From assembly GCA_016235245.1 (NCBI GenBank), contig JACRLO010000007.1, forward strand, positions 1-64,000: 64,000 nucleotides of DNA. The letters run 5' to 3'. Below the pieces are notes generated by a model, which searched no databases, was not told the origin of the DNA, and saw only the letters and a program-made list of their open reading frames with translations. Below are positions 1 through 64,000 of this stretch, piece after piece. The stretch comes from Nitrospirota bacterium. Its GTDB lineage: Bacteria; Nitrospirota; Thermodesulfovibrionia; Thermodesulfovibrionales; UBA6898. The position numbers and the translations under genes are program-made. The number at the start of each line of letters is the position of its first letter. The stretch's first letter is position 1.

Positions 1-242
1 CCAATGCCAGTCCATACACCAAGCCCCAGCGCTACGATAAGTACAACGAGAACCACTGCAACCATCGCTACAGTCTTATATTCGCGGGCAAGAAACGCAT
101 ATGCACCTTCCTTTATTGCATTGGAAATCTCCTGCATCTTGGCATTCCCCGCATCCTGCTTTGAAACCCACATTGCGGTCATGACAGCGTATATAACGCC
201 CAATACGCCGCAACCTAAAGCAAATAAAATAGTCGAACTCAT
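1..242 (-). CDS. hppA: Membrane-bound proton/sodium-pumping pyrophosphatase, N-terminal part (cut by window edge)
   Basis: On the minus strand an open frame starts at ATG 242-240, preceded by GGAGGAATTTG (a good ribosome site), and runs off the window. The 80 visible residues start MSSTILFALGCG, a first membrane helix. A loop follows with QEISNAIKEGAYAFLAREYK, the hallmark of membrane pyrophosphatases (EGAxAFLxREY), then a second helix (VVLVVLIVALGLGV). The enzyme couples PPi hydrolysis to H+ or Na+ pumping across the inner membrane. It lies downstream of sat in the same direction; Sat produces PPi, so a role in energy recovery during sulfate activation is a natural inference. Ion specificity and K+ dependence cannot be judged because the rest of the protein is missing. 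Confidence 0.88.
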   Translation of the reverse strand, partial: MSSTILFALGCGVLGVIYAVMTAMWVSKQDAGNAKMQEISNAIKEGAYAFLAREYKTVAMVAVVLVVLIVALGLGVWTGI

Positions 243-369
243 CAAATTCCTCCTTTAAATTAGGGTTTAGTAACTGGCGTTTTGAAAATCGTGTTAGTAT
301 TTACAATCCGACCGAATAATGCAAATTATAAATATTTATGGTAAAGCAAGAAATTCTTATTAGTATTAT
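243..369. other. Intergenic region between the CBS gene and hppA
   Basis: A 127-bp AT-rich gap with no credible ORF. On the minus strand it holds the hppA ribosome site and a possible weak promoter (TTGCAT, then TAAATA about 15 nt further on). No terminator hairpin is evident after the CBS gene, so hppA may be partly read through from the qmo transcript and partly from its own promoter. Confidence 0.4.
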
Positions 370-810
370 TTATCCGGGGTATTTGTCAGATATATAGTCT
401 TTCAGGTAGTGGTTCTCTGCCCTGAGATCTGATACCTGGGCCTTTACCACATCTCTGATGGATAACATGGCAACGATCTTTGTATTTTCGACAATGGGTA
501 AATGCCTTATCCTGTTTTTGATCATGATTGTTGTGACATAGCAGAGGTCATCGTCGATCTCGGATATAATAAGGTTTGTGGTCATGACCTCGCTCACCTT
601 TATATCCTTGAAGAGGACATTGCCCTTTCTTGTCCAGGACTTCAGCACATCCCTTTCGGTAAACATTCCGACCGGCTTATCGTTGTCAACGACTATCAGC
701 GCGCCGACCTCATTTTCGACCAGCTGGTAAATCGCATCTGCAACTGACTTATCCTTGTCAATCGAGATGATGTTTGAGTTAATCGGCCCTAAGATCTCTT
801 TTACCATCAT
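370..810 (-). CDS. Two-CBS-domain (Bateman module) protein
   Basis: 146 residues made almost only of two CBS domains: residues ~8-65 (VADAIYQLVENEVGALIVVD, then GMFTERDVLK) and ~73-130 (ATIMIKNRIRHLPIVE-like, then AMLSIRDVV). The T-E-R-D and S-I-R-D segments are the usual nucleotide-contact strand. No catalytic domain or membrane segment is present. CBS pairs generally bind adenine nucleotides and act as energy sensors. The gene follows qmoC by 29 nt and precedes hppA, so it probably belongs to the sulfate-reduction transcript. A regulatory role on the pathway or on the pyrophosphatase is inference. Either of the first two ATG codons could be the start. Confidence 0.85.
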   Translation of the reverse strand: MMVKEILGPINSNIISIDKDKSVADAIYQLVENEVGALIVVDNDKPVGMFTERDVLKSWTRKGNVLFKDIKVSEVMTTNLIISEIDDDLCYVTTIMIKNRIRHLPIVENTKIVAMLSIRDVVKAQVSDLRAENHYLKDYISDKYPG

Positions 811-839
811 GGCGCATCACCTGCCCTTTCGTTTCGACG

Positions 840-2018
840 TTAAACCCGTTTCATTTCTCTGCCCGAGTATTTTGCGTAGACAAGGGCAGTTGTCCTGTAA
901 ACCATGTGAGCCATCTTCGAAAAAGGCGCATAGGCAAAAAGGAAGAAGACTGAAACAAGGTGGATAAAATAAACCGGATAAGCAGCCATCCTGACATGCG
1001 TCAGTCTGAGTACTTCTGACAAGATTCCGGTCACCACAATTGACGTGATAACGCTGATAAAGAGCCAGTCATAATAGCTGCCCTGTCCAGCCTTTTCCGC
1101 ATTTTTTCTTCTATTGGTTATCACCTGAAGTATGCCGGCAAGGAGAACTACCGCGCTGATATTGCCGAGGATCTTCATCGGGTCATAGAGCGGATAGGGG
1201 GATTCGCCAAAGTTCAGCCAGAATGTTCTCTGAATTCCAAAAAACTCATGACCATACAGATAGGCAATCGCCCAGGTCGTTGTTATAGCCAGACCAACAA
1301 ATCCGAAGAAAACAAACATATGGGTTTTGGATCTGTCATTGGTTACTTCGCATTGCTCAAACCGTTTATGGGTCATAAATTCAAAGACCGTCTCAAGGAT
1401 CATGGCGATCATGGGGCCCTTTACCTTCTTCTGCCAGGGGTTTGAACTCACCTCGATATTCTTTGTGAGATCCTTCCAGTATTTCGTCACTCCCATAAAA
1501 AAGCCGAAAACGGCAAAAAGCGCTGCAGCGCTGAAAATAACATCAATATACGGGACTCTCATGAATTTCTCGGCATACACAATCTCGCCTTCAGGAAAGA
1601 AGGAGTTGCCCTGAATCATAAGTGCCGCAAAAAAAATAATAATCGGAACTGCGAGAAGACCGAGCAGCGCCTTGGGGCTCGCAACAGCCTTGCCCATGAA
1701 GCCAGGTGTTGCATAATGCTCTATGCTCAGCTTTCTGACCGCACCCAGCACTTCGCCTGGTTTTGCGCCTCTTGGACAGTATGCAGTACAGTCGCTGCAC
1801 TGGTGGCAGAGCCAGACATCCGGATTGCTGATAAGACGGTCCTTAAGCCCCCACTGCGCTGCGATCATCTCTTTTCTCGGAAAGGGATTGTCTTCCGGCG
1901 TAACATTGCATACCACGGAGCAGGTTGCACACTGGAAACACTTCTTTACTGATTCGCCGCCTGCAGCGATGATATCGTTTATGAAATTGACATCAGGTTT
2001 TATAATCTGCTCTGCCAT
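840..2018 (-). CDS. qmoC: Quinone-interacting membrane-bound oxidoreductase subunit C
   Basis: 392 residues. The N-terminal half resembles HdrC, with two [4Fe-4S] motifs (Cys27, 30, 33, 37 and Cys71, 74, 77, 81, each CxxCxxCxxxC). The C-terminal half is a membrane cytochrome b-like domain with about six helices beginning near residue 112, resembling HdrE/NarI. QmoC takes electrons from menaquinol and passes them through QmoA/B to APS reductase. AGGAGG lies 8 nt before the ATG, and qmoB ends 27 nt upstream. The order qmoA-qmoB-qmoC and the HdrC-HdrE fusion are the standard arrangement for the family. Confidence 0.95.
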   Translation of the reverse strand: MAEQIIKPDVNFINDIIAAGGESVKKCFQCATCSVVCNVTPEDNPFPRKEMIAAQWGLKDRLISNPDVWLCHQCSDCTAYCPRGAKPGEVLGAVRKLSIEHYATPGFMGKAVASPKALLGLLAVPIIIFFAALMIQGNSFFPEGEIVYAEKFMRVPYIDVIFSAAALFAVFGFFMGVTKYWKDLTKNIEVSSNPWQKKVKGPMIAMILETVFEFMTHKRFEQCEVTNDRSKTHMFVFFGFVGLAITTTWAIAYLYGHEFFGIQRTFWLNFGESPYPLYDPMKILGNISAVVLLAGILQVITNRRKNAEKAGQGSYYDWLFISVITSIVVTGILSEVLRLTHVRMAAYPVYFIHLVSVFFLFAYAPFSKMAHMVYRTTALVYAKYSGREMKRV

Positions 2019-2045
2019 ATATTTCTTCCTCCTGTAAATGCGTTT

Positions 2046-4271
2046 TTAGAAACCCTTGAACGGATTGGGGCCCACTTCATCGATTCTCTTCATAAAGTCA
2101 TCGATCATTGCGGGCAGCTTGTCATACTCGGATATGGCCACCTGCATAAGCTGGCACCGGTCTGCCTCAAGCTGGAGTTTGCTGAGCGTCTCCTGGAGCT
2201 TTTCGAAGCGATAATTTGCGAGTTCGCTGCCTTTTACAAAATGGCACTGATAATTCTCGCCATATTTGCAGCCAAGCAGGATCAGACCGTCAATACCTCT
2301 TGACAGGGCGTCCGTAACCCAGACCAGGTTGGTAGAGCCGAGACACCTGACCGGTATGATCCTGACCGAAGGATGAAGCTTCATCTTCTTTATGGCTGCG
2401 CTGTCGAGTGCGGGGTACGCATCGTTTTCGCATGCCAGGACAATGACGCGGTACCCTTCATCAGGGACGTCAATACCCTTTATCATAGATCCAACGATAT
2501 CAACACTGAAATCCTTGAACGATACAATCCTTTCAGGGCATGCACCCATGCATGTGCCGCAGCGTCTGCAGCGGTTAAGGTTGTATTTCGGGATACCCTT
2601 CTCGTCTTCGTCGATAGCGCCGAAAGGACACTCTTCAGTGCAGCGCTTGCAGGCTGTACACTTGATCAGCATTGGATCAGGGAATGTGGTATCCCATGCC
2701 CTTGGATGAACTGCCATGCCTTTTGCCACATGCTCAACGCACTGGATTGCCTTCAGCGCGGCACCCGCTGCATCATCAGCAGCGTCAGACATGGTCATCG
2801 GCTGCTTAACGCATCCCGCAGTATAAATACCAGTTCTTCTGGTCTCGTATTGGAAGCAGATAAAATTGGAATCTGCAAATCCGTATGCTCCTTCAAGCGT
2901 CGGGATCTCTGGCCCCTGGCGATAGGTAAGGTTCAATATAGAATCGGGTTTCGGCGTTTCCTCAAGAAAGGCCTTCTTCGCGTCGTCGCCTTTCTTGCCG
3001 ACCGCGGTAAGCGCATCATAGTATTCCTGGGTAGCTCTTGTTGCAGGCACAATGCCGGTCGCCAGCACAACAAGGTCAGCTTCGACCTTTATCTTTTCGC
3101 CAAGCAGAGTATTTTCGGCCTCCACAAAGAGGTTGCCGTTTCCGGCATCAGTAATCGCCGTTACATCACCCTTGGTCAGGAGCACCCCGGGGTCGTTCTG
3201 CATATTTTTATAAAAGAGCTCGGTCTGACCCGGGGTCCTGATATCTTTATAGAAAATCATCGCAACAGCGTCGCTGCTCTTTTCTCTCACATATTTTGCC
3301 TGCTTGAGTGACGTGCCGCAGCAAAAGGAAGAACAGTAAGGAAGATGATCAGCGTCTCTGGACCCTGCGCACTGGATAAAGGCCACATTCTTTGCCTCTT
3401 TGCCGTCAGAAGGTCTGGTGATCTTGCCCTTCTTTGCAAGCTCTTCCATCTGTACGTTGGTGATAACATTCGGATGGCCGTAGCCGAGATGTCCAAGCTT
3501 TGTGGCATCATAGGGCTTCCAGCCTGCTGCCATGACAAAGGCACCGACCTTGATCGTCTGGCTGGTGCTGTTTGTCTTCAGCGTCACATCGAAGAGTCCT
3601 GGCTGGCCGTCAGTCTTTTCCACAATGGTTGACTTATATATCGTAATGTCAGGGTGAGCTTCCAGTTCCTTGATCTTATCGAAAATCCTCGGCTCATCAA
3701 GTTTATCATAAGGGTAAACCCGCGGCGTTTCCTTATAGAGCTTTGCTGACCAGCCGCCAAGTTCCGCCTCTTTTTCGACGAGAATAACCTTGTATCCGGC
3801 ATTAGCAGCCTCAAGCGCTGCGGTGATGCCGGTGATGCCGCCGCCGACCACCATAATGGTATTGCTCAGGTCCTCAAGAATATTCGGCGTCGGCACATCG
3901 CCCTTCTGCACCTTGATAACGCCCATCTTCATATAGTCTTCGGCTACAGACTGTGTGTCTTCGGTCTGTGGCTCCATGGTCCATGCAATGAACTCTCTGA
4001 GACTTACCCGTTCCGTGATCGTGCCGGGGAAATCGAACTCCTCGAACTTTACACGAGGAGAGCAGGCCCCGACAACAATGCAGTTCGTACCCTCTTTGAT
4101 GTCATTATTTATCATTTCAAGACCGGCCGGGCCGCAGAGTATGTCGTGTTCCTTGACAGCCTCGGCAGGAACCTTTGCGCCGCCGGCTGTGGCCTTTTTC
4201 AGTTCATCCACATTGATGGCTTCCCCGATGCCGCAGCCTTTACATATATATACGCCGATTTTCTTTTCCAT
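2046..4271 (-). CDS. qmoB: Quinone-interacting membrane-bound oxidoreductase subunit B (HdrA-like, MvhD-like C-terminus)
   Basis: 741 residues. The N-terminus has a CKGCG motif (Cys10, Cys13). A Rossmann FAD site (VVGGGITGITAALEAANAGY) begins near residue 140. Two ferredoxin-type clusters follow near residues 555-600 (CTACKRCTEECPFGAI and CRRCGTCMGACPERIV). The last ~130 residues form an MvhD/FlpD-like domain with CLGSTNLVWV and GCKYGENYQCHF. This soluble flavoprotein of the Qmo complex transfers electrons between the membrane subunit and APS reductase. It starts 8 nt after the qmoA stop, with AGGTAGGA as ribosome site. No key cysteine is missing. Confidence 0.95.
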   Translation of the reverse strand: MEKKIGVYICKGCGIGEAINVDELKKATAGGAKVPAEAVKEHDILCGPAGLEMINNDIKEGTNCIVVGACSPRVKFEEFDFPGTITERVSLREFIAWTMEPQTEDTQSVAEDYMKMGVIKVQKGDVPTPNILEDLSNTIMVVGGGITGITAALEAANAGYKVILVEKEAELGGWSAKLYKETPRVYPYDKLDEPRIFDKIKELEAHPDITIYKSTIVEKTDGQPGLFDVTLKTNSTSQTIKVGAFVMAAGWKPYDATKLGHLGYGHPNVITNVQMEELAKKGKITRPSDGKEAKNVAFIQCAGSRDADHLPYCSSFCCGTSLKQAKYVREKSSDAVAMIFYKDIRTPGQTELFYKNMQNDPGVLLTKGDVTAITDAGNGNLFVEAENTLLGEKIKVEADLVVLATGIVPATRATQEYYDALTAVGKKGDDAKKAFLEETPKPDSILNLTYRQGPEIPTLEGAYGFADSNFICFQYETRRTGIYTAGCVKQPMTMSDAADDAAGAALKAIQCVEHVAKGMAVHPRAWDTTFPDPMLIKCTACKRCTEECPFGAIDEDEKGIPKYNLNRCRRCGTCMGACPERIVSFKDFSVDIVGSMIKGIDVPDEGYRVIVLACENDAYPALDSAAIKKMKLHPSVRIIPVRCLGSTNLVWVTDALSRGIDGLILLGCKYGENYQCHFVKGSELANYRFEKLQETLSKLQLEADRCQLMQVAISEYDKLPAMIDDFMKRIDEVGPNPFKGF

Positions 4272-4279
4272 TCTGAATC

Positions 4280-5533
4280 CTACCTCCTTGCGCTCTGAAT
4301 GCTTTTTATTGCGACTCCTGTTGCATCCTGCACTGACCGGGCAACGTCAACAGGACTCTTGAGCGTTCCGACTGCGTACATACCCTTTTTCAGGGAAGCT
4401 GCAGCAACAAAACCATCAGGCGTGTATGAGATGTCTCCCGGTATTTTTGCAGTCTTGGTCGAGGGGACCATGCCTGCAGCTAGCACGACCATATCGAACT
4501 TCACCTTGATCTTCTTGCCGGCCATGATGTCTTCAACTTCGACAATCAAATCCTTTGTCTCCGGATCTTCCGTAATGCCCGCGACCTTCCCCTTGGTGAA
4601 GGAGACATTCGGATCTTCCTTGACCTTCCAGTAAAACTGCTCGTATCGGCCCGGCGTTCTCAGGTCTATGTAGAAGATCCTGGCCTTGGAATCCTTATAC
4701 TGCTCCCTGAGGTATGTTGCCTGCTTCATGGATGCCATACAGCAGATATAGGAGCAATACGGCAGGTGGTTCTCGTCGCGTGAACCGGCACACTGCACAA
4801 ATGCTATGTTCTTAGCCGGCTTGTTGTCTGAAGGCCGGAGGATCTTTCCGCCTGTCGGGCCATTGGGCGATGCAAGCCTCTCCATCTGCATATTGGAAAT
4901 AACATTGGCAAGTTTGCCGCCACCGAGATTATCGAGCTTTGAAATATCATAGATATCCCAGCCGGTTGCCATTACAATCGATCCCACATTTACGTTAAGA
5001 GTCTGAGGTTTCATATCAAGCTCTATAGCACCATACTTGCATGCCTCAGCACATTTACCACAGGATGCACCCTTGCAGTTCTTTTCATCGATCGCATAGA
5101 GAAATGGAAATGCCTGGTTATGGGTAATGTAGGCCGCCTTCGTCTTATTCAGGCCAAAGTTGAAGTCGTTGGACATTTCTACCGGGCAGGCCTCTGCGCA
5201 GGCATTACATCCGACGCACTTGTCATTAACAAACCGCGGGCTCAACTTGATCGTTACATCATAGTTGCCTTCCTGGCCGGAGATCTTCTCGACCTCTGCA
5301 AGTGTATAGAATGTTATGTCGCCACTGTTTTTTACTCTCTTATAGTTCATTTCAAGGCCGCAATTGGGGGGGCAGAGCTTCGGGAAATACTTGTTCAGTT
5401 GAGTAACTCTTCCGCCAAAGTACGGCGTTTTCTCTACAATGATAACCTCGAAACCGGCCTCAGCAGTCTCAACTGCCGCTGTCAGGCCGCTAAAGCCTCC
5501 GCCGATCACCAGGACTTTTTTATGTTCTGTCAT
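4280..5533 (-). CDS. qmoA: Quinone-interacting membrane-bound oxidoreductase subunit A (HdrA-like)
   Basis: 417 residues from ATG 5533, chosen because AAGGAGG lies 7 nt upstream and the protein then begins MTEHKKVLVIGGGFSG, an immediate FAD dinucleotide fold. A longer frame to 5596 adds a segment with no family resemblance. Two Fe-S motifs follow the FAD domain (CVGCNACAEACPVEM and CKGASCGKCAEACKYGAI), then a second Rossmann segment. QmoA is the second HdrA-type flavoprotein of the complex that delivers electrons to AprBA. It is the first gene of the qmo transcript, downstream of an intrinsic terminator that ends the apr transcript. Confidence 0.95.
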   Translation of the reverse strand: MTEHKKVLVIGGGFSGLTAAVETAEAGFEVIIVEKTPYFGGRVTQLNKYFPKLCPPNCGLEMNYKRVKNSGDITFYTLAEVEKISGQEGNYDVTIKLSPRFVNDKCVGCNACAEACPVEMSNDFNFGLNKTKAAYITHNQAFPFLYAIDEKNCKGASCGKCAEACKYGAIELDMKPQTLNVNVGSIVMATGWDIYDISKLDNLGGGKLANVISNMQMERLASPNGPTGGKILRPSDNKPAKNIAFVQCAGSRDENHLPYCSYICCMASMKQATYLREQYKDSKARIFYIDLRTPGRYEQFYWKVKEDPNVSFTKGKVAGITEDPETKDLIVEVEDIMAGKKIKVKFDMVVLAAGMVPSTKTAKIPGDISYTPDGFVAAASLKKGMYAVGTLKSPVDVARSVQDATGVAIKSIQSARR

Positions 5534-5580
5534 GTGTATCCTCCTTGAGGCAGTAATTCTCTGCATATTTCGAAAAAGAC

Positions 5581-5621
5581 ATATTGCAACGCACAAAATA
5601 TTTTTTTGCGCCCTGCAATAT
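5581..5621 (-). promoter_or_regulatory. Inverted repeat upstream of qmoA, possible operator
   Basis: ATATTGCA (5581-5588) and TGCAATAT (5614-5621) form a perfect 8-bp inverted repeat around a 25-bp AT-rich centre that includes an additional GCA/TGC pair. It sits between the apr terminator and the qmoA ribosome site, where a qmo promoter would be expected. I see no convincing -35/-10 pair inside it. It could be a repressor site or a weak mRNA hairpin. Confidence 0.35.
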
Positions 5622-5635
5622 ATTTTTGACAGTAG

Positions 5636-5665
5636 AAAAAAAGGGGGAGGGCATTGCCCTCCCCC
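5636..5665 (-). terminator. Intrinsic terminator after aprA
   Basis: On the minus strand GGGGGAGGGCA and TGCCCTCCCCC form an 11-bp GC-rich arm pair (5643-5653 and 5655-5665; physically about 9 bp with a small loop). Seven T residues follow. It starts 8 nt past the aprA stop codon and separates the apr transcript from qmoABC. Confidence 0.88.
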
Positions 5666-5673
5666 TTGTAAAA

Positions 5674-7686
5674 TTAATCTACGATCTGAACATAGGGAAC
5701 TTTCTTCATTTCCCAGGTATTCTTTTCAGCATCATACTTTGAGTTGACAAAGCATTTCCAGTTAGCGTCATCGATCTTATCGAAGTCGCCCCTGTAGTAG
5801 TACCCAGGGTATCTGGACTCTTCCCTGAAGAGGATGTGACGGGCATGTGCCTCAACAGAAAGGATTCTGTGGAAGTTCTCCCAGCATCTCATCAGCTCAT
5901 GCAGGTTTGAAGCTGCCATTTTATTGGCGTCTTCCTTCAGCATTTCGAGGAGCTTGAGACCCTCATCCAGCATGGTCTTTGAGGTCATATACCATGTGGA
6001 GATGCCGCCAAAGTACTCGTCAGCGATCTTCTGAAGCCTGGTCTGAAGCATCTTCGGCCTGATGTAGTGAGGATTGACGAAAGGATCTGTTGAAACAGTC
6101 TTGTATTTCTCGTAGGTCTCGAACGGGAGATACAGGTCTGCTGCGATCTGATCAGCGGTCTCTTTGATCGCCGGTTTGTAATCGGCATTATCAAGGAGGA
6201 ACGCCAATGCTGACTTGGCTGCAATCCTGCCCTCTGCGTGTGAGCCTGAGGAGAATTTGTGGCCTGATGCACCGCAGATATCACCAGCCATGAAGAGGCC
6301 GGGGACAGTGGACATCCTGTTGTAACCCCAGTGATAGTGGTCAGGTGAACCAAGATCATCAGGTCCGCTGCACCAGAAACCTGCGCAGCCTGCGTGTGAA
6401 CCGAGGAGATACGGCTCTGTCGGCATGATTTCTGAAGGCTCCTTGTCCGGCTCTACGTTCTTGCATGCCCAGAGGCCTGCCTGTCCGATAGCCATATCGA
6501 GAAAGTCTTCCCATGCCTCAGCTTCGAGGTGCTTGACCTTCTTTGCGCCTTCCTTTTCGCCGAGCTTCTCCTTGAAGGTAGCGTTAATAGCTGCCATTGC
6601 ATCGTCGGTCCTCATAAGGATCGGGCCCTTGCCTGCCTTCATATCCCTCATCATGAGGTGGTTACGAATAGCGGTGCCGAGAGCGTGTGGATTAACATAC
6701 TTTTCAGTATATTTTGCCTGTGCGTCGGCAAGGCCTTCAGCGTTTGCGCAATAGTCTTCACCAAGGGCGTTGGTTGCCTTTGCCTTGAAGAAGAGGAACC
6801 ATGCGCCAACCGGGCCGTACCCGTCCTTGAACCGCGCAGGGACGAACCTGTTTTCCATCATGGTCAGCTCAGCACCAGCCTGGAGGCCGAGTGCATAGCC
6901 TGAACCTGAGTTCCATACAGGGTACCAGGCTCTGCCCTGGCCTTCCTGAGTGGATCTCGGCCTGAATACGTTAACTGCGCCGCCTGAAGCATTGACCATA
7001 ACCCTCGCCTTGAAGATATAGATCTTGTTCTCACGGACGCTGAAGCCTGCAGCTGCTGCAACCCTCTTGGGGTCGTTGGCATCGTGATAGAGCTTTACGA
7101 TAAAGACTCTTTCAAAATGGTTCTGCGCGCCGCCTGTTGCAACCCTGTTGAACTCGAGGGCTCTTTTTGCAGCCTCTGCAACGATAACCTTGTAGGATTC
7201 GCCGTTGATCATGATCTGCCACTTGCCTGAACGGACCGGCTTGCCGCCGTCCTTCAGGAGAGCCTTACCTGCATCTCTTGCCTGGAAGCCGTCGAGGGAG
7301 AATCCGTCGTCGCCCATCTTCCAGATCGGAAGACCCCATTCCTCGAAGAGCTGGACTGAGTCGTCAACGTGCCTTCCAAGGTCATACACAAGGTCTTCCC
7401 TGATGATGCCCATAAGGTCGTTCCTGACCATCTTTACGTAATCGGCAGGATCATTCTCGCCCATATAGGTATTGATAGCCGACAGACCCATTGCAACAGC
7501 GCCGCTTCTGTCTGTTGCTGCCTTGTCGACCATGGTGATCTTTATTCCCTTCGGGGTTGCCCAGCGTGCAGCCTCAAATGCTGCGCCGCAACATGCCATT
7601 CCGCCGCCGATGAGAAGGATATCGGTCTCGATCTCAACGACTTCCGGCTTTGCACAAAATGAAAAATTACAGGTTTCCTTTTCCAT
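5674..7686 (-). CDS. aprA: Adenylylsulfate (APS) reductase alpha subunit
   Basis: 670 residues, usual AprA length. The N-terminal FAD site begins at residue ~22 (DILLIGGGMACCGAAFEAAR). Substrate and flavin segments typical of AprA follow, such as SGSGYALGLQAGAE, ENRFVPARFKDGYGPVGA and LFMAGDICGASGHKFSSGSH. The cytoplasmic enzyme reduces APS to sulfite and AMP with electrons arriving through AprB. AAGGAGGG lies 8 nt before the ATG, and the gene follows aprB by 13 nt. The closing MKKVPYVQIVD is also normal. It is assigned to the sulfate-reducing direction because qmoABC and hppA are adjacent; reverse operation cannot be excluded from sequence. Confidence 0.97.
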   Translation of the reverse strand: MEKETCNFSFCAKPEVVEIETDILLIGGGMACCGAAFEAARWATPKGIKITMVDKAATDRSGAVAMGLSAINTYMGENDPADYVKMVRNDLMGIIREDLVYDLGRHVDDSVQLFEEWGLPIWKMGDDGFSLDGFQARDAGKALLKDGGKPVRSGKWQIMINGESYKVIVAEAAKRALEFNRVATGGAQNHFERVFIVKLYHDANDPKRVAAAAGFSVRENKIYIFKARVMVNASGGAVNVFRPRSTQEGQGRAWYPVWNSGSGYALGLQAGAELTMMENRFVPARFKDGYGPVGAWFLFFKAKATNALGEDYCANAEGLADAQAKYTEKYVNPHALGTAIRNHLMMRDMKAGKGPILMRTDDAMAAINATFKEKLGEKEGAKKVKHLEAEAWEDFLDMAIGQAGLWACKNVEPDKEPSEIMPTEPYLLGSHAGCAGFWCSGPDDLGSPDHYHWGYNRMSTVPGLFMAGDICGASGHKFSSGSHAEGRIAAKSALAFLLDNADYKPAIKETADQIAADLYLPFETYEKYKTVSTDPFVNPHYIRPKMLQTRLQKIADEYFGGISTWYMTSKTMLDEGLKLLEMLKEDANKMAASNLHELMRCWENFHRILSVEAHARHILFREESRYPGYYYRGDFDKIDDANWKCFVNSKYDAEKNTWEMKKVPYVQIVD

Positions 7687-7699
7687 GTATTATCCCTCC

Positions 7700-8140
7700 T
7701 TATTTCTTGACGGTGGGCATTACTTTGCCCGCGCCCTGATGTGTAAAGAAACCTGGCTGCTTAAGCTTAGCCATGTCAGCCTCCGGCCTCCCTGCATACG
7801 GATCAATAGAGCCTTCTGCAGTCAGTCTGATCGGGAACTTGAATCTCTTGAGGGACCCGTTCCTGAACTTGATCGTCCACATAATGGAGTCAGTACCTCT
7901 CATCGGGATAACATTTCCTCCCAGGGGTGAAAAGTCCTGATAACCTCTGACTTCGATCGCCTGTTGAGGGCAGATCTTTACACAGTTGTAGCACTCCCAG
8001 CACTGTTCCGGCTCCTGGTTGTATGCCTTCATGAGATCCCTGTTAAGGGCCATGAGGTCATTAGGGCAGATGTACTGGCATGCTGTCTTGTCCTGCGCTT
8101 TGCAACCGTCGCACTTTTCTGTGATAACAAAACTTGGCAT
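7700..8140 (-). CDS. aprB: Adenylylsulfate (APS) reductase beta subunit
   Basis: 146 residues. Two [4Fe-4S] binding sets are visible: Cys9/Cys12 with CQYICP (residues ~21-26), and CWECYNCVKICP (residues ~47-58). A C-terminal tail typical of AprB wraps AprA. The clusters carry electrons from Qmo to the AprA flavin. AGGAGG precedes the ATG, and aprA follows after 13 nt. No key residue is missing. Confidence 0.96.
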   Translation of the reverse strand: MPSFVITEKCDGCKAQDKTACQYICPNDLMALNRDLMKAYNQEPEQCWECYNCVKICPQQAIEVRGYQDFSPLGGNVIPMRGTDSIMWTIKFRNGSLKRFKFPIRLTAEGSIDPYAGRPEADMAKLKQPGFFTHQGAGKVMPTVKK

Positions 8141-8178
8141 TGCTTGAACCTCCTGAAAAAATTTTTGAGACTTATATT

Positions 8179-8197
8179 AAGCCTGAAAGACAGGCTT
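8179..8197 (-). other. Stem-loop between sat and aprB
   Basis: AAGCCTG and CAGGCTT form a perfect 7-bp stem with a 5-nt loop in the 73-nt gap between sat and aprB. There is no following T tract in the minus direction, so it is not a standard terminator. It may mark an mRNA processing or stability site that sets different levels of Sat and AprBA. Confidence 0.45.
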
Positions 8198-8213
8198 TGC
8201 AAACCAAACGGAT

Positions 8214-9413
8214 TTACTTGCCGAGACTCTGATAATACTTGATCAGAATTTCTGCCACTTCAGGACGCGAAAATTCTTTGGGCGGCGCAATACCGTTGCC
8301 CAACATTTCACGGACCTTTGTGCCTGAAAGCAGAACGAAGTCTTCTTTTTTATGGTCAGGTGCTTCACACATCATAACGACCTTGTCCAGTTTCTTCGAG
8401 TATGCGGTATGGTCAGCCTTGAAGATCTCGATCTTCAGTGCACCTGCAGGGACCTCATTGTCAAAGATGGTCTGCGCATCAAATGCACCGTAGTGATCAC
8501 CTACACCTGCGTGGTCACGACCGACAATGAAGTGGGTTGCGCCCATGTTCTGACGGAAAACAGCATGCAGTACACCTTCACGCGGGCCGGCATAAAGCAT
8601 ATCGAAACCATAACCGGTAACCATTGCACTGTTTTTGGGGAAGTACAGTTCGACCATTTTACGGATCGCAGCATCGCGAACAGGTGCCGGGATATCTCCC
8701 GCCTTCAATTTACCGAGCAACATGTGAATAACCAGACCATCACAACCTAAACGCTTCATTGCCATGTGACAAAGTTCTTCGTGGGCCAGATGCATCGGGT
8801 TACGGGTCTGGAAAGCGACAACCTTCTTCCAGCCGCGTTCAGCGATTTCGTTACGAATTTCGACTGCGGTACGGAATGTGTCCGGAAACTCATCCTGGAA
8901 GTATGAGAAGTTCAGCACTTTGATTGGGCCGGAAATACAGACTTTGCCCTGGGCGTTAAATGCGTCAACACCCGGATGGGCTTCACCAGCCCTGGGACGG
9001 TAGACCTTTTCAGATATCAGCGCCATATCTGCATCGCTGAATTCTTCAACTGCTTCTACGTCCATAACGGCCAACACAGGATTCCCTTCAACGTTTGGAT
9101 CTTTCAGGGCAATACGGTCACCGGCCTTGATCGCGCCGGCATCCTTAACCAGGTTTAAAACCGGTGTAGGCCAGAACAGACCAGATGTTGTTTTCATATT
9201 ATTGGCAACAGACAGGGCATCTGCCTTATTCATGTAGCCTGTTAACGGGTTGAAGTAACCACCGCCCATCATAACTGCATTGGCTGCAGTAGCTGAGCTC
9301 ACAACAATCGAAGCCAGACCCTTTGCTTCTTTTTGCAGGGCTTCATTTTTAGCCGTGTCATATACAAATAGTGGATTTAGTTCATCTGAACCATGTGGCT
9401 TAATCAAAGACAT
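8214..9413 (-). CDS. sat: Sulfate adenylyltransferase (ATP sulfurylase), dissimilatory type
   Basis: 399 residues. Family motifs are present: the QTRNPMHLAHE nucleotide-binding stretch near residue 203 (QxRNP and HxxH-type), the GRDHAGVG segment near residue 299, and VREMLGNGIAPP near the end. It makes APS and PPi from ATP and sulfate. AGGAGG lies 6 nt before the ATG. Arginine codons are almost all CGT/CGC (15 of 16 I checked, one AGG), whereas aprA mixes AGA and AGG freely. The protein also looks close to Sat of sulfur-oxidising proteobacteria. Both points suggest horizontal acquisition, which is inference. Confidence 0.96.
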   Translation of the reverse strand: MSLIKPHGSDELNPLFVYDTAKNEALQKEAKGLASIVVSSATAANAVMMGGGYFNPLTGYMNKADALSVANNMKTTSGLFWPTPVLNLVKDAGAIKAGDRIALKDPNVEGNPVLAVMDVEAVEEFSDADMALISEKVYRPRAGEAHPGVDAFNAQGKVCISGPIKVLNFSYFQDEFPDTFRTAVEIRNEIAERGWKKVVAFQTRNPMHLAHEELCHMAMKRLGCDGLVIHMLLGKLKAGDIPAPVRDAAIRKMVELYFPKNSAMVTGYGFDMLYAGPREGVLHAVFRQNMGATHFIVGRDHAGVGDHYGAFDAQTIFDNEVPAGALKIEIFKADHTAYSKKLDKVVMMCEAPDHKKEDFVLLSGTKVREMLGNGIAPPKEFSRPEVAEILIKYYQSLGK

Positions 9414-9454
9414 TGCACTTCCTCCTGTTTAGGTTGTATAGGGTAATGGAAACG

Positions 9455-10105
9455 TTATTTCAGGTCAAGGGCATTACAGACCTTGACGAAGATCTCATCG
9501 ATCGTACCTGTGCCGCCGTCAACTGATTTCAGGATATTCTTCTTGCCGTAATAATCGATCAGCGGGGCTGTCTGGGCAGTGTATACATCGAGCCTCTTTT
9601 TGATCGTCTCTTCTTTATCGTCGTCCCGCTGGAAGAGTTCGCCGCCGCACTTGTCGCAGACACCCTCTTTTTTCGGCGCGCCGAAAAATACATTGAACAT
9701 CTGACCGCAGGCCTTGCAGGTCCTCCTGCCGGTAAGCCTCTTCATGAGATTCTCAAGAGGCACATCAACGCTGAGAGCTGCCGTAAGGGACATGCCGAGC
9801 TTTGCCAGCATCGCATCAAGGGCTTCAGCCTGCGTTGTATTTCTGGGGAATCCATCAAGGATGTACCCGGCCTTGCAGTCATCCTGCTTAAGCCTCTCCT
9901 CAACCATGCCCAGCACAACACTGTCAGGCACAAGCTCTCCCTTATCCATAACAGCCTTGGCCGCATTGCCAAGTTCAGTGCCTGCAGCAACAGCCGCCCT
10001 CAACAGATCGCCCGTTGATATCTGCGGTATGGCGTTCTTCTCTATGATCTTCTTTGCCTGCGTCCCCTTACCGGCGCCAGGCGCTCCAAGCAGTACTAAC
10101 CTCAT
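9455..10105 (-). CDS. adk: Adenylate kinase with zinc-type lid
   Basis: 216 residues, long type. P-loop GAPGAGKGTQ at residues 7-16, the FPRNTTQAEAL substrate segment, and a lid with four cysteines (CKACG ... CDKCGG) indicating a structural zinc. It converts AMP and ATP to two ADP. It is the first gene of the sulfate-activation transcript and lies 41 nt upstream of sat, with GAGGAGG before its ATG. AprBA releases AMP for each APS reduced, so co-transcription with sat and aprBA makes metabolic sense. The 10106-10322 gap upstream holds its promoter. Confidence 0.96.
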   Translation of the reverse strand: MRLVLLGAPGAGKGTQAKKIIEKNAIPQISTGDLLRAAVAAGTELGNAAKAVMDKGELVPDSVVLGMVEERLKQDDCKAGYILDGFPRNTTQAEALDAMLAKLGMSLTAALSVDVPLENLMKRLTGRRTCKACGQMFNVFFGAPKKEGVCDKCGGELFQRDDDKEETIKKRLDVYTAQTAPLIDYYGKKNILKSVDGGTGTIDEIFVKVCNALDLK

Positions 10106-10206
10106 GCAGCCTCCTCATTAATTGACTGTTATTTGCTTCCAGAAAAACCACAACCGCGTGTAGACATACTACAGACAGCAGGTTGAACCTTTTGAAACCA
10201 TATAAC

Positions 10207-10234
10207 TATATAGCCCGGCATTTTTTTTAGTCAA
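10207..10234 (-). promoter_or_regulatory. Sigma-70-like promoter for adk-sat-aprBA
   Basis: On the minus strand TTGACT (10234-10229), a 16-nt spacer beginning with eight A residues, then TATATA (10212-10207). It lies about 100 nt upstream of adk. A CGGGCT segment in the spacer/-10 area has an inverted copy (AGCCCG) about 60 nt upstream, which may be a regulator site. The rest of the 217-bp gap 10106-10322 shows no gene. Confidence 0.6.
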
Positions 10235-10322
10235 ATTCATATTTTTGATACGCAGATAAGAATTATTTATTTTCGGGCTTATTTAACAAACAAATGACAT
10301 TAAAAACAGCACCTGGAGCCGA

Positions 10323-10916
10323 TTAGAGGATTGATTTCAAATACGTATGGAGTTTCTCCATTGCCCTGCCCCTATGGCTCAACTCATCCTTCTCTGAATC
10401 AGCCATTTCGGCAAAAGTCCTGTCATGCCCCGTGGGGTAAAAAATAGGGTCATAACCAAACCCATTATAACCTTTCGGTTTCTCCGCGATCCTGCCTCTC
10501 ACATATCCGGTAAAAGTCCTGCACGTCCCATCAGGAAGGGCAAATACCATACAGCAGACAAACCTGGCCTGCCGCTCCTCATTATTTGTAACCGCTCTCA
10601 TCTGCCTGAGCATTTTTTTTACATTCTTCGCGTCATCAGCACCTTCCCCGGCATACCGGGCAGAGAAGACCCCGGGGGCATTATTGAGGAATTTCACTTC
10701 AAGCCCCGAATCATCCGCAAGGGACGGACAGCCGGTATAGCGCGCTACGGCAAGGGCTTTTTTTTTGGCGTTCGCCCGAAACGTCAGTCCATCTTCCTCG
10801 ACTTCGGGACATCCGGGAAAGGCATCGAGGGTCTTGAACGTGATTTTATGACCGGGAAACATCCTTTTCATCTCCTCGACCTTTTTTCTGTTCCTTGTTG
10901 CCAGCACGATATTCAT
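10323..10916 (-). CDS. rdgB: XTP/dITP pyrophosphatase (RdgB/HAM1 family)
   Basis: 197 residues. It begins MNIVLATRNRKKVEEM (the T-x-N-x-x-K substrate motif at residues 7-12). It contains SLADDSGLEV, APGVFSARYAG, FGYDPIFYP and a closing SHRGRAMEKL. It removes non-canonical purine triphosphates such as XTP and dITP. It precedes adk by 217 bp in the same direction and is divergent from the cell-shape operon, with only ~72 bp between start codons. GGGGAC lies upstream as a moderate ribosome site. Confidence 0.93.
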   Translation of the reverse strand: MNIVLATRNRKKVEEMKRMFPGHKITFKTLDAFPGCPEVEEDGLTFRANAKKKALAVARYTGCPSLADDSGLEVKFLNNAPGVFSARYAGEGADDAKNVKKMLRQMRAVTNNEERQARFVCCMVFALPDGTCRTFTGYVRGRIAEKPKGYNGFGYDPIFYPTGHDRTFAEMADSEKDELSHRGRAMEKLHTYLKSIL

Positions 10917-11003
10917 AAGAAGTCGTCCCCTTTCTTTATTGAGAGAGCATGCTATTGTATGTTAATTATTGAAAAATATTAAAGGGTTTTGTTAGTATTG
11001 CAA

Positions 11004-11408
11004 ATGTCCGAGGAACCGAGAAGGGCTGGGCTCCTTCTGAGAACAGCCGCAAAAATCCTTGATCTCATTCTTATTGCAGCAGTAATCGAAGTTATACCGA
11101 GGGCCGGTTTTCTTGCCGGTTTGGCCTATCTGCTCCTGGGCGATGGCCTGTTCGACGGCAGAAGCCTTGGGAAAAAGCTGATCCGACTGAAGGCAGTTTC
11201 CATAAATGCTCTTCAGCCCTGTACCTTCCGGGAAGCTCTGCTGAGAAACAGCACCCTCGGCCTGGGATATATTCTATGGCTCGTACCATGGATCGGCTGG
11301 ATCGCCCTCCCGGTGATAGCAGCAGTTGAGTTTATTCTGATCCTCGGAAATAAAGAGGGCAGACGCCTGGGCGATGAGATCGCCGGGACAACCGTAATCG
11401 AACGTTAA
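11004..11408 (+). CDS. RDD-family small membrane protein
   Basis: About 134 residues from ATG 11004 (a TTG at 10989 is an alternative start; neither has a strong ribosome site). RDD features are visible: RAGLLLRTAAKILDLILIAA at the start, a middle GRSLGKKLIRLKAV segment, and a final GRRLGDEIAGTTVIER. It has about three membrane helices. The function of RDD proteins is mostly unknown. It lies 20 nt upstream of mreB in the same direction, so it may be the first gene of the cell-shape operon. Confidence 0.8.
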   Translation: MSEEPRRAGLLLRTAAKILDLILIAAVIEVIPRAGFLAGLAYLLLGDGLFDGRSLGKKLIRLKAVSINALQPCTFREALLRNSTLGLGYILWLVPWIGWIALPVIAAVEFILILGNKEGRRLGDEIAGTTVIER

Positions 11409-11428
11409 ACCTACTTTGAGGAGTTGAC

Positions 11429-12460
11429 ATGTTTTTTCATAACATACTTGGAATGTTTTCAAATGACCTTGCTATCGATTTGGGGACGGCAAACACCCTG
11501 GTATACGTAAAAGGAAGGGGCATCGTCTGTGACGAGCCCTCTGTTGTCGTCATCAGAAAAGACAACCGCAAGACCATTGCGGTGGGAGCAGAGGCAAAAA
11601 AGATGCTCGGTAAGACGCCGGCGAATATCATGGCGATCAGGCCGATGAAAGACGGTGTCATTGCTGACTTCGACGCCACCGGCGAAATGCTGAAATACTT
11701 CATCAAGAAGGTCCATAACAGGCGGAGTTTTGTCTCGCCGAGGGTTATCATCGGTGTTCCGTCAGGCATTACTCAGGTTGAGCAGAGGGCGGTCAAGGAC
11801 GCGGCAGAGGCCTCAGGGGCCCGTGAAGTTTACCTGATCGAAGAACCGATGGCAGCGGCAATCGGCGTCGGCCTTCCTGTGGGGGAGCCCTCAGGCAACA
11901 TGATCGTTGATATCGGCGGCGGCACGACTGATGTGGCTGTCATCTCTTTGGACGGCGTCGTCTATAGCAAGGCCGTTCGCGTAGGCGGGGACAAGATGGA
12001 CGAGGCGATCATGGCCTATATAAAAAGAAGATACAACCTTATGATAGGCGAGACCACAACCGAGCAGATCAAGATAAATATCGGCTCCGCCTTCAGCGCG
12101 GGTGGTCCTGATAAGCGCGTCATGGATATCAAGGGCAGGGACCTGATCTCGGGCATCCCAAAGACGATCACCATAAATGAGGATGAGATCCGCGAGGCAC
12201 TGTCTGAACCGACCAACATTATCCTCGACACGATCAAGGCAGCGCTTGAAAATACACCGCCTGAGCTCGCAGCCGACATTGTTGACCGGGGCATTGTACT
12301 TGCCGGAGGCGGAGCACTTCTGCGCGGCCTTGATATGCTTATCAAGCAGGAGACGAATCTGCCGGTCATTGTGGCCGAAAATGCGCTCACCGCTGTTGTA
12401 CAGGGGGTCGGCAAGATGCTCGACGAGTTGGAGCTGCTCAGAAGAATCGCAATTAACTGA
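11429..12460 (+). CDS. mreB: Rod shape-determining protein MreB
   Basis: 343 residues, standard length. Actin-fold nucleotide motifs: phosphate 1 ([19 protein letters not shown]) near residue 12, phosphate 2 ([18 protein letters not shown]) near 157, and adenosine site ([15 protein letters not shown]) near 287. It forms membrane-associated filaments that guide lateral wall synthesis. GAGGAG lies 5 nt before the ATG. It heads mreB-mreC-mreD-mrdA-rodA, all in one direction with short gaps or overlaps. Confidence 0.97.
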
Positions 12461-12474
12461 TTACCAGAAATGTA

Positions 12475-13254
12475 ATGTTCAGAAAAAAGGCTGCTCTTTT
12501 CCTTATCATTGTCATTGTCCTTTTTTCCTTCATGACCTACCAGAGCAGAAAGGGATATTCTCTCATGGATAATCCTGCATCCTTTATCCTTAACGGTGCA
12601 TCCTCTGCCATCACCTCGGTTGTTGACGCTTTCAAACGCCCCTTCCAGCTTATCGCACTCAGAGATGCAGACAACAGGTCTCTGCAAAAAAAAGCAGATG
12701 AGCTCATGGTCGAACGCATGAAATACCAGGAAGCCCTGCTCGAAAATAAGCGTCTGAAGGAACTGCTCAAGCTCAAAGAAAGTCATAAAGACACGATAGC
12801 TGCGGCAAAGATCATAGGCAGGGGCACGAGCCACTGGACACATACCTTTATCCTCGATAAAGGGCTGCAGGACGGCATAACAAAAGACTCGACCGCCATT
12901 ACACCGAAGGGCCTCGCAGGCAAGATATTCAATGTCTCTGATTCGTTTTCGAGCGTCCTGCTCCTGACAGACATAAACTTTTCAGCAGCAGTCAGGCTCC
13001 AGGAAAGCCGAAAAGAGGGGATATTGTCCGGTACCGGAACAGGCAAGACCGTCATTAAATACATGCCGCCGGAACATGAAGTCAAAGAGGGAGATATTGT
13101 GGTCACCTCAGGGCTTGATCTGCTCTTCCCAGCGGGTATTCCGGCAGGATATGTATCAAAGGTCAACAGGCAGGGCTCCGGCCAGTTCCAATATATCGAG
13201 GTCGTTCCATTTGTTGATAACGCAAGCATAGAAGAAGTCCTGATCATTAAATGA
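12475..13254 (+). CDS. mreC: Rod shape-determining protein MreC
   Basis: 259 residues. One N-terminal membrane helix (LFLIIVIVLFSFM), a coiled coil around residues 60-105, and a C-terminal periplasmic beta-domain with VVTSGLDLLFPAGIPAGYV, the characteristic MreC signature. It links MreB filaments to the PBP2/RodA synthase. It starts 14 nt after mreB and overlaps mreD by 4 nt (ATGA). Confidence 0.95.
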   Translation: MFRKKAALFLIIVIVLFSFMTYQSRKGYSLMDNPASFILNGASSAITSVVDAFKRPFQLIALRDADNRSLQKKADELMVERMKYQEALLENKRLKELLKLKESHKDTIAAAKIIGRGTSHWTHTFILDKGLQDGITKDSTAITPKGLAGKIFNVSDSFSSVLLLTDINFSAAVRLQESRKEGILSGTGTGKTVIKYMPPEHEVKEGDIVVTSGLDLLFPAGIPAGYVSKVNRQGSGQFQYIEVVPFVDNASIEEVLIIK

Positions 13255-13706
13255 ACTACCTGCTCTGGGCATCGGCCTTTTTCATCGCTTTTTTGCTGCA
13301 GGTAAAGATTTCACTTCTTTCCGTATCGCCTAATATCACGGCGCTCCTGGCCTATTACATCGGCATAAAATACGGCCAGAACAAAGGTGTGATTTGCGGT
13401 CTCCTGATCGGGGCGATCGAAGACAGCCTCTCAGCGCCTATTCTCGGCCCTAATATGTTAGGCAAGGGCCTGGTAGGTTTTTCCTCCGCCTTTTTTATTT
13501 CCGGCGGGATCTTCGTATGGACGCCGCTGTTAGGCATGCTCGGCCTTGCCCTCCTCACCGTTATCGACAACTCGGTTGTCTTTCTTTCGCTCAGCATTTT
13601 TGACAAAACTCCGACCAACCCGGCCTCTGCGCTATTCATCACGATCATGCAGGCGCTTTTAAACTCGGCGGCGGGAATGGTCATAAAACCGGCTCATGCA
13701 GACTGA
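13251..13706 (+). CDS. mreD: Rod shape-determining protein MreD
   Basis: 151 residues, hydrophobic with about five membrane helices. The segment KYGQNKGVICGLLIGAIEDS resembles the MreD G-x-x-x-G-x-x-x-G-x-x-x-D motif. Its start overlaps the mreC stop and its end overlaps mrdA by 11 nt, so translation is likely coupled. It is an integral membrane member of the elongasome. Confidence 0.92.
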   Translation: MNYLLWASAFFIAFLLQVKISLLSVSPNITALLAYYIGIKYGQNKGVICGLLIGAIEDSLSAPILGPNMLGKGLVGFSSAFFISGGIFVWTPLLGMLGLALLTVIDNSVVFLSLSIFDKTPTNPASALFITIMQALLNSAAGMVIKPAHAD

Positions 13707-15477
13707 AAAAACAGGCACAGAAAAGATCATTCTCATCAGTTACCTGCTCATTGCAGGGTTCGTGGTCGTCCTGCTCAGGCTTTGGCAGCTCCAGATCCTG
13801 CAGGGGAACGAATTAAGAAAGATATCAGAATCGAACAGACTTCGTGTTATCGGCGTGCCGGCGCCCCGGGGCATTATCTTTGACAGAAACAGAGTTCCCC
13901 TCGTAAAAAATACCCCCTATTTCTGCGCCTCCGTAATACCCCAGGAATTCAACAAAGGCAATCTCGCGGCCCTGTCTCAACTCCTGAACGTTTCGGAACC
14001 TGAGCTGTATGACAGGATCACGCGCAAGGCTGCAAGCCCTTTTACCCCTGTCCGCTTAAAGGAAGGCCTCAGCTTTAGCGAGATCAGCGTCATCGAAGCG
14101 AGACGTTCCGATTTCCCGGGCCTTATGATCGAGGTAGAAACGAGCAGGGAATATATGTATGGAAGCGTGGGGTCTCATCTGATCGGGTACCTCGGGAAAC
14201 TGAATCCGGCCCAGTCGACCGACCCGAGTTTCAGGGATGTTCCTCCTGAGGCGTTCATCGGGCAGTGGGGAGCCGAAAAGCTCTATGATAAAACTCTCCG
14301 CGGGACTGCGGGGCAACGGATCATAGAAGTCGATGCAGTGGGCAGAGAGATACGGCTTCTATCCGAGACAGCGCCGGTTAAAGGCTCTGATCTTGACCTG
14401 AGCATTGACATTGCGCTTCAGAGAGAAGCTGAAAAGGCATTTGAAGGAAGGGCCGGCGCCCTCGTTGCGCTCAAGACTGATACAGGCGAGGTTCTCGGCC
14501 TTGTCAGCTCCCCTTCGTTCGATCCTAACCAGTTCTCCAAAGGCGTAAGCTACGGTGACTGGAAAGCCCTTATGGAAGACAAAAAAATTCCGATGCTCAA
14601 CAGGGCGATTCAGAGCCAATATCCCCCTGGTTCAACCTTTAAGATCCTGACTGCTATCGCGGCCCTTGAAGAAGGCGCTATCGATACCAGCACAACAGCC
14701 GACTGCAGGGGCGGACTGAATTATGGGAAATGGCGTTTCGGCTGCTGGCAAAAGAAAGGCCACGGGACTGTCTCCATTCATCGCGCCCTTGTAGAGTCCT
14801 GCGATGTCTTCTTCTATGAGACCGGAAAACGTGTCGGCTTTGACAAGGTCCACGACTATGCCATAAAGCTCGGCCTCGGCGCCGAGACCGGAATAGAGCT
14901 CGGCAAGGAGAGAAAAGGCCTGATCCCGAATTCAGAATGGAAGCTCGAACATAAGAAGTCCGCGTGGTTTCTCGGTGAAACGTTTATCAATTCAATTGGA
15001 CAGGGCTATGTTTCGGTAACTCCGTTACAGCTCGCGGTCATGATGAGCTCAGTTGCAAACGGAGGTTCCGTTTACAAGCCTCTTATCCTCAAAAATGCTG
15101 TCCCGGAGCTTATTCGAAAAGTAGAACTCAGACAGGAAACCCTTGATATTGTAAGGGACGCTCTCAAAGGTGTTGTCAATGAGCCGGGAGGGACCGGTGC
15201 TGCTGCCAGATCGTCCATGGCAACCGTAGGCGGCAAGACAGGAACGGCACAGGTCGTCGGCCTCAGAAAAGACTCGAAATTTCTCTCGGAGAAATTCCGG
15301 GACCATGCATGGTTCGTCTCCTTTGCACCCGTCGAAAAACCGGAGATCGCCATGGCGGTCTTTGTAGAACATGGCGGCCATGGCGGCAGCGCAGCCGCTC
15401 CCATCGCAAAAAAAGCTCTCGAAGCCTATCTCCTGTCTCCGGAAAAGAAGAAGGAACTGCTCAATGTTCAGAATTGA
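13696..15477 (+). CDS. mrdA: Penicillin-binding protein 2 (elongasome transpeptidase)
   Basis: 593 residues. N-terminal membrane anchor (residues ~10-30), pedestal domain starting RLRVIGVPAPRGIIFDRN, and a transpeptidase domain with the three active-site motifs: S-T-F-K (in YPPGSTFKI, near residue 315), S-C-D (in VESCDVFFYETG) and K-T-G (in GGKTGTAQ). It cross-links peptidoglycan during elongation, paired with RodA, whose gene overlaps its 3' end by 14 nt. Confidence 0.96.
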   Translation: MQTEKTGTEKIILISYLLIAGFVVVLLRLWQLQILQGNELRKISESNRLRVIGVPAPRGIIFDRNRVPLVKNTPYFCASVIPQEFNKGNLAALSQLLNVSEPELYDRITRKAASPFTPVRLKEGLSFSEISVIEARRSDFPGLMIEVETSREYMYGSVGSHLIGYLGKLNPAQSTDPSFRDVPPEAFIGQWGAEKLYDKTLRGTAGQRIIEVDAVGREIRLLSETAPVKGSDLDLSIDIALQREAEKAFEGRAGALVALKTDTGEVLGLVSSPSFDPNQFSKGVSYGDWKALMEDKKIPMLNRAIQSQYPPGSTFKILTAIAALEEGAIDTSTTADCRGGLNYGKWRFGCWQKKGHGTVSIHRALVESCDVFFYETGKRVGFDKVHDYAIKLGLGAETGIELGKERKGLIPNSEWKLEHKKSAWFLGETFINSIGQGYVSVTPLQLAVMMSSVANGGSVYKPLILKNAVPELIRKVELRQETLDIVRDALKGVVNEPGGTGAAARSSMATVGGKTGTAQVVGLRKDSKFLSEKFRDHAWFVSFAPVEKPEIAMAVFVEHGGHGGSAAAPIAKKALEAYLLSPEKKKELLNVQN

Positions 15478-16585
15478 CCGGAGGTTCCTGCAGAATTTCG
15501 ACTGGGTGACCTTTTTCACGATCATCGTTATTTCGATCATAGGGATCATGACCATCTTCAGTGCCACGCGGCAGCCGGGTGATGCGCCGCAGGCCTCTTT
15601 TTATCTGAAGCAGATCGTATGGCTTCTGATCAGTATCTGCGCGCTCATCGTCATAGTCAGCTTTGATTATATCTGGCTCGGGAGGATTGCCCTGCCCCTC
15701 TACATAACCGGCATTTTTCTTTTAGTTATTGTACTTGTTTCCGGCAGGACCGGCATGGGCGCACAACGGTGGCTCAGCCTTGGCTTTTTTTCATTTCAGC
15801 CCTCTGAATTTTTCAAGCTCATATTCATCATCATGCTTGCGGGCTATTATAGTCTGTCACGGGATGCGCTGCATGCCATGTCCCTTATGCGGGTTTTCTT
15901 CATGATCGTATTTCTGCCGTTTCTGCTGCTCTTCAAACAGCCTGACCTCGGCACGGCCATTGTCGTCCTGCTGATCTTTTCATCCGTTTCCCTCGCAAAG
16001 GGGTTCCAGAGAAAACTTCTCGTAACGCTCGTGGTTATAGGGCTCGTCTCGCTTCCTTTTGTCGGCAATATCGCCTGGACAGGGTTGAAGGACTACCAGA
16101 AGAACCGTCTAATTGCCTTTATCGATCCACAGGCTGACCCCACAGGTATTGGCTATCACATTAACCAGTCAAAAATCGCTATCGGATCAGGGGAGTTTTC
16201 AGGGAAAGGATATCTGAAAGGAACGCAGGGGCCGTTTCGGTTCCTGCCGGAAAAGCATACTGATTTCATCTTTGCCGTATTTGCAGAAGAATGGGGCTTT
16301 ACAGGTTCGTTCTTTCTTATGATCCTTTACTTAATCCTGCTCTTGCGGGGCCTCGATACGGCACGAAAGGCGAAAGACGACTTTGGGAGACTGCTGGCGC
16401 TCGGCATTACATTCATGTTTGGCATCTACTTTTTTGTAAACACCGGCATGACCCTGGGCATTATGCCGGTAGTCGGCATTCCTCTTCCGTTCATGAGCTA
16501 CGGCGGAACTGCCCTGCTTTCAAACTTCATCTCAGCAGGGGTTCTGATCAGCATCAGGACGCGGCGCTTCAGCCTCTTTTATTAG
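15464..16585 (+). CDS. rodA: Peptidoglycan glycosyltransferase RodA (SEDS family)
   Basis: 373 residues from ATG 15464, chosen because AAGGA lies upstream and the protein then begins MFRIDRRFLQNFDWVTFF. A longer frame back to 15371 only reads through mrdA. It has about ten membrane helices and SEDS motifs such as LGFFSFQPSEFFKL, PDLGTAIVVL, GFLPEKHTDFIFAVFAEEWG-like and VVGIPLPFMSYGGTALLSN. It polymerises lipid II with PBP2 in the elongasome. It is the last gene of the cell-shape operon. Confidence 0.96.
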   Translation: MFRIDRRFLQNFDWVTFFTIIVISIIGIMTIFSATRQPGDAPQASFYLKQIVWLLISICALIVIVSFDYIWLGRIALPLYITGIFLLVIVLVSGRTGMGAQRWLSLGFFSFQPSEFFKLIFIIMLAGYYSLSRDALHAMSLMRVFFMIVFLPFLLLFKQPDLGTAIVVLLIFSSVSLAKGFQRKLLVTLVVIGLVSLPFVGNIAWTGLKDYQKNRLIAFIDPQADPTGIGYHINQSKIAIGSGEFSGKGYLKGTQGPFRFLPEKHTDFIFAVFAEEWGFTGSFFLMILYLILLLRGLDTARKAKDDFGRLLALGITFMFGIYFFVNTGMTLGIMPVVGIPLPFMSYGGTALLSNFISAGVLISIRTRRFSLFY

Positions 16586-16606
16586 GCAGGCTAAATCTGG
16601 TATAAT
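16578..16606 (+). promoter_or_regulatory. Promoter for tRNA-Met
   Basis: TTTATT (16578-16583), 17-nt spacer, TATAAT (16601-16606), overlapping the rodA stop codon. It would start transcription about 80 nt before the tRNA. The -10 box is perfect and the -35 is weak. Confidence 0.5.
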
Positions 16607-16691
16607 GCTCTTCTTGATTTGAGACCGGTTTTGGGGTTAGGGATTGGTTTTTCTGATAACTCCTCAGTGGTCACTCATTACGACCTTTTTC

Positions 16692-16767
16692 GGCGGTGTA
16701 GCTCAGGTGGTAGAGCATGCGACTCATATTCGCAGTGTCCGGGGTTCGAATCCCTGCACCGCCACCA
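16692..16767 (+). tRNA. tRNA-Met (anticodon CAT), elongator type
   Basis: A 76-nt cloverleaf. The acceptor GGCGGTG pairs with CACCGCC, the D arm is GCTC/GAGC, and the anticodon stem TGCGA/TCGCA encloses loop CTCATAT (anticodon CAT). The T arm carries TTCGAAT, and the CCA end is encoded. The paired 1-72 position argues against initiator tRNA. A tRNA-Ile read as CAT after lysidine modification is possible but less likely from the body sequence. Confidence 0.93.
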
Positions 16768-16784
16768 ACTTTCCCCTTTAGTAT

Positions 16785-17270
16785 TCAGTCCTCTTCTCCA
16801 ACAATAATCAGGGGCAGACCGCAATCCGGGCATTCTCGGGCATCATGCCCGATAGGTGACCCGCAGGCCGGGCATTTCCCTTTCCCAAGCATCTCTTTTA
16901 CCATCCGCAGCTCAGGGTCCAGTTCCATAAGGTATTCTTCGATCGTCTGCCGAGACCTTTCGAGATCCTCCGGAGAGACCTTCAGCTGCACCGTATCACC
17001 ACAGCAACCCTTCCTGCAGCCGGCATCTGAATGGAGGCCGCACGGGATGCCTGCATCCAGGAGTACCGTCCTGAGTTCGCTCATCCAGGTCAGGTCTCCA
17101 TCCATGACCTTCACCGAGTTATCGACAGCCGTCTCTTCTGTCTGCTTCCGTTGCTCCTGTGCCTTGTTGCATTCTTCAGGCGAAAGCACGATTACGCCGC
17201 AGTCCGCGCAGTTCTCGATATGCGGGAGATACTCTGCTCCGCATTCAGGACATATTTTATTTTGGTTCAT
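16785..17270 (-). CDS. Zinc-ribbon protein of unknown function
   Basis: 161 residues from ATG 17270, with GAGGAG 11 nt upstream (a TTG three codons earlier is too close to that site). Residues ~6-25 form one zinc ribbon (CPECG ... CADCG) and residues ~133-152 a second (CPACGSPIG ... CPDCGLP). The middle region (TWMSELRTVLLDAGIPC, then VQLKVSPEDLERSRQTIEEYL) looks like the DUF2007-type signal-transducing fold. I do not recognise a specific function. It is the last minus-strand gene before tRNA-Met. Confidence 0.75.
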   Translation of the reverse strand: MNQNKICPECGAEYLPHIENCADCGVIVLSPEECNKAQEQRKQTEETAVDNSVKVMDGDLTWMSELRTVLLDAGIPCGLHSDAGCRKGCCGDTVQLKVSPEDLERSRQTIEEYLMELDPELRMVKEMLGKGKCPACGSPIGHDARECPDCGLPLIIVGEED

Positions 17271-17389
17271 GGTTTGCAATACTCCTCAATTATTTTCCCA
17301 ACGAATTAATTGCAGATAGTATATTTCATTGTGCTGGCGTTCGCCAATTAGCAACTACAGGTCAGGGGGATAGAAGAACAGATTCCGCT
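17271..17389. other. Intergenic gap with nothing recognisable
   Basis: 119 bp between the zinc-ribbon gene and the sigma-like gene. Apart from the ribosome site of the former I see no terminator, RNA gene or ORF. Confidence 0.3.
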
Positions 17390-18076
17390 TTAGCGATATA
17401 TCACAATCTCACCGGTTTCGGCATCCTGCGCAATCCTATCCCCTCTTCTTTTTTCTCCGGAGTACAAATAATCATCCAGTGAATAGGCGACTGTCGGTCT
17501 GAGGCCTCTGCCTGCATATTCCAGTGTCTTGAACAGATACCGGATAAATGAGCCTGAATAGCGGTACCGGCGGATACAGCCCTCAATATGTTTCAGAAGC
17601 AGATCGTCAAGTCCTTGCCAGCATGATATCCTTGGGTGCTGTTCGATCCACTGATCGATAGTAAGCCTAACCAGTTTAATAATTTCCTGTTTGGCAGCTA
17701 CGTTCCCTTTTTGTGCAATTCTAACCAGCGCAATGCTGATGGTATCCCGCACTTCTTTATCCTGTTTATCCGCCGGAGAGAGAAAGGTATAAAGTTTGTC
17801 CTGATATTTTTTCAGGATGATCTCAACTGCCCTTTTATCTCTGAAACATCGTGGACGCCTGCCCCTGCGTGATGACTGCCATCTTCTCTGTAATTTACGG
17901 TCCAGGGCCCTGGTAATTCTGTCCCAATCTACGCTGCCTGTTTCTGTTCTGATATTTTTCTGCGCGAAACGATAAACCTGCGGGGCATTGTGCAGTATCC
18001 AGGAACTATTAAATGTTGAGGGTTGTATCGTTTCCAGAAGACTGTTTATGGTCTTAACAGCAGCGGAAAAGTTCAT
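17390..18076 (-). CDS. Orphan protein with possible sigma-70 region 2-like domain
   Basis: 228 residues, not confidently recognised. Residues ~60-80 are very basic (RRWQSSRRGRRPR). Residues ~123-190 (GNVAAKQEIIKLVRLTIDQW, DDLLLKHIEGCIRRY, SFIRYLFKTLEYAGRG) match the helical pattern of sigma-70 region 2. The following SLDDYL ... GDRIAQD resembles the SLD..GD..AD linker after region 2 in sigma factors. There is no region 4 helix-turn-helix, so a normal sigma factor is unlikely. It starts 15 nt after the hsdR stop, in the same direction. It may be a degenerate sigma relative or a small DNA/RNA-binding protein. Confidence 0.6.
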   Translation of the reverse strand: MNFSAAVKTINSLLETIQPSTFNSSWILHNAPQVYRFAQKNIRTETGSVDWDRITRALDRKLQRRWQSSRRGRRPRCFRDKRAVEIILKKYQDKLYTFLSPADKQDKEVRDTISIALVRIAQKGNVAAKQEIIKLVRLTIDQWIEQHPRISCWQGLDDLLLKHIEGCIRRYRYSGSFIRYLFKTLEYAGRGLRPTVAYSLDDYLYSGEKRRGDRIAQDAETGEIVIYR

Positions 18077-18091
18077 GTGGCAACGAACGCC

Positions 18092-21000
18092 TTATCTCTG
18101 CGCCGCTCCACCATAAACACTTCTGCCTTCGCCGTAGTAGCTCTCATAAACATGCTCAAACAGGGTTGTGCATTTTAACTGATATAACGCTTTCGAATAG
18201 GCACGAGGCAGGCCATCATCAAGAACATCTTCGATCTGAATACGCACCTGTGCACGGGTTGATGATCTCGTGCGCCAGTCCAGAACAAGCAGGGCCTTCA
18301 GCCTCTCCAGCAACAACCGGGCGACCTTTCTGACCTCCTCGCGCTCTTCAATTGCCAGCTCCGGCCCCGGCCTGGTAAGTATATCGAAGATAGTCAGTTC
18401 CTCATCAGTCAGGTGCTCGCGTACATGCCGCGTCTGCTCTTCACTGAGAATCTGTGACATTGCGAGCAGTTCGCGGAAGATCTCTTCGATGTTTCGACTG
18501 CCATTGTTGTAACTCTCGATGAGTTCCTGAAACTTCGTCAGATAGTCTGTTCTGGTGCGGTTCAGCCGTACCATCCTCTCAAGCTGGGCACGTACTGCTG
18601 CCTTGAGCCGTTGAACATCTGTATTGGTCGGCTGCGTTTTTTCAAAGCGTTTCCGAAGGGCCTCAAAGTCTATAAGGGAAAGATTGACAGCCCCCATATA
18701 GGGCTCTGATTCTTCGCTAATGCGGAATGGATCAGATGCGATGGATTCATCAAGAAGCGCCTTAATACCCAGCATAACCGCTGAGATGTCCGGCGGCTCA
18801 GTCGTGCCGCGGACAACCTCGGCAATTGCACGCAGGCATGCGCTTTGTGATGCAAATTCAAAAGCAACAGGGTCAGGCTTTACCGCACGATACAATCCAT
18901 TTACCAGCCCCTCCTTTGCAAGCAGCTCCCTGCGCAGATTCTCCGGCGCCATGAAACAATCTGCTGCTTGAGCAATGGCCCCTGCCCGCTCGAAATTTGC
19001 GGCCGGTATCGCTTCAATCTCTGACAGGTTTACGCCTTGGCGCAAACAAAATTCAGAAGCCTCTTTCAGCGCAGTCCGGAGTTCTGCAACCAACTCTTTC
19101 TTGTCTCGCACCGGCATTGCTCCGCCCTGACCTTTTCCGTAGATCGCCAGCGCCTTTTCGAGGGAAGCAAACACATTGGCATAGTCAACGATCATGCCGC
19201 TCTTCTTTTCGGGAAAGACCCTGTTTGCACGGGCAATCGCCTGCATCAGGGAATGGTTGCGCATGGGCTTATCGAGATAGATGGTAGAACAGCTCGGCGC
19301 ATCAAAGCCGGTCAGCCACATGGCGCAGACAAATACCAGACTCAAGGGATCAGCCGGGTCTTTGAACTTTTCATCAAGCGGCTCGTCATTCATGCGCTTC
19401 CGGTGCGGTACGATATCGAGGCTGAGCTCTTTCATCTGCTCGATCTCATTCTGTCCCGGAGAAACGATCAAGGCCATGTCTGCAGTTGTCAGCACCTTCA
19501 GCCGCGCATCCAGTTCCTGTCGCCTCTCATCCGGCAGTCCTGCCGCATCCAGTTCCTTCTCGATCCGCGCTCGATCTTCCTGCCAATATTTCCTGACCTT
19601 GTCATACATACGCAATGCCGTGGCCTTATCAATTGAAACGACCATGGCTTTGCCCTGAAAGCCCCTGCCAAGAAAATGCTGCACTATGTCCTTTGCAATC
19701 ACCTCAAGCCGCTCGTCCCGGGTAATAAGGTGATACTGCCTGCCGAGTTCCTGCTCCAGCCTCTTTTCAGCCTCTTCGCTCAGTTCCGCAGCTTCGACAA
19801 GTTCGTATATATCATCGTTAAGGTTTGGGTTATCCCGATGCAGTTCCGGCGTCCGCTTCTCATAAAAGAGCGGAACCGTAGCCCCATCCTCGACAGACTG
19901 CTGAAAGTCATAGATCGATACATAATCGCCGAAGACCTCGCGCGTCCGCTCTTCTCCTGCAATAAGCGGTGTGCCGGTAAAGGCGAGGAAAAGGGCATTC
20001 GGCAGTGCAGTGCGCATATTGAGCGCCAGCGTGTCGTACTGGCTCCGGTGTGCCTCGTCGGTCAGCACGATCACATCGCGTCTGTCGCAGAGGACTTCTG
20101 GCGTCTGGAACTTGTGAATGAGCGTGAAGATGTACCGATGATTTTCGGCCAATAACTGCCGAAGGTGCGCACCGCTTTCTGCATGGCAGACCTTGCTTTC
20201 TGTCTCGCTCACTGCACCGCAGGCCTTAAAGGTCCTTGCGATCTGGTCATCCAGCTCTGTGCGGTCGGTTATCACAACAAAGGTCCAGTTTCCCGGCACC
20301 TTGCGCATGATCTTCTGCGCAAAGAAGACCATCGAAAAGCTTTTGCCAGCACCCTGCGTCTGCCAAAATACTCCGCCCCTGCCATGACCTGCCTGCCTTG
20401 CATTGAGCGCTGCGATTATGGCGTTGTTCACGCCAAGCACCTGATGGTTCTGTGCCAGCACCTTTACCAGCCCGGCCTTATGCTCGGAAAAAAGTGTGAA
20501 GTTCTCGATAATATCTATCAGGCGTGCAGGTTCACAGGTCCCCCGGATCATGACGTCAAGCGATACCCGGCGCGGCTCGTCTTCCCGCTCAATCCGCTTC
20601 CACTCAAAGAAACGGTTCCAGTCAGCAGTGAGCGATCCGACGCGGCTGTCAGTTCCATTCGAGGCGATCAGGAAGGCGTTATACCAAAAGAGCGCCGGGA
20701 CACCGTTCTGAAGATGCTTGTAGCTCGTGAGGTTATCGTCAAACGCCTGCTTTGCCGGAACACCCGGCTTTTTCAGCTCAATCACAACAAGAGGCAGGCC
20801 ATTCACATATCCGATCAGATCGGGCCTGCAGGTATAGAGCGGCCCGGTGATAGTCATCTGGCTTACGAGCAGAAAGTCGTTCTCTTTCGGGCTGTCCCAG
20901 TTCATAACCTGTACGCGCTCGATCTTCTGCCCGCCGTGCTGGCGGTCAGGTACCGAGACTTTTAATCCGTCTTTTAGCAGTTCCCAAACCTCACGGCTCG

Positions 21001-21265
21001 CTGCCACAGGGCTCATGGCTGAGCGGTCACGGGACATCTCATCAATTGCCGAAGAAATAGCCTCAGGCGGAAGTGTGGGGTTCAGCTTTTCGAGTGCTAA
21101 CAACAGGCGGGAAAGAAGAATTACTTCGCTTTTTGTTTCACGCCCGAGTGTACCTACCGCGCCCAGAACCTCTTCCATCGCTGACACTGTCTGCCAGCCA
21201 AGCTCAGCAAAGAGCTGGATCGCGGGTTGTTCGACAAGGTTGTTTTCAGTATAAGAATGGGTCAT
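18092..21265 (-). CDS. hsdR: Type I restriction enzyme R subunit (endonuclease and translocase)
   Basis: 1057 residues. The N-terminal nuclease motif is LPLVVIELKKPG near residue 135. Helicase motif I is FWQTQGAGKSFSMVFF near 300, DEAH-type motif II is LTDEAHRSQYDTLAL, motif III is LAFTGTPL, and a late motif is AIARANRVFPEK. It cuts unmethylated DNA after ATP-driven translocation, together with HsdM and HsdS. It begins 5 nt after the unclassified gene upstream and is separated from hsdS by four cargo genes. No disruption is seen, so it should be functional. Confidence 0.95.
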   Translation of the reverse strand: MTHSYTENNLVEQPAIQLFAELGWQTVSAMEEVLGAVGTLGRETKSEVILLSRLLLALEKLNPTLPPEAISSAIDEMSRDRSAMSPVAASREVWELLKDGLKVSVPDRQHGGQKIERVQVMNWDSPKENDFLLVSQMTITGPLYTCRPDLIGYVNGLPLVVIELKKPGVPAKQAFDDNLTSYKHLQNGVPALFWYNAFLIASNGTDSRVGSLTADWNRFFEWKRIEREDEPRRVSLDVMIRGTCEPARLIDIIENFTLFSEHKAGLVKVLAQNHQVLGVNNAIIAALNARQAGHGRGGVFWQTQGAGKSFSMVFFAQKIMRKVPGNWTFVVITDRTELDDQIARTFKACGAVSETESKVCHAESGAHLRQLLAENHRYIFTLIHKFQTPEVLCDRRDVIVLTDEAHRSQYDTLALNMRTALPNALFLAFTGTPLIAGEERTREVFGDYVSIYDFQQSVEDGATVPLFYEKRTPELHRDNPNLNDDIYELVEAAELSEEAEKRLEQELGRQYHLITRDERLEVIAKDIVQHFLGRGFQGKAMVVSIDKATALRMYDKVRKYWQEDRARIEKELDAAGLPDERRQELDARLKVLTTADMALIVSPGQNEIEQMKELSLDIVPHRKRMNDEPLDEKFKDPADPLSLVFVCAMWLTGFDAPSCSTIYLDKPMRNHSLMQAIARANRVFPEKKSGMIVDYANVFASLEKALAIYGKGQGGAMPVRDKKELVAELRTALKEASEFCLRQGVNLSEIEAIPAANFERAGAIAQAADCFMAPENLRRELLAKEGLVNGLYRAVKPDPVAFEFASQSACLRAIAEVVRGTTEPPDISAVMLGIKALLDESIASDPFRISEESEPYMGAVNLSLIDFEALRKRFEKTQPTNTDVQRLKAAVRAQLERMVRLNRTRTDYLTKFQELIESYNNGSRNIEEIFRELLAMSQILSEEQTRHVREHLTDEELTIFDILTRPGPELAIEEREEVRKVARLLLERLKALLVLDWRTRSSTRAQVRIQIEDVLDDGLPRAYSKALYQLKCTTLFEHVYESYYGEGRSVYGGAAQR

Positions 21266-21270
21266 GGGCT

Positions 21271-22092
21271 TTACAATAACGCCAACTGCTTTTCATATGG
21301 GATAGGAAACACGCCGATGACCACCCACGGATTCGGAGAAAAACCATGAAATTCTCGCAGCGTTCCGAGAAAAAAGTGCAGATCTGTCTTAAGAAAGGCA
21401 TCGAGATATTTTGCTTTCATCTTGGCAAGAGCAGTTGCCTCATCTCTCTTTGCTGCTTTCAGGCAGTTCCAGTAAAGCTGACCGCACTCCCAATCCAGCA
21501 CCTGAAGTTCACTCTTCCTTCCTGATGCGTCCAGGAACCGGTACGAAAACTCATAGGGAAGCTTCGGGATTAATTGAAAGGTCTTGTTCCATTCATCAAC
21601 AGGAAAAAGCGAGCTCTGTGCTGCCCTGCTGCGCATAGCATCGAGCTTCTTCTGCTTCCATTCACGATCACATGGCTTCCAGACAAAATCCAGAACCTTC
21701 GCAGGTTTAAATGTTGCGAGGGACAGCTTGTTTGTCTTTGCCCCATCCATAAGCGGTTTCAATTGCGAATAAACATTGCCGGACTGAAGCAACAGTCGCC
21801 GCCTCTCTTGCCATTTATGCTCTGTGCCGACGTGGCAAACCGTCTGAATATCATTCGGATCGGTTATGCGGTATGTCTCTGGTCTGTGGTCAGAACGGCT
21901 CTTAATAATTACAGTCTCTATCCAATCAAACTTGTCATACCGATCTTCAGGATGCATTTGCCTAAACGGCACAGGATAGAGCCGAATCCAGGAACCATCC
22001 GCTCGTATTCCGGCAGTGCAGACCAATTCGCCATATTTTTGTGAAAGTGTTGGGTAGGTTTTGACGGTTATGAGGATGCGTTCTTTCGGCAT
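21271..22092 (-). CDS. Conserved protein of unknown function, partner of the DUF488 gene
   Basis: About 273 residues from ATG 22092 (MPKERILITVKTYPTLS). This start lies 7 nt past the stop of the DUF488 gene, which suggests coupling; the longer frame reads back into that gene. Visible features: KYGELVCTAGIRADGSWIRL near residue 18, FKPAKVLDFVWKP near 130, and a conserved-looking end FLKTDLHFFLGTLREF, then NPWVVIGVFPIP. No membrane segment or recognised catalytic motif. I know of no assigned function. Co-transcription with DUF488 inside a restriction locus suggests a defence or nucleic-acid role, which is inference. Confidence 0.7.
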   Translation of the reverse strand: MPKERILITVKTYPTLSQKYGELVCTAGIRADGSWIRLYPVPFRQMHPEDRYDKFDWIETVIIKSRSDHRPETYRITDPNDIQTVCHVGTEHKWQERRRLLLQSGNVYSQLKPLMDGAKTNKLSLATFKPAKVLDFVWKPCDREWKQKKLDAMRSRAAQSSLFPVDEWNKTFQLIPKLPYEFSYRFLDASGRKSELQVLDWECGQLYWNCLKAAKRDEATALAKMKAKYLDAFLKTDLHFFLGTLREFHGFSPNPWVVIGVFPIPYEKQLALL

Positions 22093-22099
22093 GCGCCGA

Positions 22100-22993
22100 T
22101 TACAAATGCCTGGCGGCAAGCGTGAAACTGTCCAGCCGCTCCAGCGCGTTCGCAACAAGCTGCCGATGGCACATTGAAGGTTGCCCCTCATAGCAGGTCA
22201 GAGCTACACGATACCCCTCATGCTCAATCCAGTTCCTGATTTTCTGAAGCGCCGCAGCCTGATGCGGCAGGCAGGCCTGCTCATAGCGTTCAAACAATGC
22301 ATCGTAGTCAGCCTGGGTTTCGAGCTTGCCCCGCTCAGAAGATGCAATGCCGAGCTCAGGCAGATGCTCGTAACGTATACCCACGCCCTCGCATGCCTTG
22401 CTGAGCGAACCCTTTGAGAAACCATATTTCCGGCTAAGCGGATTTCTGCGCACGTCACACAGCAAAGTAACGGACGCCTTAAGCAACTGATTCAGGTACT
22501 GCTCCAGCGTCTTGCCCTCATATCCAATGGTCAGCAAACCGGGTTCAAGTTGCGCAGGGCGCGCAACATCAATCTGAGTGCGGTCAGCCGGATTCGGCAA
22601 TACTCTATCAACAATCGTGCTGCGTGTCGCATAGTAGGGATAGCGGCGATAGACCTCTGCGATAAGTGCATCACCGCGCAGTGCGGAATAGTGGCTGCAG
22701 AACTCTGTTACTGCTTTCTGATCAACAGGTTTTTGGCGTGCTTCCAACTGGCCTGCTTCTGTCAGCGTCCAGCTATCTTCGTCAACAAGCAGACCTGCTT
22801 CGATCATCTTGCGCTTGTCTGCATAGGAAGTGAACGAAAAAGCACCGAAGCGGTACGGCACAAACTCATAGCTCGGTGTTTCTTCATGCTCCATGGTGTA
22901 AAGGAAAAGCAGTTTCTGGAAATCTGTACTGCTCACCTTCTGCCCAAAGGCATCCAGCAGTGTCAACAATAGTCTTCGACGGTTAAATAGCAT
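22100..22993 (-). CDS. DUF488 protein with SocA/Panacea-like N-terminal region
   Basis: 297 residues. Residues ~1-80 (SSTDFQKLLFLYTMEHEE, then YRFGAFSFTSYADKRKMIEAGLL) resemble the helical Panacea/SocA-type domain found in antitoxins. Residues ~150-290 are a DUF488 domain with its typical motifs: TIGYEGKTLEQYL, DVRRNPLSRKYGFSKGSL, GIRYEHLPELGI and LTCYEGQPSMCHRQLVANAL. The C-E and C-H-R residues are the conserved putative active site. DUF488 biochemistry is largely unknown. A promoter lies immediately before the ATG, so this gene and its partner may be expressed independently of the hsd genes. Confidence 0.85.
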   Translation of the reverse strand: MLFNRRRLLLTLLDAFGQKVSSTDFQKLLFLYTMEHEETPSYEFVPYRFGAFSFTSYADKRKMIEAGLLVDEDSWTLTEAGQLEARQKPVDQKAVTEFCSHYSALRGDALIAEVYRRYPYYATRSTIVDRVLPNPADRTQIDVARPAQLEPGLLTIGYEGKTLEQYLNQLLKASVTLLCDVRRNPLSRKYGFSKGSLSKACEGVGIRYEHLPELGIASSERGKLETQADYDALFERYEQACLPHQAAALQKIRNWIEHEGYRVALTCYEGQPSMCHRQLVANALERLDSFTLAARHL

Positions 22994-22998
22994 GATTA

Positions 22999-23027
22999 AT
23001 AATACCTTACGATCAAGTGCATGGCAA
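22999..23027 (-). promoter_or_regulatory. Promoter abutting the DUF488 start codon (leaderless type)
   Basis: On the minus strand TTGCCA (23027-23022), 17-nt spacer, TATTAT (23004-22999), then only 5 nt to the ATG at 22993. There is no ribosome site in that interval. Transcription would start at or within a few bases of the ATG. Confidence 0.5.
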
Positions 23028-23100
23028 ACAGGCTGGGCTGCAAAATTGCGTCCTGCACAGCAGGGGGGGGTCAGAGAAGTTGTGGTCTAAGAAACAAAAA

Positions 23101-23772
23101 TCATGCGGCAGCATAATTTTCAAGTTCGCTAATCCACCAAGCAAAGTGATTGCATTCTCGCCGTATAGTGGCCAGTCCGATTCTGCTTGCTACCATAGGG
23201 CCGTGTACCGTCTTTCGATAAGCAGGGAATAAAGCCTTAATACGCTTTGAAGGTGCATGCTCGGGCCGTTCATTTATGTCTTCAGGAGATGCAAATTCCG
23301 CAAGAACAGCTGCCATTTCTCTTCCTTTTTCAGGTTGAGTCATTGCGCGAGGCAATACATCGGTTGATGCAAAGAGCCAAGCTTCAAATTCATGCAACGT
23401 AAAAAAAGGCAAGAAATTCGTTGCGTGCCCAAAATGAGCTTGAACAGCCGCTTCAACATGTTGCACCCGTTGAATAGCAGGGCCATTTGGTCGCGTACCC
23501 ATGCCGGGGAAATCAGCAGGCAACCCATAGTAGTCGATAAGCGTCGTAACCATCGCGCCTGCCGCACCAATCAGGAGACGCTCCACATCATTTTCAAACT
23601 TGGCGAAATTTGTGACACCACCCTTAAAATTTGGCCCATCTTTAACACGTTTAGTCACTAGTAGTGTTGATGAAAAGAAAAGATCGCTTTCCCAAAAAGC
23701 AGGGGACAGCACATCTTTAACAAACCGCTCCTCCGTCTGCCCCTCGACAAGAATCAGAGCACGCTTGCTCAT
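23101..23772 (-). CDS. DUF4276 (TOPRIM-like) protein, partner of the ATPase
   Basis: 223 residues. It begins MSKRALILVEGQTEERFVKD; the VEGxTEE stretch (residues ~9-15) is the metal-binding glutamate segment of DUF4276/TOPRIM-type proteins. It is followed by VTTLIDYYGLPADFPG and LFTLHEFEAWLFAS-like segments typical of the family. Its ATG overlaps the ATPase stop by 4 nt, so the two are translationally coupled. Pairs of an ABC/OLD-type ATPase with a TOPRIM-like protein occur in phage defence systems. By analogy this would be the effector nuclease, but activity is not shown by sequence. Confidence 0.82.
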   Translation of the reverse strand: MSKRALILVEGQTEERFVKDVLSPAFWESDLFFSSTLLVTKRVKDGPNFKGGVTNFAKFENDVERLLIGAAGAMVTTLIDYYGLPADFPGMGTRPNGPAIQRVQHVEAAVQAHFGHATNFLPFFTLHEFEAWLFASTDVLPRAMTQPEKGREMAAVLAEFASPEDINERPEHAPSKRIKALFPAYRKTVHGPMVASRIGLATIRRECNHFAWWISELENYAAA

Positions 23773-24860
23773 GGTCTAGCGCCTAAGATGTTTTTTTCCC
23801 ACATTTCACCGAGTCCGTAATGATCCAGCCAAGCGCTCATATCAGTGTCGCTGAGATGACGAAAAACACTTTGATTGTCGGCTCGATCTACCGTCCAGAC
23901 CTGTTTCGGCTCGAAATGATTCACGAGCGTAACCGACTGAGTCGCCACCAAGACCTGAGTCCGTGTGGCAGCCGAAGAAAGAAGATCAGCCAGTAGCGTC
24001 ACAGCTGCTGGGTGAAGGCCGAGTTCCGGCTCGTCCAGTAATACTACAGCAGGAAGTTCTGGCTGAAACAATAGCGTGACAAGGCAGATAAAGCGCAACG
24101 TTCCATCAGACAGTGATGAAGCGCTGAAATAAGCATCGCTGCCTTTCTCCTTCCACTCAATCTGTATCTTTGCCTCGTTGAGTCTTGATGGTGCAAGGCG
24201 GAAGCCATCAAAGAAGGGTGCAATCTGACGTACTGTATCTTCAATATTTGCGAGATAATCAGGCTTCTTCTCCTGAAGCCAGTAAAGAAACGCGGCAAGA
24301 TTGTCGGCTTGTGGTCTTAGAAATCGGTTATCTTCTACATCACAGGTTCCTTTAACTGCTGCTGTATCACTTGTATCGTGAAAATGGTAAACACGATAAC
24401 TTTCGAGATCACGCAGCACTTGGCGAGCAGAGATGTGATTTGCATGCCGCAACTGTGACTCCTTCTCTGCAGAGCCAATGTGTTTATCGTATGGCTTCGG
24501 ATAACGTTTCTTTTCATGATAGTAGGCAGTTTCTTCCCACACAATAAGGCTGTCTTGATCGGTCCCACGAAGTTTTACCCTATACGCATTAGAAGTATCT
24601 CCCTCTCCAAATTCAAGGAACAGCTCCATCTCAGGCGACGTTTTTCGGCCAAAATAAAGCAGGTTATCGGCACCGCCTTTAATTGCAGTATAACCGGCAA
24701 GATTTTGTGTCACAAGCTCGCGCAGGAATCTAAAAACCTCTATGAGGTTTGACTTGCCGGCACCATTACTGCCAATGAATACGTTTAGCCCATTAAGCGC
24801 AAGTGTTTGTTCTCGGATAGATTTAAAGTTCTTAATTGTTATTTTTTCAAGTGCTCGCAT
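23769..24860 (-). CDS. ABC/OLD-type AAA ATPase (COG4637-like) of a two-gene module
   Basis: About 363 residues from ATG 24860 (MRALEKITIKNFKSIREQ), preceded by AAGGATGAGG. An ATG three codons earlier is the alternative. Walker A is IGSNGAGKSNLIEVF near residue 30, the signature is SSLSDGTLRFICLVTLL near 250, and Walker B is PAVVLLDEPELGLHPAAV near 275. The final part holds the D-loop/H-loop VLVATQS. SMC-like fold without a long coiled coil. It lies 18 nt after hsdS and overlaps the DUF4276 gene. Confidence 0.88.
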   Translation of the reverse strand: MRALEKITIKNFKSIREQTLALNGLNVFIGSNGAGKSNLIEVFRFLRELVTQNLAGYTAIKGGADNLLYFGRKTSPEMELFLEFGEGDTSNAYRVKLRGTDQDSLIVWEETAYYHEKKRYPKPYDKHIGSAEKESQLRHANHISARQVLRDLESYRVYHFHDTSDTAAVKGTCDVEDNRFLRPQADNLAAFLYWLQEKKPDYLANIEDTVRQIAPFFDGFRLAPSRLNEAKIQIEWKEKGSDAYFSASSLSDGTLRFICLVTLLFQPELPAVVLLDEPELGLHPAAVTLLADLLSSAATRTQVLVATQSVTLVNHFEPKQVWTVDRADNQSVFRHLSDTDMSAWLDHYGLGEMWEKNILGARP

Positions 24861-24878
24861 GGGCCTCATCCTTCATAA

Positions 24879-26111
24879 TTATGCCTTAAATATAGCATGT
24901 TCCATGCCTCCATTTCCCGACAACAGCCGAGGCAGCAGTAGGTCGCGCGTGCGACAAAGGTTTTGGGCTTCGCATTGTAAGACTTGGCACTCGTGGATCA
25001 TTGGCGCCACTAATCTGTCAAAATCAGCGTGTAACTCATTTGGGGCACAGAAGAACTGTATCCGGTTCATATTCTCCTGCGTAATTTTCGGCTGAGCGGC
25101 TCCGGTGATGTATGGCGATATGTCAACGAGAGAAAGACCAAGATAGAGAAAATGCGTCGAGATTGGGGACTTACCTCGCAAAACGTGTGTGTGGTTATTC
25201 GGCCAGAACTTCTCATTTACCAACTGAAGAACTGGCGCGCGATCAGTCGTAATAACAGAACCGTCTTCAGCCATAAGCAGGTATTCTCCATCGAATATGA
25301 AATCATTAACATAGTCGAATACCTTGGCAGCCCCGTAATACGGATATTTCCCCTGTATAGCGGCCCGCTTCATTTTTGAAAGCGGTTTGCGAAGACGGTC
25401 GAAGTTCTCAGCAACCTCGTCAAGCCGTTTAACCTCCCACCCCTTCGGAATCTTGCCAAGAGGCGAGTCGACGAGAGGGATTTTTTCATGGCCAGGGAAA
25501 CGGAAAAGGACGAACCACTCGCGGTAAAGGCTGCGGGCCATCGTCTCCAAAATTCGAATGCGCCGTTGACTGTTCTCTATCAGTTCGTCATAGGCCGACA
25601 GGATGTCAGCGATTCGACGTTGCACAGGAAGTGCGGGAACATCGAGCTCAAGCTCCTTTTGAGCTGTAATACCAATGTAGGGACGAGTTGATTGAGCTGA
25701 AAACGAATTTAGCTGGTCTCGAAAGAATGGCGTTTGGAACGCATACTTCAGATAACTGCTCATCAGCTTGGCTGGGTTGGTCCGGTAGTAAGTGACCTGA
25801 GGCGTCAGCATCACGTAGTCTGGCACTTCTGGCACAATCGCCACCAAACCAATGGTTCCTTTATGTGTCAGCAGCACGTCACCTGTGCGCGCAAAGCCGA
25901 TTCGCAAGGAGTCTCCGAGCGACTTCGGGATTTTGCATGCGCTGCGTAAGTCCACTTGTCCATTTTGAAAATCCCTCGCCATCAAGAATGGAACGCCGTC
26001 ATCGATGTAGTCCGCGGCGGTCGGATGCTTCTCTCCGTGATTTCCGTCTTGAACCTCCAAGATGGCGTTGTCGGCAATGAGGTCTTTGATTTTCCGCCGC
26101 GTCATCCTCAC
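24879..26111 (-). CDS. hsdS: Type I restriction-modification specificity subunit
   Basis: 410 residues with two target-recognition domains. The first covers residues ~1-165 and ends [21 protein letters not shown] central conserved helix follows ([28 protein letters not shown]). The second domain is residues ~220-370, and the second conserved helix ([18 protein letters not shown]) closes the protein. It sets the DNA sequence for methylation and cleavage by HsdM/HsdR. Its ATG overlaps the hsdM stop (ATGA). The recognition sequence cannot be predicted from here. Confidence 0.95.
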
Positions 26112-27787
26112 CCCTCCAAAATCTCCGCCACATTCCGGGCAATCGTCTCTTCCAGTTCCCGCGCCTGTGCGTTGAGAACTTCAAGTTCTTCATTCAGCGT
26201 CTCCAGCTTCTCCTTGAAATCCTCATCACTCACTTCCTCGCCAGGCGCAACGCCGACGTAGCGGCCGGGGTTCAAAGACCATCCCTGTGCTTCGATCTCT
26301 TTTAGCGTGGCAACCTTGCAGAGGCCGGGGATATCTTTATAAAAAATCCCCCCGCCTTTGGCGGCCCCCTTTTTCAAAGTGGGCGAACCAAACACTTCTT
26401 CGAGCTTTGCCTTTGCCTCATCGCCTCCAAGAGTGAAATCCAACTCTTCTCCGCGATAGAGTCGGACAATGTTGGCAAGGAATCCGATCTGAGTGTCTGC
26501 CCAGTCCCGATGGGCACGGTCTATCTGGCGGTAGATATGTCTGGCATCTATGAAGAGCACAGTGTCGCTACCCCTCACCCCAGCCCTCTCCCCCAAGGGG
26601 CGAGGGGGCAATTTGGACTTGCCACGGTCGAGGAACCAAAGAGTGCAGGGGAGTGTGACGGTATAGAACAGATTCGGTCCGACAGCGACCATCACATCAA
26701 TTGCGTTGTCCTCAAGAAGCTTGCGTCTCAAATCCTGTTCAGAAGAGCGGGCGTCCGAGGCTGAGTTGGCCATAACAAAACCCGCCCGGCCCTTTTCGTT
26801 CAGCGCAGAATAGAAGAGCTGAATCCAGAGATAGTTCGCGTTATCTGTCCGGGGCAGACCAAAGGGATACCTGCGGCCTTTGCCGACCTCTGCCTCAAGC
26901 CTCTCCTTGTCCACTGCATTAACATTGAACGGAGGATTGGCAAGGACAAAATCAAAGCGGCCTGTGGACTGGTGCAGGTCGTCATAATAGGTGATCGCCT
27001 CGCGGATATCGCCCTCAAGCCCGTGCATGGCAAGGTTCATCCGGCAGAGCGCAATCGTTGCAGCAACCTTTTCCTGCCCGTGTATGGACAGTTCAGACGA
27101 AGGGTTCTTCTTATGCTCGGCAACAAAGCGGGCACTCTGGACAAACATGCCGCCCGAGCCACAGGCAGGGTCGAGTATGCGGCCGTGATAGGGCTCTATG
27201 ATCTCGACAAGAAGCCGGACAATGCTTGCGGGCGTGTAGAACTCGCCGCCCTTCTGTCCCTCTGTGCGCGCGAATTCGCCCAGAAAATATTCATAGATTC
27301 TGCCAAAGGCGTCGTAATCAATGGTCGCCGGAATTTCCGAGACCTTTTTGAGCAGTTCCTTGAGCAGTGTCCCTGAAAATATCTCATACGTCTTCGGCAG
27401 CACGCCTGCAAGCTGGGGATTGTGCTTTTCGATATCCCGCATAGCCTCGTTGATCGTCTTGCCGATATTGCCGCCTTCAGGCAGAGACAAAAGGGAGTCG
27501 AAGCGAGCGTTCGGCGTGAGATAGATCACACCTTCTGCATGATAGGCTGCCGGCTCGTCAATGCGTGAGGTGGACCGCCGCGAGGATTGGCCTGCCTTTT
27601 CGAGTTTGCTGCGCAGGGCATTAAAACGGACCTCGGCAAAACGCAGAAAGATCAGCCCTAAAACAGGCGCTGAGTATTGGGCAGAGGTGAGGCCGGAATT
27701 GGCCCTGAACTGATCCGCCGCATCCCAGAGCTTTTTTTCGAGTGTGTCTGTGGCAGTATCTTTTTCAGACGGTGCGACCCACTGCAT
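26108..27787 (-). CDS. hsdM: Type I restriction-modification methyltransferase subunit with two palindrome-derived inserts
   Basis: 559 residues. HsdM N-terminal helical domain ([20 protein letters not shown]). N6-adenine methyltransferase motif I is [18 protein letters not shown] near residue 205, and the catalytic motif IV is NPPF ([15 protein letters not shown]) near 288. Two in-frame stretches look foreign: residues ~393-406 ([13 protein letters not shown]) and ~467-481 ([15 protein letters not shown]). Both are coded by GC-rich palindromes and lie in expected surface loops between conserved blocks. Motifs are otherwise intact, so the enzyme is probably active. GGAGAT lies upstream of the start. 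Confidence 0.95.
26345..26385. repeat. Palindromic repeat-like insert in hsdM (C-terminal site)
   Basis: Contains CCGCC-TTT-GGCGG (26352-26364, perfect 5-bp stem) next to a second small palindrome, CCCCTTT and AAAGTGGG. It is read in hsdM as [15 protein letters not shown]. This looks like dispersed small palindromic elements known from many genomes, whose translations have the form PPLKKGGKGG. Membership of a repeat family is judged from memory. Confidence 0.5.
26571..26607. repeat. Palindromic repeat-like insert in hsdM (central site)
   Basis: Arms CCCCTCACCCC (26571-26581) and GGGGCGAGGGG (26597-26607) pair at 10 of 11 positions with a 15-nt loop. It is read in hsdM as [13 protein letters not shown], and in the other strand as [12 protein letters not shown]. 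Both peptide forms are familiar translations of a widespread small palindromic repeat. Confidence 0.6.
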
Positions 27788-27860
27788 CTATGTACATCTC
27801 CACTGATTGGGAAAGAAAATCAGATCGTTCTTCAACGCGCCTATAACCCCCGTTAATAAA

Positions 27861-27920
27861 TTAAACAAATAAGGGACACAGCTTCTTATGTAATGCTGCT
27901 GGCAGTTCATTAACAGTCAT
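27861..27920 (-). CDS. Possible 19-residue leader peptide or gene remnant before hsdM
   Basis: Minus-strand ATG 27920 preceded by AGGGAGGGG 4 nt upstream, encoding MTVNELPAALHKKLCPLFV and a stop. It sits between the PIN toxin stop (13 nt away) and the hsdM start (73 nt away). The ribosome site is strong. The peptide could be a translated leader, or the truncated start of a lost gene. No other support. Confidence 0.25.
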   Translation of the reverse strand: MTVNELPAALHKKLCPLFV

Positions 27921-27932
27921 ATTACCCCTCCC

Positions 27933-28373
27933 TTATTGCCCATAGATACGAAAATTTACAAACTCACGTATTCTCACAAAATCTTTTTCATTTTTTGTAA
28001 GAACAAACGCCCCGATTCGCCGGGCAGAGCAGGCGACAAGAATGTCATTTTGCAGACGGGAAAGATATGTTGAGTCATACCCGTATTTCTTTCTGCTCTT
28101 CGCGATGATGCCGCCCGTTTGACGCCAGTCCTCGTCGTTGGGAACTATCAGTCTTCCGACATTCTGAAAGGTCTGATGCAGCTTATCGAGAAGTTTAATG
28201 GACTGGCTGTCATGTGCTCCGGCAAAAAGCTCAGAGACGACAACCGAACTCATATATAGGAGCGGGTTGATAAAGTCCTCGGGAAATTTCGGATGTATAA
28301 TTCCATCCCTGAGGAAGGGTATATACACAGAGGTATCAAGGATAGCTTTAATCTGATAATCTGCCGAAGACAT
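27933..28373 (-). CDS. PIN-domain ribonuclease toxin (VapC-type)
   Basis: About 146 residues from ATG 28373 (MSSADYQIKAILDTSVYIPF), a start inside the antitoxin's last codons (26-nt overlap), typical of toxin-antitoxin pairs. PIN-domain acidic residues: D in ILDTSVY near residue 12, E in VVSELFAGA near 49, D in LQNDILVACSARR near 108, and a late D in TKNEKDFVRI near 130. Such toxins are RNases, often acting on tRNA or rRNA. It is encoded between the hsd genes and a HAD phosphatase. Confidence 0.85.
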   Translation of the reverse strand: MSSADYQIKAILDTSVYIPFLRDGIIHPKFPEDFINPLLYMSSVVVSELFAGAHDSQSIKLLDKLHQTFQNVGRLIVPNDEDWRQTGGIIAKSRKKYGYDSTYLSRLQNDILVACSARRIGAFVLTKNEKDFVRIREFVNFRIYGQ

Positions 28374-28557
28374 CTTCGATCTTACATTTGCCTTTGACCG
28401 ACATAAGGGTTTTATGAATTTCTGCATTGGCAATCACCATATCAAGGGCTTTGTTGACTGCCTCAGTGTCGGTAACGGCATGGGTAATCCGCCTGACCAT
28501 CTCAATTTTGCCGGGTTCAAGAAGGAACTGTTTTCTTACTTTTGCTGCTGTCTGCAT
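28348..28557 (-). CDS. Small antitoxin paired with the PIN toxin
   Basis: 69 residues. N-terminal half KVRKQFLLEPGKIEMVRRI, then DTEAVNKALDMVIANAEIH, consistent with a ribbon-helix-helix or similar DNA-binding fold plus a toxin-binding tail. GGAGGTGA lies 6 nt upstream of the ATG. It comes first and overlaps the toxin gene, as expected for an antitoxin. The family is not certain. Confidence 0.75.
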   Translation of the reverse strand: MQTAAKVRKQFLLEPGKIEMVRRITHAVTDTEAVNKALDMVIANAEIHKTLMSVKGKCKIEDVFGRLSD

Positions 28558-28576
28558 AATGCATCACCTCCATGAT

Positions 28577-28601
28577 GTGTATATTATACAATATCATACA
28601 C
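28577..28601 (-). promoter_or_regulatory. Promoter/operator of the toxin-antitoxin pair
   Basis: GTGTAT and ATACAC arms bound a 25-bp imperfect inverted repeat that contains a perfect -10 box, TATAAT (28588-28583, minus strand). The location just upstream of the antitoxin suggests autoregulation by the antitoxin/toxin complex. No good -35 is visible. Confidence 0.55.
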
Positions 28602-28648
28602 ATAAATCAGCAGCTATTGATAAAAGCCTGGCTACCGCATAAGAACAT

Positions 28649-29314
28649 TCAATCAGAAGAGATCAGTTCCCGGAAATCATGGATCGCGGGGAAATGGGGG
28701 GAATGGCCTTTCTCTGCCTTTGAACTGGCATAAGCCTTATAAAGGATGTATTTGATGCCGTACTGTTTTGCCGTCTTCAGGACCGCCTCGGTATCATCAA
28801 TAAAAAGGGTCTTTTCTTTATCAAACTTGAGCCGCTTCTGGACCTTTTCCCAGAACCCAATCTCCTCCTTGGCATACCCCATCTCAAACGAGGTGACCGC
28901 TGCATCGAAATACTTGCCGAGCTCTGTCTTTTTCAGCTTGATCTCAAGCACCTTGTAATGGGCATTGGTCACCAGAAATATCTTTTTCTTCCGCTGCCTC
29001 AGCATCTGGAGAAATTCCTCTACATGGGGATGCACCTCGATCAGATGGCGCATCTGCTCCTTCAGCGCCGGAATGTCTACATCCACCTCCCTGGACCAAA
29101 AATCGATGTCAGTCCAGTTCAGGGTGCCTTCATGCAGTTTGTATCTGGCGAGGAGTTCTTCCTTTGCCATGCCAAAGGAGATCTTCTTTTTCTCTGCATA
29201 TCGTTCCGGCAGGAGGTGCTCCCAGAAATAGTCGTCGAAGTACTTGTCCAGGAGTGTGCCGTCCATATCCAGAAGGACGTATTTGATTTCGTGAAGCGGG
29301 ATAAGGGTCTTCAA
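28649..29314 (-). CDS. HAD-superfamily phosphatase (YrfG-like nucleotidase family)
   Basis: 221 residues starting with TTG at 29314, preceded by AAGGCAGG. HAD motif I is LLDMDGTLLD (residues ~15-24), motif II is FLVTNAH near 115, and the motif III/IV region is KTLFIDDTEAVLK near 172. The pattern YFWEHLLPERYAEKKKIS resembles the GMP/IMP nucleotidase YrfG. Cytoplasmic phosphatase; the substrate is not known. The gene is upstream of the toxin-antitoxin region and downstream of the siroheme gene, with 42 nt between. Confidence 0.82.
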   Translation of the reverse strand: MKTLIPLHEIKYVLLDMDGTLLDKYFDDYFWEHLLPERYAEKKKISFGMAKEELLARYKLHEGTLNWTDIDFWSREVDVDIPALKEQMRHLIEVHPHVEEFLQMLRQRKKKIFLVTNAHYKVLEIKLKKTELGKYFDAAVTSFEMGYAKEEIGFWEKVQKRLKFDKEKTLFIDDTEAVLKTAKQYGIKYILYKAYASSKAEKGHSPHFPAIHDFRELISSD

Positions 29315-29356
29315 TGCCTGCCTTCTTTTTTTGGTATCAGGATGATGAAAACAGCG

Positions 29357-30016
29357 TCAGATTAATTTTGCGAGCTTTTCTTCGACCGATTTTCTTACTC
29401 CCAGAAAGCCTGTTCTGCGCAGACGCGCTAAAGCACTTCCTGAGGCAAGGTCCTTCAGGAAATGTGACCGTTTCTTCTTATCGCTGATCCCGGCGAGCGC
29501 CTTCTTTCTTATATCTGCCACAAAATTGAGATACCTGCCGATCTCCGGGCCATAGATCTTTTCCAGTTCCTGCCGCATGGTCTTCGAAAAAGCAGGGCTG
29601 ACGCCTCCCGTTGAAATCGCTATCGTCAGCGGACCCCGTTTAATCACCGATGGCACAACAAAGGAACACTCTGTTGGAACATCAACGACATTTACCAGTG
29701 CCGGAGCATCAGCGGCAACCTGCCTGTTTACCGAAGGATCATCGGTCGCAGCAACAACAAGAATACTTCCCCTGAGATCACCTTTTCGATAGCAGCGAGT
29801 GATATGCGTTATGCTCTTTTTTGTTTTTTCGTTGTTGAGCCGGGGAGTAAGGACTGGACTGACCACGGTGACTGCAGCGCCGGCCTTCAGAAGCGAGAGG
29901 GTCTTTCTTTCCGCTATGGCGCCGCCCCCAACAACAACCGCCTTCTTCCCGTTGAGATTGAGAAACGCAGGATAGTAGTTCACAAAAGGCAGTTGACGGC
30001 TACTTCTTTTTCTCAT
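29357..30016 (-). CDS. Siroheme synthase, Met8/CysG N-terminal type (precorrin-2 dehydrogenase / ferrochelatase)
   Basis: 219 residues. Rossmann motif AVVVGGGAIAERKTLSLLKAGA begins near residue 25. The segments VAATDDPSVNRQVAADA and VVDVPTECSFVVPSVIKRGPLTIAISTGGVSPAFSK match the family (described by residue blocks, not one continuous motif). It converts precorrin-2 to siroheme, the cofactor of dissimilatory sulfite reductase, so it supports the sulfate pathway at the start of the window. Its start overlaps the bamD stop by 17 nt. No ribosome site is clear, so translation may be coupled to bamD. Confidence 0.9.
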   Translation of the reverse strand: MRKRSSRQLPFVNYYPAFLNLNGKKAVVVGGGAIAERKTLSLLKAGAAVTVVSPVLTPRLNNEKTKKSITHITRCYRKGDLRGSILVVAATDDPSVNRQVAADAPALVNVVDVPTECSFVVPSVIKRGPLTIAISTGGVSPAFSKTMRQELEKIYGPEIGRYLNFVADIRKKALAGISDKKKRSHFLKDLASGSALARLRRTGFLGVRKSVEEKLAKLI

Positions 30017-30649
30017 CTTTTGAGAGAGAGACGAGTTCTTTTTTGGCTTCCTTTGACAAAGGGCTGTTCGGATATTTCTCGAGGAGGCGGTTCAGGGATG
30101 ATTCTGCTTTTTCTTTCTGGCCGGCGCCTCTGTATGCGATACCGAGCTTGAGCAGCACGTTATCCTCTTTTTTGTACTCAGGGAATTTCTTCATCAGGGT
30201 CTCAAAACGGTCAATAGCAGCGCTATACGATTTCTTGCCCAGATAAAAATCTCCTACCAGATATTCATAGTCAGCCATTACGGTCCTGCATTTCTCGATC
30301 CGGAGATCGATCAGGTCCTTGTACTGATTCCGCGGAAAATCCTTTTTCAGCTTCTCGAATTCAGCAAGGGCCTTTGCTGCACCGCCATACCCTCTTTCAG
30401 GGCCTTCGATCCATCTGCTATTCTGAGCTGTGCAAGGGGTGCGTATTTTTTGGTGAGGTCCCTGTTTTTTATCTCGAGCAGCAGCGTCCTGGCCTCATCG
30501 TAGTCCTTCGTATCAATAAGCTTATTCGCCTTATCAAACGATCGTTCGGCATTAAATTCCTCATTGGCAACAGGCTTCACCGCAGACTTTGAGCATGCAA
30601 ACAGAAGCAGAAGCAGCGACAGAGCTGAAAGTATTCTTGTTATTTTCAT
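30000..30649 (-). pseudogene. bamD: BamD-type outer-membrane assembly lipoprotein, frameshifted
   Basis: Two frames together give one BamD. Frame one starts at ATG 30649 with a lipoprotein signal (LSALSLLLLLFAC, lipobox Cys) and TPR-like repeats down to LAQLRIADGSKALKEG. Frame two continues from GYGGAAKALAEFEKLKKDFP to the normal C-terminus KKELVSLSKDEKKK. The switch falls at the C run 30390-30392 (GGG on the coding strand); one extra G would restore one frame of ~216 residues. BamD is essential for beta-barrel insertion in Gram-negatives, so a sequencing/assembly error or programmed slippage is more likely than true loss. Another TPR lipoprotein elsewhere could also compensate. Confidence 0.75.
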
Positions 30650-30741
30650 GAAGTTATTAAAACTGTACCCATAAAGTGAAGTCAAGGCGGAGGGGAATCC
30701 GTTGCCTTGCCAAAGCCGCCGTGCGAGTGCTATCGTTATGG

Positions 30742-33186
30742 GTGAATCTTTTGCATTTTCTAAAACCGGGCAGGTATATAAACAGCGAATATAACGCTGT
30801 CCACAAAAAAGCCCCTCTGTCCGTTGCCCTGGCATTTCCGGATATCTATGATGTGGGCATGTCCCACCTTGGGCTCAAGATCCTCTATGCAATCATCAAT
30901 GAGCTTCCCTATGCGTCTGCTGAACGCGTCTTTTCTCCCTGGCCCGATCTTGAAGCAGCCATGAGACAGCAGAACGAGCCGCTCGCTTCCCTGGAGTCAG
31001 GCAAGCCTCTGCATGCCTTTGATATCGTCGGCTTCAGCCTTCAGTATGAACTTGCCTTTACCACGGTCCTCAACATGCTCAATCTTGGCAGCATGCCCCT
31101 CAGGACTGAGGAGCGCATAACACGCAGGGACCTGCCTCTTATCATTGCAGGCGGCCCCTGCACGGTAAATCCCTATCCCATGTCTCCGTTTATCGACGCC
31201 TTTCTTATCGGCGACGGCGAAGAAGCGGTCAAAGAAATCCTCTCGGTTTATTACCAGTGGAAGACCGGCGGCTCAGGCGAAAAACTCAGCCTGCTGAAAG
31301 CCCTTGCAGACATAGAAGGCGTCTTTGTGCCTCTTTTTGGCAGAGACAAAATAGTGAGGCGGCGGTATATTGATTCTCTGGATACGGCCCCGTTCCCGAC
31401 CGAGCCTGTTGTGCCTTATACAAACATCGTCCATGACAGGATTAATATCGAAATCTCCCGCGGCTGCACCATGGGCTGCAGGTTCTGCCAGGCAGGCATG
31501 ATCTACCGGCCTGTACGTGAGCGCTCCCCCGAAAAGGTGCTCGCGATCGCTGAACAGTCACTGAAGTCAACGGGATATGACACGGCCTCCTTTACTTCTC
31601 TGAGTTCGGGCGATTACTCATGCCTCGGCCCGCTTATGAAGGAATTCAACAGGCGGTTTTCCTGCCAGCGTGTTTCCCTTTCCCTGCCGTCACTCCGTGT
31701 CGGGTCGGTAAATGACGGGATGCTGAGGGAACTCAAGGCGGTCCGCAAGTCCGGCTTTACGATTGCTCCTGAGGCAGGCACAGACAGGCTTCGGGCCGTC
31801 GTCAACAAGGATTTCACGAGTGAAACCTATGCACAGGCACTCGAAAAACTCTTCAGGGCAGGATGGCAGAACCTCAAGCTCTATTTTATGATAGGGCTCC
31901 CGACTGAGACTGATGACGACATCACCGCCATCCCTGAAATGGTCTGGCAGGCGATCAATACCTCAAAGAGGCTGACCGGAAGACGCGCAACGCTCAGTGT
32001 CGGCGTCTCTCCCTTTGTGCCGAAGCCGCATACGCCGTTTCAATGGTATGGACAGAACAACCTGGAGCTTATCATCGAAAAAAACCGTTTTCTCAAGGGA
32101 GCTCTTCTTCGGAAAGGGGTGCAGTTCAGAGGACATGATCCTGAGATGTCCGTGCTTGAGGCGGCCTTTGCGCGCGGAGACGAAAGCCTTTCAGTCCTCA
32201 TCGAGGAAGCCTGGCGGCTCGGATGCAGGCTTGATGCCTGGACAGAATACTTCGATATGGCAAAGTGGAAACAGGCGATGGAAACAACAGGCATTCATGC
32301 GGCTCAATACGCTGAACGCACATTTGGCGGGGATGCCTCACTTCCCTGGGACAATATCGATATTGGTGTCACCAGGAAATTCCTCTGGAAAGAATATCAG
32401 ACGGCCTTGGCGGCCGAATTCACCTCTGACTGCAGAAAGGTCTGCCATGCCTGCGGCCTCAAATGCAGGCCTGAGGATATGGCGCAGCAGGATGCTCCTG
32501 ACCTGTCGGCTGCGACGGATCAACCGGCAAGAAAGCCGTTCCCCGTTGAGGGTGTATCCATACGAGTGAGGCTCCAGTATGCCAAGACCGGAAGGCTGCG
32601 CTATCTTTCCCATCTTGAGACGACCACAGCCCTGATCCGCGGCATGAGACGGGCCGGGTTTCCTTTCAAATATACCGAGGGGTTCCATCCCGGACCAAAG
32701 ACTTCTTTTGGTCCTGCCCTCAGCGTCGGGACAGCAGGGCTGAAAGAATATCTCGATATGGAACTGATCCCGCCTTTCGATATCGCATCAGGGCTTGCCC
32801 TGCTGCAGGGGAATCTTCCCAATGGCCTTCAGGCCATAACCATGAAAGTAGTCGAAAAGGCTGAAAAATCCCTTACAGGGTTTGTAGTAAGATACACCTA
32901 TGAAATCGTCAGCAATAAGGGGCTTTCTCTTGATGCCTTCCACGAAAACAGGGATATGCCCGTGCAGAGGAAGCAGAACACGTACCTCTTGTCCGACATG
33001 GTCGGGGAAGCGGTGATGACCGGGCAGACGTCTTGCCGCATCACGGTAAAGGATCTTGGAGATATTAAAGTGCGGCTTGATGAGCTCCTCCCTCTGGTCT
33101 TCGCCCAACCTGCTGATGACCTTGAGATAACCAGGCTCGCCATGTATGGCTGGGACAATGGCTGGAAAGAACCTCTGGAGGATTAG
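30742..33186 (+). CDS. B12-binding-type radical SAM protein fused to a DUF2344 domain (TIGR03960 + TIGR03936)
   Basis: About 814 residues if GTG 30742 is the start (frame opens at 30676; no clear ribosome site). The N-terminal region has the AFPDIYDVGMSHLGLKILYA B12-binding-like segment. The radical SAM site is EISRGCTMGCRFCQAGMIYRP (CxxxCxxC) near residue 255. The C-terminal ~250 residues (VRLQYAKTGRLRYLSHLE) form a DUF2344 domain. The two are separate genes in some bacteria and fused in others. The reaction is unknown. It sits directly before the RNase G gene (3-nt gap), a common arrangement, which suggests a role in RNA or tRNA modification. Confidence 0.88.
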   Translation: MNLLHFLKPGRYINSEYNAVHKKAPLSVALAFPDIYDVGMSHLGLKILYAIINELPYASAERVFSPWPDLEAAMRQQNEPLASLESGKPLHAFDIVGFSLQYELAFTTVLNMLNLGSMPLRTEERITRRDLPLIIAGGPCTVNPYPMSPFIDAFLIGDGEEAVKEILSVYYQWKTGGSGEKLSLLKALADIEGVFVPLFGRDKIVRRRYIDSLDTAPFPTEPVVPYTNIVHDRINIEISRGCTMGCRFCQAGMIYRPVRERSPEKVLAIAEQSLKSTGYDTASFTSLSSGDYSCLGPLMKEFNRRFSCQRVSLSLPSLRVGSVNDGMLRELKAVRKSGFTIAPEAGTDRLRAVVNKDFTSETYAQALEKLFRAGWQNLKLYFMIGLPTETDDDITAIPEMVWQAINTSKRLTGRRATLSVGVSPFVPKPHTPFQWYGQNNLELIIEKNRFLKGALLRKGVQFRGHDPEMSVLEAAFARGDESLSVLIEEAWRLGCRLDAWTEYFDMAKWKQAMETTGIHAAQYAERTFGGDASLPWDNIDIGVTRKFLWKEYQTALAAEFTSDCRKVCHACGLKCRPEDMAQQDAPDLSAATDQPARKPFPVEGVSIRVRLQYAKTGRLRYLSHLETTTALIRGMRRAGFPFKYTEGFHPGPKTSFGPALSVGTAGLKEYLDMELIPPFDIASGLALLQGNLPNGLQAITMKVVEKAEKSLTGFVVRYTYEIVSNKGLSLDAFHENRDMPVQRKQNTYLLSDMVGEAVMTGQTSCRITVKDLGDIKVRLDELLPLVFAQPADDLEITRLAMYGWDNGWKEPLED

Positions 33187-33189
33187 ATC

Positions 33190-34689
33190 GTGGGCAATGA
33201 AATTCTGATCAATATAACACACGGCGAGACACGGGTCGCCCTATTGGAGAGCGGTCAGGTGATCGAGTTCTATGTCGAGCGCAGGCGCGATACGAGCTTT
33301 GTCGGCAATATCTATAAGGGAAAAGTTGTCAAGATCCTCCCCGGCATGCAGTCAGCTTTCGTTGACATCGGTCTTGAAAAGGCCGCTTTTCTTTATGTGG
33401 CTGATATCCAGACAGAGGCAGACGAATATGCCCCCATGTTTGAGGAGAAGGATTCCTCAATAGATCTTTTTCCCAGAAGGTCCCGTGCCGAGACGCCGAT
33501 TGATGAAGTGCTCCAGGACGGCCAGGAGCTTCTGGTCCAGGTTTCGAAAGACCCGATCGGAAGCAAAGGTGCGCGGGCAACATCCTATATAACGCTGCCC
33601 GGAAGATATCTGGTGCTGATGCCGAATGTTGAACATGTCGGCATCTCCCGAAGGATCATGAGCGAAGAAGAACGTGCCAGGCTCAATGCGATCGTTGATC
33701 GTATTAAGCCTGAAGGCTACGGCCTTATCATCCGCACCGCAAGCGAGGGCTCCCCGGAGGAAGACCTGAAAAAAGACCTCGAATTCCTCGTGCTGCTCTG
33801 GGAAAACCTCCAGCGGAAAAAGGATCGCGTTCCTGCCCGCGGACTGCTCTATAGCGACCTTGATCTGGTGATCAGGTCGATCCGTGACCTCATGAGCCAG
33901 GAAGTTGAACGCCTTATCATAGATTCCCGTGAGGAATATACCCGGGTGATCGAGTTTGTAAAGACCTATTTCCCCAAATTGCTCAACAAGATTGAACTCT
34001 ATGAAGAAGCAGAGCCGATCTTTGATGCCTTCGGGATTGAACTGGATATCTCGCGTGCCCTTGGGCGCAGGGTCTGGCTGAAATCAGGCGGCTATATTGT
34101 GGTTGACCAGACAGAAGCAATGACCGTCATCGATGTTAACACCGGCAAATTCGTCGGCAAGGAAGGACTCGAAGATACGATCCTGAAGACGAATCTCGAG
34201 GCGGTGAAAGAGATCGCTTATCAGATCAGGCTCAGGAACCTTGGCGGCATCATCATTATAGACTTTATTGACATGGACAATATCGAAAACAGGGATAAGC
34301 TCTTCAATGCCTTCTCTGAAGCGATGAAAAAGGACCGCGCAAAAAATACGATCCTGCATGTTTCGGAGCTCGGCCTGATCCAGATGACCAGGAAGCGTGT
34401 GAGGGAAAGCCTGGGACGGACGCTCTGCGCCACCTGCCCTTACTGCGAAGGCAAGGGGTTCATAAAATCTCCCGATACACTCTCCTACGAGATCCTGCGC
34501 ACCATAAAAAAAATGGCACGCCACGGCAGCACCAAGATCATCATTACAGCCCATCCGCTCGTAGCTGAACTGCTCTCTGATGAAGAGATGCTCGGCATCG
34601 AGGAGGTCGAAAAACAGTACGGGGCAAAGGTGATCATCAGGCCTGACAGCAAGATGCACCAGGAAAACTACGAGGTCAGCTCACTGTGA
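33190..34689 (+). CDS. rng: Ribonuclease G/E family endoribonuclease
   Basis: 499 residues from GTG 33190. It begins with NEILINITHGETRVALLESG, and an S1 RNA-binding domain follows (GNIYKGKVVKILPGMQSAFVDIG). The catalytic Mg site is VIDVNTGKFVG near residue 317 with FIDMDN near 360. The zinc-link CATCPYCEGKG near residue 413 matches the CPxCxGxG motif used for dimerisation. It processes rRNA 5' ends and mRNAs. It follows the radical SAM gene by 3 nt and overlaps larE by 4 nt. Confidence 0.94.
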   Translation: MGNEILINITHGETRVALLESGQVIEFYVERRRDTSFVGNIYKGKVVKILPGMQSAFVDIGLEKAAFLYVADIQTEADEYAPMFEEKDSSIDLFPRRSRAETPIDEVLQDGQELLVQVSKDPIGSKGARATSYITLPGRYLVLMPNVEHVGISRRIMSEEERARLNAIVDRIKPEGYGLIIRTASEGSPEEDLKKDLEFLVLLWENLQRKKDRVPARGLLYSDLDLVIRSIRDLMSQEVERLIIDSREEYTRVIEFVKTYFPKLLNKIELYEEAEPIFDAFGIELDISRALGRRVWLKSGGYIVVDQTEAMTVIDVNTGKFVGKEGLEDTILKTNLEAVKEIAYQIRLRNLGGIIIIDFIDMDNIENRDKLFNAFSEAMKKDRAKNTILHVSELGLIQMTRKRVRESLGRTLCATCPYCEGKGFIKSPDTLSYEILRTIKKMARHGSTKIIITAHPLVAELLSDEEMLGIEEVEKQYGAKVIIRPDSKMHQENYEVSSL

Positions 34690-35519
34690 GTCCCGAGGAT
34701 TCTGAAATCCTCGACCAAAAATTAGGGCACCTCATTTCCAGATTGAAAGATGCACCGTCTGCGCTGCTCGCTTTTTCAGGAGGCGTTGACAGTTCCTTTC
34801 TGCTCAGGGCATTGAAGATCTCAGGCATCCCGTTTCTTGCAATAACCGGAAAATCGGAAACAGTCCCTGAAAAGGATCTGGAGCAGGCTCTCTCCTTTGC
34901 ACTGCAGGAAGGTGTTCAGCACCGGATAATCATGACCGGAGAGCTGCAGAACGAATCCTTTCTGAATAACCCGCCAGACCGCTGCTTCTACTGTAAGCAG
35001 GACCTCTTTCAAAGAATGAGACAGATTGCAGAAGAAGAACGCTATGCTGCTGTTTTCGATGGAAGTAATGCAGAGGACCTGAAGGATTTCAGGCCGGGAA
35101 GAAAAGCTGCTCAGCTGTATGGTGTGCAGAGCCCGCTTGCAGAGGCAGGACTTTCGAAAGACGAGATAAGGCTGCTTTCAAGAAAATTGGGGATCAATGT
35201 CTGGAACAGACCTTCTTCTCCCTGCCTCTCTTCGCGTTTCCCCTATGGGCAGCGGATAACCCTGCCCCTCCTTCGCCGGGTTGAGCAGGCAGAAGATTTC
35301 CTGAAATCAATTGGCCTCGAAATCGTACGCGTAAGAATCCATCATGATGTCGCCCGCATCGAACTGCCTGAGCATGAAATGGCCCTTTTACTCGATAACC
35401 GGCAGGCTGTGGCCATGAAGCTCAGGTCTTTTGGGTTTAACTATGTTTCCCTTGATCTTGAGGGCTTCCGAAGCGGAAGCCTGAACCGCGTTCTGCCGCA
35501 GTATACCGGGAAAGACTGA
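34686..35519 (+). CDS. larE: LarE-type ATP-dependent sacrificial sulfur transferase
   Basis: 277 residues from GTG 34686, overlapping rng by 4 nt. PP-loop SGGVDSSFLLRAL near residue 30. PSSPCLSSRFPYG near residue 177 carries the cysteine that serves as sulfur donor in characterised LarE. CFYCKQD near residue 100 adds two cysteines. Variants with three cysteines are reported to hold a [4Fe-4S] cluster that supplies sulfur catalytically; assignment here is inference. LarE builds the nickel-pincer cofactor of lactate racemase LarA and relatives; no larA, larB or larC is in this window. Confidence 0.9.
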   Translation: MSPEDSEILDQKLGHLISRLKDAPSALLAFSGGVDSSFLLRALKISGIPFLAITGKSETVPEKDLEQALSFALQEGVQHRIIMTGELQNESFLNNPPDRCFYCKQDLFQRMRQIAEEERYAAVFDGSNAEDLKDFRPGRKAAQLYGVQSPLAEAGLSKDEIRLLSRKLGINVWNRPSSPCLSSRFPYGQRITLPLLRRVEQAEDFLKSIGLEIVRVRIHHDVARIELPEHEMALLLDNRQAVAMKLRSFGFNYVSLDLEGFRSGSLNRVLPQYTGKD

Positions 35520-35574
35520 GGGAGTTCGCAGCAGCCCTGCTGTCCGGCCCCCAGGTAATTGTTTATAATATCCC

Positions 35575-36768
35575 ATGAGTAAAGAAGACTTTCCTGACCT
35601 TTCGCGATGCACCCTCTGCGGAAACTGCAAGGCCTCCTGTCCGACCTATGAAGACGGCCTGACAGAGGGCATGAGTGCGCGTGGACGACTCAAGCTGGTA
35701 AAGGGCCTTATGAGCGGAGAACTGGAACCATCGCATCTTCTGAGTGAGCGCCTGTACAGCTGTATCCTCTGCGGTGCATGTTCGAGCGTCTGCCCTCTTG
35801 GCATCAATATACCGGAATTGATCCATCACGGCCGGCTCCTGCTCAAAAAAGACGACAAACGAAGAAGAATCCTGCGATATCTGCTGAAAGTTTCGACAAC
35901 GTGGCCGGATCTGACGTTCAAGGTCATCTCCACAGTCCAGGACTTTATTATGCCTTTTCTCTCAAGACGGAAGATCATACCCTTCAGCCCCGAGATCCCT
36001 GCGCAACCTTTTCATGCCATAGAGCAGGTCCATAAAAAAAAAAAAAAAAAGGGCCGTGTAGCGATTTTCACCGGATGCAGTGTCAATTATCTTTTCCCCC
36101 ATCTCGGCGAATCTCTTATCAATGTCCTGCAATCTCTGGGGTATGAGGTGGTGCTGCCAAAAGACGAGGTATGCTGCGGTGCACCTCTTCGAGCGCTCGG
36201 CATGGAGCAGGAGGCTTCGGAGCTCGCGCGGAAAAATCACCGCGTCTTCAGCAGGCTCAAAGTAGATGCGATCCTGAGCCTCTGCCCAACCTGCACGTTG
36301 ACGCTGAAACATGAATATGTCTCTCTGATCGGCAAGGGCCTTGATAAAGCAACTGACATCTCTGTCTTTCTGCAGGACAAACTCGAGCGGGTTGAAGCTA
36401 TCGACCGAACCGTAACATATCATGATCCCTGCCATCTGCAGCACGGCCTCGGGGTAAGAAAAGAACCCCGTGATATCATTACCCGGGCCGGTCTCGGCCT
36501 TATTGAGCCCGCCGCTCAGGGCTGCTGCGGCTTTGGAGGGACGTTCTGTCTCTCTTACCGGAAGATGTCCGAAAACCTGCTTTACCGGCAGTCGGCAAAT
36601 ATTATGGCGACAAAGGCCGCAACTGTCGTCACGTCATGCCCGGGCTGCATGCTCCAGCTTGGCAGGACGATTACCGACCGGCCGGTTATTCATCTCATAG
36701 AGCTGATCGAAGAAGCATATTGTTTACGGATGCTGTACCAGGAACCGGTGCTGGCAAGGAAGTCATAG
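35575..36768 (+). CDS. GlcF-like Fe-S oxidoreductase subunit with two CCG domains
   Basis: 397 residues. Two N-terminal [4Fe-4S] motifs (CTLCGNCKASCP near residue 12 and CILCGACSSVCP near 63), then two cysteine-rich CCG domains (CSVNY ... EVCCGAPL and HDPCHL ... GCCGFGG). This fits a glycolate/lactate dehydrogenase iron-sulfur subunit. A 17-nt A run (36034-36050) encodes HKKKKKKG between domains and could cause slippage. Its FAD partner could be the GlcD-like gene at 43.4 kb. It starts 55 nt after larE. Confidence 0.87.
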   Translation: MSKEDFPDLSRCTLCGNCKASCPTYEDGLTEGMSARGRLKLVKGLMSGELEPSHLLSERLYSCILCGACSSVCPLGINIPELIHHGRLLLKKDDKRRRILRYLLKVSTTWPDLTFKVISTVQDFIMPFLSRRKIIPFSPEIPAQPFHAIEQVHKKKKKKGRVAIFTGCSVNYLFPHLGESLINVLQSLGYEVVLPKDEVCCGAPLRALGMEQEASELARKNHRVFSRLKVDAILSLCPTCTLTLKHEYVSLIGKGLDKATDISVFLQDKLERVEAIDRTVTYHDPCHLQHGLGVRKEPRDIITRAGLGLIEPAAQGCCGFGGTFCLSYRKMSENLLYRQSANIMATKAATVVTSCPGCMLQLGRTITDRPVIHLIELIEEAYCLRMLYQEPVLARKS

Positions 36769-36794
36769 ATTGAGTCAGGGTGAGGTGGAAACGA

Positions 36795-37904
36795 ATGAAT
36801 AATCGGGCTGACGATGCTCAGACAACTCCGAAGCTTATGCGCGAGATAAGGATCAATCCGGTCGTGCCGACTGAATCGGTGCTGGTGGCCACTGCCCGAA
36901 GCATGAGGCCAAAAAAAGATGAGCCCCCTGCACCGCATGACAGCCGCCCGCATGTCGATGCCTGTCCTTTCTGCACAGGCAATGAGGGGATGACGCCTCC
37001 GCCTGTTGCCCGGATCCCGGAAGATGGGCCTTGGCAGCTACGCATTGTCGAAAACAAGTATCCGATTCTCGGCGATGATCATGAAAACCCTGATTTTGGT
37101 TTTGGTCTGCAGCAGGCAATAGACGGCTACGGCAGACATGAGGTCGTTATCGATCATGCTTTCCACGGCATCCGGATCCATGAAATGGATGAAGACCATC
37201 TTGTGCTTCTCTTTTCGACATACCGCCAAAGGATGGAGCAGCTGTATCATTCTGATGACCGATTGCAGTATGTGCTTATATTTAAAAATTTCGGTCCGGC
37301 CGCAGGTGCGAGCATTGCGCATTCGCATAGCCAGATCATTGCGATGCCTGTTGTTCCTGACAACGTGCAGGCTGAAGTCACCCATAGCCGGAATTTTTAT
37401 CAGACATCCCACCGATGCATATTCTGCAGTCTCATTGATGAGGCACTAACGTTCGAGGCGACCATTTACGACAGGGAGTCAGGGCAGATACGGCGCAAAA
37501 TTAATCTGGGCCAGTTCGTGATCGACCGGAGTGAGAGATTTATTGCGATAAAACCCTTTGCCAGCCGGTATGAGTGGGAGGTGCATATCCTTCCGCTTCG
37601 GCATGGCGCAGACTTTATTGATATGGGGCCTGAGGATTGTGCTGATCTTGCCAGGCTGTTTAAAAAGACCATGGCCAGACTCAATGCAGTGCTGGGCGGC
37701 GTTCAGTATAACTTCTTCATCCATTCCCTGCCGCACGGCAAGGCATTTGCAGACAGCATCCCTTCGTTTCACTGGCATATCGAAATATGTCCGCGCACCA
37801 GTATCCCGACCGGGTTTGAACTGGGCTCAGGGCTCTTTGTCAATACCCTCTGCCCTGAAGATGCGGCCGAGCGGCTGCGAAATGTAGATCTGGGAAATAT
37901 ATAG
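36795..37904 (+). CDS. Galactose-1-phosphate uridylyltransferase family (GalT/HIT-type) protein
   Basis: About 369 residues from ATG 36795, chosen because GTGAGGTGG lies upstream (an ATG five codons earlier has none). Zinc or structural cysteines: CPFCTGNEG near residue 60 and CIFC near 212. Active-site HIT-like motif HSHSQIIAMP near 176, and a second HWHIEICPR near 330. It probably transfers a nucleotide between a sugar phosphate and UDP- or ADP-sugar. The substrate (galactose-1-P, glucose-1-P or other) is not decidable. The symbol galT is withheld for that reason. Confidence 0.82.
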   Translation: MNNRADDAQTTPKLMREIRINPVVPTESVLVATARSMRPKKDEPPAPHDSRPHVDACPFCTGNEGMTPPPVARIPEDGPWQLRIVENKYPILGDDHENPDFGFGLQQAIDGYGRHEVVIDHAFHGIRIHEMDEDHLVLLFSTYRQRMEQLYHSDDRLQYVLIFKNFGPAAGASIAHSHSQIIAMPVVPDNVQAEVTHSRNFYQTSHRCIFCSLIDEALTFEATIYDRESGQIRRKINLGQFVIDRSERFIAIKPFASRYEWEVHILPLRHGADFIDMGPEDCADLARLFKKTMARLNAVLGGVQYNFFIHSLPHGKAFADSIPSFHWHIEICPRTSIPTGFELGSGLFVNTLCPEDAAERLRNVDLGNI

Positions 37905-37909
37905 AGAGC

Positions 37910-38803
37910 TTACGGTTTGTTATCCTTTAGAATGCGTGCAATAAAGTCCTCTGCATATGAAGACAGCGTTTTCCCCTTTCTTGAAACCACGGCAAGATAG
38001 TCAGTCCCGAAATAGGCAGTCAGGGGCAGAAACCTGATTTTTCTGCCTTGAAGCGGGTTCAGGCCGCTCACAATACTGGCAAAGGATATTCCGATACCTG
38101 CCTCAACATAGCGGGAGCTCAGTTCAACATTTCCTGACTCCATAATTACCCGGTACTCGATGCCTTCCTTTTCGAAGAGTTGCTCAATGAATCTTCGGCT
38201 TTCGATGCTTCTGGGCGGCAGGATAAGGGGATGTCTGGCAATATCTGCAAGGGTTACTCCTTTAACTTTCAGCAGAGGATGCTTATCAGGAACTACCAGC
38301 ACGATATCCACCTGTCTCCATCTTTTTTTGTCCAGCCCCGTTGGCACCTGAGATTCCAGAGCAATGGCAATATCAATATCTCCTGTTTTTACCATCTCAA
38401 GCGCCTCAGTCTGGGTCCTGTCCAAAATGGTGAGCTCTACAAACGGATATGTTTGCAAAAATGACTTGAACTGTTCGGGGAAGAGGTGATAAAGCGTGGT
38501 AAAGGGGGCTGCCATTATCAGTTTGCCGCGAGGCAGTCCCCTGATTGCCGAGATATCGTCAGAGAGCCTGGAATGTTCGCCTATTACCGTTACGGCAAAT
38601 TTATAAACCCTCTCGCCGGCCGGCGTCAGGGTGAATTTCTTCCTGCTGATGCGGTTTATCAGCTGGCATTTGAACTCGTCCTCAAGCTTCCTGATCTGCT
38701 GACTCAGGGCTGATTGGGTTCTGAATGAGGCGTCAGCCGCCCGCGTGAAACTTCCCTGTTTCACCAATTGATAAAAGCCTATGATCTGCTGCCATTCCAT
38801 CAT
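37910..38803 (-). CDS. LysR-family transcriptional regulator
   Basis: About 297 residues from ATG 38803 (a TTG just before it is also possible). N-terminal helix-turn-helix GFYQLVKQGSFTRAADASFR, then SALSQQIRKLEDEF (residues ~9-45). C-terminal periplasmic-binding-type effector domain (GKLIMAAPFTTLYHLFPEQF, TGDIDIAIALES). It converges with the galT-family gene. It is divergent from the FlK-like thioesterase (start codons ~95 nt apart), so that gene is the likely target. The intergenic DNA is AT-rich with TATAAT on the minus strand. Confidence 0.9.
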   Translation of the reverse strand: MMEWQQIIGFYQLVKQGSFTRAADASFRTQSALSQQIRKLEDEFKCQLINRISRKKFTLTPAGERVYKFAVTVIGEHSRLSDDISAIRGLPRGKLIMAAPFTTLYHLFPEQFKSFLQTYPFVELTILDRTQTEALEMVKTGDIDIAIALESQVPTGLDKKRWRQVDIVLVVPDKHPLLKVKGVTLADIARHPLILPPRSIESRRFIEQLFEKEGIEYRVIMESGNVELSSRYVEAGIGISFASIVSGLNPLQGRKIRFLPLTAYFGTDYLAVVSRKGKTLSSYAEDFIARILKDNKP

Positions 38804-38898
38804 CAATATCGCTAATGATAATTATTATAACAATTAATTTTTCTTATTTACACTGAGTCGCCATAATGGTATCAAATCCGGGAAACGAGGTGACAGAA
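38804..38898. promoter_or_regulatory. Divergent control region, LysR gene / thioesterase gene
   Basis: A 95-bp AT-rich interval. On the minus strand TATAAT lies in AATTGTTATAATAATTATC, an imperfect dyad that could be the LysR binding site and the regulator's own -10. On the plus side GAGGTGA precedes the thioesterase ATG. Confidence 0.4.
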
Positions 38899-39318
38899 AT
38901 GCAGGAAACATTAAAAGAGGGACTTGTCTTTGAGTTTAGGTATGCGGTCCCTGATAACAAGACCGTGCCGGATCTCTATCCGGAATCAGAGGAGTTTCAG
39001 CTTATGCCAAAGGTCTTTGCTACAGGCTTTATGGTCGGGCTCTTCGAATGGGCCTGTATCAGGGCCATCAAACCGTATATGGACTATCCGCATGAGCAGA
39101 CAGTCGGGATCCATGTCAATTTCAGCCATATCGCAGCCACGCCTCCGGGGCTGCCAATTACGGTCAAGGGAAGATTGGATAAGGTTGAAGGCCGCAAGTT
39201 GTCCTTCAGCATCGAAGCCCATGATGGGACAGAAAAAATATCAGAGGGGACCCACGACAGGTTTATTATTGTTACCGAGAAATTCAACAGGAAGGTCCAG
39301 GAGAAAAAAGGGAAGTAA
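38899..39318 (+). CDS. FlK-like hotdog thioesterase (fluoroacetyl-CoA thioesterase family)
   Basis: About 139 residues from ATG 38899, with GAGGTGA 6 nt upstream (an upstream ATG at 38866 lacks one). Hotdog-fold pattern: KVFATGFMVGLFEWACIRAIKPYM near residue 35, TVGIHVNFSHIAATPPG near 65, and EGTHDRFIIV near the end. The family includes FlK, which hydrolyses fluoroacetyl-CoA, but most members have unknown acyl-CoA substrates. Divergent from a LysR regulator, suggesting inducible expression. Confidence 0.78.
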   Translation: MQETLKEGLVFEFRYAVPDNKTVPDLYPESEEFQLMPKVFATGFMVGLFEWACIRAIKPYMDYPHEQTVGIHVNFSHIAATPPGLPITVKGRLDKVEGRKLSFSIEAHDGTEKISEGTHDRFIIVTEKFNRKVQEKKGK

Positions 39319-39330
39319 CGAACAAGGTTC

Positions 39331-39428
39331 TGGCGGGAGCGTGTGGGAATCGAACCCACCCTGCCCGCTTTTGGCAGGCAACACTGGATTTGAAGTCCAG
39401 GAGGGACACCAGAACCCTATGCACTCCC
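39331..39428 (-). tRNA. selC: tRNA-Sec (selenocysteine), anticodon TCA
   Basis: A 98-nt minus-strand tRNA. The anticodon stem-loop CTGGACTTCAAATCCAG (anticodon TCA) is identical in form to the E. coli tRNA-Sec arm. The long variable arm has TGCCTGCC and GCGGGCAG. The acceptor starts GGGAGTGC, pairs with ACGCTCCC (one C-A mismatch at the eighth pair), and ends G-CCA. The T arm is GTGGG/CCCAC. UGA is therefore read as selenocysteine in this organism, given SelA/SelB/SelD elsewhere. Confidence 0.95.
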
Positions 39429-39437
39429 GTGCTTGAT

Positions 39438-39465
39438 ATTAAAGGATTTTTCACCAATTAAGCAA
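39438..39465 (-). promoter_or_regulatory. Promoter of tRNA-Sec
   Basis: On the minus strand TTGCTT (39465-39460), 16-nt spacer, TTTAAT (39443-39438), then 9 nt to the tRNA 5' end. Confidence 0.6.
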
Positions 39466-39490
39466 CCCTGTTTTTACCGGGCCAAATTGC

Positions 39491-39520
39491 TTGTCACTGA
39501 ATTTTCAGATAAGGTATACT
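39491..39520 (+). promoter_or_regulatory. Promoter of smc
   Basis: TTGTCA (39491-39496), 18-nt spacer, TATACT (39515-39520), 53 nt before the smc ATG. No ribosome site is obvious before smc. Confidence 0.5.
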
Positions 39521-39573
39521 AACAGGCCTAAAGACAGTAGTTTGCATTCATCTCTATTAACTAATACAAAAAC

Positions 39574-42500
39574 ATGCGCGTCGAAAAAATCGAACTCATA
39601 GGCTTCAAATCCTTTGCGGACAAAACCGTGTTCAGCCTGCACCCGGGCATAACCTGTATTGTCGGCCCCAATGGCTGCGGCAAGAGCAACATTGTCGACG
39701 CCTTTCGTTGGGTACTGGGCGAACAGAGCGCAAAAAGCCTCAGGGGCGAGAAGATGGAAGAGGTCATCTTCAACGGTTCTTCTTCAAAAAAGCAGAAGGG
39801 TATGTCAGAGGTGACGCTGATTGTGTCCGGCCTCAGCGCAGCGACTCCTTCAGGCAACGGAGATAATGGACAGTCGTCTTCTGATCTGGTCTCCGTCTCC
39901 CGCAGACTCTACCGCTCAGGTGAGAGCGAATACCTGATCAACAAGCAGCCCTGCAGGTTGAAAGACCTCAAGGATGTCTTCCTCGACACCGGCCTTGACT
40001 TCAGGAGTTACTCCATTTTGGAACAGGGAAGGATCAACGCAATCCTGAACTCCAAGCCGCTTGAAAGAAGGTTCATCATCGAGGAAGTTGCCGGGGTCAT
40101 GAAATACAAGGTGAGGAAGGCAGAGGCGCTTTCGAAGCTCGAATCCTCCCGCCTGAATCTTGCCAGGATCAGCGACATCATCACAGAGGTGAAGAAGCAG
40201 ATCAATATCCTCGACCGGCTTGCAAAAAAGGCTGAGAGGTACAAGAAACTCAGGGCAGAACTCAATGCGATCGAACTGAAGATCGCCCGCAGAGAATACC
40301 AGCAGATAACCGACTCCCTGTTTGCAATAAACGAGGAATACGGCACGCTTAAAGAGAAGGAAGCAGTTCTGGGTGCCGGTATAACAGAGATAGAGAACAG
40401 GACACAGACAAGGCGGATCAACCTTGTCGAAAAAGAGAAGGCCCTTGACCTTGTCCAGCAGGACTTTCAGACAGTTCAGAAAGATATTGCAGAGATCACC
40501 CGGCTCATCTCGGTGAGCGGGCAGGACATTATCAATTATGAGGAGTTCCATACAAAGTTTCTCCAGCAGGCAGAAGAGATTGTACAGAGGATAGCAGGAT
40601 TGACCGCCCGGTACAGTGAGCTTGAGGCCAACGGTTCACGGATCTCTGAGGAGATCGAGGCTGCCACGGCAATGCTCAGGGAAAAGACCGACGCCTTCAA
40701 AACGATAGAACAGGAACTCTCTGAAAAAGAAGAAGCAATAGAGGAAAAGAGACGCCAGATTTTCGCTATAGCAGAGAAGATCAGCAGGACCAGAAACGAG
40801 AAAGCCCGGCATCAGATCTCTTTTGATTCTCTTGAAAAGAAAGAGACTCTGGCGATCACTGACTCGGAAGAGTCCCGCAAGGTGCTTGCCGAGGTGGAAT
40901 CGGCGATCGCTGCGGCAGAAGCAGAGATCCTCGGCAGAAACAACGAGGCAATGCTGCTGAAAGAAAAGAGAGAAATTGTCGGTCAGGAACTCTCCTCGCA
41001 GAAGGCAAAGCTCGAGAACTTCACCAGAACGCTTGGCGAAGCACGGGAAGAGTTTGCCTCTTTCTCCTCGAGGCTGGATTCGCTCAAGGAGATCGTGCTC
41101 GATAAACCGACGAGAGAACTGCTTGCCTTAAGCGGCAATGTGCGGCTCCTCGCTTCTGTCTCTGATGTCTTCGAGGTCCAGGCCGAATATGAGAAGGCAA
41201 TCGAAAGCGCCCTGTCTGAAAAGGCCGATTCATTCGTTGTTGAGGCCTCTGAAGACATTGAACATGCGATCGATGACCTGAAGGGAAAATCTCTTGACAA
41301 GGCATCCTTTATCACTGTGGCGCCGCCGCCTTTTACCCTGCCGTCACAGATCCCATCCGGCATTGTCGGCAAGGCGCTGGACTTTGTCCGCATTAAGGAG
41401 GGTTACGCCAAAGTCGCCGAAAACCTGCTCGGCAACATTATGGTCATGCGCGATGTGAAGGCTGCGCTTGAGCTCCGGCAGAGCACTGACCAATTCCTCC
41501 TGGTGACGATCTCCGGCGAGGTGATAGAACCCTCAGGTGCGGTTATCGTCGGGGGAGAAAGAGGCATCTTCCGCAGAAAACGCGAGATCCGGGAATTGGA
41601 ACAGCTGATAGAAGAAAAGAGAGCTGCCATCGAGGCGATGAACCATGAGATGCGGCTTGTCCAGGAGTCTATACAACAGAAAGAAGAAGAGATAAAATCT
41701 GTTGAGAACGCCCTTCATCGCTTTGAAAAAGAGCTCTCGCTTGCGCGCATGACGGTTGAGACCTATTTTACCGATAAAGAGCGGATCGGCAAAAAGCTTT
41801 CCTATCTTACGATTGAATTAGAGCAGATCATCCGAGAAAAGGAATCCCTGAAGGGGCTCATGGCCCGTGCCGAGGAAGAGGCTGCGGCCCAGGAAGCAGA
41901 GAAGGCCGGCATGGAGCAGCAGATGCAGGGGCTTCAGGAAGGCATATCGCAGAAGAAAGAGGAAATAGAGCTGTTCAGGGCAGAGGTCACGGAACTGCGG
42001 ATGCAGACCGCAACAAACCGTGAAAAGCTTGAAGCTGTCAGAAACGAGATGGAGTCATCCATCAGGACCCGGGAAGAACTCGGCAGAAAAAAAGACGAGG
42101 TCGGAAACGAGATCGAGTCAAATCAGACGAGGATATCCCAGAGAAGGGCCGAGATCAGGGATCATGAGGAACGACTGAAGACACGGGTCACTGAAGCAGA
42201 CGGCCTTAGCCGGGAGATCGCCGGGCGGAAAGAGGAGATTGCCCTTGAAAATGAAGAGCTCTTTGCTGTTGACCAGGAACTCAAATCTCTGAGGCAGAAT
42301 GCTTCCGCAACCACGGCCAGAATTGCTGAACTGGATGTTGCCCGTGCAGAGCACAAAATGCGCATAGAGAACATTGCCAAAAATATTATGACGAATTATG
42401 AGGCAGAGATCAGCCAGATCGAACTCATGGACGTGACCCCGGAAGAAGAGGAGAAGGCTGTTGAACTGAGCAGCAAGATCCAGGAGATCGGGCCGGTGAA

Positions 42501-43086
42501 TCTGGGGACCCTTGATGAGTATGAGGAGCTTCGCACGCGCTATGAGTTCATGACAAAACAGCAGGACGACCTGAACAAATCCATTGCCGAGCTTGAAGAG
42601 GCAATAACAAAAATTAACGGCACCACGCGGAAGAAGCTGAGAGAAGCTTTTGATGCGCTCAGAACAAAATTCGCCGAAGTCTTTACAACGCTTTTCGGCG
42701 GCGGACGGGCAGAGCTTGTTCTTACGGATGAGAGCAATATCCTCGAGACCGGTATTGACATCATAGCCCAGCCTCCGGGAAAGAAAGTGCAGAACATTCA
42801 CCTTCTTTCAGGCGGGGAACAGGCCCTCACTGCACTGTCGCTGCAGTTCGCAAGCTTCCTTATCAAGCCAACGCCTCTTTGCATACTGGACGAAGCAGAC
42901 GCGCCTCTTGATGAGTCGAACACCGAGCGGTATGCAAAGATGCTTCAGGGCCTTTCATCGGGAACACAGTTCATTGTTGTTACGCACAACCGGACCACCA
43001 TGAGTGTTGCCCAGCATCTTTATGGTATAACCATGGAGGAAGCAGGAGTTTCAAAGGTAATCTCAATGCAATTTGCCGAGGTCTGA
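39574..43086 (+). CDS. smc: Chromosome partition protein SMC
   Basis: 1170 residues. Walker A GPNGCGKSNIVDAFRWVLGE near residue 32, long coiled coils on each side of a hinge (around residues 500-640, with GEVIEPSGAVIVGG near 655). Signature LLSGGEQALTALSLQF near 1075 and Walker B CILDEADAPLDESN near 1105. It compacts and separates chromosomes with ScpA/ScpB. A PilZ gene follows by 1 nt. Length is normal; a Ser/Gly-rich loop near residue 95 is a small difference. Confidence 0.96.
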   Translation: MRVEKIELIGFKSFADKTVFSLHPGITCIVGPNGCGKSNIVDAFRWVLGEQSAKSLRGEKMEEVIFNGSSSKKQKGMSEVTLIVSGLSAATPSGNGDNGQSSSDLVSVSRRLYRSGESEYLINKQPCRLKDLKDVFLDTGLDFRSYSILEQGRINAILNSKPLERRFIIEEVAGVMKYKVRKAEALSKLESSRLNLARISDIITEVKKQINILDRLAKKAERYKKLRAELNAIELKIARREYQQITDSLFAINEEYGTLKEKEAVLGAGITEIENRTQTRRINLVEKEKALDLVQQDFQTVQKDIAEITRLISVSGQDIINYEEFHTKFLQQAEEIVQRIAGLTARYSELEANGSRISEEIEAATAMLREKTDAFKTIEQELSEKEEAIEEKRRQIFAIAEKISRTRNEKARHQISFDSLEKKETLAITDSEESRKVLAEVESAIAAAEAEILGRNNEAMLLKEKREIVGQELSSQKAKLENFTRTLGEAREEFASFSSRLDSLKEIVLDKPTRELLALSGNVRLLASVSDVFEVQAEYEKAIESALSEKADSFVVEASEDIEHAIDDLKGKSLDKASFITVAPPPFTLPSQIPSGIVGKALDFVRIKEGYAKVAENLLGNIMVMRDVKAALELRQSTDQFLLVTISGEVIEPSGAVIVGGERGIFRRKREIRELEQLIEEKRAAIEAMNHEMRLVQESIQQKEEEIKSVENALHRFEKELSLARMTVETYFTDKERIGKKLSYLTIELEQIIREKESLKGLMARAEEEAAAQEAEKAGMEQQMQGLQEGISQKKEEIELFRAEVTELRMQTATNREKLEAVRNEMESSIRTREELGRKKDEVGNEIESNQTRISQRRAEIRDHEERLKTRVTEADGLSREIAGRKEEIALENEELFAVDQELKSLRQNASATTARIAELDVARAEHKMRIENIAKNIMTNYEAEISQIELMDVTPEEEEKAVELSSKIQEIGPVNLGTLDEYEELRTRYEFMTKQQDDLNKSIAELEEAITKINGTTRKKLREAFDALRTKFAEVFTTLFGGGRAELVLTDESNILETGIDIIAQPPGKKVQNIHLLSGGEQALTALSLQFASFLIKPTPLCILDEADAPLDESNTERYAKMLQGLSSGTQFIVVTHNRTTMSVAQHLYGITMEEAGVSKVISMQFAEV

Positions 43087-43087
43087 A

Positions 43088-43426
43088 ATGGATAATAGAA
43101 GTGCGCTCCGCGTCGAGGTTAACGGGCAGATCTGCGGAAAGATGATCCTCGTGGAGAGCCTCGAAATTCTGGACATCAGCATGACCGGGATCAGGTTCAA
43201 TTGTATGAGGCGGGTGGACATGAACAGTCCGCACAGGATCAAGATAGAAAAGAACGACGTGTCCGTAAATCTCAGGGGAACCATTGTGAGGGCAGCCTTT
43301 AAAGGGCTGCAGCAGACAGAAGAAAAGAGCCTGCCGGTTTACGAAGTTGCAATGCACTTCGACCAGTTGACCGACCTCGACAAGAAAGGCCTCGAACAGC
43401 TTATCAGTATTCTCTGCCATGAATGA
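43088..43426 (+). CDS. PilZ-domain protein (c-di-GMP receptor)
   Basis: About 112 residues from ATG 43088 (GAGGT upstream). The first residues are MDNRSALRVEV, giving the RxxxR motif, and ILDISMTGIRF near residue 35 gives the D/NxSxxG motif; both bind c-di-GMP. No other domain. It probably relays c-di-GMP made by cyclases such as the two at 51.6-54.1 kb. It overlaps the GlcD-like gene by 8 nt. Confidence 0.87.
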   Translation: MDNRSALRVEVNGQICGKMILVESLEILDISMTGIRFNCMRRVDMNSPHRIKIEKNDVSVNLRGTIVRAAFKGLQQTEEKSLPVYEVAMHFDQLTDLDKKGLEQLISILCHE

Positions 43427-44771
43427 CCTTTCAGGACTCCTTCCCGGAAAAACATCCACAGAACCTGAGGACCTCCTCTGCTACGGCTTTGATGCCTCGG
43501 GCCTTGAAGCATCTCCTGGCGCTGTTGTCTGGGCGGAGGACGTGCTTGATGTCGTCAAAGTCATGCATTATGCCCAGGAGCGAAACATAGCGGTCAGCCC
43601 CCGGGGAGCCGGCTCAGGCATGACCGGAGGATCGATCCCCAGCCAGGGAGCTGTTGTACTGAGCACCGAGCGGCTGAACAGGATCCTTGAGATAGACAGG
43701 GAAAACCTTACGGTCCTTGTTGAGCCGGGGGTGATCAACGGTAAGCTGCAGCGGGAACTTGAGCGCCATCGTCTTTTTTTCCCTCCTGACCCCTCAAGCA
43801 TGAACTTCTGCACGATCGGCGGCAATGTCGCTGAAAATGCAGGCGGAGCGCGCGCACTGAAATACGGCGTTACCAGGGATTATGTCATCGGCCTTGAGGC
43901 AGTGCTCCCGGATGGAAGGATCATCAACACAGGTGTCAAGACCGCAAAGGGGGTTGTCGGTTATGATCTGACCCGCCTCCTTGTCGGCTCAGAAGGGACA
44001 CTCGCTTTTATAACCAAGATCAGGCTCAAAGTGCTCCCTCTGCCTGAGGATGTCATAACCCTTCTTGCTCTTTTCCCCGACCTTGAACCTGCCGGAAATG
44101 CCGTGCAGCAGATCATCGCAGAAGGTATTGTGCCGAGGACCCTCGAATTTCTGGATGCCGAGACCATCCGGGCAGTTGAGAACTACAAGACCATAGGCCT
44201 TCCTCAGGGGACCGAGGCGATGCTCCTGATCGAACTCGATGGTGCGCCACCGGTTATCACGCGCGATGCGGAAAAGATCACCGCGCTCTGCAGGAAACTC
44301 CATGGGGAGATCATCATGGCAGAAAATGAGCTTGCACGCCTGAAGCTTTGGGAGGCTCGCAGGGCGATCTCTCCGGCGCTTTTTCATATCAGCCCCACAA
44401 AGATCAATGAGGATATTGTGGTGCCAAGGAGCAGGCTCTCAGAAATGCTGAAAAGACTGAAGATGCTTTCTGAAAGCACAGGGATAAAGATTGTGAATTT
44501 CGGCCATGCAGGAGACGGCAATATTCACGTAAATCTCATGGTGGACAAGGCAAACAAGGAAGAGTATGAAAAGGCGCAGAAACTCGTCCAGGAGATATTC
44601 AGGATAACCCTTGAACTGGGCGGCACGATTTCGGGCGAGCATGGCGTGGGACTGACCAAGCAAAATTACATTGCCATGGAGATCCACCCGGCAGAACTCG
44701 AGCTTATGCAGAAGATCAAGCAGGCCTTTGACCCCAATAACCTGCTGAACCCCGGCAAGATCTTCCCATAA
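43419..44771 (+). CDS. GlcD/lactate dehydrogenase-type FAD-binding oxidase
   Basis: 450 residues. PCMH FAD domain with PRGAGSGMTGGSIPSQGAVV near residue 60, FPPDPSSMNFCTIGGNVAENAGG near 123 (two motifs in sequence), and the C-terminal HAGDGNIHVNLMVD and GTISGEHGVGLTK blocks typical of D-lactate/glycolate dehydrogenases. It likely feeds electrons to a GlcF-type Fe-S partner; one is encoded at 35.6 kb. The exact substrate is uncertain. The gene overlaps PilZ and precedes ccsA by 13 nt. Confidence 0.87.
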   Translation: MNDLSGLLPGKTSTEPEDLLCYGFDASGLEASPGAVVWAEDVLDVVKVMHYAQERNIAVSPRGAGSGMTGGSIPSQGAVVLSTERLNRILEIDRENLTVLVEPGVINGKLQRELERHRLFFPPDPSSMNFCTIGGNVAENAGGARALKYGVTRDYVIGLEAVLPDGRIINTGVKTAKGVVGYDLTRLLVGSEGTLAFITKIRLKVLPLPEDVITLLALFPDLEPAGNAVQQIIAEGIVPRTLEFLDAETIRAVENYKTIGLPQGTEAMLLIELDGAPPVITRDAEKITALCRKLHGEIIMAENELARLKLWEARRAISPALFHISPTKINEDIVVPRSRLSEMLKRLKMLSESTGIKIVNFGHAGDGNIHVNLMVDKANKEEYEKAQKLVQEIFRITLELGGTISGEHGVGLTKQNYIAMEIHPAELELMQKIKQAFDPNNLLNPGKIFP

Positions 44772-44784
44772 GACAACGGCAGTT

Positions 44785-45510
44785 ATGGACAACATCCTCC
44801 TCGCCCTGGCCATCGTCTCAGCAGCGTTCTATGTCTTTGGCTATTATCGCGTACCCTTCCTCTTTGCCGGTCTTATTCTTCAGATCTCCTATCTCTTTGT
44901 CCGGGGAATCTCGCTTGACCGCATGCCGCTGGTAGGGCCGCATGATACGCTTTTCTTCCTGTCTGCCTCTATCGTACTTTTCGCCCTGCCTGTTGCCTGG
45001 AGGATGAAAGAACGGGAAAAAGTGCTCCATGCCTCAGTCGGCATGGCCGTTGTCTTCATGGCCGTCTCATTTTTATATAAGCCGCATAACAGTCCGCTGC
45101 CGCCGGTGCTCCAGACATTCTGGTTCGAAACCCATGTGGCGTTTTCATTTTTTTCGTACGCGCTGTTTGGCATTGCCGCAATATTGGGCGTCATGTTTAT
45201 GATAAACAGGGACCGCGAGTTCGATCTGGTCCAGTACAAAATTAACCTGGTCGGGTACTGCCTCTTTTCTGCAGCCATGATCTTCGGCGGCATCTGGGCA
45301 TATCTGGCATGGGGCACCTACTGGCTCTGGACTCCCAAGGAACTCTGGACCGTCATCCTCTGGCTCTATTACAGCCTGTACCTGCATGCACGTTTGCGGC
45401 CATGGTGGTCAGGAAGGCCTCTGTCTGCCATGTCGGTTGCCGGTTTTCTTATTGTTTTATTTACGTATCTTGGGGTGAGTCTCTTAATGAAAAGCTCACA
45501 CTCGTTTTAG
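44785..45510 (+). CDS. CcsA/ResC-type cytochrome c assembly protein (short)
   Basis: 241 residues with about seven membrane helices. The haem-handling WWD motif is AWGTYWLWTPKELWTVILW near residue 175. The usual WDPKE is WTPKE here, so the conserved Asp is replaced by Thr. Flanking His residues (THVAFSFFSYALFG and YYSLYLHARLR) fit haem ligands. It works with ResB to deliver haem to apocytochromes c outside the membrane (System II). The resB-like gene follows 34 nt later. Confidence 0.83.
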   Translation: MDNILLALAIVSAAFYVFGYYRVPFLFAGLILQISYLFVRGISLDRMPLVGPHDTLFFLSASIVLFALPVAWRMKEREKVLHASVGMAVVFMAVSFLYKPHNSPLPPVLQTFWFETHVAFSFFSYALFGIAAILGVMFMINRDREFDLVQYKINLVGYCLFSAAMIFGGIWAYLAWGTYWLWTPKELWTVILWLYYSLYLHARLRPWWSGRPLSAMSVAGFLIVLFTYLGVSLLMKSSHSF

Positions 45511-45544
45511 GCATGAAGCAAAGAGCAGAAGGCACAGCGTAACC

Positions 45545-46294
45545 ATGAAAATACTGAAAACAATACTGGGCTTCTTCATCTCTCTCAGGACAGCCATTTG
45601 GCTCCTGATAGGGCTTATCTGTCTTCTCCTCTTCGGGTCGCTCGTCATGCCAAACCATGAGGAATTTCTTGCCCTTCATACGGTTGCGCTCTTTGACTGG
45701 ATGCAGGAGATGCCGATGAGCATCGCCTGGTGGCTATGGGCCTGTCTCGCAGTTCTGTCCCTGCTCACTGCCAATACGCTGGTATGCAGTGTCGAGTCGC
45801 TCGCAAGAAAACGTGAATCACGGCAATGGCTTCTGATCATATCCCCCCAGGTTATGCATATCGGATTTCTTTTCATCCTGCTTGCCCATCTGCTGAGCTC
45901 ATATGGCAGCTTTAAGGGAATTACCTATGCATACCAGGGGTCAGTCTTCCAGCTGCCGAACAATCTTGAGGTGAGGTTCAACAAGGTGAATGCTGATGTT
46001 GATGCAGCAGGCTATGTAAAGGATTGGTCAGCAGATATCGAATATTTTAAGGACGGCAAAACGCTTTCTCACGACAGGATCCTTCCCAACAGCCCGTCAT
46101 TCAAAGAAGGCCTTGGCATCTATATCAAGACGATGAAGGTAGCTCCCTTTCCCGTTGCCATGATCGAGGTGAGCAGAGAGCCGGGGGCCCCCTGGGCCCT
46201 TGTCGGCGGCATCTTCTTCATGGCTGGCATGGTAACGCTTCTCTTCCTGAAGATCAGGCAGGAGGACCCGATGAATCCTGATTCGAAGGATTGA
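45545..46294 (+). CDS. ResB-like cytochrome c assembly protein (short form)
   Basis: 249 residues, much shorter than typical ResB (~450). About four membrane helices (FFISLRTAIWLLIGLICLLL at residues ~10-30, then ~60-80, ~98-118, and a last one near 222). The middle is a periplasmic domain with ITYAYQGSVFQLPNNLEVRF. It starts with an SLRTAIWLL pattern common to ResB. Partner of the CcsA-like protein directly upstream. The short form may be a reduced haem-export module. Confidence 0.78.
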   Translation: MKILKTILGFFISLRTAIWLLIGLICLLLFGSLVMPNHEEFLALHTVALFDWMQEMPMSIAWWLWACLAVLSLLTANTLVCSVESLARKRESRQWLLIISPQVMHIGFLFILLAHLLSSYGSFKGITYAYQGSVFQLPNNLEVRFNKVNADVDAAGYVKDWSADIEYFKDGKTLSHDRILPNSPSFKEGLGIYIKTMKVAPFPVAMIEVSREPGAPWALVGGIFFMAGMVTLLFLKIRQEDPMNPDSKD

Positions 46295-46320
46295 CAAACT
46301 TTCACTGTACTACCTATAAT
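46291..46320 (+). promoter_or_regulatory. Consensus promoter close to the TPR gene start
   Basis: TTGACA (46291-46296), 18-nt spacer, TATAAT (46315-46320), both perfect hexamers. Only 10 nt lie between the -10 box and ATG 46331, with no ribosome site. The mRNA would have a leader of about 2-4 nt or none. It overlaps the resB stop. Confidence 0.7.
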
Positions 46321-46330
46321 CTTAACCATT

Positions 46331-47038
46331 ATGGACGAGCATCTGCAGGAACTCTACGATCTGGGCAAAAAGCTCTTCGAAGAAGGGAAATACAGCGAAG
46401 CTGAGCCCCTTCTCCGTGACGTTATCAGGATAAATCCGCGCTATGCTGATGTGCAGAACAAACTCGGCGTCATCAGCAACCTCAATGGAGACCTGAAGGC
46501 TGCAGCAGGCCATTTTGAGAAGGCCCTTGAACTTAATCCGCGTTATACCGAAGCATCTCTTAACCTCGCCGTAACCTATAATGACCTCGGTGAATTCAAA
46601 CGGGCCCAGGAGGTCTTTACCGTTGCAGCGCAGATCGCACATCCTGACCCGGACATGATAGACCCATATATTGCAGGAAAGCTTGCAAACGAACATTTCA
46701 AGGTCGGCAATATGTATCTCGAATTCAACATGAACGACGAGGCAATAGAAGAATATCAGAAGGCGGTCAAGCTCCACCCGAAACTTGCAGATGTTCAGAC
46801 AAAGCTCGGCATCGCGCTCAGGAATAAAGGCAACGTAGAAGAGGCGATCGTGCATTTCGTAAAGGCAAAGTTGATCAATCAGAATTACGGCCCTGCCTGG
46901 GTGCAGTTAGGTCTGAGCTATTATATGGAAGGCCTCACCGGTCTTGCCTTTGAGGAGTGGCAGAAAGCCCTTGAGAACAACCCAAACCTGAAGGAAGCAG
47001 AGAACTATCTCAAGCTCTTGAAAAAAGAGGAAAAATAA
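46331..47038 (+). CDS. Tetratricopeptide-repeat protein
   Basis: 235 residues, no signal peptide. At least four TPR units: YDLGKKLFEEGKYSEAEPLL near residue 7, VQNKLGVISNLNGDLKAAAG near 45, VGNMYLEFNMNDEAIEEYQK near 128, and VQTKLGIALRNKGNVEEAIV near 160. It ends LEEWQKALENN-like. TPRs bind other proteins; the partner is unknown. Preceded by a consensus promoter adjacent to the ATG and followed 6 nt later by dppD. Confidence 0.85.
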   Translation: MDEHLQELYDLGKKLFEEGKYSEAEPLLRDVIRINPRYADVQNKLGVISNLNGDLKAAAGHFEKALELNPRYTEASLNLAVTYNDLGEFKRAQEVFTVAAQIAHPDPDMIDPYIAGKLANEHFKVGNMYLEFNMNDEAIEEYQKAVKLHPKLADVQTKLGIALRNKGNVEEAIVHFVKAKLINQNYGPAWVQLGLSYYMEGLTGLAFEEWQKALENNPNLKEAENYLKLLKKEEK

Positions 47039-47044
47039 CCTGCC

Positions 47045-48013
47045 GTGTCCCTGCTCGGTGTTAGGGATCTCAATATCTTTTTCCGCTCTGCCTCAGAACC
47101 CGTAAACGTCGTATCAAGCCTCAATTTCGATATTAAAGAATCTGAGATATTCGGCCTGGCCGGCGAAAGCGGCTGCGGCAAGAGTATTACCGCACTTTCT
47201 GTTTTAGGGATTCTGCCTGCATCCGCCCATGCTGAGGGAGAAATATCCTTCAAGGGCAGGAACCTCCTTACGCTTGACAGGGAATCGGTAAGACGGATAC
47301 GCGGCAATGAAATATCCATGATCTTCCAGGAGCCGATGACCTCACTGAACCCTGTGCTTACCATAGGATATCAGATAGCAGAGGTGCTGATGACCCATAA
47401 GGCCATGAACAAGAAAGATTCCATGGACAAGGCAATCGAACTCCTCAGGTCAGTCAGAATCCCCTCGCCAGAGTTACGGGCGGGAGAATATCCTCACCAG
47501 ATGTCAGGCGGCATGAGGCAGCGCGTCATGATCGCCATGGCAATCGCCTGCAGTCCCGCGCTGCTCATAGCAGACGAGCCGACAACAGCGCTTGATGTAA
47601 CGATACAGGCGCAGATCCTTGAGCTCATTCAGGGGCTCAGGGAGGAAAAGAAGATGTCGATCCTTTTCATTACCCATGACCTTGCGATCATCTCTGAAAA
47701 TGCTTCCAGGGTCGCGATTATGTATGCGGGAAGGATCATGGAGCTTGCCGGGACAGCAGACATATTCAGCAATCCGCGCCATCCCTATACCATGGGCCTG
47801 CTTGATTCCCTGCCCCAGCAGAAGGGCAAGGCCCTGAAGCCGATACCCGGGTTTGTGCCAAGGCCTGAGGCCCTTCCTCCCGGCTGCAAATTCTCTGACC
47901 GATGCAGCCATGTGCGCAACTATTGCAGGCAGCAGGAACCGCAGCTGTCTGAGATCGCATTGAACCACTTTTCGCGGTGTATCAGGGCAAAAGAGATATC
48001 ATGGAGCTTCTGA
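47045..48013 (+). CDS. dppD: Peptide/nickel ABC transporter ATP-binding protein (DppD/OppD type)
   Basis: 322 residues from GTG 47045. Walker [18 protein letters not shown] near residue 40, Q-loop [16 protein letters not shown] near 95, signature [16 protein letters not shown] near 155, and Walker [17 protein letters not shown] near 177. A C-terminal oligopeptide-type cysteine segment [14 protein letters not shown] is present. It energises import of oligopeptides or nickel. The partner dppF overlaps by 13 nt, but no permease or binding-protein gene is next to them. Confidence 0.93.
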
Positions 48014-49032
48014 ACGTCAGGGGTCTGACAAAGCATTTTGCAATGTCCAGCAGCTTTGGCAAAGCCAAACAGGTTCTCAGGGCAGTTGACGGCGTCAGCT
48101 TTTCGATCAACGAAGACAGCGTTGTAGCGATCGTCGGCGAGAGCGGCTGCGGGAAATCAACGGTTGCCCGTCTTGTGCTCAGACTGATCACCCCGACATC
48201 CGGCAGCGTTCTTTTTAAGGGAAAAGATCTTTTCAGCTTTGATCGCAAAGAACTCAAGATGTTCAGAAAGTCTGCGCAGATCATCTTCCAGGACCCCTTT
48301 GCATCGCTGAACCCAAGAAGGACTGTATATGATACCGTCTCAGAACCCCTCGTGATTCATAAACTTGCTGAACACGCTGAAATGAGGGACAGAGTAGCCG
48401 GGATTCTGAACACGGTCGGTATGGGGCCTGAGACCATGAACCGCTATCCCCATGAGTTCAGCGGCGGCCAAAGACAACGGATATGCATAGCACGCGCTCT
48501 TGCTGTTTCTCCTGAGCTGATCATTGCAGACGAACCCCTTTCTGCTTTGGATGTCTCGATACAGGCCCAGATATTGAACCTGCTGCACGATCTTAAGCAT
48601 ACGTCAAAGATCGCGTTTCTTTTTATCAGTCACGATCTGAGGGTCGTCCGGTATTTCAGCGATGAAGTCAACGTCATGTATCTTGGGAAGATCGTAGAGC
48701 ACGCAAAAACAGAAGAACTTTTTGATAAGCCCTATCATCCCTATACCGAGGTACTGCTGGCATCTGCACCGAAGATAATAAACCGTGACGGGTTACGAGT
48801 GCTGCGTAATGAGTCTAAAGAATTTTCCTGGTTGGCAGGAGATACACAGGTCACGCAGCACACAGCACGCATTACGGATTTAGGCGATCTGCCAAGCCCT
48901 GTCAACATCCCTTCAGGTTGTCCGTTTCATCCGCGCTGCCCAAAACGCTTTGGGCCCTGCGACAGGATTATTCCTGAGCTGAAAGAAAAAAACGGAAGGC
49001 TTGTTGCCTGCCATTTATGGCATACGGTCTGA
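48001..49032 (+). CDS. dppF: Peptide/nickel ABC transporter ATP-binding protein (DppF/OppF type) with an in-frame insert
   Basis: About 343 residues from ATG 48001 ([13 protein letters not shown]; a longer frame from 47977 reads through dppD). Walker [18 protein letters not shown] near residue 48, Q-loop IIFQDPFASLNPRRT, signature FSGGQRQRICIARALA near 155, and Walker B LIIADEPLSALDVSIQ. Residues ~260-293 (GLRVLRNESKEFSWLAGD, then TQVTQHTARITDLG) are extra compared with the usual C-terminal link, and are coded by DNA with palindromic arms. ATPase motifs are intact. Confidence 0.92.
   Translation: MELLNVRGLTKHFAMSSSFGKAKQVLRAVDGVSFSINEDSVVAIVGESGCGKSTVARLVLRLITPTSGSVLFKGKDLFSFDRKELKMFRKSAQIIFQDPFASLNPRRTVYDTVSEPLVIHKLAEHAEMRDRVAGILNTVGMGPETMNRYPHEFSGGQRQRICIARALAVSPELIIADEPLSALDVSIQAQILNLLHDLKHTSKIAFLFISHDLRVVRYFSDEVNVMYLGKIVEHAKTEELFDKPYHPYTEVLLASAPKIINRDGLRVLRNESKEFSWLAGDTQVTQHTARITDLGDLPSPVNIPSGCPFHPRCPKRFGPCDRIIPELKEKNGRLVACHLWHTV
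48799..48876. repeat. Palindromic repeat-like insert in dppF
   Basis: GTGCTGCGT (48799-48807) and ACGCAGCAC (48853-48861) are a perfect 9-bp inverted repeat. CGTAATG (48805-48811) and CATTACG (48870-48876) form a second pair. They bound an in-frame stretch of dppF that has no counterpart in the usual protein. It has the style of small repeats whose translations read RVLRNE or VTRHA. Confidence 0.5.
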
Positions 49033-49062
49033 TTTCAAAAAGAAATCGTATCAATGGGCTCT

Positions 49063-49848
49063 TCAATGCGCTGCCCCGTTGTTCATATGCTGCCTCAATA
49101 CTGCAACTGCCTTTGAGATCTTCTCTGTTTGAGGGAGGCTCGAGATGATCCTCTCGATATGGCCGCACTCTGAGGCAAGCCTGAATGAAACCGGGAAATT
49201 GAGGTCATAAATCCAGGTGAGCTGCATTATGCCAAAGTCAATCAGTGTTCTAAGATCGGAGAGCCTGGAAAGCCGTCGTTCCGCAAGACATGCCAGGACG
49301 TTATCCGAACATTCCGGCCTGTCAGGCAGACCGAGACCTGCCGCTGACTCCCGCTCTGACGGATCTTTTTTATAATATTCGGCAAATACGCGCCAGATAT
49401 CGAGTTTGTCAGCATCACGTATCATCTTGAGAAAGAATTTTTTCTCGGGATCGAGCCCCTCAGGGATGGCATAGGCATTATGAAATCTGACCGCATCAAC
49501 GATAAGTTCCTGTTCATGGGGCGGCAGTGAAGCCAGCACGTTCCTTTCCCTGATCACCTCGGCACCGAGCCTTCCGTGATTCACGGATTTGCTGTCCCTG
49601 AAGGTCCGGTATTGAGCATACTGAGGGAACCTGCCGACGTCGTGCAACAGGCCGACTGCCTCGGCAATGAACACCTTATTTCTGTCCTGAAGTATCGCCC
49701 GGGCAATCGAAACCATATTTGCAGAGACATTCAGGGTATGCAGCTCTTTGAGAGTGAAATTTTTTCGTTCTTCCTCATTCTCAGAAGAGAATGACTTGCA
49801 GTACCGGGGGAACCACAGTCTGAGGTTCAGAAGGTCAACAAGCTCCAC
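49063..49848 (-). CDS. HD-domain phosphohydrolase-like protein
   Basis: About 261 residues from GTG 49848, just past the hisB stop (a longer frame overlaps hisB). H...HD motif: YCKSF near residue 17, VGLLHDVGRFPQYAQYRTF near residue 70, a later D in KMIRDADKLDIWR near 145. The pattern is that of the HD superfamily of metal-dependent phosphohydrolases. The substrate is unknown. Convergent with dppF (30-bp gap). It is translated in line with hisB, so it may be the last gene of the hisC-hisB unit. Confidence 0.8.
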   Translation of the reverse strand: MELVDLLNLRLWFPRYCKSFSSENEEERKNFTLKELHTLNVSANMVSIARAILQDRNKVFIAEAVGLLHDVGRFPQYAQYRTFRDSKSVNHGRLGAEVIRERNVLASLPPHEQELIVDAVRFHNAYAIPEGLDPEKKFFLKMIRDADKLDIWRVFAEYYKKDPSERESAAGLGLPDRPECSDNVLACLAERRLSRLSDLRTLIDFGIMQLTWIYDLNFPVSFRLASECGHIERIISSLPQTEKISKAVAVLRQHMNNGAAH

Positions 49849-49873
49849 GAAATGGCCGCCTGCTTCCTGCTGA

Positions 49874-50461
49874 TTAAAGCGATCCTTTCGTCGAGGGAAC
49901 GCCCTTGACCCTTGGATCGATCGCAACTGCCTGCTTTAATGCCCGGCCTAATGCCTTGAAGATCGCCTCTATGATGTGGTGAGTGTTCCTGCCATATAAT
50001 ACATTGACATGAAGGGTGATGCCTGCACTGCCTGCAAAGGCCTGAAGAAAGTCCTCGATAAGATCAGGATCGAATTCCCTCAGCTTGCTCTTCTTCGGAA
50101 AGGCGACGTTATACACAAGATACTGCCTGCCGCTGATATCAAGGCTCACCTGGGCCAATGCCTCGTCCATCGGGACCGATGCCTGGCCGTAGCGATTAAT
50201 ACCTTTCATGTCGCCGAGGGCCTCCTTAAGGACCTTGCCAAGAACAATGCCGGTGTCTTCGACGGTATGGTGGTCATCAATCTCAACGTCGCCCTTTGCC
50301 ACGAGCTTCATATCAAAAAGGCCGTGCTTGCACATGAGGGTCAGCATATGATCAAAAAAGGGTATGGGCGTCTTTATCGTATAGGTGCCGGTACCATCAA
50401 GCTTCATCTCGGCCGCTATCTGTGTCTCTTTTGTCTTTCTCTCGATCCTGGCTTTTCTCAT
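49874..50461 (-). CDS. hisB: Imidazoleglycerol-phosphate dehydratase
   Basis: 195 residues from ATG 50461 (GGGGAGAG upstream; a longer frame to 50518 has no family match). Motifs: [17 protein letters not shown] near residue 32, [17 protein letters not shown] near 60, and the late [22 protein letters not shown]. The metal-binding histidines are in place. It carries out the sixth step of histidine synthesis. Monofunctional form without the HisN part. It follows hisC by 19 nt. Confidence 0.95.
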
Positions 50462-50480
50462 ATCTCTCCCCTGTCCTCTG

Positions 50481-51509
50481 TTATACGACTTTTTCGAGTG
50501 CCCTGAGGAACAGGACATTCTCTTTTGGCGTGCCGACGGTCACCCTGAGACAGCCGGCGACAGCATCGCTGATATTCCTGACAAGTATTCCGTCTTCAAG
50601 GAGCCGGCCATATATCTTAAGAGGCTCCTTTACCCTGAAGAGGATGAAGTTCGCCTCTGAAGGAAAAGGCGTCACTCCCCTGATACTCTCCATTGCAGTG
50701 ATCATCCTGTCACGCTCGGCAGCTATCCCCCGTATCGCTGCTTTCAGCGCCTTCTTTTTTTTGAGCGCTTCGACCGCAACAGCCTGGGAAAGGGCATTCA
50801 CATTAAAGGGCAGCCTCACCTTGTTCACCTCATCGATGATCTCCTCATCAGCGACGATAAAGCCGAACCTGAGGGCTGCAAGACCGATCTTCGACAGCGT
50901 CCTCATAATCACAAGATTCTTGTAGTCGCGCAGCAAGGGAACAAAACCCTTATCACTTGCAAACGGCTGGTACGCCTCATCAACAACAACGAGGCCCTTT
51001 GATTCATCGATAATCTTCAGGATCTTTTCAGAAGAAAAGCAGTTGCCTGTCGGATTATTGGGACTGCTCAGAAAAACAATCTTCGGCTTCTCTTTTCTGA
51101 GGGCAGCCACCATGCGGTCAAGGTCAATATCAAAATCCTGATCAAGGGGGATCTCTTTTTTCTTCTCGCCAAGGGCCTGGCCGATAATCCCGTACATAGA
51201 GAAGGTAGGAACAGGATAGAGGACCGGCCCTCCAAAGGTGGCAATAAGGTAATAGATGAGCTCATCAGAGCCGTTGCCCTGAAGCAGGTTCTGTGGCCTT
51301 ACCCCGAGATCCTTTGCAAGGACCGCTTTCAGCGCTTTTGCCTCAGGATCAGGATAGCGGTTCGTCAATATCGTTCCGACAGCCTTCAGTGCGCCCTCAA
51401 AACCATACGGGCTTTCATTGGCATCGAGCTTTATCCTGCAGGGGATCTCCTTTGCCTGATATGCCCTGAGAGATGCGACCTCTTTTTTAACGAGCTTTCG
51501 TATGTTCAT
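50481..51509 (-). CDS. hisC: Histidinol-phosphate aminotransferase
   Basis: 342 residues. PLP-fold type [13 protein letters not shown] near residue 28, [12 protein letters not shown] near 152, [12 protein letters not shown] near 178, and the Schiff-base lysine in [16 protein letters not shown] near 207. It transfers the amino group to imidazole-acetol phosphate in histidine synthesis. Paired with hisB downstream. Other class-I substrates are possible but neighbours support HisC. Confidence 0.93.
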
Positions 51510-51580
51510 GATTGGTGGATTATATCACAAAAGCAGGGAGTCGAAACAGGAGCGTAATGGGGAAAAGATACCTAAAGAAC

Positions 51581-52906
51581 TTACCGGACTCTTCTGCGGT
51601 CCATGATGTAGATGCTCTTGGCAAATGACTTTGCATACTGTTTGAGCTCCGCTACCTTCTGGGATATCTCCATCGGATCCCTGACAAGGGTGCGGTCCGT
51701 ATTGACCACCGCCAGAGAGACGGTCATGATGCCGAACATGGCAGGTTTGTCATTTCGGTCAATCGATATGATAAAGCCCTTTTTGGCGTCTTCGGGGTCG
51801 TAATGAGCGATAATCCCTTTATCGAACTCCTCGATAATCTGGGTGCATATTTTCTGGATCCTGTCAGGCGAACAGATGATCACAAAATCATCGCCGCCGA
51901 TATGGCCGAGAAAGTCATCAGGCGCACCATATTCCTTTTTGATGGCAGTCAGCATTTCAGCCATCCATTTGATCAGTTCGCTGCCCCGGGCATAGCTGTA
52001 CCGGTCATTGTATGCCTTGAAATTGTCCAGATCAATAAGACAGAAAGAGAAACTCTGCGTCTCGTTCAGTCTCGTGAGAAGTTCCTTTTCTATCGCCAGG
52101 TTCCCTGGCAGTTTTGTCAGGGGATTGGCATCAAGGTTTATTACCTCAAGTTCCTTGAGGCGTGATGACATCTCTCTGAATGATATGGCAAGATCGGCAA
52201 GCTCATCCGCTCCCTTAATCTCGGGCATGCTGTCAAAGTCTCCGCTCCTGATCGAGTTTGTCGCCTCTTTCAGCCGCTCGATCGCAGCATTAAGGTGGTT
52301 TGTCAGGAGTGTGGCAAAAAGGAGGCCGAAGACAAAGGATGTTGCACTCAGTACGATCATGATGAGCAGGGCACGTTCACTCAGGGAATTCGATTGATTG
52401 ACATGAATGTTCTGCTGGGCCTTGATCTTCAGGTCTATATCTTTCAGTGCAAGGAGAATTTTATTGAAATGCAATTTCAGGTCATGGCCGGATATCTCCT
52501 GCGCATCCTGGTTTTTATGGTCCTTAATAAGCTGGATTTCACGGGTAAAAAGCGCATTGTATTTTTCGTGCAGGGAAATGAGCGCATCGATGTTGGCGCT
52601 GACGTAATTCTCGGTTTTGCTGATCTCCCCCAGAAGGTTCCTGAAGTCCCTGCTCCTTACCCAGAACAGGTTTTCGGCATCCTGCTGCTGGAGAAGGAGA
52701 GACCTTTTTTCATACAGGTCCTGAGCCAGAATGCTGTCGTTCAACCTCGTCAGTTTTTCATTGATCGCGACGGAATTAAAGACAATGGTCCTCGTAATGG
52801 CATTGAGTTCCTTAAGGCTGAAAATGGCATACATGCCAACAAGCAGCGTAAAGGATATCATCACGATATATCCGAGAAAGATCTTCTGCCGTAGGGAAAA
52901 ATTCAT
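51581..52906 (-). CDS. Membrane GGDEF-domain protein with GGDDF site
   Basis: 441 residues. Membrane helix near residue 10, a four-helix periplasmic sensor (residues ~35-175), a second helix near 185, a HAMP linker (ERLKEATNSIRSGDFDSMPE) and a C-terminal GGDEF domain. The catalytic motif reads GGDDF (GHIGGDDFVIIC, near residue 345) rather than GG[DE]EF, so cyclase activity is uncertain. It may be an atypical cyclase or c-di-GMP or GTP sensor. It lies 12 nt after the second GGDEF gene. Confidence 0.85.
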   Translation of the reverse strand: MNFSLRQKIFLGYIVMISFTLLVGMYAIFSLKELNAITRTIVFNSVAINEKLTRLNDSILAQDLYEKRSLLLQQQDAENLFWVRSRDFRNLLGEISKTENYVSANIDALISLHEKYNALFTREIQLIKDHKNQDAQEISGHDLKLHFNKILLALKDIDLKIKAQQNIHVNQSNSLSERALLIMIVLSATSFVFGLLFATLLTNHLNAAIERLKEATNSIRSGDFDSMPEIKGADELADLAISFREMSSRLKELEVINLDANPLTKLPGNLAIEKELLTRLNETQSFSFCLIDLDNFKAYNDRYSYARGSELIKWMAEMLTAIKKEYGAPDDFLGHIGGDDFVIICSPDRIQKICTQIIEEFDKGIIAHYDPEDAKKGFIISIDRNDKPAMFGIMTVSLAVVNTDRTLVRDPMEISQKVAELKQYAKSFAKSIYIMDRRRVR

Positions 52907-52918
52907 ATCGTTTCTTTT

Positions 52919-54124
52919 TTACGTTAACCGGGAATGCTCAAAGAGCATTACCCTGTTCCTGCCTGATTCCTTGGATTTATACAAAGCCGCATCTGCCAGC
53001 TTTATCGCTGTTTCTATTGTATCACCATCCGCAGGAAAAGTTGCGACACCACCGCTGATCGACACAAAACCAAGGGGCTGCTTTTCCCGGTGCTTAAAGA
53101 GCGTGGTCTCTATCATATTCCTGATCTTTTCGGCATAGATTGCCGCACCCTGCTTGTCCGTGTTGGGGAGCATGACAATAAATTCCTCTCCGCCGTACCG
53201 CGCAACGACATCGCGGCTCCGTGTATGCTTCTTCAGGAGTCTGCCAAGCTCCCTCAGGAGATAATCCCCTTCGGCATGACCGTTCTGGTCGTTGTATTTC
53301 TTAAAATGGTCAATATCGAACATGAAGATCGATATGGGGAAGTTATAGCTGAGGGCCTTCTGTGCTTCATCAATAGAACGCTCCGCAAAATATTTTCTGT
53401 TGTAAAGTTTTGTCAGGGCGTCGGTATTCGCCTCCTCCTGAGCCGTCGAAATCCTCTCGCAGTTCTGCAGGGATACTGCAGCAAGGTCTGTCACCATCGC
53501 AATGAGCCGTTTCTCATCGCCCGTAGGGTTGATAAGCCTGCCAAGACCGAGTACGCCAACCAGACGTCCCCTGAAGATCATCGGCGCTGCGTGCATGATC
53601 TGACTATCGGCTGTCCTTGAGCCCGGCGGACTGTTTTCCTGGGAAAGCATCACCTTCAGCTCCGCTGCCCTGCCGATATAACCTTCACCGACAGCCATGG
53701 AAACCGCCTCTTTCCTTTTCGACCCATAGGCGGCCTCAAGCGTAAGCACCCCCTTCGCTTCGTTATAGATATAGACTTCAATGCATTCAGTATTGACAAG
53801 ATCTTTCGTTACCCTGATAACCGATGATATGGTCTCGTCAAAGGTGAGGCTTGAGTTCAGATGTTTTACCGTCTCCGGTATGCGGACAACAAAGTAGATA
53901 TATTTTTCATTCTGTTTTTTCAGTTCATCGATCTGCCGCCGCATATCATTCTTCCCGGATTCCGAAAGAGAAAGCCTCTTTTCAAATTCTTTCTGGTCGT
54001 TCAAAAGTCTCTTTCTCTCGAAGATGCCGCCGGAAGCCTTACCGATGAAGAAGAAGACAAACGCGGTCAGACTTGCAATGACAAGAGCATAGGCTGTTTG
54101 TGGGTCAGACAGCAGTTCTATCAT
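52919..54124 (-). CDS. Membrane GAF-GGDEF diguanylate cyclase
   Basis: 401 residues. N-terminal membrane helix (ALVIASLTAFVFFFIG), a coiled coil ~40-75, a GAF domain ~90-225, and a GGDEF domain from ~245. Active-site ARYGGEEFIVMLP near residue 320, with the inhibitory I-site RSRD exactly five residues before GGEEF. It makes c-di-GMP and is likely product-inhibited. Co-directional with the GGDDF protein. Confidence 0.92.
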   Translation of the reverse strand: MIELLSDPQTAYALVIASLTAFVFFFIGKASGGIFERKRLLNDQKEFEKRLSLSESGKNDMRRQIDELKKQNEKYIYFVVRIPETVKHLNSSLTFDETISSVIRVTKDLVNTECIEVYIYNEAKGVLTLEAAYGSKRKEAVSMAVGEGYIGRAAELKVMLSQENSPPGSRTADSQIMHAAPMIFRGRLVGVLGLGRLINPTGDEKRLIAMVTDLAAVSLQNCERISTAQEEANTDALTKLYNRKYFAERSIDEAQKALSYNFPISIFMFDIDHFKKYNDQNGHAEGDYLLRELGRLLKKHTRSRDVVARYGGEEFIVMLPNTDKQGAAIYAEKIRNMIETTLFKHREKQPLGFVSISGGVATFPADGDTIETAIKLADAALYKSKESGRNRVMLFEHSRLT

Positions 54125-54195
54125 GGGCGTCCATATCCTTTAGCCGCAGGAGAGCCGGAGAATAATTCAGCATCCTGGCCCTTACGCCATCCCGC

Positions 54196-54933
54196 TTATT
54201 TGAGGTTGCCGCAGGTCGGGCATTGAGGGTCCTTGAACCCCTTGAAAGTCCTGAAGCTCATATCATTGCCTGACCAGACCAACAGCCTGCCCTTTAAGGG
54301 TTTGCCGATATTTGCAAGATATTTGATCGCCTCCATGGCCTGCATGGTGCCGATCACGCCAGGGGTTGCACCGAGCACCGGGAAGACCTCTTTGGGAGGG
54401 GATTCAGGGAAATAACATCTCAGGCAGGGTGTCTCCGGCGACTGTATGAACGTAAGCCTGCCGTCGAGCCCCCAGATGCTCCCATGGACCAGAGGGATAT
54501 TCTTCCGGATCGCAGATTCGTTGAGAAGATACCGGGTCGGGAAATTATCCATGCAGTCAAGGATGAGGTCAGCATTCCCGACCAGTTCGTCCACATTCTC
54601 TGCAACGATCTTGTCAGTAATTGCGGTAACCGTGATGTGGGGGTTCAGCTCTTCAAGCGTCTGCTTTGCTGAAATTGCCTTGTTTGTGCCGATCCGGTTA
54701 TGGTTATGGAGTATCTGGCGGTTAAGGTTCGACTGGTCAGGAGAGTCAAAATCACAGATGCGGATATTGCCGACTCCTGCAACTGCAAGGTAGATCGAGA
54801 CCGGGGAACCGAGCCCTCCGGCCCCGGCAATAAAGATCGTTGAGTTCTTGATCTTTGCCTGGGTCTCTTCTCCCCATCCTTCCATCATCATCTGGCGGGT
54901 GTATCTGCTGATCTCTTCCGGTGTGAATGCCAT
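54196..54933 (-). CDS. HesA/MoeB/ThiF-family E1-like adenylyltransferase
   Basis: 245 residues. ATP-binding IFIAGAGGLGSPVSIYLAVAG near residue 33, Arg motif SNLNRQIL near 68, DCMDNFPTRYLLN near 128. Zinc cysteines CLRC near 172 and CPTC near the end; a possible catalytic Cys lies between. It adenylates the C-terminus of a sulfur-carrier protein (ThiS or MoaD type). Which carrier is unknown. GGGGAGGAATACT precedes the ATG, and it is divergent from the acyl-synthetase fusion gene. Confidence 0.9.
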   Translation of the reverse strand: MAFTPEEISRYTRQMMMEGWGEETQAKIKNSTIFIAGAGGLGSPVSIYLAVAGVGNIRICDFDSPDQSNLNRQILHNHNRIGTNKAISAKQTLEELNPHITVTAITDKIVAENVDELVGNADLILDCMDNFPTRYLLNESAIRKNIPLVHGSIWGLDGRLTFIQSPETPCLRCYFPESPPKEVFPVLGATPGVIGTMQAMEAIKYLANIGKPLKGRLLVWSGNDMSFRTFKGFKDPQCPTCGNLK

Positions 54934-55055
54934 AGTATTCCTCCCCTTCTGCCTCGTGGTGCGACAAACATGCTAGTATAGCTATAGTAAAGATGCCGCA
55001 GTTTTAAAAAAGTATAGCAGATGATCGAACGAACCTTCAATAAAGCTCAGGGACT
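54934..55055. other. Divergent intergenic region
   Basis: 122 bp between the MoeB-like gene and the acyl-CoA synthetase fusion. It contains the ribosome sites of both. No consensus promoter stands out and no RNA gene is seen. Confidence 0.3.
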
Positions 55056-57710
55056 ATGGCAGAAACCATAATCGACCTTTTCCGCAAGGCAGTTTCTGCC
55101 TATCCTGATAATACTGCCTTTCATTACTCCAATGATGGCTGGCAGACCATTACATACCGAGAGCTTGCCGGCAGAGTACGTAGACTTGCATCGTATCTGA
55201 TTACCGCAGGGGTCAAGAGGAATGACCGTATTGCCGTCTTCTCGGAAAATCGTCCTGAGTGGTCTGTTGCTTATCTCGCGATCCTCTCTTGCGGCTGCAT
55301 AGCCGTACCGCTCGATGCCCAGCTTGGTCCGGAAGAGGTAAAGACCCTGCTGCTTGATGCAGGTACCGGTATTGTCCTGCAAAGCGATAAGACCGCAGGT
55401 CAGCTTACGGTTTTTGCGGAGCATTTCCGGAAATCTGCCGGCAAAGACCCCCAGTTTATTGATTTTGACAGCAGCGCATACCGGGCAATAGAAGAGAGCC
55501 CTTCAACAGGACCTCTGCCCGCATGCGATCAGGACGATATCGCATCAATAATATATACGTCAGGTACAACAGGAAATCCGAAGGGCGTTGTTCTTACCCA
55601 TCGGAACTTCTGCTCTGATGCCAGAGCGCTCATTGACGCAGGCATAGTTTCGCATGAAGACAATGTCCTTTCCATTCTTCCTCTGCATCATACCTATGCT
55701 TTTATGTGTACCTTCCTCGTCCCGCTGTTTCTTGGAGCTTCCATAACCTATCCCCTGAGCATGAAAGGCCCTGACATGATTGCAGCCATACAGGGGAGGG
55801 GCGTTAGCGTGCTGATCGGTGTACCACAGCTGCTTAGCATGATCAGAAACGGTATTATGAACAGGATCGATGCGCTGACCTGGCCGCTGCCCTTTCTTCT
55901 GGCAAAGTGTATCGCTCTTTCCAGAACGCTCAGAAGAAGGCTCAGCTTCAATCTTGGCAGGTTTATCTTTAGATCAGTTCACAGGAGCTTCGGAACCCGC
56001 TTCCGGTTCTTTGCCAGTGGCGGCGCAAAGCTCGATCCTGCAGTCATGGAAGGCCTTGAGGCTCTTGGATTTACTGTCCTTGAAGGCTATGGACTCACCG
56101 AGACCTCTCCTGTCGTAACCTTCAACCCTCTTGACAAACGGAAACCCGGCTCTGCAGGGAAACCTCTTCCTTCTGTTTCGATCAGGATTGCCGATCCCTC
56201 TGAGACCGGTGAGGGAGAGGTAGAGATAAAGGGACCCATGGTCATGAATGGCTATTATAACAAGCCTTCCGCAACTGCCGAGGTGATGCATGACGGATGG
56301 TTCAGGACCGGCGATATCGGCAGACTGGACGCTGACGGTTATCTCTATATCACCGGCAGGTCAAAAGAGGTCATTGTCCTGAGTTCAGGCAAGAACATCT
56401 ATCCTGAAGATGTTGAAAAGATGTATCTGTCATCGAAACTGATCAAAGAGCTCTGCGTTATCGGCATAGAGCATCAAGGGATAACAGACTCTCTCCATGC
56501 GGTGATCGTCCCTGATTTTGATTACGCAAAACAGGCTGCCCTTTCCAATCTGCAGGATGCGGTCAAGTGGGAGATCAATGCACTCTCCGGAAGCCTTCCC
56601 TCATACATGAGAATACAGGGGTTCACGCTCCGGAAAGACCCCCTGCCCCGGACACCGCTCGGCAAATTGCGTCGCTTTATGATCAGGGCCGGTCAGCAGC
56701 AGCCGGCACCGGTAAAGCATGATATTCCTTCTGCTGATCAGACATTGTTTGCAGATGAGGTTGGCAGCAAGGTGCTGAAGGTTATCAGTGATTTATCGAA
56801 GAAAGAAAATGAGATACAGGCAGATGATAATCTTGAACTCGACCTGGGCCTGGATTCGCTCTCCAGGATCGAACTCGTTGTGGCACTTGAAAAAGCGCTT
56901 TTCCTGAAGCTCCCCGAGGATTTCATGTCTGATATCCATACCATCAGGGAACTCATCGAAAAAACCAGAGCATCGTTACAGGGGCCCAGAGCAGTGCAGG
57001 CTGAGAAGACCGGCTGGAAAGAGATCATATCCGCAGAGCCCCAAGAGCAGATCATGCTTGAGAGACCTGAATTGATAATGCTGCCGTCGAGGGTGGTGTA
57101 TGCTGCTCTGAGGCTGTTCATGAAGCTCCTTTTTCGCCTCGAAACACAGGGGCTTGAGAATGTTCCTGTCCCCGGGAATTTCATCATTACCCCAAATCAT
57201 GCCAGCTATCTCGATGGGTTTGTTGTCGTGCTTTCATTGCCCTTCTCTGTATTCAGAAACCTGTATCTGCTGGGTATCAGCGATTTTTTCATCGGCTCCC
57301 TGAAGGGATGGATTGCAAAGAAGACCCATGTGATCCCCATTGACTCCTCCGCATACCTCAGCAGGGCGCTCCAGACTTCTGCGTACGTGCTGCGGCATGG
57401 CCGCTCTCTCTGCGTCTTCCCTGAAGGTGGACGGTCGCCTGACAATGCGCTCCTTGAGTTCAAAAAAGGTGTCGGCATCCTTGCCGTAGAAATGGGAATA
57501 CCTGTTGTCCCTGTTTATATTAAAGGGGCGTTTGAGGCCCTGCCGAGAGAGGCAGCATGGCCAAAGTTCACCAGGATCTCAGTCATCTTCGGAACGCCGC
57601 TTTCTGCAAAGGAGACAGATTTTTCCAAAAAACCTGCGGAGATGGATGATTACCAATATTTTGCGTCTCTGATACGGGAGAAGGTGAAGGAACTATCCCA
57701 GTCCTCCTAG
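55056..57710 (+). CDS. Acyl-CoA/acyl-ACP synthetase, ACP domain and PlsC-type acyltransferase fusion
   Basis: 884 residues in three parts. Residues ~1-530 are an AMP-forming ligase (P-loop SIIYTSGTTGNPKGVVLTH near 165, motif EGYGLTETSPVV near 345, and YLYITGRSKEVIV near 428). Residues ~560-645 are a carrier domain whose phosphopantetheine serine lies in DLGLDSLSRIELV near 600. Residues ~660-884 are a PlsC-type acyltransferase (NHASYLDGF near 710, FPEGGRSPDNALLEF near 790). It could activate a fatty acid, hold it on its own ACP and pass it to a lysophospholipid or glycerol phosphate. In E. coli Aas the order is acyltransferase then ligase, without an ACP. Confidence 0.88.
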   Translation: MAETIIDLFRKAVSAYPDNTAFHYSNDGWQTITYRELAGRVRRLASYLITAGVKRNDRIAVFSENRPEWSVAYLAILSCGCIAVPLDAQLGPEEVKTLLLDAGTGIVLQSDKTAGQLTVFAEHFRKSAGKDPQFIDFDSSAYRAIEESPSTGPLPACDQDDIASIIYTSGTTGNPKGVVLTHRNFCSDARALIDAGIVSHEDNVLSILPLHHTYAFMCTFLVPLFLGASITYPLSMKGPDMIAAIQGRGVSVLIGVPQLLSMIRNGIMNRIDALTWPLPFLLAKCIALSRTLRRRLSFNLGRFIFRSVHRSFGTRFRFFASGGAKLDPAVMEGLEALGFTVLEGYGLTETSPVVTFNPLDKRKPGSAGKPLPSVSIRIADPSETGEGEVEIKGPMVMNGYYNKPSATAEVMHDGWFRTGDIGRLDADGYLYITGRSKEVIVLSSGKNIYPEDVEKMYLSSKLIKELCVIGIEHQGITDSLHAVIVPDFDYAKQAALSNLQDAVKWEINALSGSLPSYMRIQGFTLRKDPLPRTPLGKLRRFMIRAGQQQPAPVKHDIPSADQTLFADEVGSKVLKVISDLSKKENEIQADDNLELDLGLDSLSRIELVVALEKALFLKLPEDFMSDIHTIRELIEKTRASLQGPRAVQAEKTGWKEIISAEPQEQIMLERPELIMLPSRVVYAALRLFMKLLFRLETQGLENVPVPGNFIITPNHASYLDGFVVVLSLPFSVFRNLYLLGISDFFIGSLKGWIAKKTHVIPIDSSAYLSRALQTSAYVLRHGRSLCVFPEGGRSPDNALLEFKKGVGILAVEMGIPVVPVYIKGAFEALPREAAWPKFTRISVIFGTPLSAKETDFSKKPAEMDDYQYFASLIREKVKELSQSS

Positions 57711-57874
57711 GCTGGCGGCCGGCCGGAGCTGTTTTGCCCATTGCCGCCGATGATACTGATCAGTTTCGTGAGCAGCTGCCTGAAAATGCCACGACTTTTT
57801 CCTGCGGAGCTTTTGAGTGAGGGGTATATGGTTATTCGTCCATGCTTGTCAGCCTCGTATGTCCTGCTTCCCAT
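57707..57874 (-). CDS. Small protein of 55 residues, unknown function
   Basis: Minus-strand ATG 57874 to TAG 57707 (4-nt overlap with the stop of the fusion gene on the other strand). It encodes MGSRTYEADKHGRITIYPSL, then KSSAGKSRGIFRQLLTKLIS, then a Gly/Asn/Ser-rich tail IIGGNGQNSSGRPPA. Basic, no membrane helix, no family recognised. Support comes from a good promoter exactly upstream (TTGACT, 16-nt spacer, TATAAT, 6 nt to the ATG) and an intact frame. There is no ribosome site, so leaderless translation would be needed. Confidence 0.5.
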   Translation of the reverse strand: MGSRTYEADKHGRITIYPSLKSSAGKSRGIFRQLLTKLISIIGGNGQNSSGRPPA

Positions 57875-57880
57875 AGTGAA

Positions 57881-57908
57881 ATTATAGCAGAGAAAAATGG
57901 CGAGTCAA
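57881..57908 (-). promoter_or_regulatory. Promoter of the 55-residue gene
   Basis: On the minus strand TTGACT (57908-57903), 16-nt spacer, TATAAT (57886-57881), then six bases (TTCACT) to the ATG at 57874. A start site at the A of the ATG is the expected position for this -10 box. Confidence 0.6.
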
Positions 57909-58061
57909 ATTAAGATTGATTCATTATATGGCCTGAGCAGCGTTAAGGGTTGCAACCAATGCTCATCAGGGGCTTCCTGCTTCAGCAACGTGCGGGATAT
58001 GTTCTGTTTTAACCGGGTCCATTGCTTTACATTTCTCCCGTTATTCCTGTATCTTTTTAAG
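57909..58061. other. Gap upstream of the PHP gene
   Basis: About 150 bp that is open in the PHP frame but unlike the family, and therefore probably untranslated. No repeat, hairpin with T tract or RNA gene is obvious. Confidence 0.3.
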
Positions 58062-58724
58062 ATGATCGATCTTCATACACACACTATTTTCAGCGATGGA
58101 GAGCTGATTCCTTTTGAGCTGGTCAGGAGGGCTGAGGCAATAGGATGCCGGGCTATTGCTATCACGGACCACATGGATGCATCCAATCTTGACCTTATCA
58201 TCCCCCGTATCGTAAAAGCTGTCGAAAAGCTTAAATCCCATGTCCCGATCGATGTAATCCCCGGCGCAGAGATTACCCACGCACCGCCCGGACTGATCGC
58301 AGACCTGGTAAAAGATGCCCGTGCGCTCGGCGCAAAGATCGTTGTTGTGCATGGCGAGACGATTGCTGAACCGGTGATAAAAGGCACGAACAGGGCCGCT
58401 ATTGAGGCTGGCGCCGACATCCTCTCTCATCCGGGAATGATCAGCATCGAGGACATGCTCCGCGCAAAGGAAAAGAACGTTCTTCTTGAGATCACGGCGC
58501 GACGGGGCCATGCATTCACCAACGGCTATCTCGCAAAAGAAGCTATAAAGTTCGGCGTGCCTCTTTGCATCAATACTGACGCTCACGGCCCCGGGGATCT
58601 CATCACGAAGGAGCATGCCCGGAACATCCTGCTGGGAGCCGGTATTGAGGAAAACAGGATAGATTCCGTATTTGAAAATTCTAAATCCCTTGTAGATAGA
58701 GTCCTAAGGAGGAGCAATGCCTAA
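58062..58724 (+). CDS. PHP-domain phosphoesterase
   Basis: About 220 residues from ATG 58062, chosen because the PHP motif begins at once (MIDLHTHTIFSDGE). The frame upstream to 57897 lacks family features. Metal ligands: HTHT near residue 5, ITDHMD near 35, GAEITH near 70, VHGET near 95, SHPGM near 125, NTDAHGPGD near 175. Members include histidinol phosphatases and other phosphoesterases; the substrate is unknown. Its stop overlaps the next gene by 8 nt. Confidence 0.87.
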   Translation: MIDLHTHTIFSDGELIPFELVRRAEAIGCRAIAITDHMDASNLDLIIPRIVKAVEKLKSHVPIDVIPGAEITHAPPGLIADLVKDARALGAKIVVVHGETIAEPVIKGTNRAAIEAGADILSHPGMISIEDMLRAKEKNVLLEITARRGHAFTNGYLAKEAIKFGVPLCINTDAHGPGDLITKEHARNILLGAGIEENRIDSVFENSKSLVDRVLRRSNA

Positions 58725-59418
58725 AGCGATAAAAAAGAAGTCAGCGCATAAAAAAGAGGTCGATACTGAGATACAGGTAAAAGACAGTTTCGAAGGCATG
58801 AAAAAGGTCTTCGAACAGAGGCAGAAGTCACTTGTTAGCTATGGCCTGGTTGCGCTCAGCGCGGCAATTGTCATCGGCGGCATCGCCGTTTACCGGTTCA
58901 GTGCCAATGACAAGGCCCGGCAACTCGAATACGACGCGTACAAGGCCTATTACAACATATATCAGAAGACACCTCTTGCCGGGCAGGACAAAGCACAAAA
59001 AGCTCTGGAACTGTTTCAGCAGGCATATGAAAAGAAGAAGTCGCCAAGGGTTCTTCTCTTTATAGCAGACGCATATGCAGAAATGGCAAAATACGATGAA
59101 GCGTTAAAGACGCTTGATGAATTCACTCAACGGTTTGTTCGTGAAGAGGCCCTCATCCCCCTGGCCTATCAAAAAATGGTTGTGCTGCAGCTCAAGAAAG
59201 GGAGTAGGGATGAGGCATTAAAGACCCTTGACAGGATTTCTGCTGCTCCGGGCGACATGCTAAAGGACTTTGCCCTTATCCAGAAGGCGAGAATGCTCGA
59301 ACAGGATGGCAAAAAAGATGAAGCAATCGTGAAGTATAAGGAGCTTGCGGCGAAATACCCTCAGTCACCCTATGTTGAGGAGGCAAAGACAAAATCCGGC
59401 GAGAAAAAAGCAGGATAA
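58717..59418 (+). CDS. Single-pass membrane TPR protein (YfgM-like)
   Basis: 233 residues. Lys-rich cytoplasmic tail (residues 1-40), one membrane helix (LVALSAAIVIGGIAVY near 45-60) and about four TPR-like repeats to the end (ALELFQQAYEKKKSP, EALKTLDEFTQRF, EALKTLDRISAAPG, EAIVKYKELAAKYPQSPYVE). This matches the layout of YfgM, an assistant of the SecYEG translocon, though the similarity is one of architecture. It overlaps the PHP gene by 8 nt. Confidence 0.78.
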   Translation: MPKAIKKKSAHKKEVDTEIQVKDSFEGMKKVFEQRQKSLVSYGLVALSAAIVIGGIAVYRFSANDKARQLEYDAYKAYYNIYQKTPLAGQDKAQKALELFQQAYEKKKSPRVLLFIADAYAEMAKYDEALKTLDEFTQRFVREEALIPLAYQKMVVLQLKKGSRDEALKTLDRISAAPGDMLKDFALIQKARMLEQDGKKDEAIVKYKELAAKYPQSPYVEEAKTKSGEKKAG

Positions 59419-59429
59419 TAAAAGACCGA

Positions 59430-60680
59430 TTACGCTTTTCGGGTTTTCTTTGATTTGGTGCTCTTCCTTGCGGTTGCAGCACCTTTCTTTTTGCCTGAAA
59501 CAGAGGAGACTTTTACTTTCTTCTGCGACACCTTTTTCATAAGAGCCCTATCGAGATTGTCCAGACTGAAAAGGTCCTTTGGCGGCAGATAGATCGTGCT
59601 CCCTTTCTTGAGGGGCATAATCTTTTCAATGGCGTTCAGGGAAAGAATTACCGGCACAGGGATACCGGTTTTCCCTGAGATACTTTTGAAGGTATCGCCC
59701 GACTTTACCGTGTATCGGTCAATGGTAAAGCGTTCCACTTCAGGAATGGAAGCGAGCTTCTCCATAAACAGGTCCCGCGACCCTACAGGGATCTTCAGAA
59801 TATACCGTTCTGCATCCGGCGGTGTACACCATCTCCTGAGCTCAGGATTCAGCCTCTTGACCTCGTCAAGCGTTATACCGGCGCATTCAGCTACAACAGC
59901 CAGATCAATCGGAGATTCTATCTCAACCTCGTCATAGCTCAGGGGCGTCTGATACTCTATTGCTTCAAACCCGAACTCCCTGGGATTGGAGGCTATCATG
60001 CTTGCCGCAATGAACCTCGGCACATACTCCTTTGTCTCTGTCCTGATATGCTTTGTATCCAGAAGGTCCCAGTAGTCGTCTGCGTTGCTTTTCTTCATTG
60101 CCCGCATGATCTTGCCCTCGCCTGCATTATAGGCAGCCATGGCAAGGTTCCATGATCCGAACATGCCATGGAGATCTTTCAGATAGTCTGCCGCCGCCTC
60201 GGTAGACTTGACAGGATCCCGTCTTTCGTCTTTCCACCAGTTGATCTCAAGGCCGTATCTCTTGGCGGTCGACGCGATAAACTGCCAGGGACCCGCAGCA
60301 TGGGCAATGGAATAAGCGTTCGTACTGAAGCCGCTCTCTATAAGCGACATAAAAACTATATCTTCCGGAACATCTTTTTTCCTGAGGATATCTTTCATGA
60401 CATCGAGGTACTTTCCGGATCTGCTCAGATACAGGGCAAACCGGTCCTTGATCCTGTTGGCAAAAAGGCTGATATTTCTGTCAACAGCCCTTGAGGCGGT
60501 CTGATTATCAGCATAGGGCACAAGGACAGGAGATGGCTGAAGGACGATACTGTTCTGGGGCTGGTTAACAGACGGAAGCTCTTGGCTGATCTTTTCTTCT
60601 GATGATTCTAATGCTATTGCCGGCAAACTTGTGAGCAGAAGCATAGAGAGAATGGAAAAAAGATGTATGAATCTTTTCAT
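59430..60680 (-). CDS. mltD: Membrane-bound lytic murein transglycosylase (MltD type) with LysM
   Basis: 416 residues. N-terminal signal peptide (LFSILSMLLLTSLPAIA). Transglycosylase domain with catalytic Glu in FMSLIESGFSTNAYS near residue 115, AAGPWQFIASTAKRYGL near 130 and MAAYNAGEGKIMRAM near 190. A LysM repeat (YTVKSGDTFKSISGKTGIP) near 320. A Lys/Arg-rich tail (KKGAATARKSTKSKKTRKA) is unusual and may bind anionic wall polymer. It cleaves peptidoglycan glycan strands. Converges with the YfgM-like gene. Confidence 0.92.
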   Translation of the reverse strand: MKRFIHLFSILSMLLLTSLPAIALESSEEKISQELPSVNQPQNSIVLQPSPVLVPYADNQTASRAVDRNISLFANRIKDRFALYLSRSGKYLDVMKDILRKKDVPEDIVFMSLIESGFSTNAYSIAHAAGPWQFIASTAKRYGLEINWWKDERRDPVKSTEAAADYLKDLHGMFGSWNLAMAAYNAGEGKIMRAMKKSNADDYWDLLDTKHIRTETKEYVPRFIAASMIASNPREFGFEAIEYQTPLSYDEVEIESPIDLAVVAECAGITLDEVKRLNPELRRWCTPPDAERYILKIPVGSRDLFMEKLASIPEVERFTIDRYTVKSGDTFKSISGKTGIPVPVILSLNAIEKIMPLKKGSTIYLPPKDLFSLDNLDRALMKKVSQKKVKVSSVSGKKKGAATARKSTKSKKTRKA

Positions 60681-60716
60681 TGGCTATTATTCTCCCGTTA
60701 GCGCCTCCCTTTGTCA

Positions 60717-60744
60717 AGTATAATAGGGCATTTATATAGGGCAA
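60717..60744 (-). promoter_or_regulatory. Promoter of mltD
   Basis: On the minus strand TTGCCC (60744-60739), 16-nt spacer, TATACT (60722-60717), 36 nt before the mltD ATG. The remainder of the 230-bp gap between mltD and pncC shows no gene; the plus-strand TTGACA at 60868 has no clear -10. Confidence 0.5.
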
Positions 60745-60911
60745 ACTTTAAATAAAGCGTCCCATATGCACACTTTATCAGCCACAAATAACGTGCAACC
60801 TCTCTGTTCACAAGGATCAGGGGGAAAGACGCTGAAGACATCCATAACTCTTGAGAGAAGCATATCATTGACAACGACAAAGTCCGGACACCAAAATAGA
60901 ACTGTACAAGC

Positions 60912-63423
<2,512 letters not shown>

Positions 63424-63428
63424 CCTTT

Positions 63429-63656
63429 ATGAAAAGACTGACTGAAAAAGAACTGAAAGCAGCGCCGGACTATAAAGAGCTCAAATGGTATCAGGGCATA
63501 GCCGTAATTGTGGCAGCCTTTGGAGAGACCTGGAAGCGGCTGTCTGACACGCAGGACTACACGGATGCCGACTACTTTGTGGTTATGGACGAAGACGACA
63601 GGGGATCTTTTTTCGGAACTTACTCAGACGACGAACCCATAGAACCGAGCAACTAA
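63429..63656 (+). CDS. Small acidic protein of unknown function
   Basis: 75 residues (MKRLTEKELKAAPDYKELKW ... EPIEPSN). It starts 5 nt after ligA. The tail is acidic with DADYFVVMDEDDRGSFFG. No recognised family or membrane helix. Position and spacing suggest it is translated with ligA. It may be a regulator of ligA or an unrelated short protein. Confidence 0.6.
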   Translation: MKRLTEKELKAAPDYKELKWYQGIAVIVAAFGETWKRLSDTQDYTDADYFVVMDEDDRGSFFGTYSDDEPIEPSN

Positions 63657-63660
63657 CCTA

Positions 63661-63999
63661 TCAACTCTCCGGCGTCACCGGCTGCTGAACCGGGGATACG
63701 CTGCAAATCTCTTCTGATAATTCAGGCTTGAAATCATTTTTGAATATGGTGAGAATAATGTGGGGGATCGCCTCAGCAAGATATGCGACCACAGTCGCCC
63801 AAAAAGCCATCATAAGCAGGACCTTTAAGTCCCTTACCTGATCAGTAACAATTGCATTCAGCAGATAGCAGAACGTAAAGAAAAGTCCCCAGATAAGCGG
63901 AGCAACAAATGCGATAAGAATTAATATGCGGTGGGGCTTATTCGCTGCCAGCTTCCAAACTCCTGCCGCAAACAGAAGATAGGGCACAAAAACACGGAC
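63661..63999 (-). CDS. Integral membrane protein of unknown function, cut by the window edge
   Basis: The frame remains open to the right edge of the window, so the true start is outside. A GTG at 63987 would give 108 residues. Three hydrophobic stretches (ILILIAFVAPLIWGLFFTFC, LLMMAFWATVVAYLAEAIPHI and an N-terminal one) indicate a membrane protein. The tail is Ser/Pro rich (SVSPVQQPVTPES). No family recognised. It converges with the small gene after ligA with only 4 nt between the stops. Confidence 0.6.
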   Translation of the reverse strand, partial: VRVFVPYLLFAAGVWKLAANKPHRILILIAFVAPLIWGLFFTFCYLLNAIVTDQVRDLKVLLMMAFWATVVAYLAEAIPHIILTIFKNDFKPELSEEICSVSPVQQPVTPES

Positions 64000-64000
64000 T

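Follow-up and report, generated by a model that had tools for sequence, protein, structure and literature searches.

A reductase-less ElbD-like protein of Nitrospirota carries an acyl ligase, an acyl carrier and a PlsC-type acyltransferase on one chain

Introduction

A 64,000-nucleotide stretch of a Nitrospirota contig (JACRLO010000007.1; hereafter the window, whose positions are used throughout) holds a gene that seems to join an acyl ligase, an acyl carrier and an acyltransferase. The locus raises the question of where such a protein would send the fatty acid that it activates, and whether its design is really a new one.

Results

One intact gene for a three-domain protein

The reading frame 55056-57710 (+) starts with ATG and runs for 884 amino acids with no internal stop, and the opposite strand of the same interval shows many stops in frame 1. 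In the protein, Pfam detects AMP-binding at residues 9-401 (E 1.2e-85), AMP-binding_C_3 at residues 438-540 (22.5 bits against a cut-off of 20.8), PP-binding at residues 572-635 (E 9.6e-10, 39 bits against 20.8) and Acyltransferase at residues 695-823 (E 1.5e-25), every one above its own cut-off. The DLGLDSL motif corresponds to residues 596-602 and contains the carrier serine, Ser601. Both Pfam and the intact reading frame confirm the order given by the initial annotation, an AMP-ligase, a carrier and a PlsC-like acyltransferase in a single protein encoded by one gene (Table 1).

Table 1. Positions of the fusion gene and its parts in the window
Feature	Position	Strand	Evidence
Complete fusion gene, 884 aa and stop codon (ligase, acyl carrier, PlsC-type acyltransferase)	55056..57710	+	ORF, Pfam
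AMP-forming acyl ligase, residues about 1-548	55056..56699	+	Pfam, invariant residues, fold match to adenylating enzymes
Extra, largely helical segment within the ligase, residues about 262-314	55839..55997	+	
Ligase Lys537 codon	56664-56666	+	
Acyl carrier (PP-binding) domain, residues 572-635	56769..56960	+	Pfam
Ser601 codon, predicted phosphopantetheine site	56856..56858	+	Invariant in relatives; modification inferred
PlsC-type acyltransferase with leading helix, residues 670-884 (His715, Asp720, Glu790, Arg793)	57063..57707	+	

Regarding its surroundings, the fusion gene seems to stand alone at the locus. Upstream, on the opposite strand, is a ThiF/MoeB-like gene, and a PHP-domain gene on the same strand begins 186 bases 3' of the fusion gene. 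A terminator-like hairpin begins at 57712, although the five terminator-like sites of the window are little above what shuffled sequences give (mean 2.6, sd 1.6). Among the 14 window genes scanned with Pfam (47045-63423), we found no NAD-epimerase or HAD-type gene of the kind present in the elb operon. Clustering of the reading frames around 38 loci of unequal length gave no widely conserved lipid-gene neighbour; leaving aside the gene itself and overlapping frames, the recurrent ones were of diguanylate-cyclase type (7), sensor type (6) and MoeB/ThiF-like type (5). Elsewhere in the window, HD-domain, IGPD (HisB-type) and aminotransferase genes stand in a row, overlapping or adjoining (49063-51509, minus strand), and two adjacent GGDEF-domain genes, of which one has HAMP and the other a GAF-like region, occupy 51581-54124 (minus strand).

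The fusion and its key residues are kept in relatives

In our own genome and 40 relatives, the fusion was found as a single stretch of 820 or more of the 884 residues in 33 of 41 genomes, with internal stops in two of these near-whole copies (G008 and G029). It was split across two contigs in one more genome (G013) and absent from seven, as counted from the match listing. Matches at E<=1e-120 came from 97 of the 295 Nitrospirota genomes in the phylum sample, and fusions were also found in Omnitrophota. Judging from these sequences, the fusion is not a chance arrangement.

The nearest named contigs are from Nitrospirota, chiefly MAGs. Among the 80 named loci kept, most of L021-L050 together with L062 are fusions or longer proteins containing the same part, from Nitrospirota, Omnitrophota, myxobacterial records and one Planctomycetota record. 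The rest comprises 48 unfused ligases, one ligase with no recognised carrier (L045) and one locus cut by the contig end (L064). Another 60 places were retrieved from further genomes. Decayed or partial forms were also seen: the copy of G008 (L016) is broken by two TAG codons, and G040 holds a second, broken copy spread over several frames (L204, contig C18). A frame of L202 (G018:C97, 134-1042, minus strand), truncated by the contig end, encodes a carrier followed by a PlsC-type domain that belongs to another lineage.

Ser601, Glu349, Asp420, Arg435, Lys537, His715, Asp720 and Glu790 were invariant in 98 of 98 rows. These rows, the window protein counted in, were picked solely by an alignment of more than 780 residues to it, with no carrier demanded; identical rows were dropped and near-copies retained. 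After clustering at 90% identity, with all three domains required, the eight residues were again invariant in all 91 rows (77 from Nitrospirota, 7 from Omnitrophota and 7 of ElbD type). Hence, the carrier most probably works, since the retention of Ser601 down to about 30% identity without exception would otherwise be hard to explain. Loss of the carrier in some members was considered and rejected, as Ser601 is found in all 98 rows; in one locus, L038, Pfam did not detect PP-binding at E 0.001.

The ligase and carrier resemble a module that loads its own carrier

The AlphaFold model of the full protein has a mean pLDDT of 81.9 and a pTM of 0.63, with pLDDT below 50 in the two linkers flanking the carrier. 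Using Foldseek, the full model matched MenE ternary complexes at an rmsd of 3.5-3.8 and the LgrA initiation module in its thiolation state over 663 columns at an rmsd of 5.9, which is more columns than the ligase alone would provide. With VIA-align, only residues 1-549 of the full model were covered and no carrier-containing match was obtained, so that the structural match that includes the carrier comes from Foldseek. As modelled, the ligase-carrier part resembles a non-ribosomal peptide synthetase (NRPS) A-PCP module loading its carrier.

The genome also contains a gene of holo-ACP-synthase type (AcpS type). Two free carrier-type frames are found elsewhere in it, and because of them the fusion may also trade with free carriers. 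Regarding the extra segment of the ligase, it is common to ElbD-type proteins and to unfused ligases of the same clade; in the wider clade, 53 unfused ligases carry it or a stretch of similar length. It is absent from Aas, FadD and three other ligases of our own genome.

The transferase differs from PlsC and Aas at the acceptor places

Modelled alone, the transferase reached a pLDDT of 87.1. It has the PlsC fold with NHx4D and FPEGxR motifs, and its closest solved structure is PlsC of T. maritima (5kym; Z 19.9, rmsd 2.5, 197 residues aligned), followed by chain T of 7zkq, a complex I assembly intermediate (Z 16.6), and by GPATs (Z 15.1-15.7). Among NCBIfam models, the top score was for acyl-[ACP]--phospholipid O-acyltransferase (91.7 bits, below the cut-off), and TIGR00530 (AGP_acyltrn) was not reached either (66.8 bits, cut-off 102.95). 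The separate PlsC of the same genome also fell short of TIGR00530, with 75.6 bits. By family score, then, the transferase leans towards phospholipid O-acyltransferases.

According to passages of PMC6688108, the phosphate of lysophosphatidic acid (LPA) is suggested to bind the motif III arginine, R159, and K105 in T. maritima PlsC, and PlsC motif II has a conserved arginine; passages of PMC4280512 report a loss of activity when the motif III arginine of AGPAT1 or GPAT1 was mutated. At the places of K105, the motif II arginine and the motif III arginine, the window protein has Ile741, Ser764 and Arg793, one of three kept, in an assignment that depends on alignment through a gappy region. Across 84 fusions of Nitrospirota and Omnitrophota, the K105-place lysine occurs in none, the motif II arginine in one and the motif III arginine in 83. 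The lysine count depends on the alignment register, 10 and 32 of the 84 having a lysine one or two positions further on; the window protein has neither.

The same three places read K, R and R in both the separate PlsC of our genome and E. coli PlsC, and in 11, 14 and 14, respectively, of 18 further unfused rows (two of which are broken fusion copies). All seven ElbD types have A, R and R, and E. coli Aas aligns with Y, P and I. Of the 31 Aas-type rows, 29 could be read at the motif III place, 28 of them with a pattern and E. coli Aas from the alignment, and all 29 have Ile or Met there; the other two stayed unread. By its acceptor residues, the fusion transferase is thus, on sequence grounds, neither a standard PlsC nor of the Aas type. 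The acceptor cannot be named from sequence, because the motif III arginine is kept but the other two canonical PlsC residues are absent.

The fusion stands beside the PlsY/PlsC pathway

PlsY gave no match in our own assembly (G000). In the phylum sample it was present in 277 of 295 genomes, including fusion-bearing genomes of the same genus (G001, G002 and G005). Its absence from G000 is most likely an assembly gap, because that assembly is 96% complete. One could argue that the fusion replaces PlsY as first acyltransferase, but this proposal is refuted by the presence of PlsY in those 277 genomes, close fusion-bearing kin among them. Together with the separate gene of PlsC type in our genome, this makes the fusion a supplement to the normal pathway.

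The fusion is apart from Aas

Passages of PMC11416262 assign residues 1-203 of Aas to the transferase and 204-719 to the synthetase, with holo-ACP as a substrate. In our own scan of E. coli K-12 Aas, PlsC came before the ligase and no carrier domain was detected; the statement of the initial annotation that Aas has its acyltransferase first and uses free ACP agrees with both sources. All 31 Aas-type rows had the PlsC-ligase order and none had a carrier domain. In the ligase tree, Aas grouped with FadD and ligases of our own genome, apart from the fusions, and the full window protein scored 251.1 bits against NCBIfam PRK08633, short of the cut-off of 1221.

As counted from the listing, 55 of 198 genomes had an Aas-type match that spans both the transferase and the ligase (query position 20 or lower to at least 600). 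Four of the 55 also bear the fusion (G117, G121, G171 and G213), the fusion rate being 97 of 295 in the larger sample. The two patterns look complementary but track deep lineages, and three genomes from families f27 and f30 (G121, G171 and G213) encode both proteins. MFS-PlsC-AAS fusions are common in other Nitrospirota families (L211-L238, frames of about 1140-1220 aa), and G018 has one (L200, G018:C415) in addition to the ligase-ACP-PlsC fusion. Our own genome also encodes an unfused 516-aa ligase (L162, G000:C4:58060-59559) with the synthetase part of PRK08633 as its best NCBIfam match (484.7 bits), which reads as an Aas-type acyl-ACP synthetase without a transferase.

The nearest described architecture is that of ElbD

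Passages of PMC9131029, recounting Lorenzen et al. 2014, describe ElbD of Myxococcus xanthus as having reductase, ACS, ACP and AGPAT-like domains. They state that its ACS and ACP were confirmed to be active in vitro, that acyltransferase activity was undetected for isolated ElbD, and that ElbD-like homologues, almost all of them reductase-less, exist in some bacteria of other phyla. Sponge symbionts have elbD-type clusters with a reductase, as reported in part of PMC9426513.

We compared the window protein with seven long ElbD-type proteins, the Minicystis one and six others, M. xanthus ElbD itself not being among them. Pfam showed the long form in proteins from Minicystis rosea and from two MAGs, one of Bradymonadaceae and one of Planctomycetota, and four further myxobacterial-type proteins agree with it in length and offset. 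The window protein was 30-33% identical to these seven over about 840-885 residues, all behind the reductase part. It is a reductase-less ElbD-like relative, of an architecture already described in outline; our literature search found no characterisation of a reductase-less member.

Of the 33 genomes with a near-whole fusion, 26 Nitrospirota genomes were searched with the reductase part of Minicystis ElbD; none gave a match, and both control genomes were positive. A search for the Sterile domain matched none of 41 genomes, but as it matched none of 14 controls either, this negative carries no weight. NAD_binding_4 gave eight matches in our own genome; their frames were 281-342 aa long and none scored above 56.1 bits, compared with 173 bits for Minicystis ElbD. 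We take these matches to be ordinary epimerase-type proteins, because the model also matches in 14 of 14 control genomes.

In a midpoint-rooted tree of PlsC domains with several long branches, 24 Nitrospirota and 7 Omnitrophota fusions grouped with two broken copies at 97/97. A quick ligase tree of 20 Nitrospirota fusions left three divergent ones (L159-L161) outside the main group. Neither tree places ElbD firmly as the sister group of the fusions.

Discussion

Taken together, we somewhat favour the reading that this reductase-less ElbD-like enzyme passes a fatty acid by way of its own carrier to a membrane glycerolipid, in accessory salvage or remodelling. The ligase would use ATP to adenylate a free fatty acid, probably a long-chain one, to give acyl-AMP, and the acyl group would then pass to the phosphopantetheine arm that Ser601 would bear on the enzyme's own carrier, presumably in cis. 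The PlsC-type domain would move it to a hydroxyl group of a glycerolipid in the membrane, with a lysophospholipid or a related lyso-glycerolipid the likeliest acceptor, and the whole may serve as an accessory way to salvage fatty acids or remodel lipids alongside the normal PlsY/PlsC pathway. This mechanism is plausible, and the activate-load-transfer design is well supported by the anatomy, namely the invariant carrier serine and catalytic residues and the A-PCP-like model.

The initial annotation had called the protein a self-contained acyl transfer machine. That anatomy, those residues and that model speak for the description; its contrast with Aas only is too narrow, because ElbD and the reductase-less ElbD-like proteins share the domain order. 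Its proposal that acyl groups are delivered into phospholipids is stronger than the sequence allows: the retained motif III arginine is in favour and the absence of the other two canonical PlsC residues is against, and direct channelling of the fatty acid by the protein's own carrier is what we infer. Counted against our main reading are the lack of a conserved lipid neighbour, acceptor residues unlike those of PlsC or Aas, the two free carriers and, from the passages of PMC9131029, the undetected acyltransferase activity of isolated ElbD. Against loading in cis stand the ligase-only result of the second aligner and the low pLDDT of the carrier linkers.

The kinship to ElbD suggests another role, in ether lipids or plasmalogens, with the reductase step coming from another protein. 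The domain order, the identity along nearly the whole chain and the common ligase segment point that way. So do passages of PMC11868695, in which M. xanthus ElbD was used to screen MAGs for ether-lipid makers and Ger homologues, listed separately from that screen, were found in 14 of 23 Nitrospirota MAGs. The same passages report, however, that ether lipids were undetected in Pontiella despite its ElbD homologues, so a homologue need not mean ether lipids. As the Minicystis reductase part was also unmatched in 26 of 26 genomes with positive controls, and no NAD-epimerase or HAD-type gene was found among the 14 scanned window genes, we consider an ether-lipid role unlikely.

The enzyme might instead be a second LPA acyltransferase, using salvaged fatty acid to make phosphatidate, as the closest solved structure is a PlsC and the motif III arginine is retained in nearly all fusions, against Ile or Met in the Aas-type rows. 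This seems doubtful to us, since the K105-place lysine and the motif II arginine, both present in our own PlsC and that of E. coli, are missing from all and all but one of the 84 fusions, respectively, and the TIGR00530 score stays below the cut-off. PlsC-type folds act on varied acceptors, for example lyso-ornithine lipid, a variety echoed in the names of NCBIfam models. A non-phospholipid acceptor such as an aminolipid or a glycolipid would be consistent with this variety and with acceptor residues unlike those of both PlsC and Aas. Matching biosynthetic neighbours were found neither among the scanned window genes nor widely across the loci, and the best family scores of the transferase are for phospholipid acyltransferases, so we regard such an acceptor as very improbable.

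If our preferred reading of an accessory glycerolipid-acylating enzyme is true, many Nitrospirota and Omnitrophota would have an enzyme for recycling or remodelling fatty acids that is independent of free acyl carrier protein. In a bolder and rather unlikely version, these phyla would hold a widespread, free-ACP-independent route for recycled or scavenged fatty acid whose acceptor is neither LPA nor the lysophospholipids of Aas, leading to a lipid not yet described in hosts that are mostly uncultured bacteria. The protein would also provide a simpler system for asking what the ElbD carrier and transferase do, useful because, by the passages of PMC9131029, transferase activity was undetected for isolated ElbD. 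Ser601, Lys537, His715 and Arg793 form a small set of residues that makes the steps separable.

By comparing the protein with known systems, its place becomes clearer. With PlsC, the LPA acyltransferase, it shares the fold and the NHx4D and FPEGxR motifs, but at the aligned places it has neither the lysine nor the motif II arginine, and it brings its own donor machinery. Like the LgrA initiation module and other NRPS A-PCP modules, it has an adenylating domain followed by a carrier, in a model near the thiolation state; peptide-forming domains follow there, whereas a PlsC-type acyltransferase follows here. Aas and the MFS-PlsC-AAS proteins of PRK08633 type also unite an acyl ligase with a PlsC-type transferase on one chain, their overall chemistry is proposed to be alike, and the PRK08633 model is the best match of the fusion transferase. 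In Aas, however, the transferase comes first and holo-ACP is used in place of a built-in carrier, while the window protein has its ligase first and its own carrier; moreover, the motif III arginine is replaced and the extra ligase segment absent in Aas, and the fusion has both. Finally, ElbD differs by its N-terminal reductase (NAD_binding_4 plus Sterile), where nothing precedes the ligase in the window protein, by a motif II arginine that the window protein has lost, and by its elb-type gene cluster, of which no neighbours appear among the scanned window genes. Behind that reductase, ElbD has ACS, ACP and AGPAT-like acyltransferase domains on one chain in the same order as the window protein, and the ElbD-type rows share with it the carrier serine and the catalytic residues, in 7 of 7, as well as the ligase segment.
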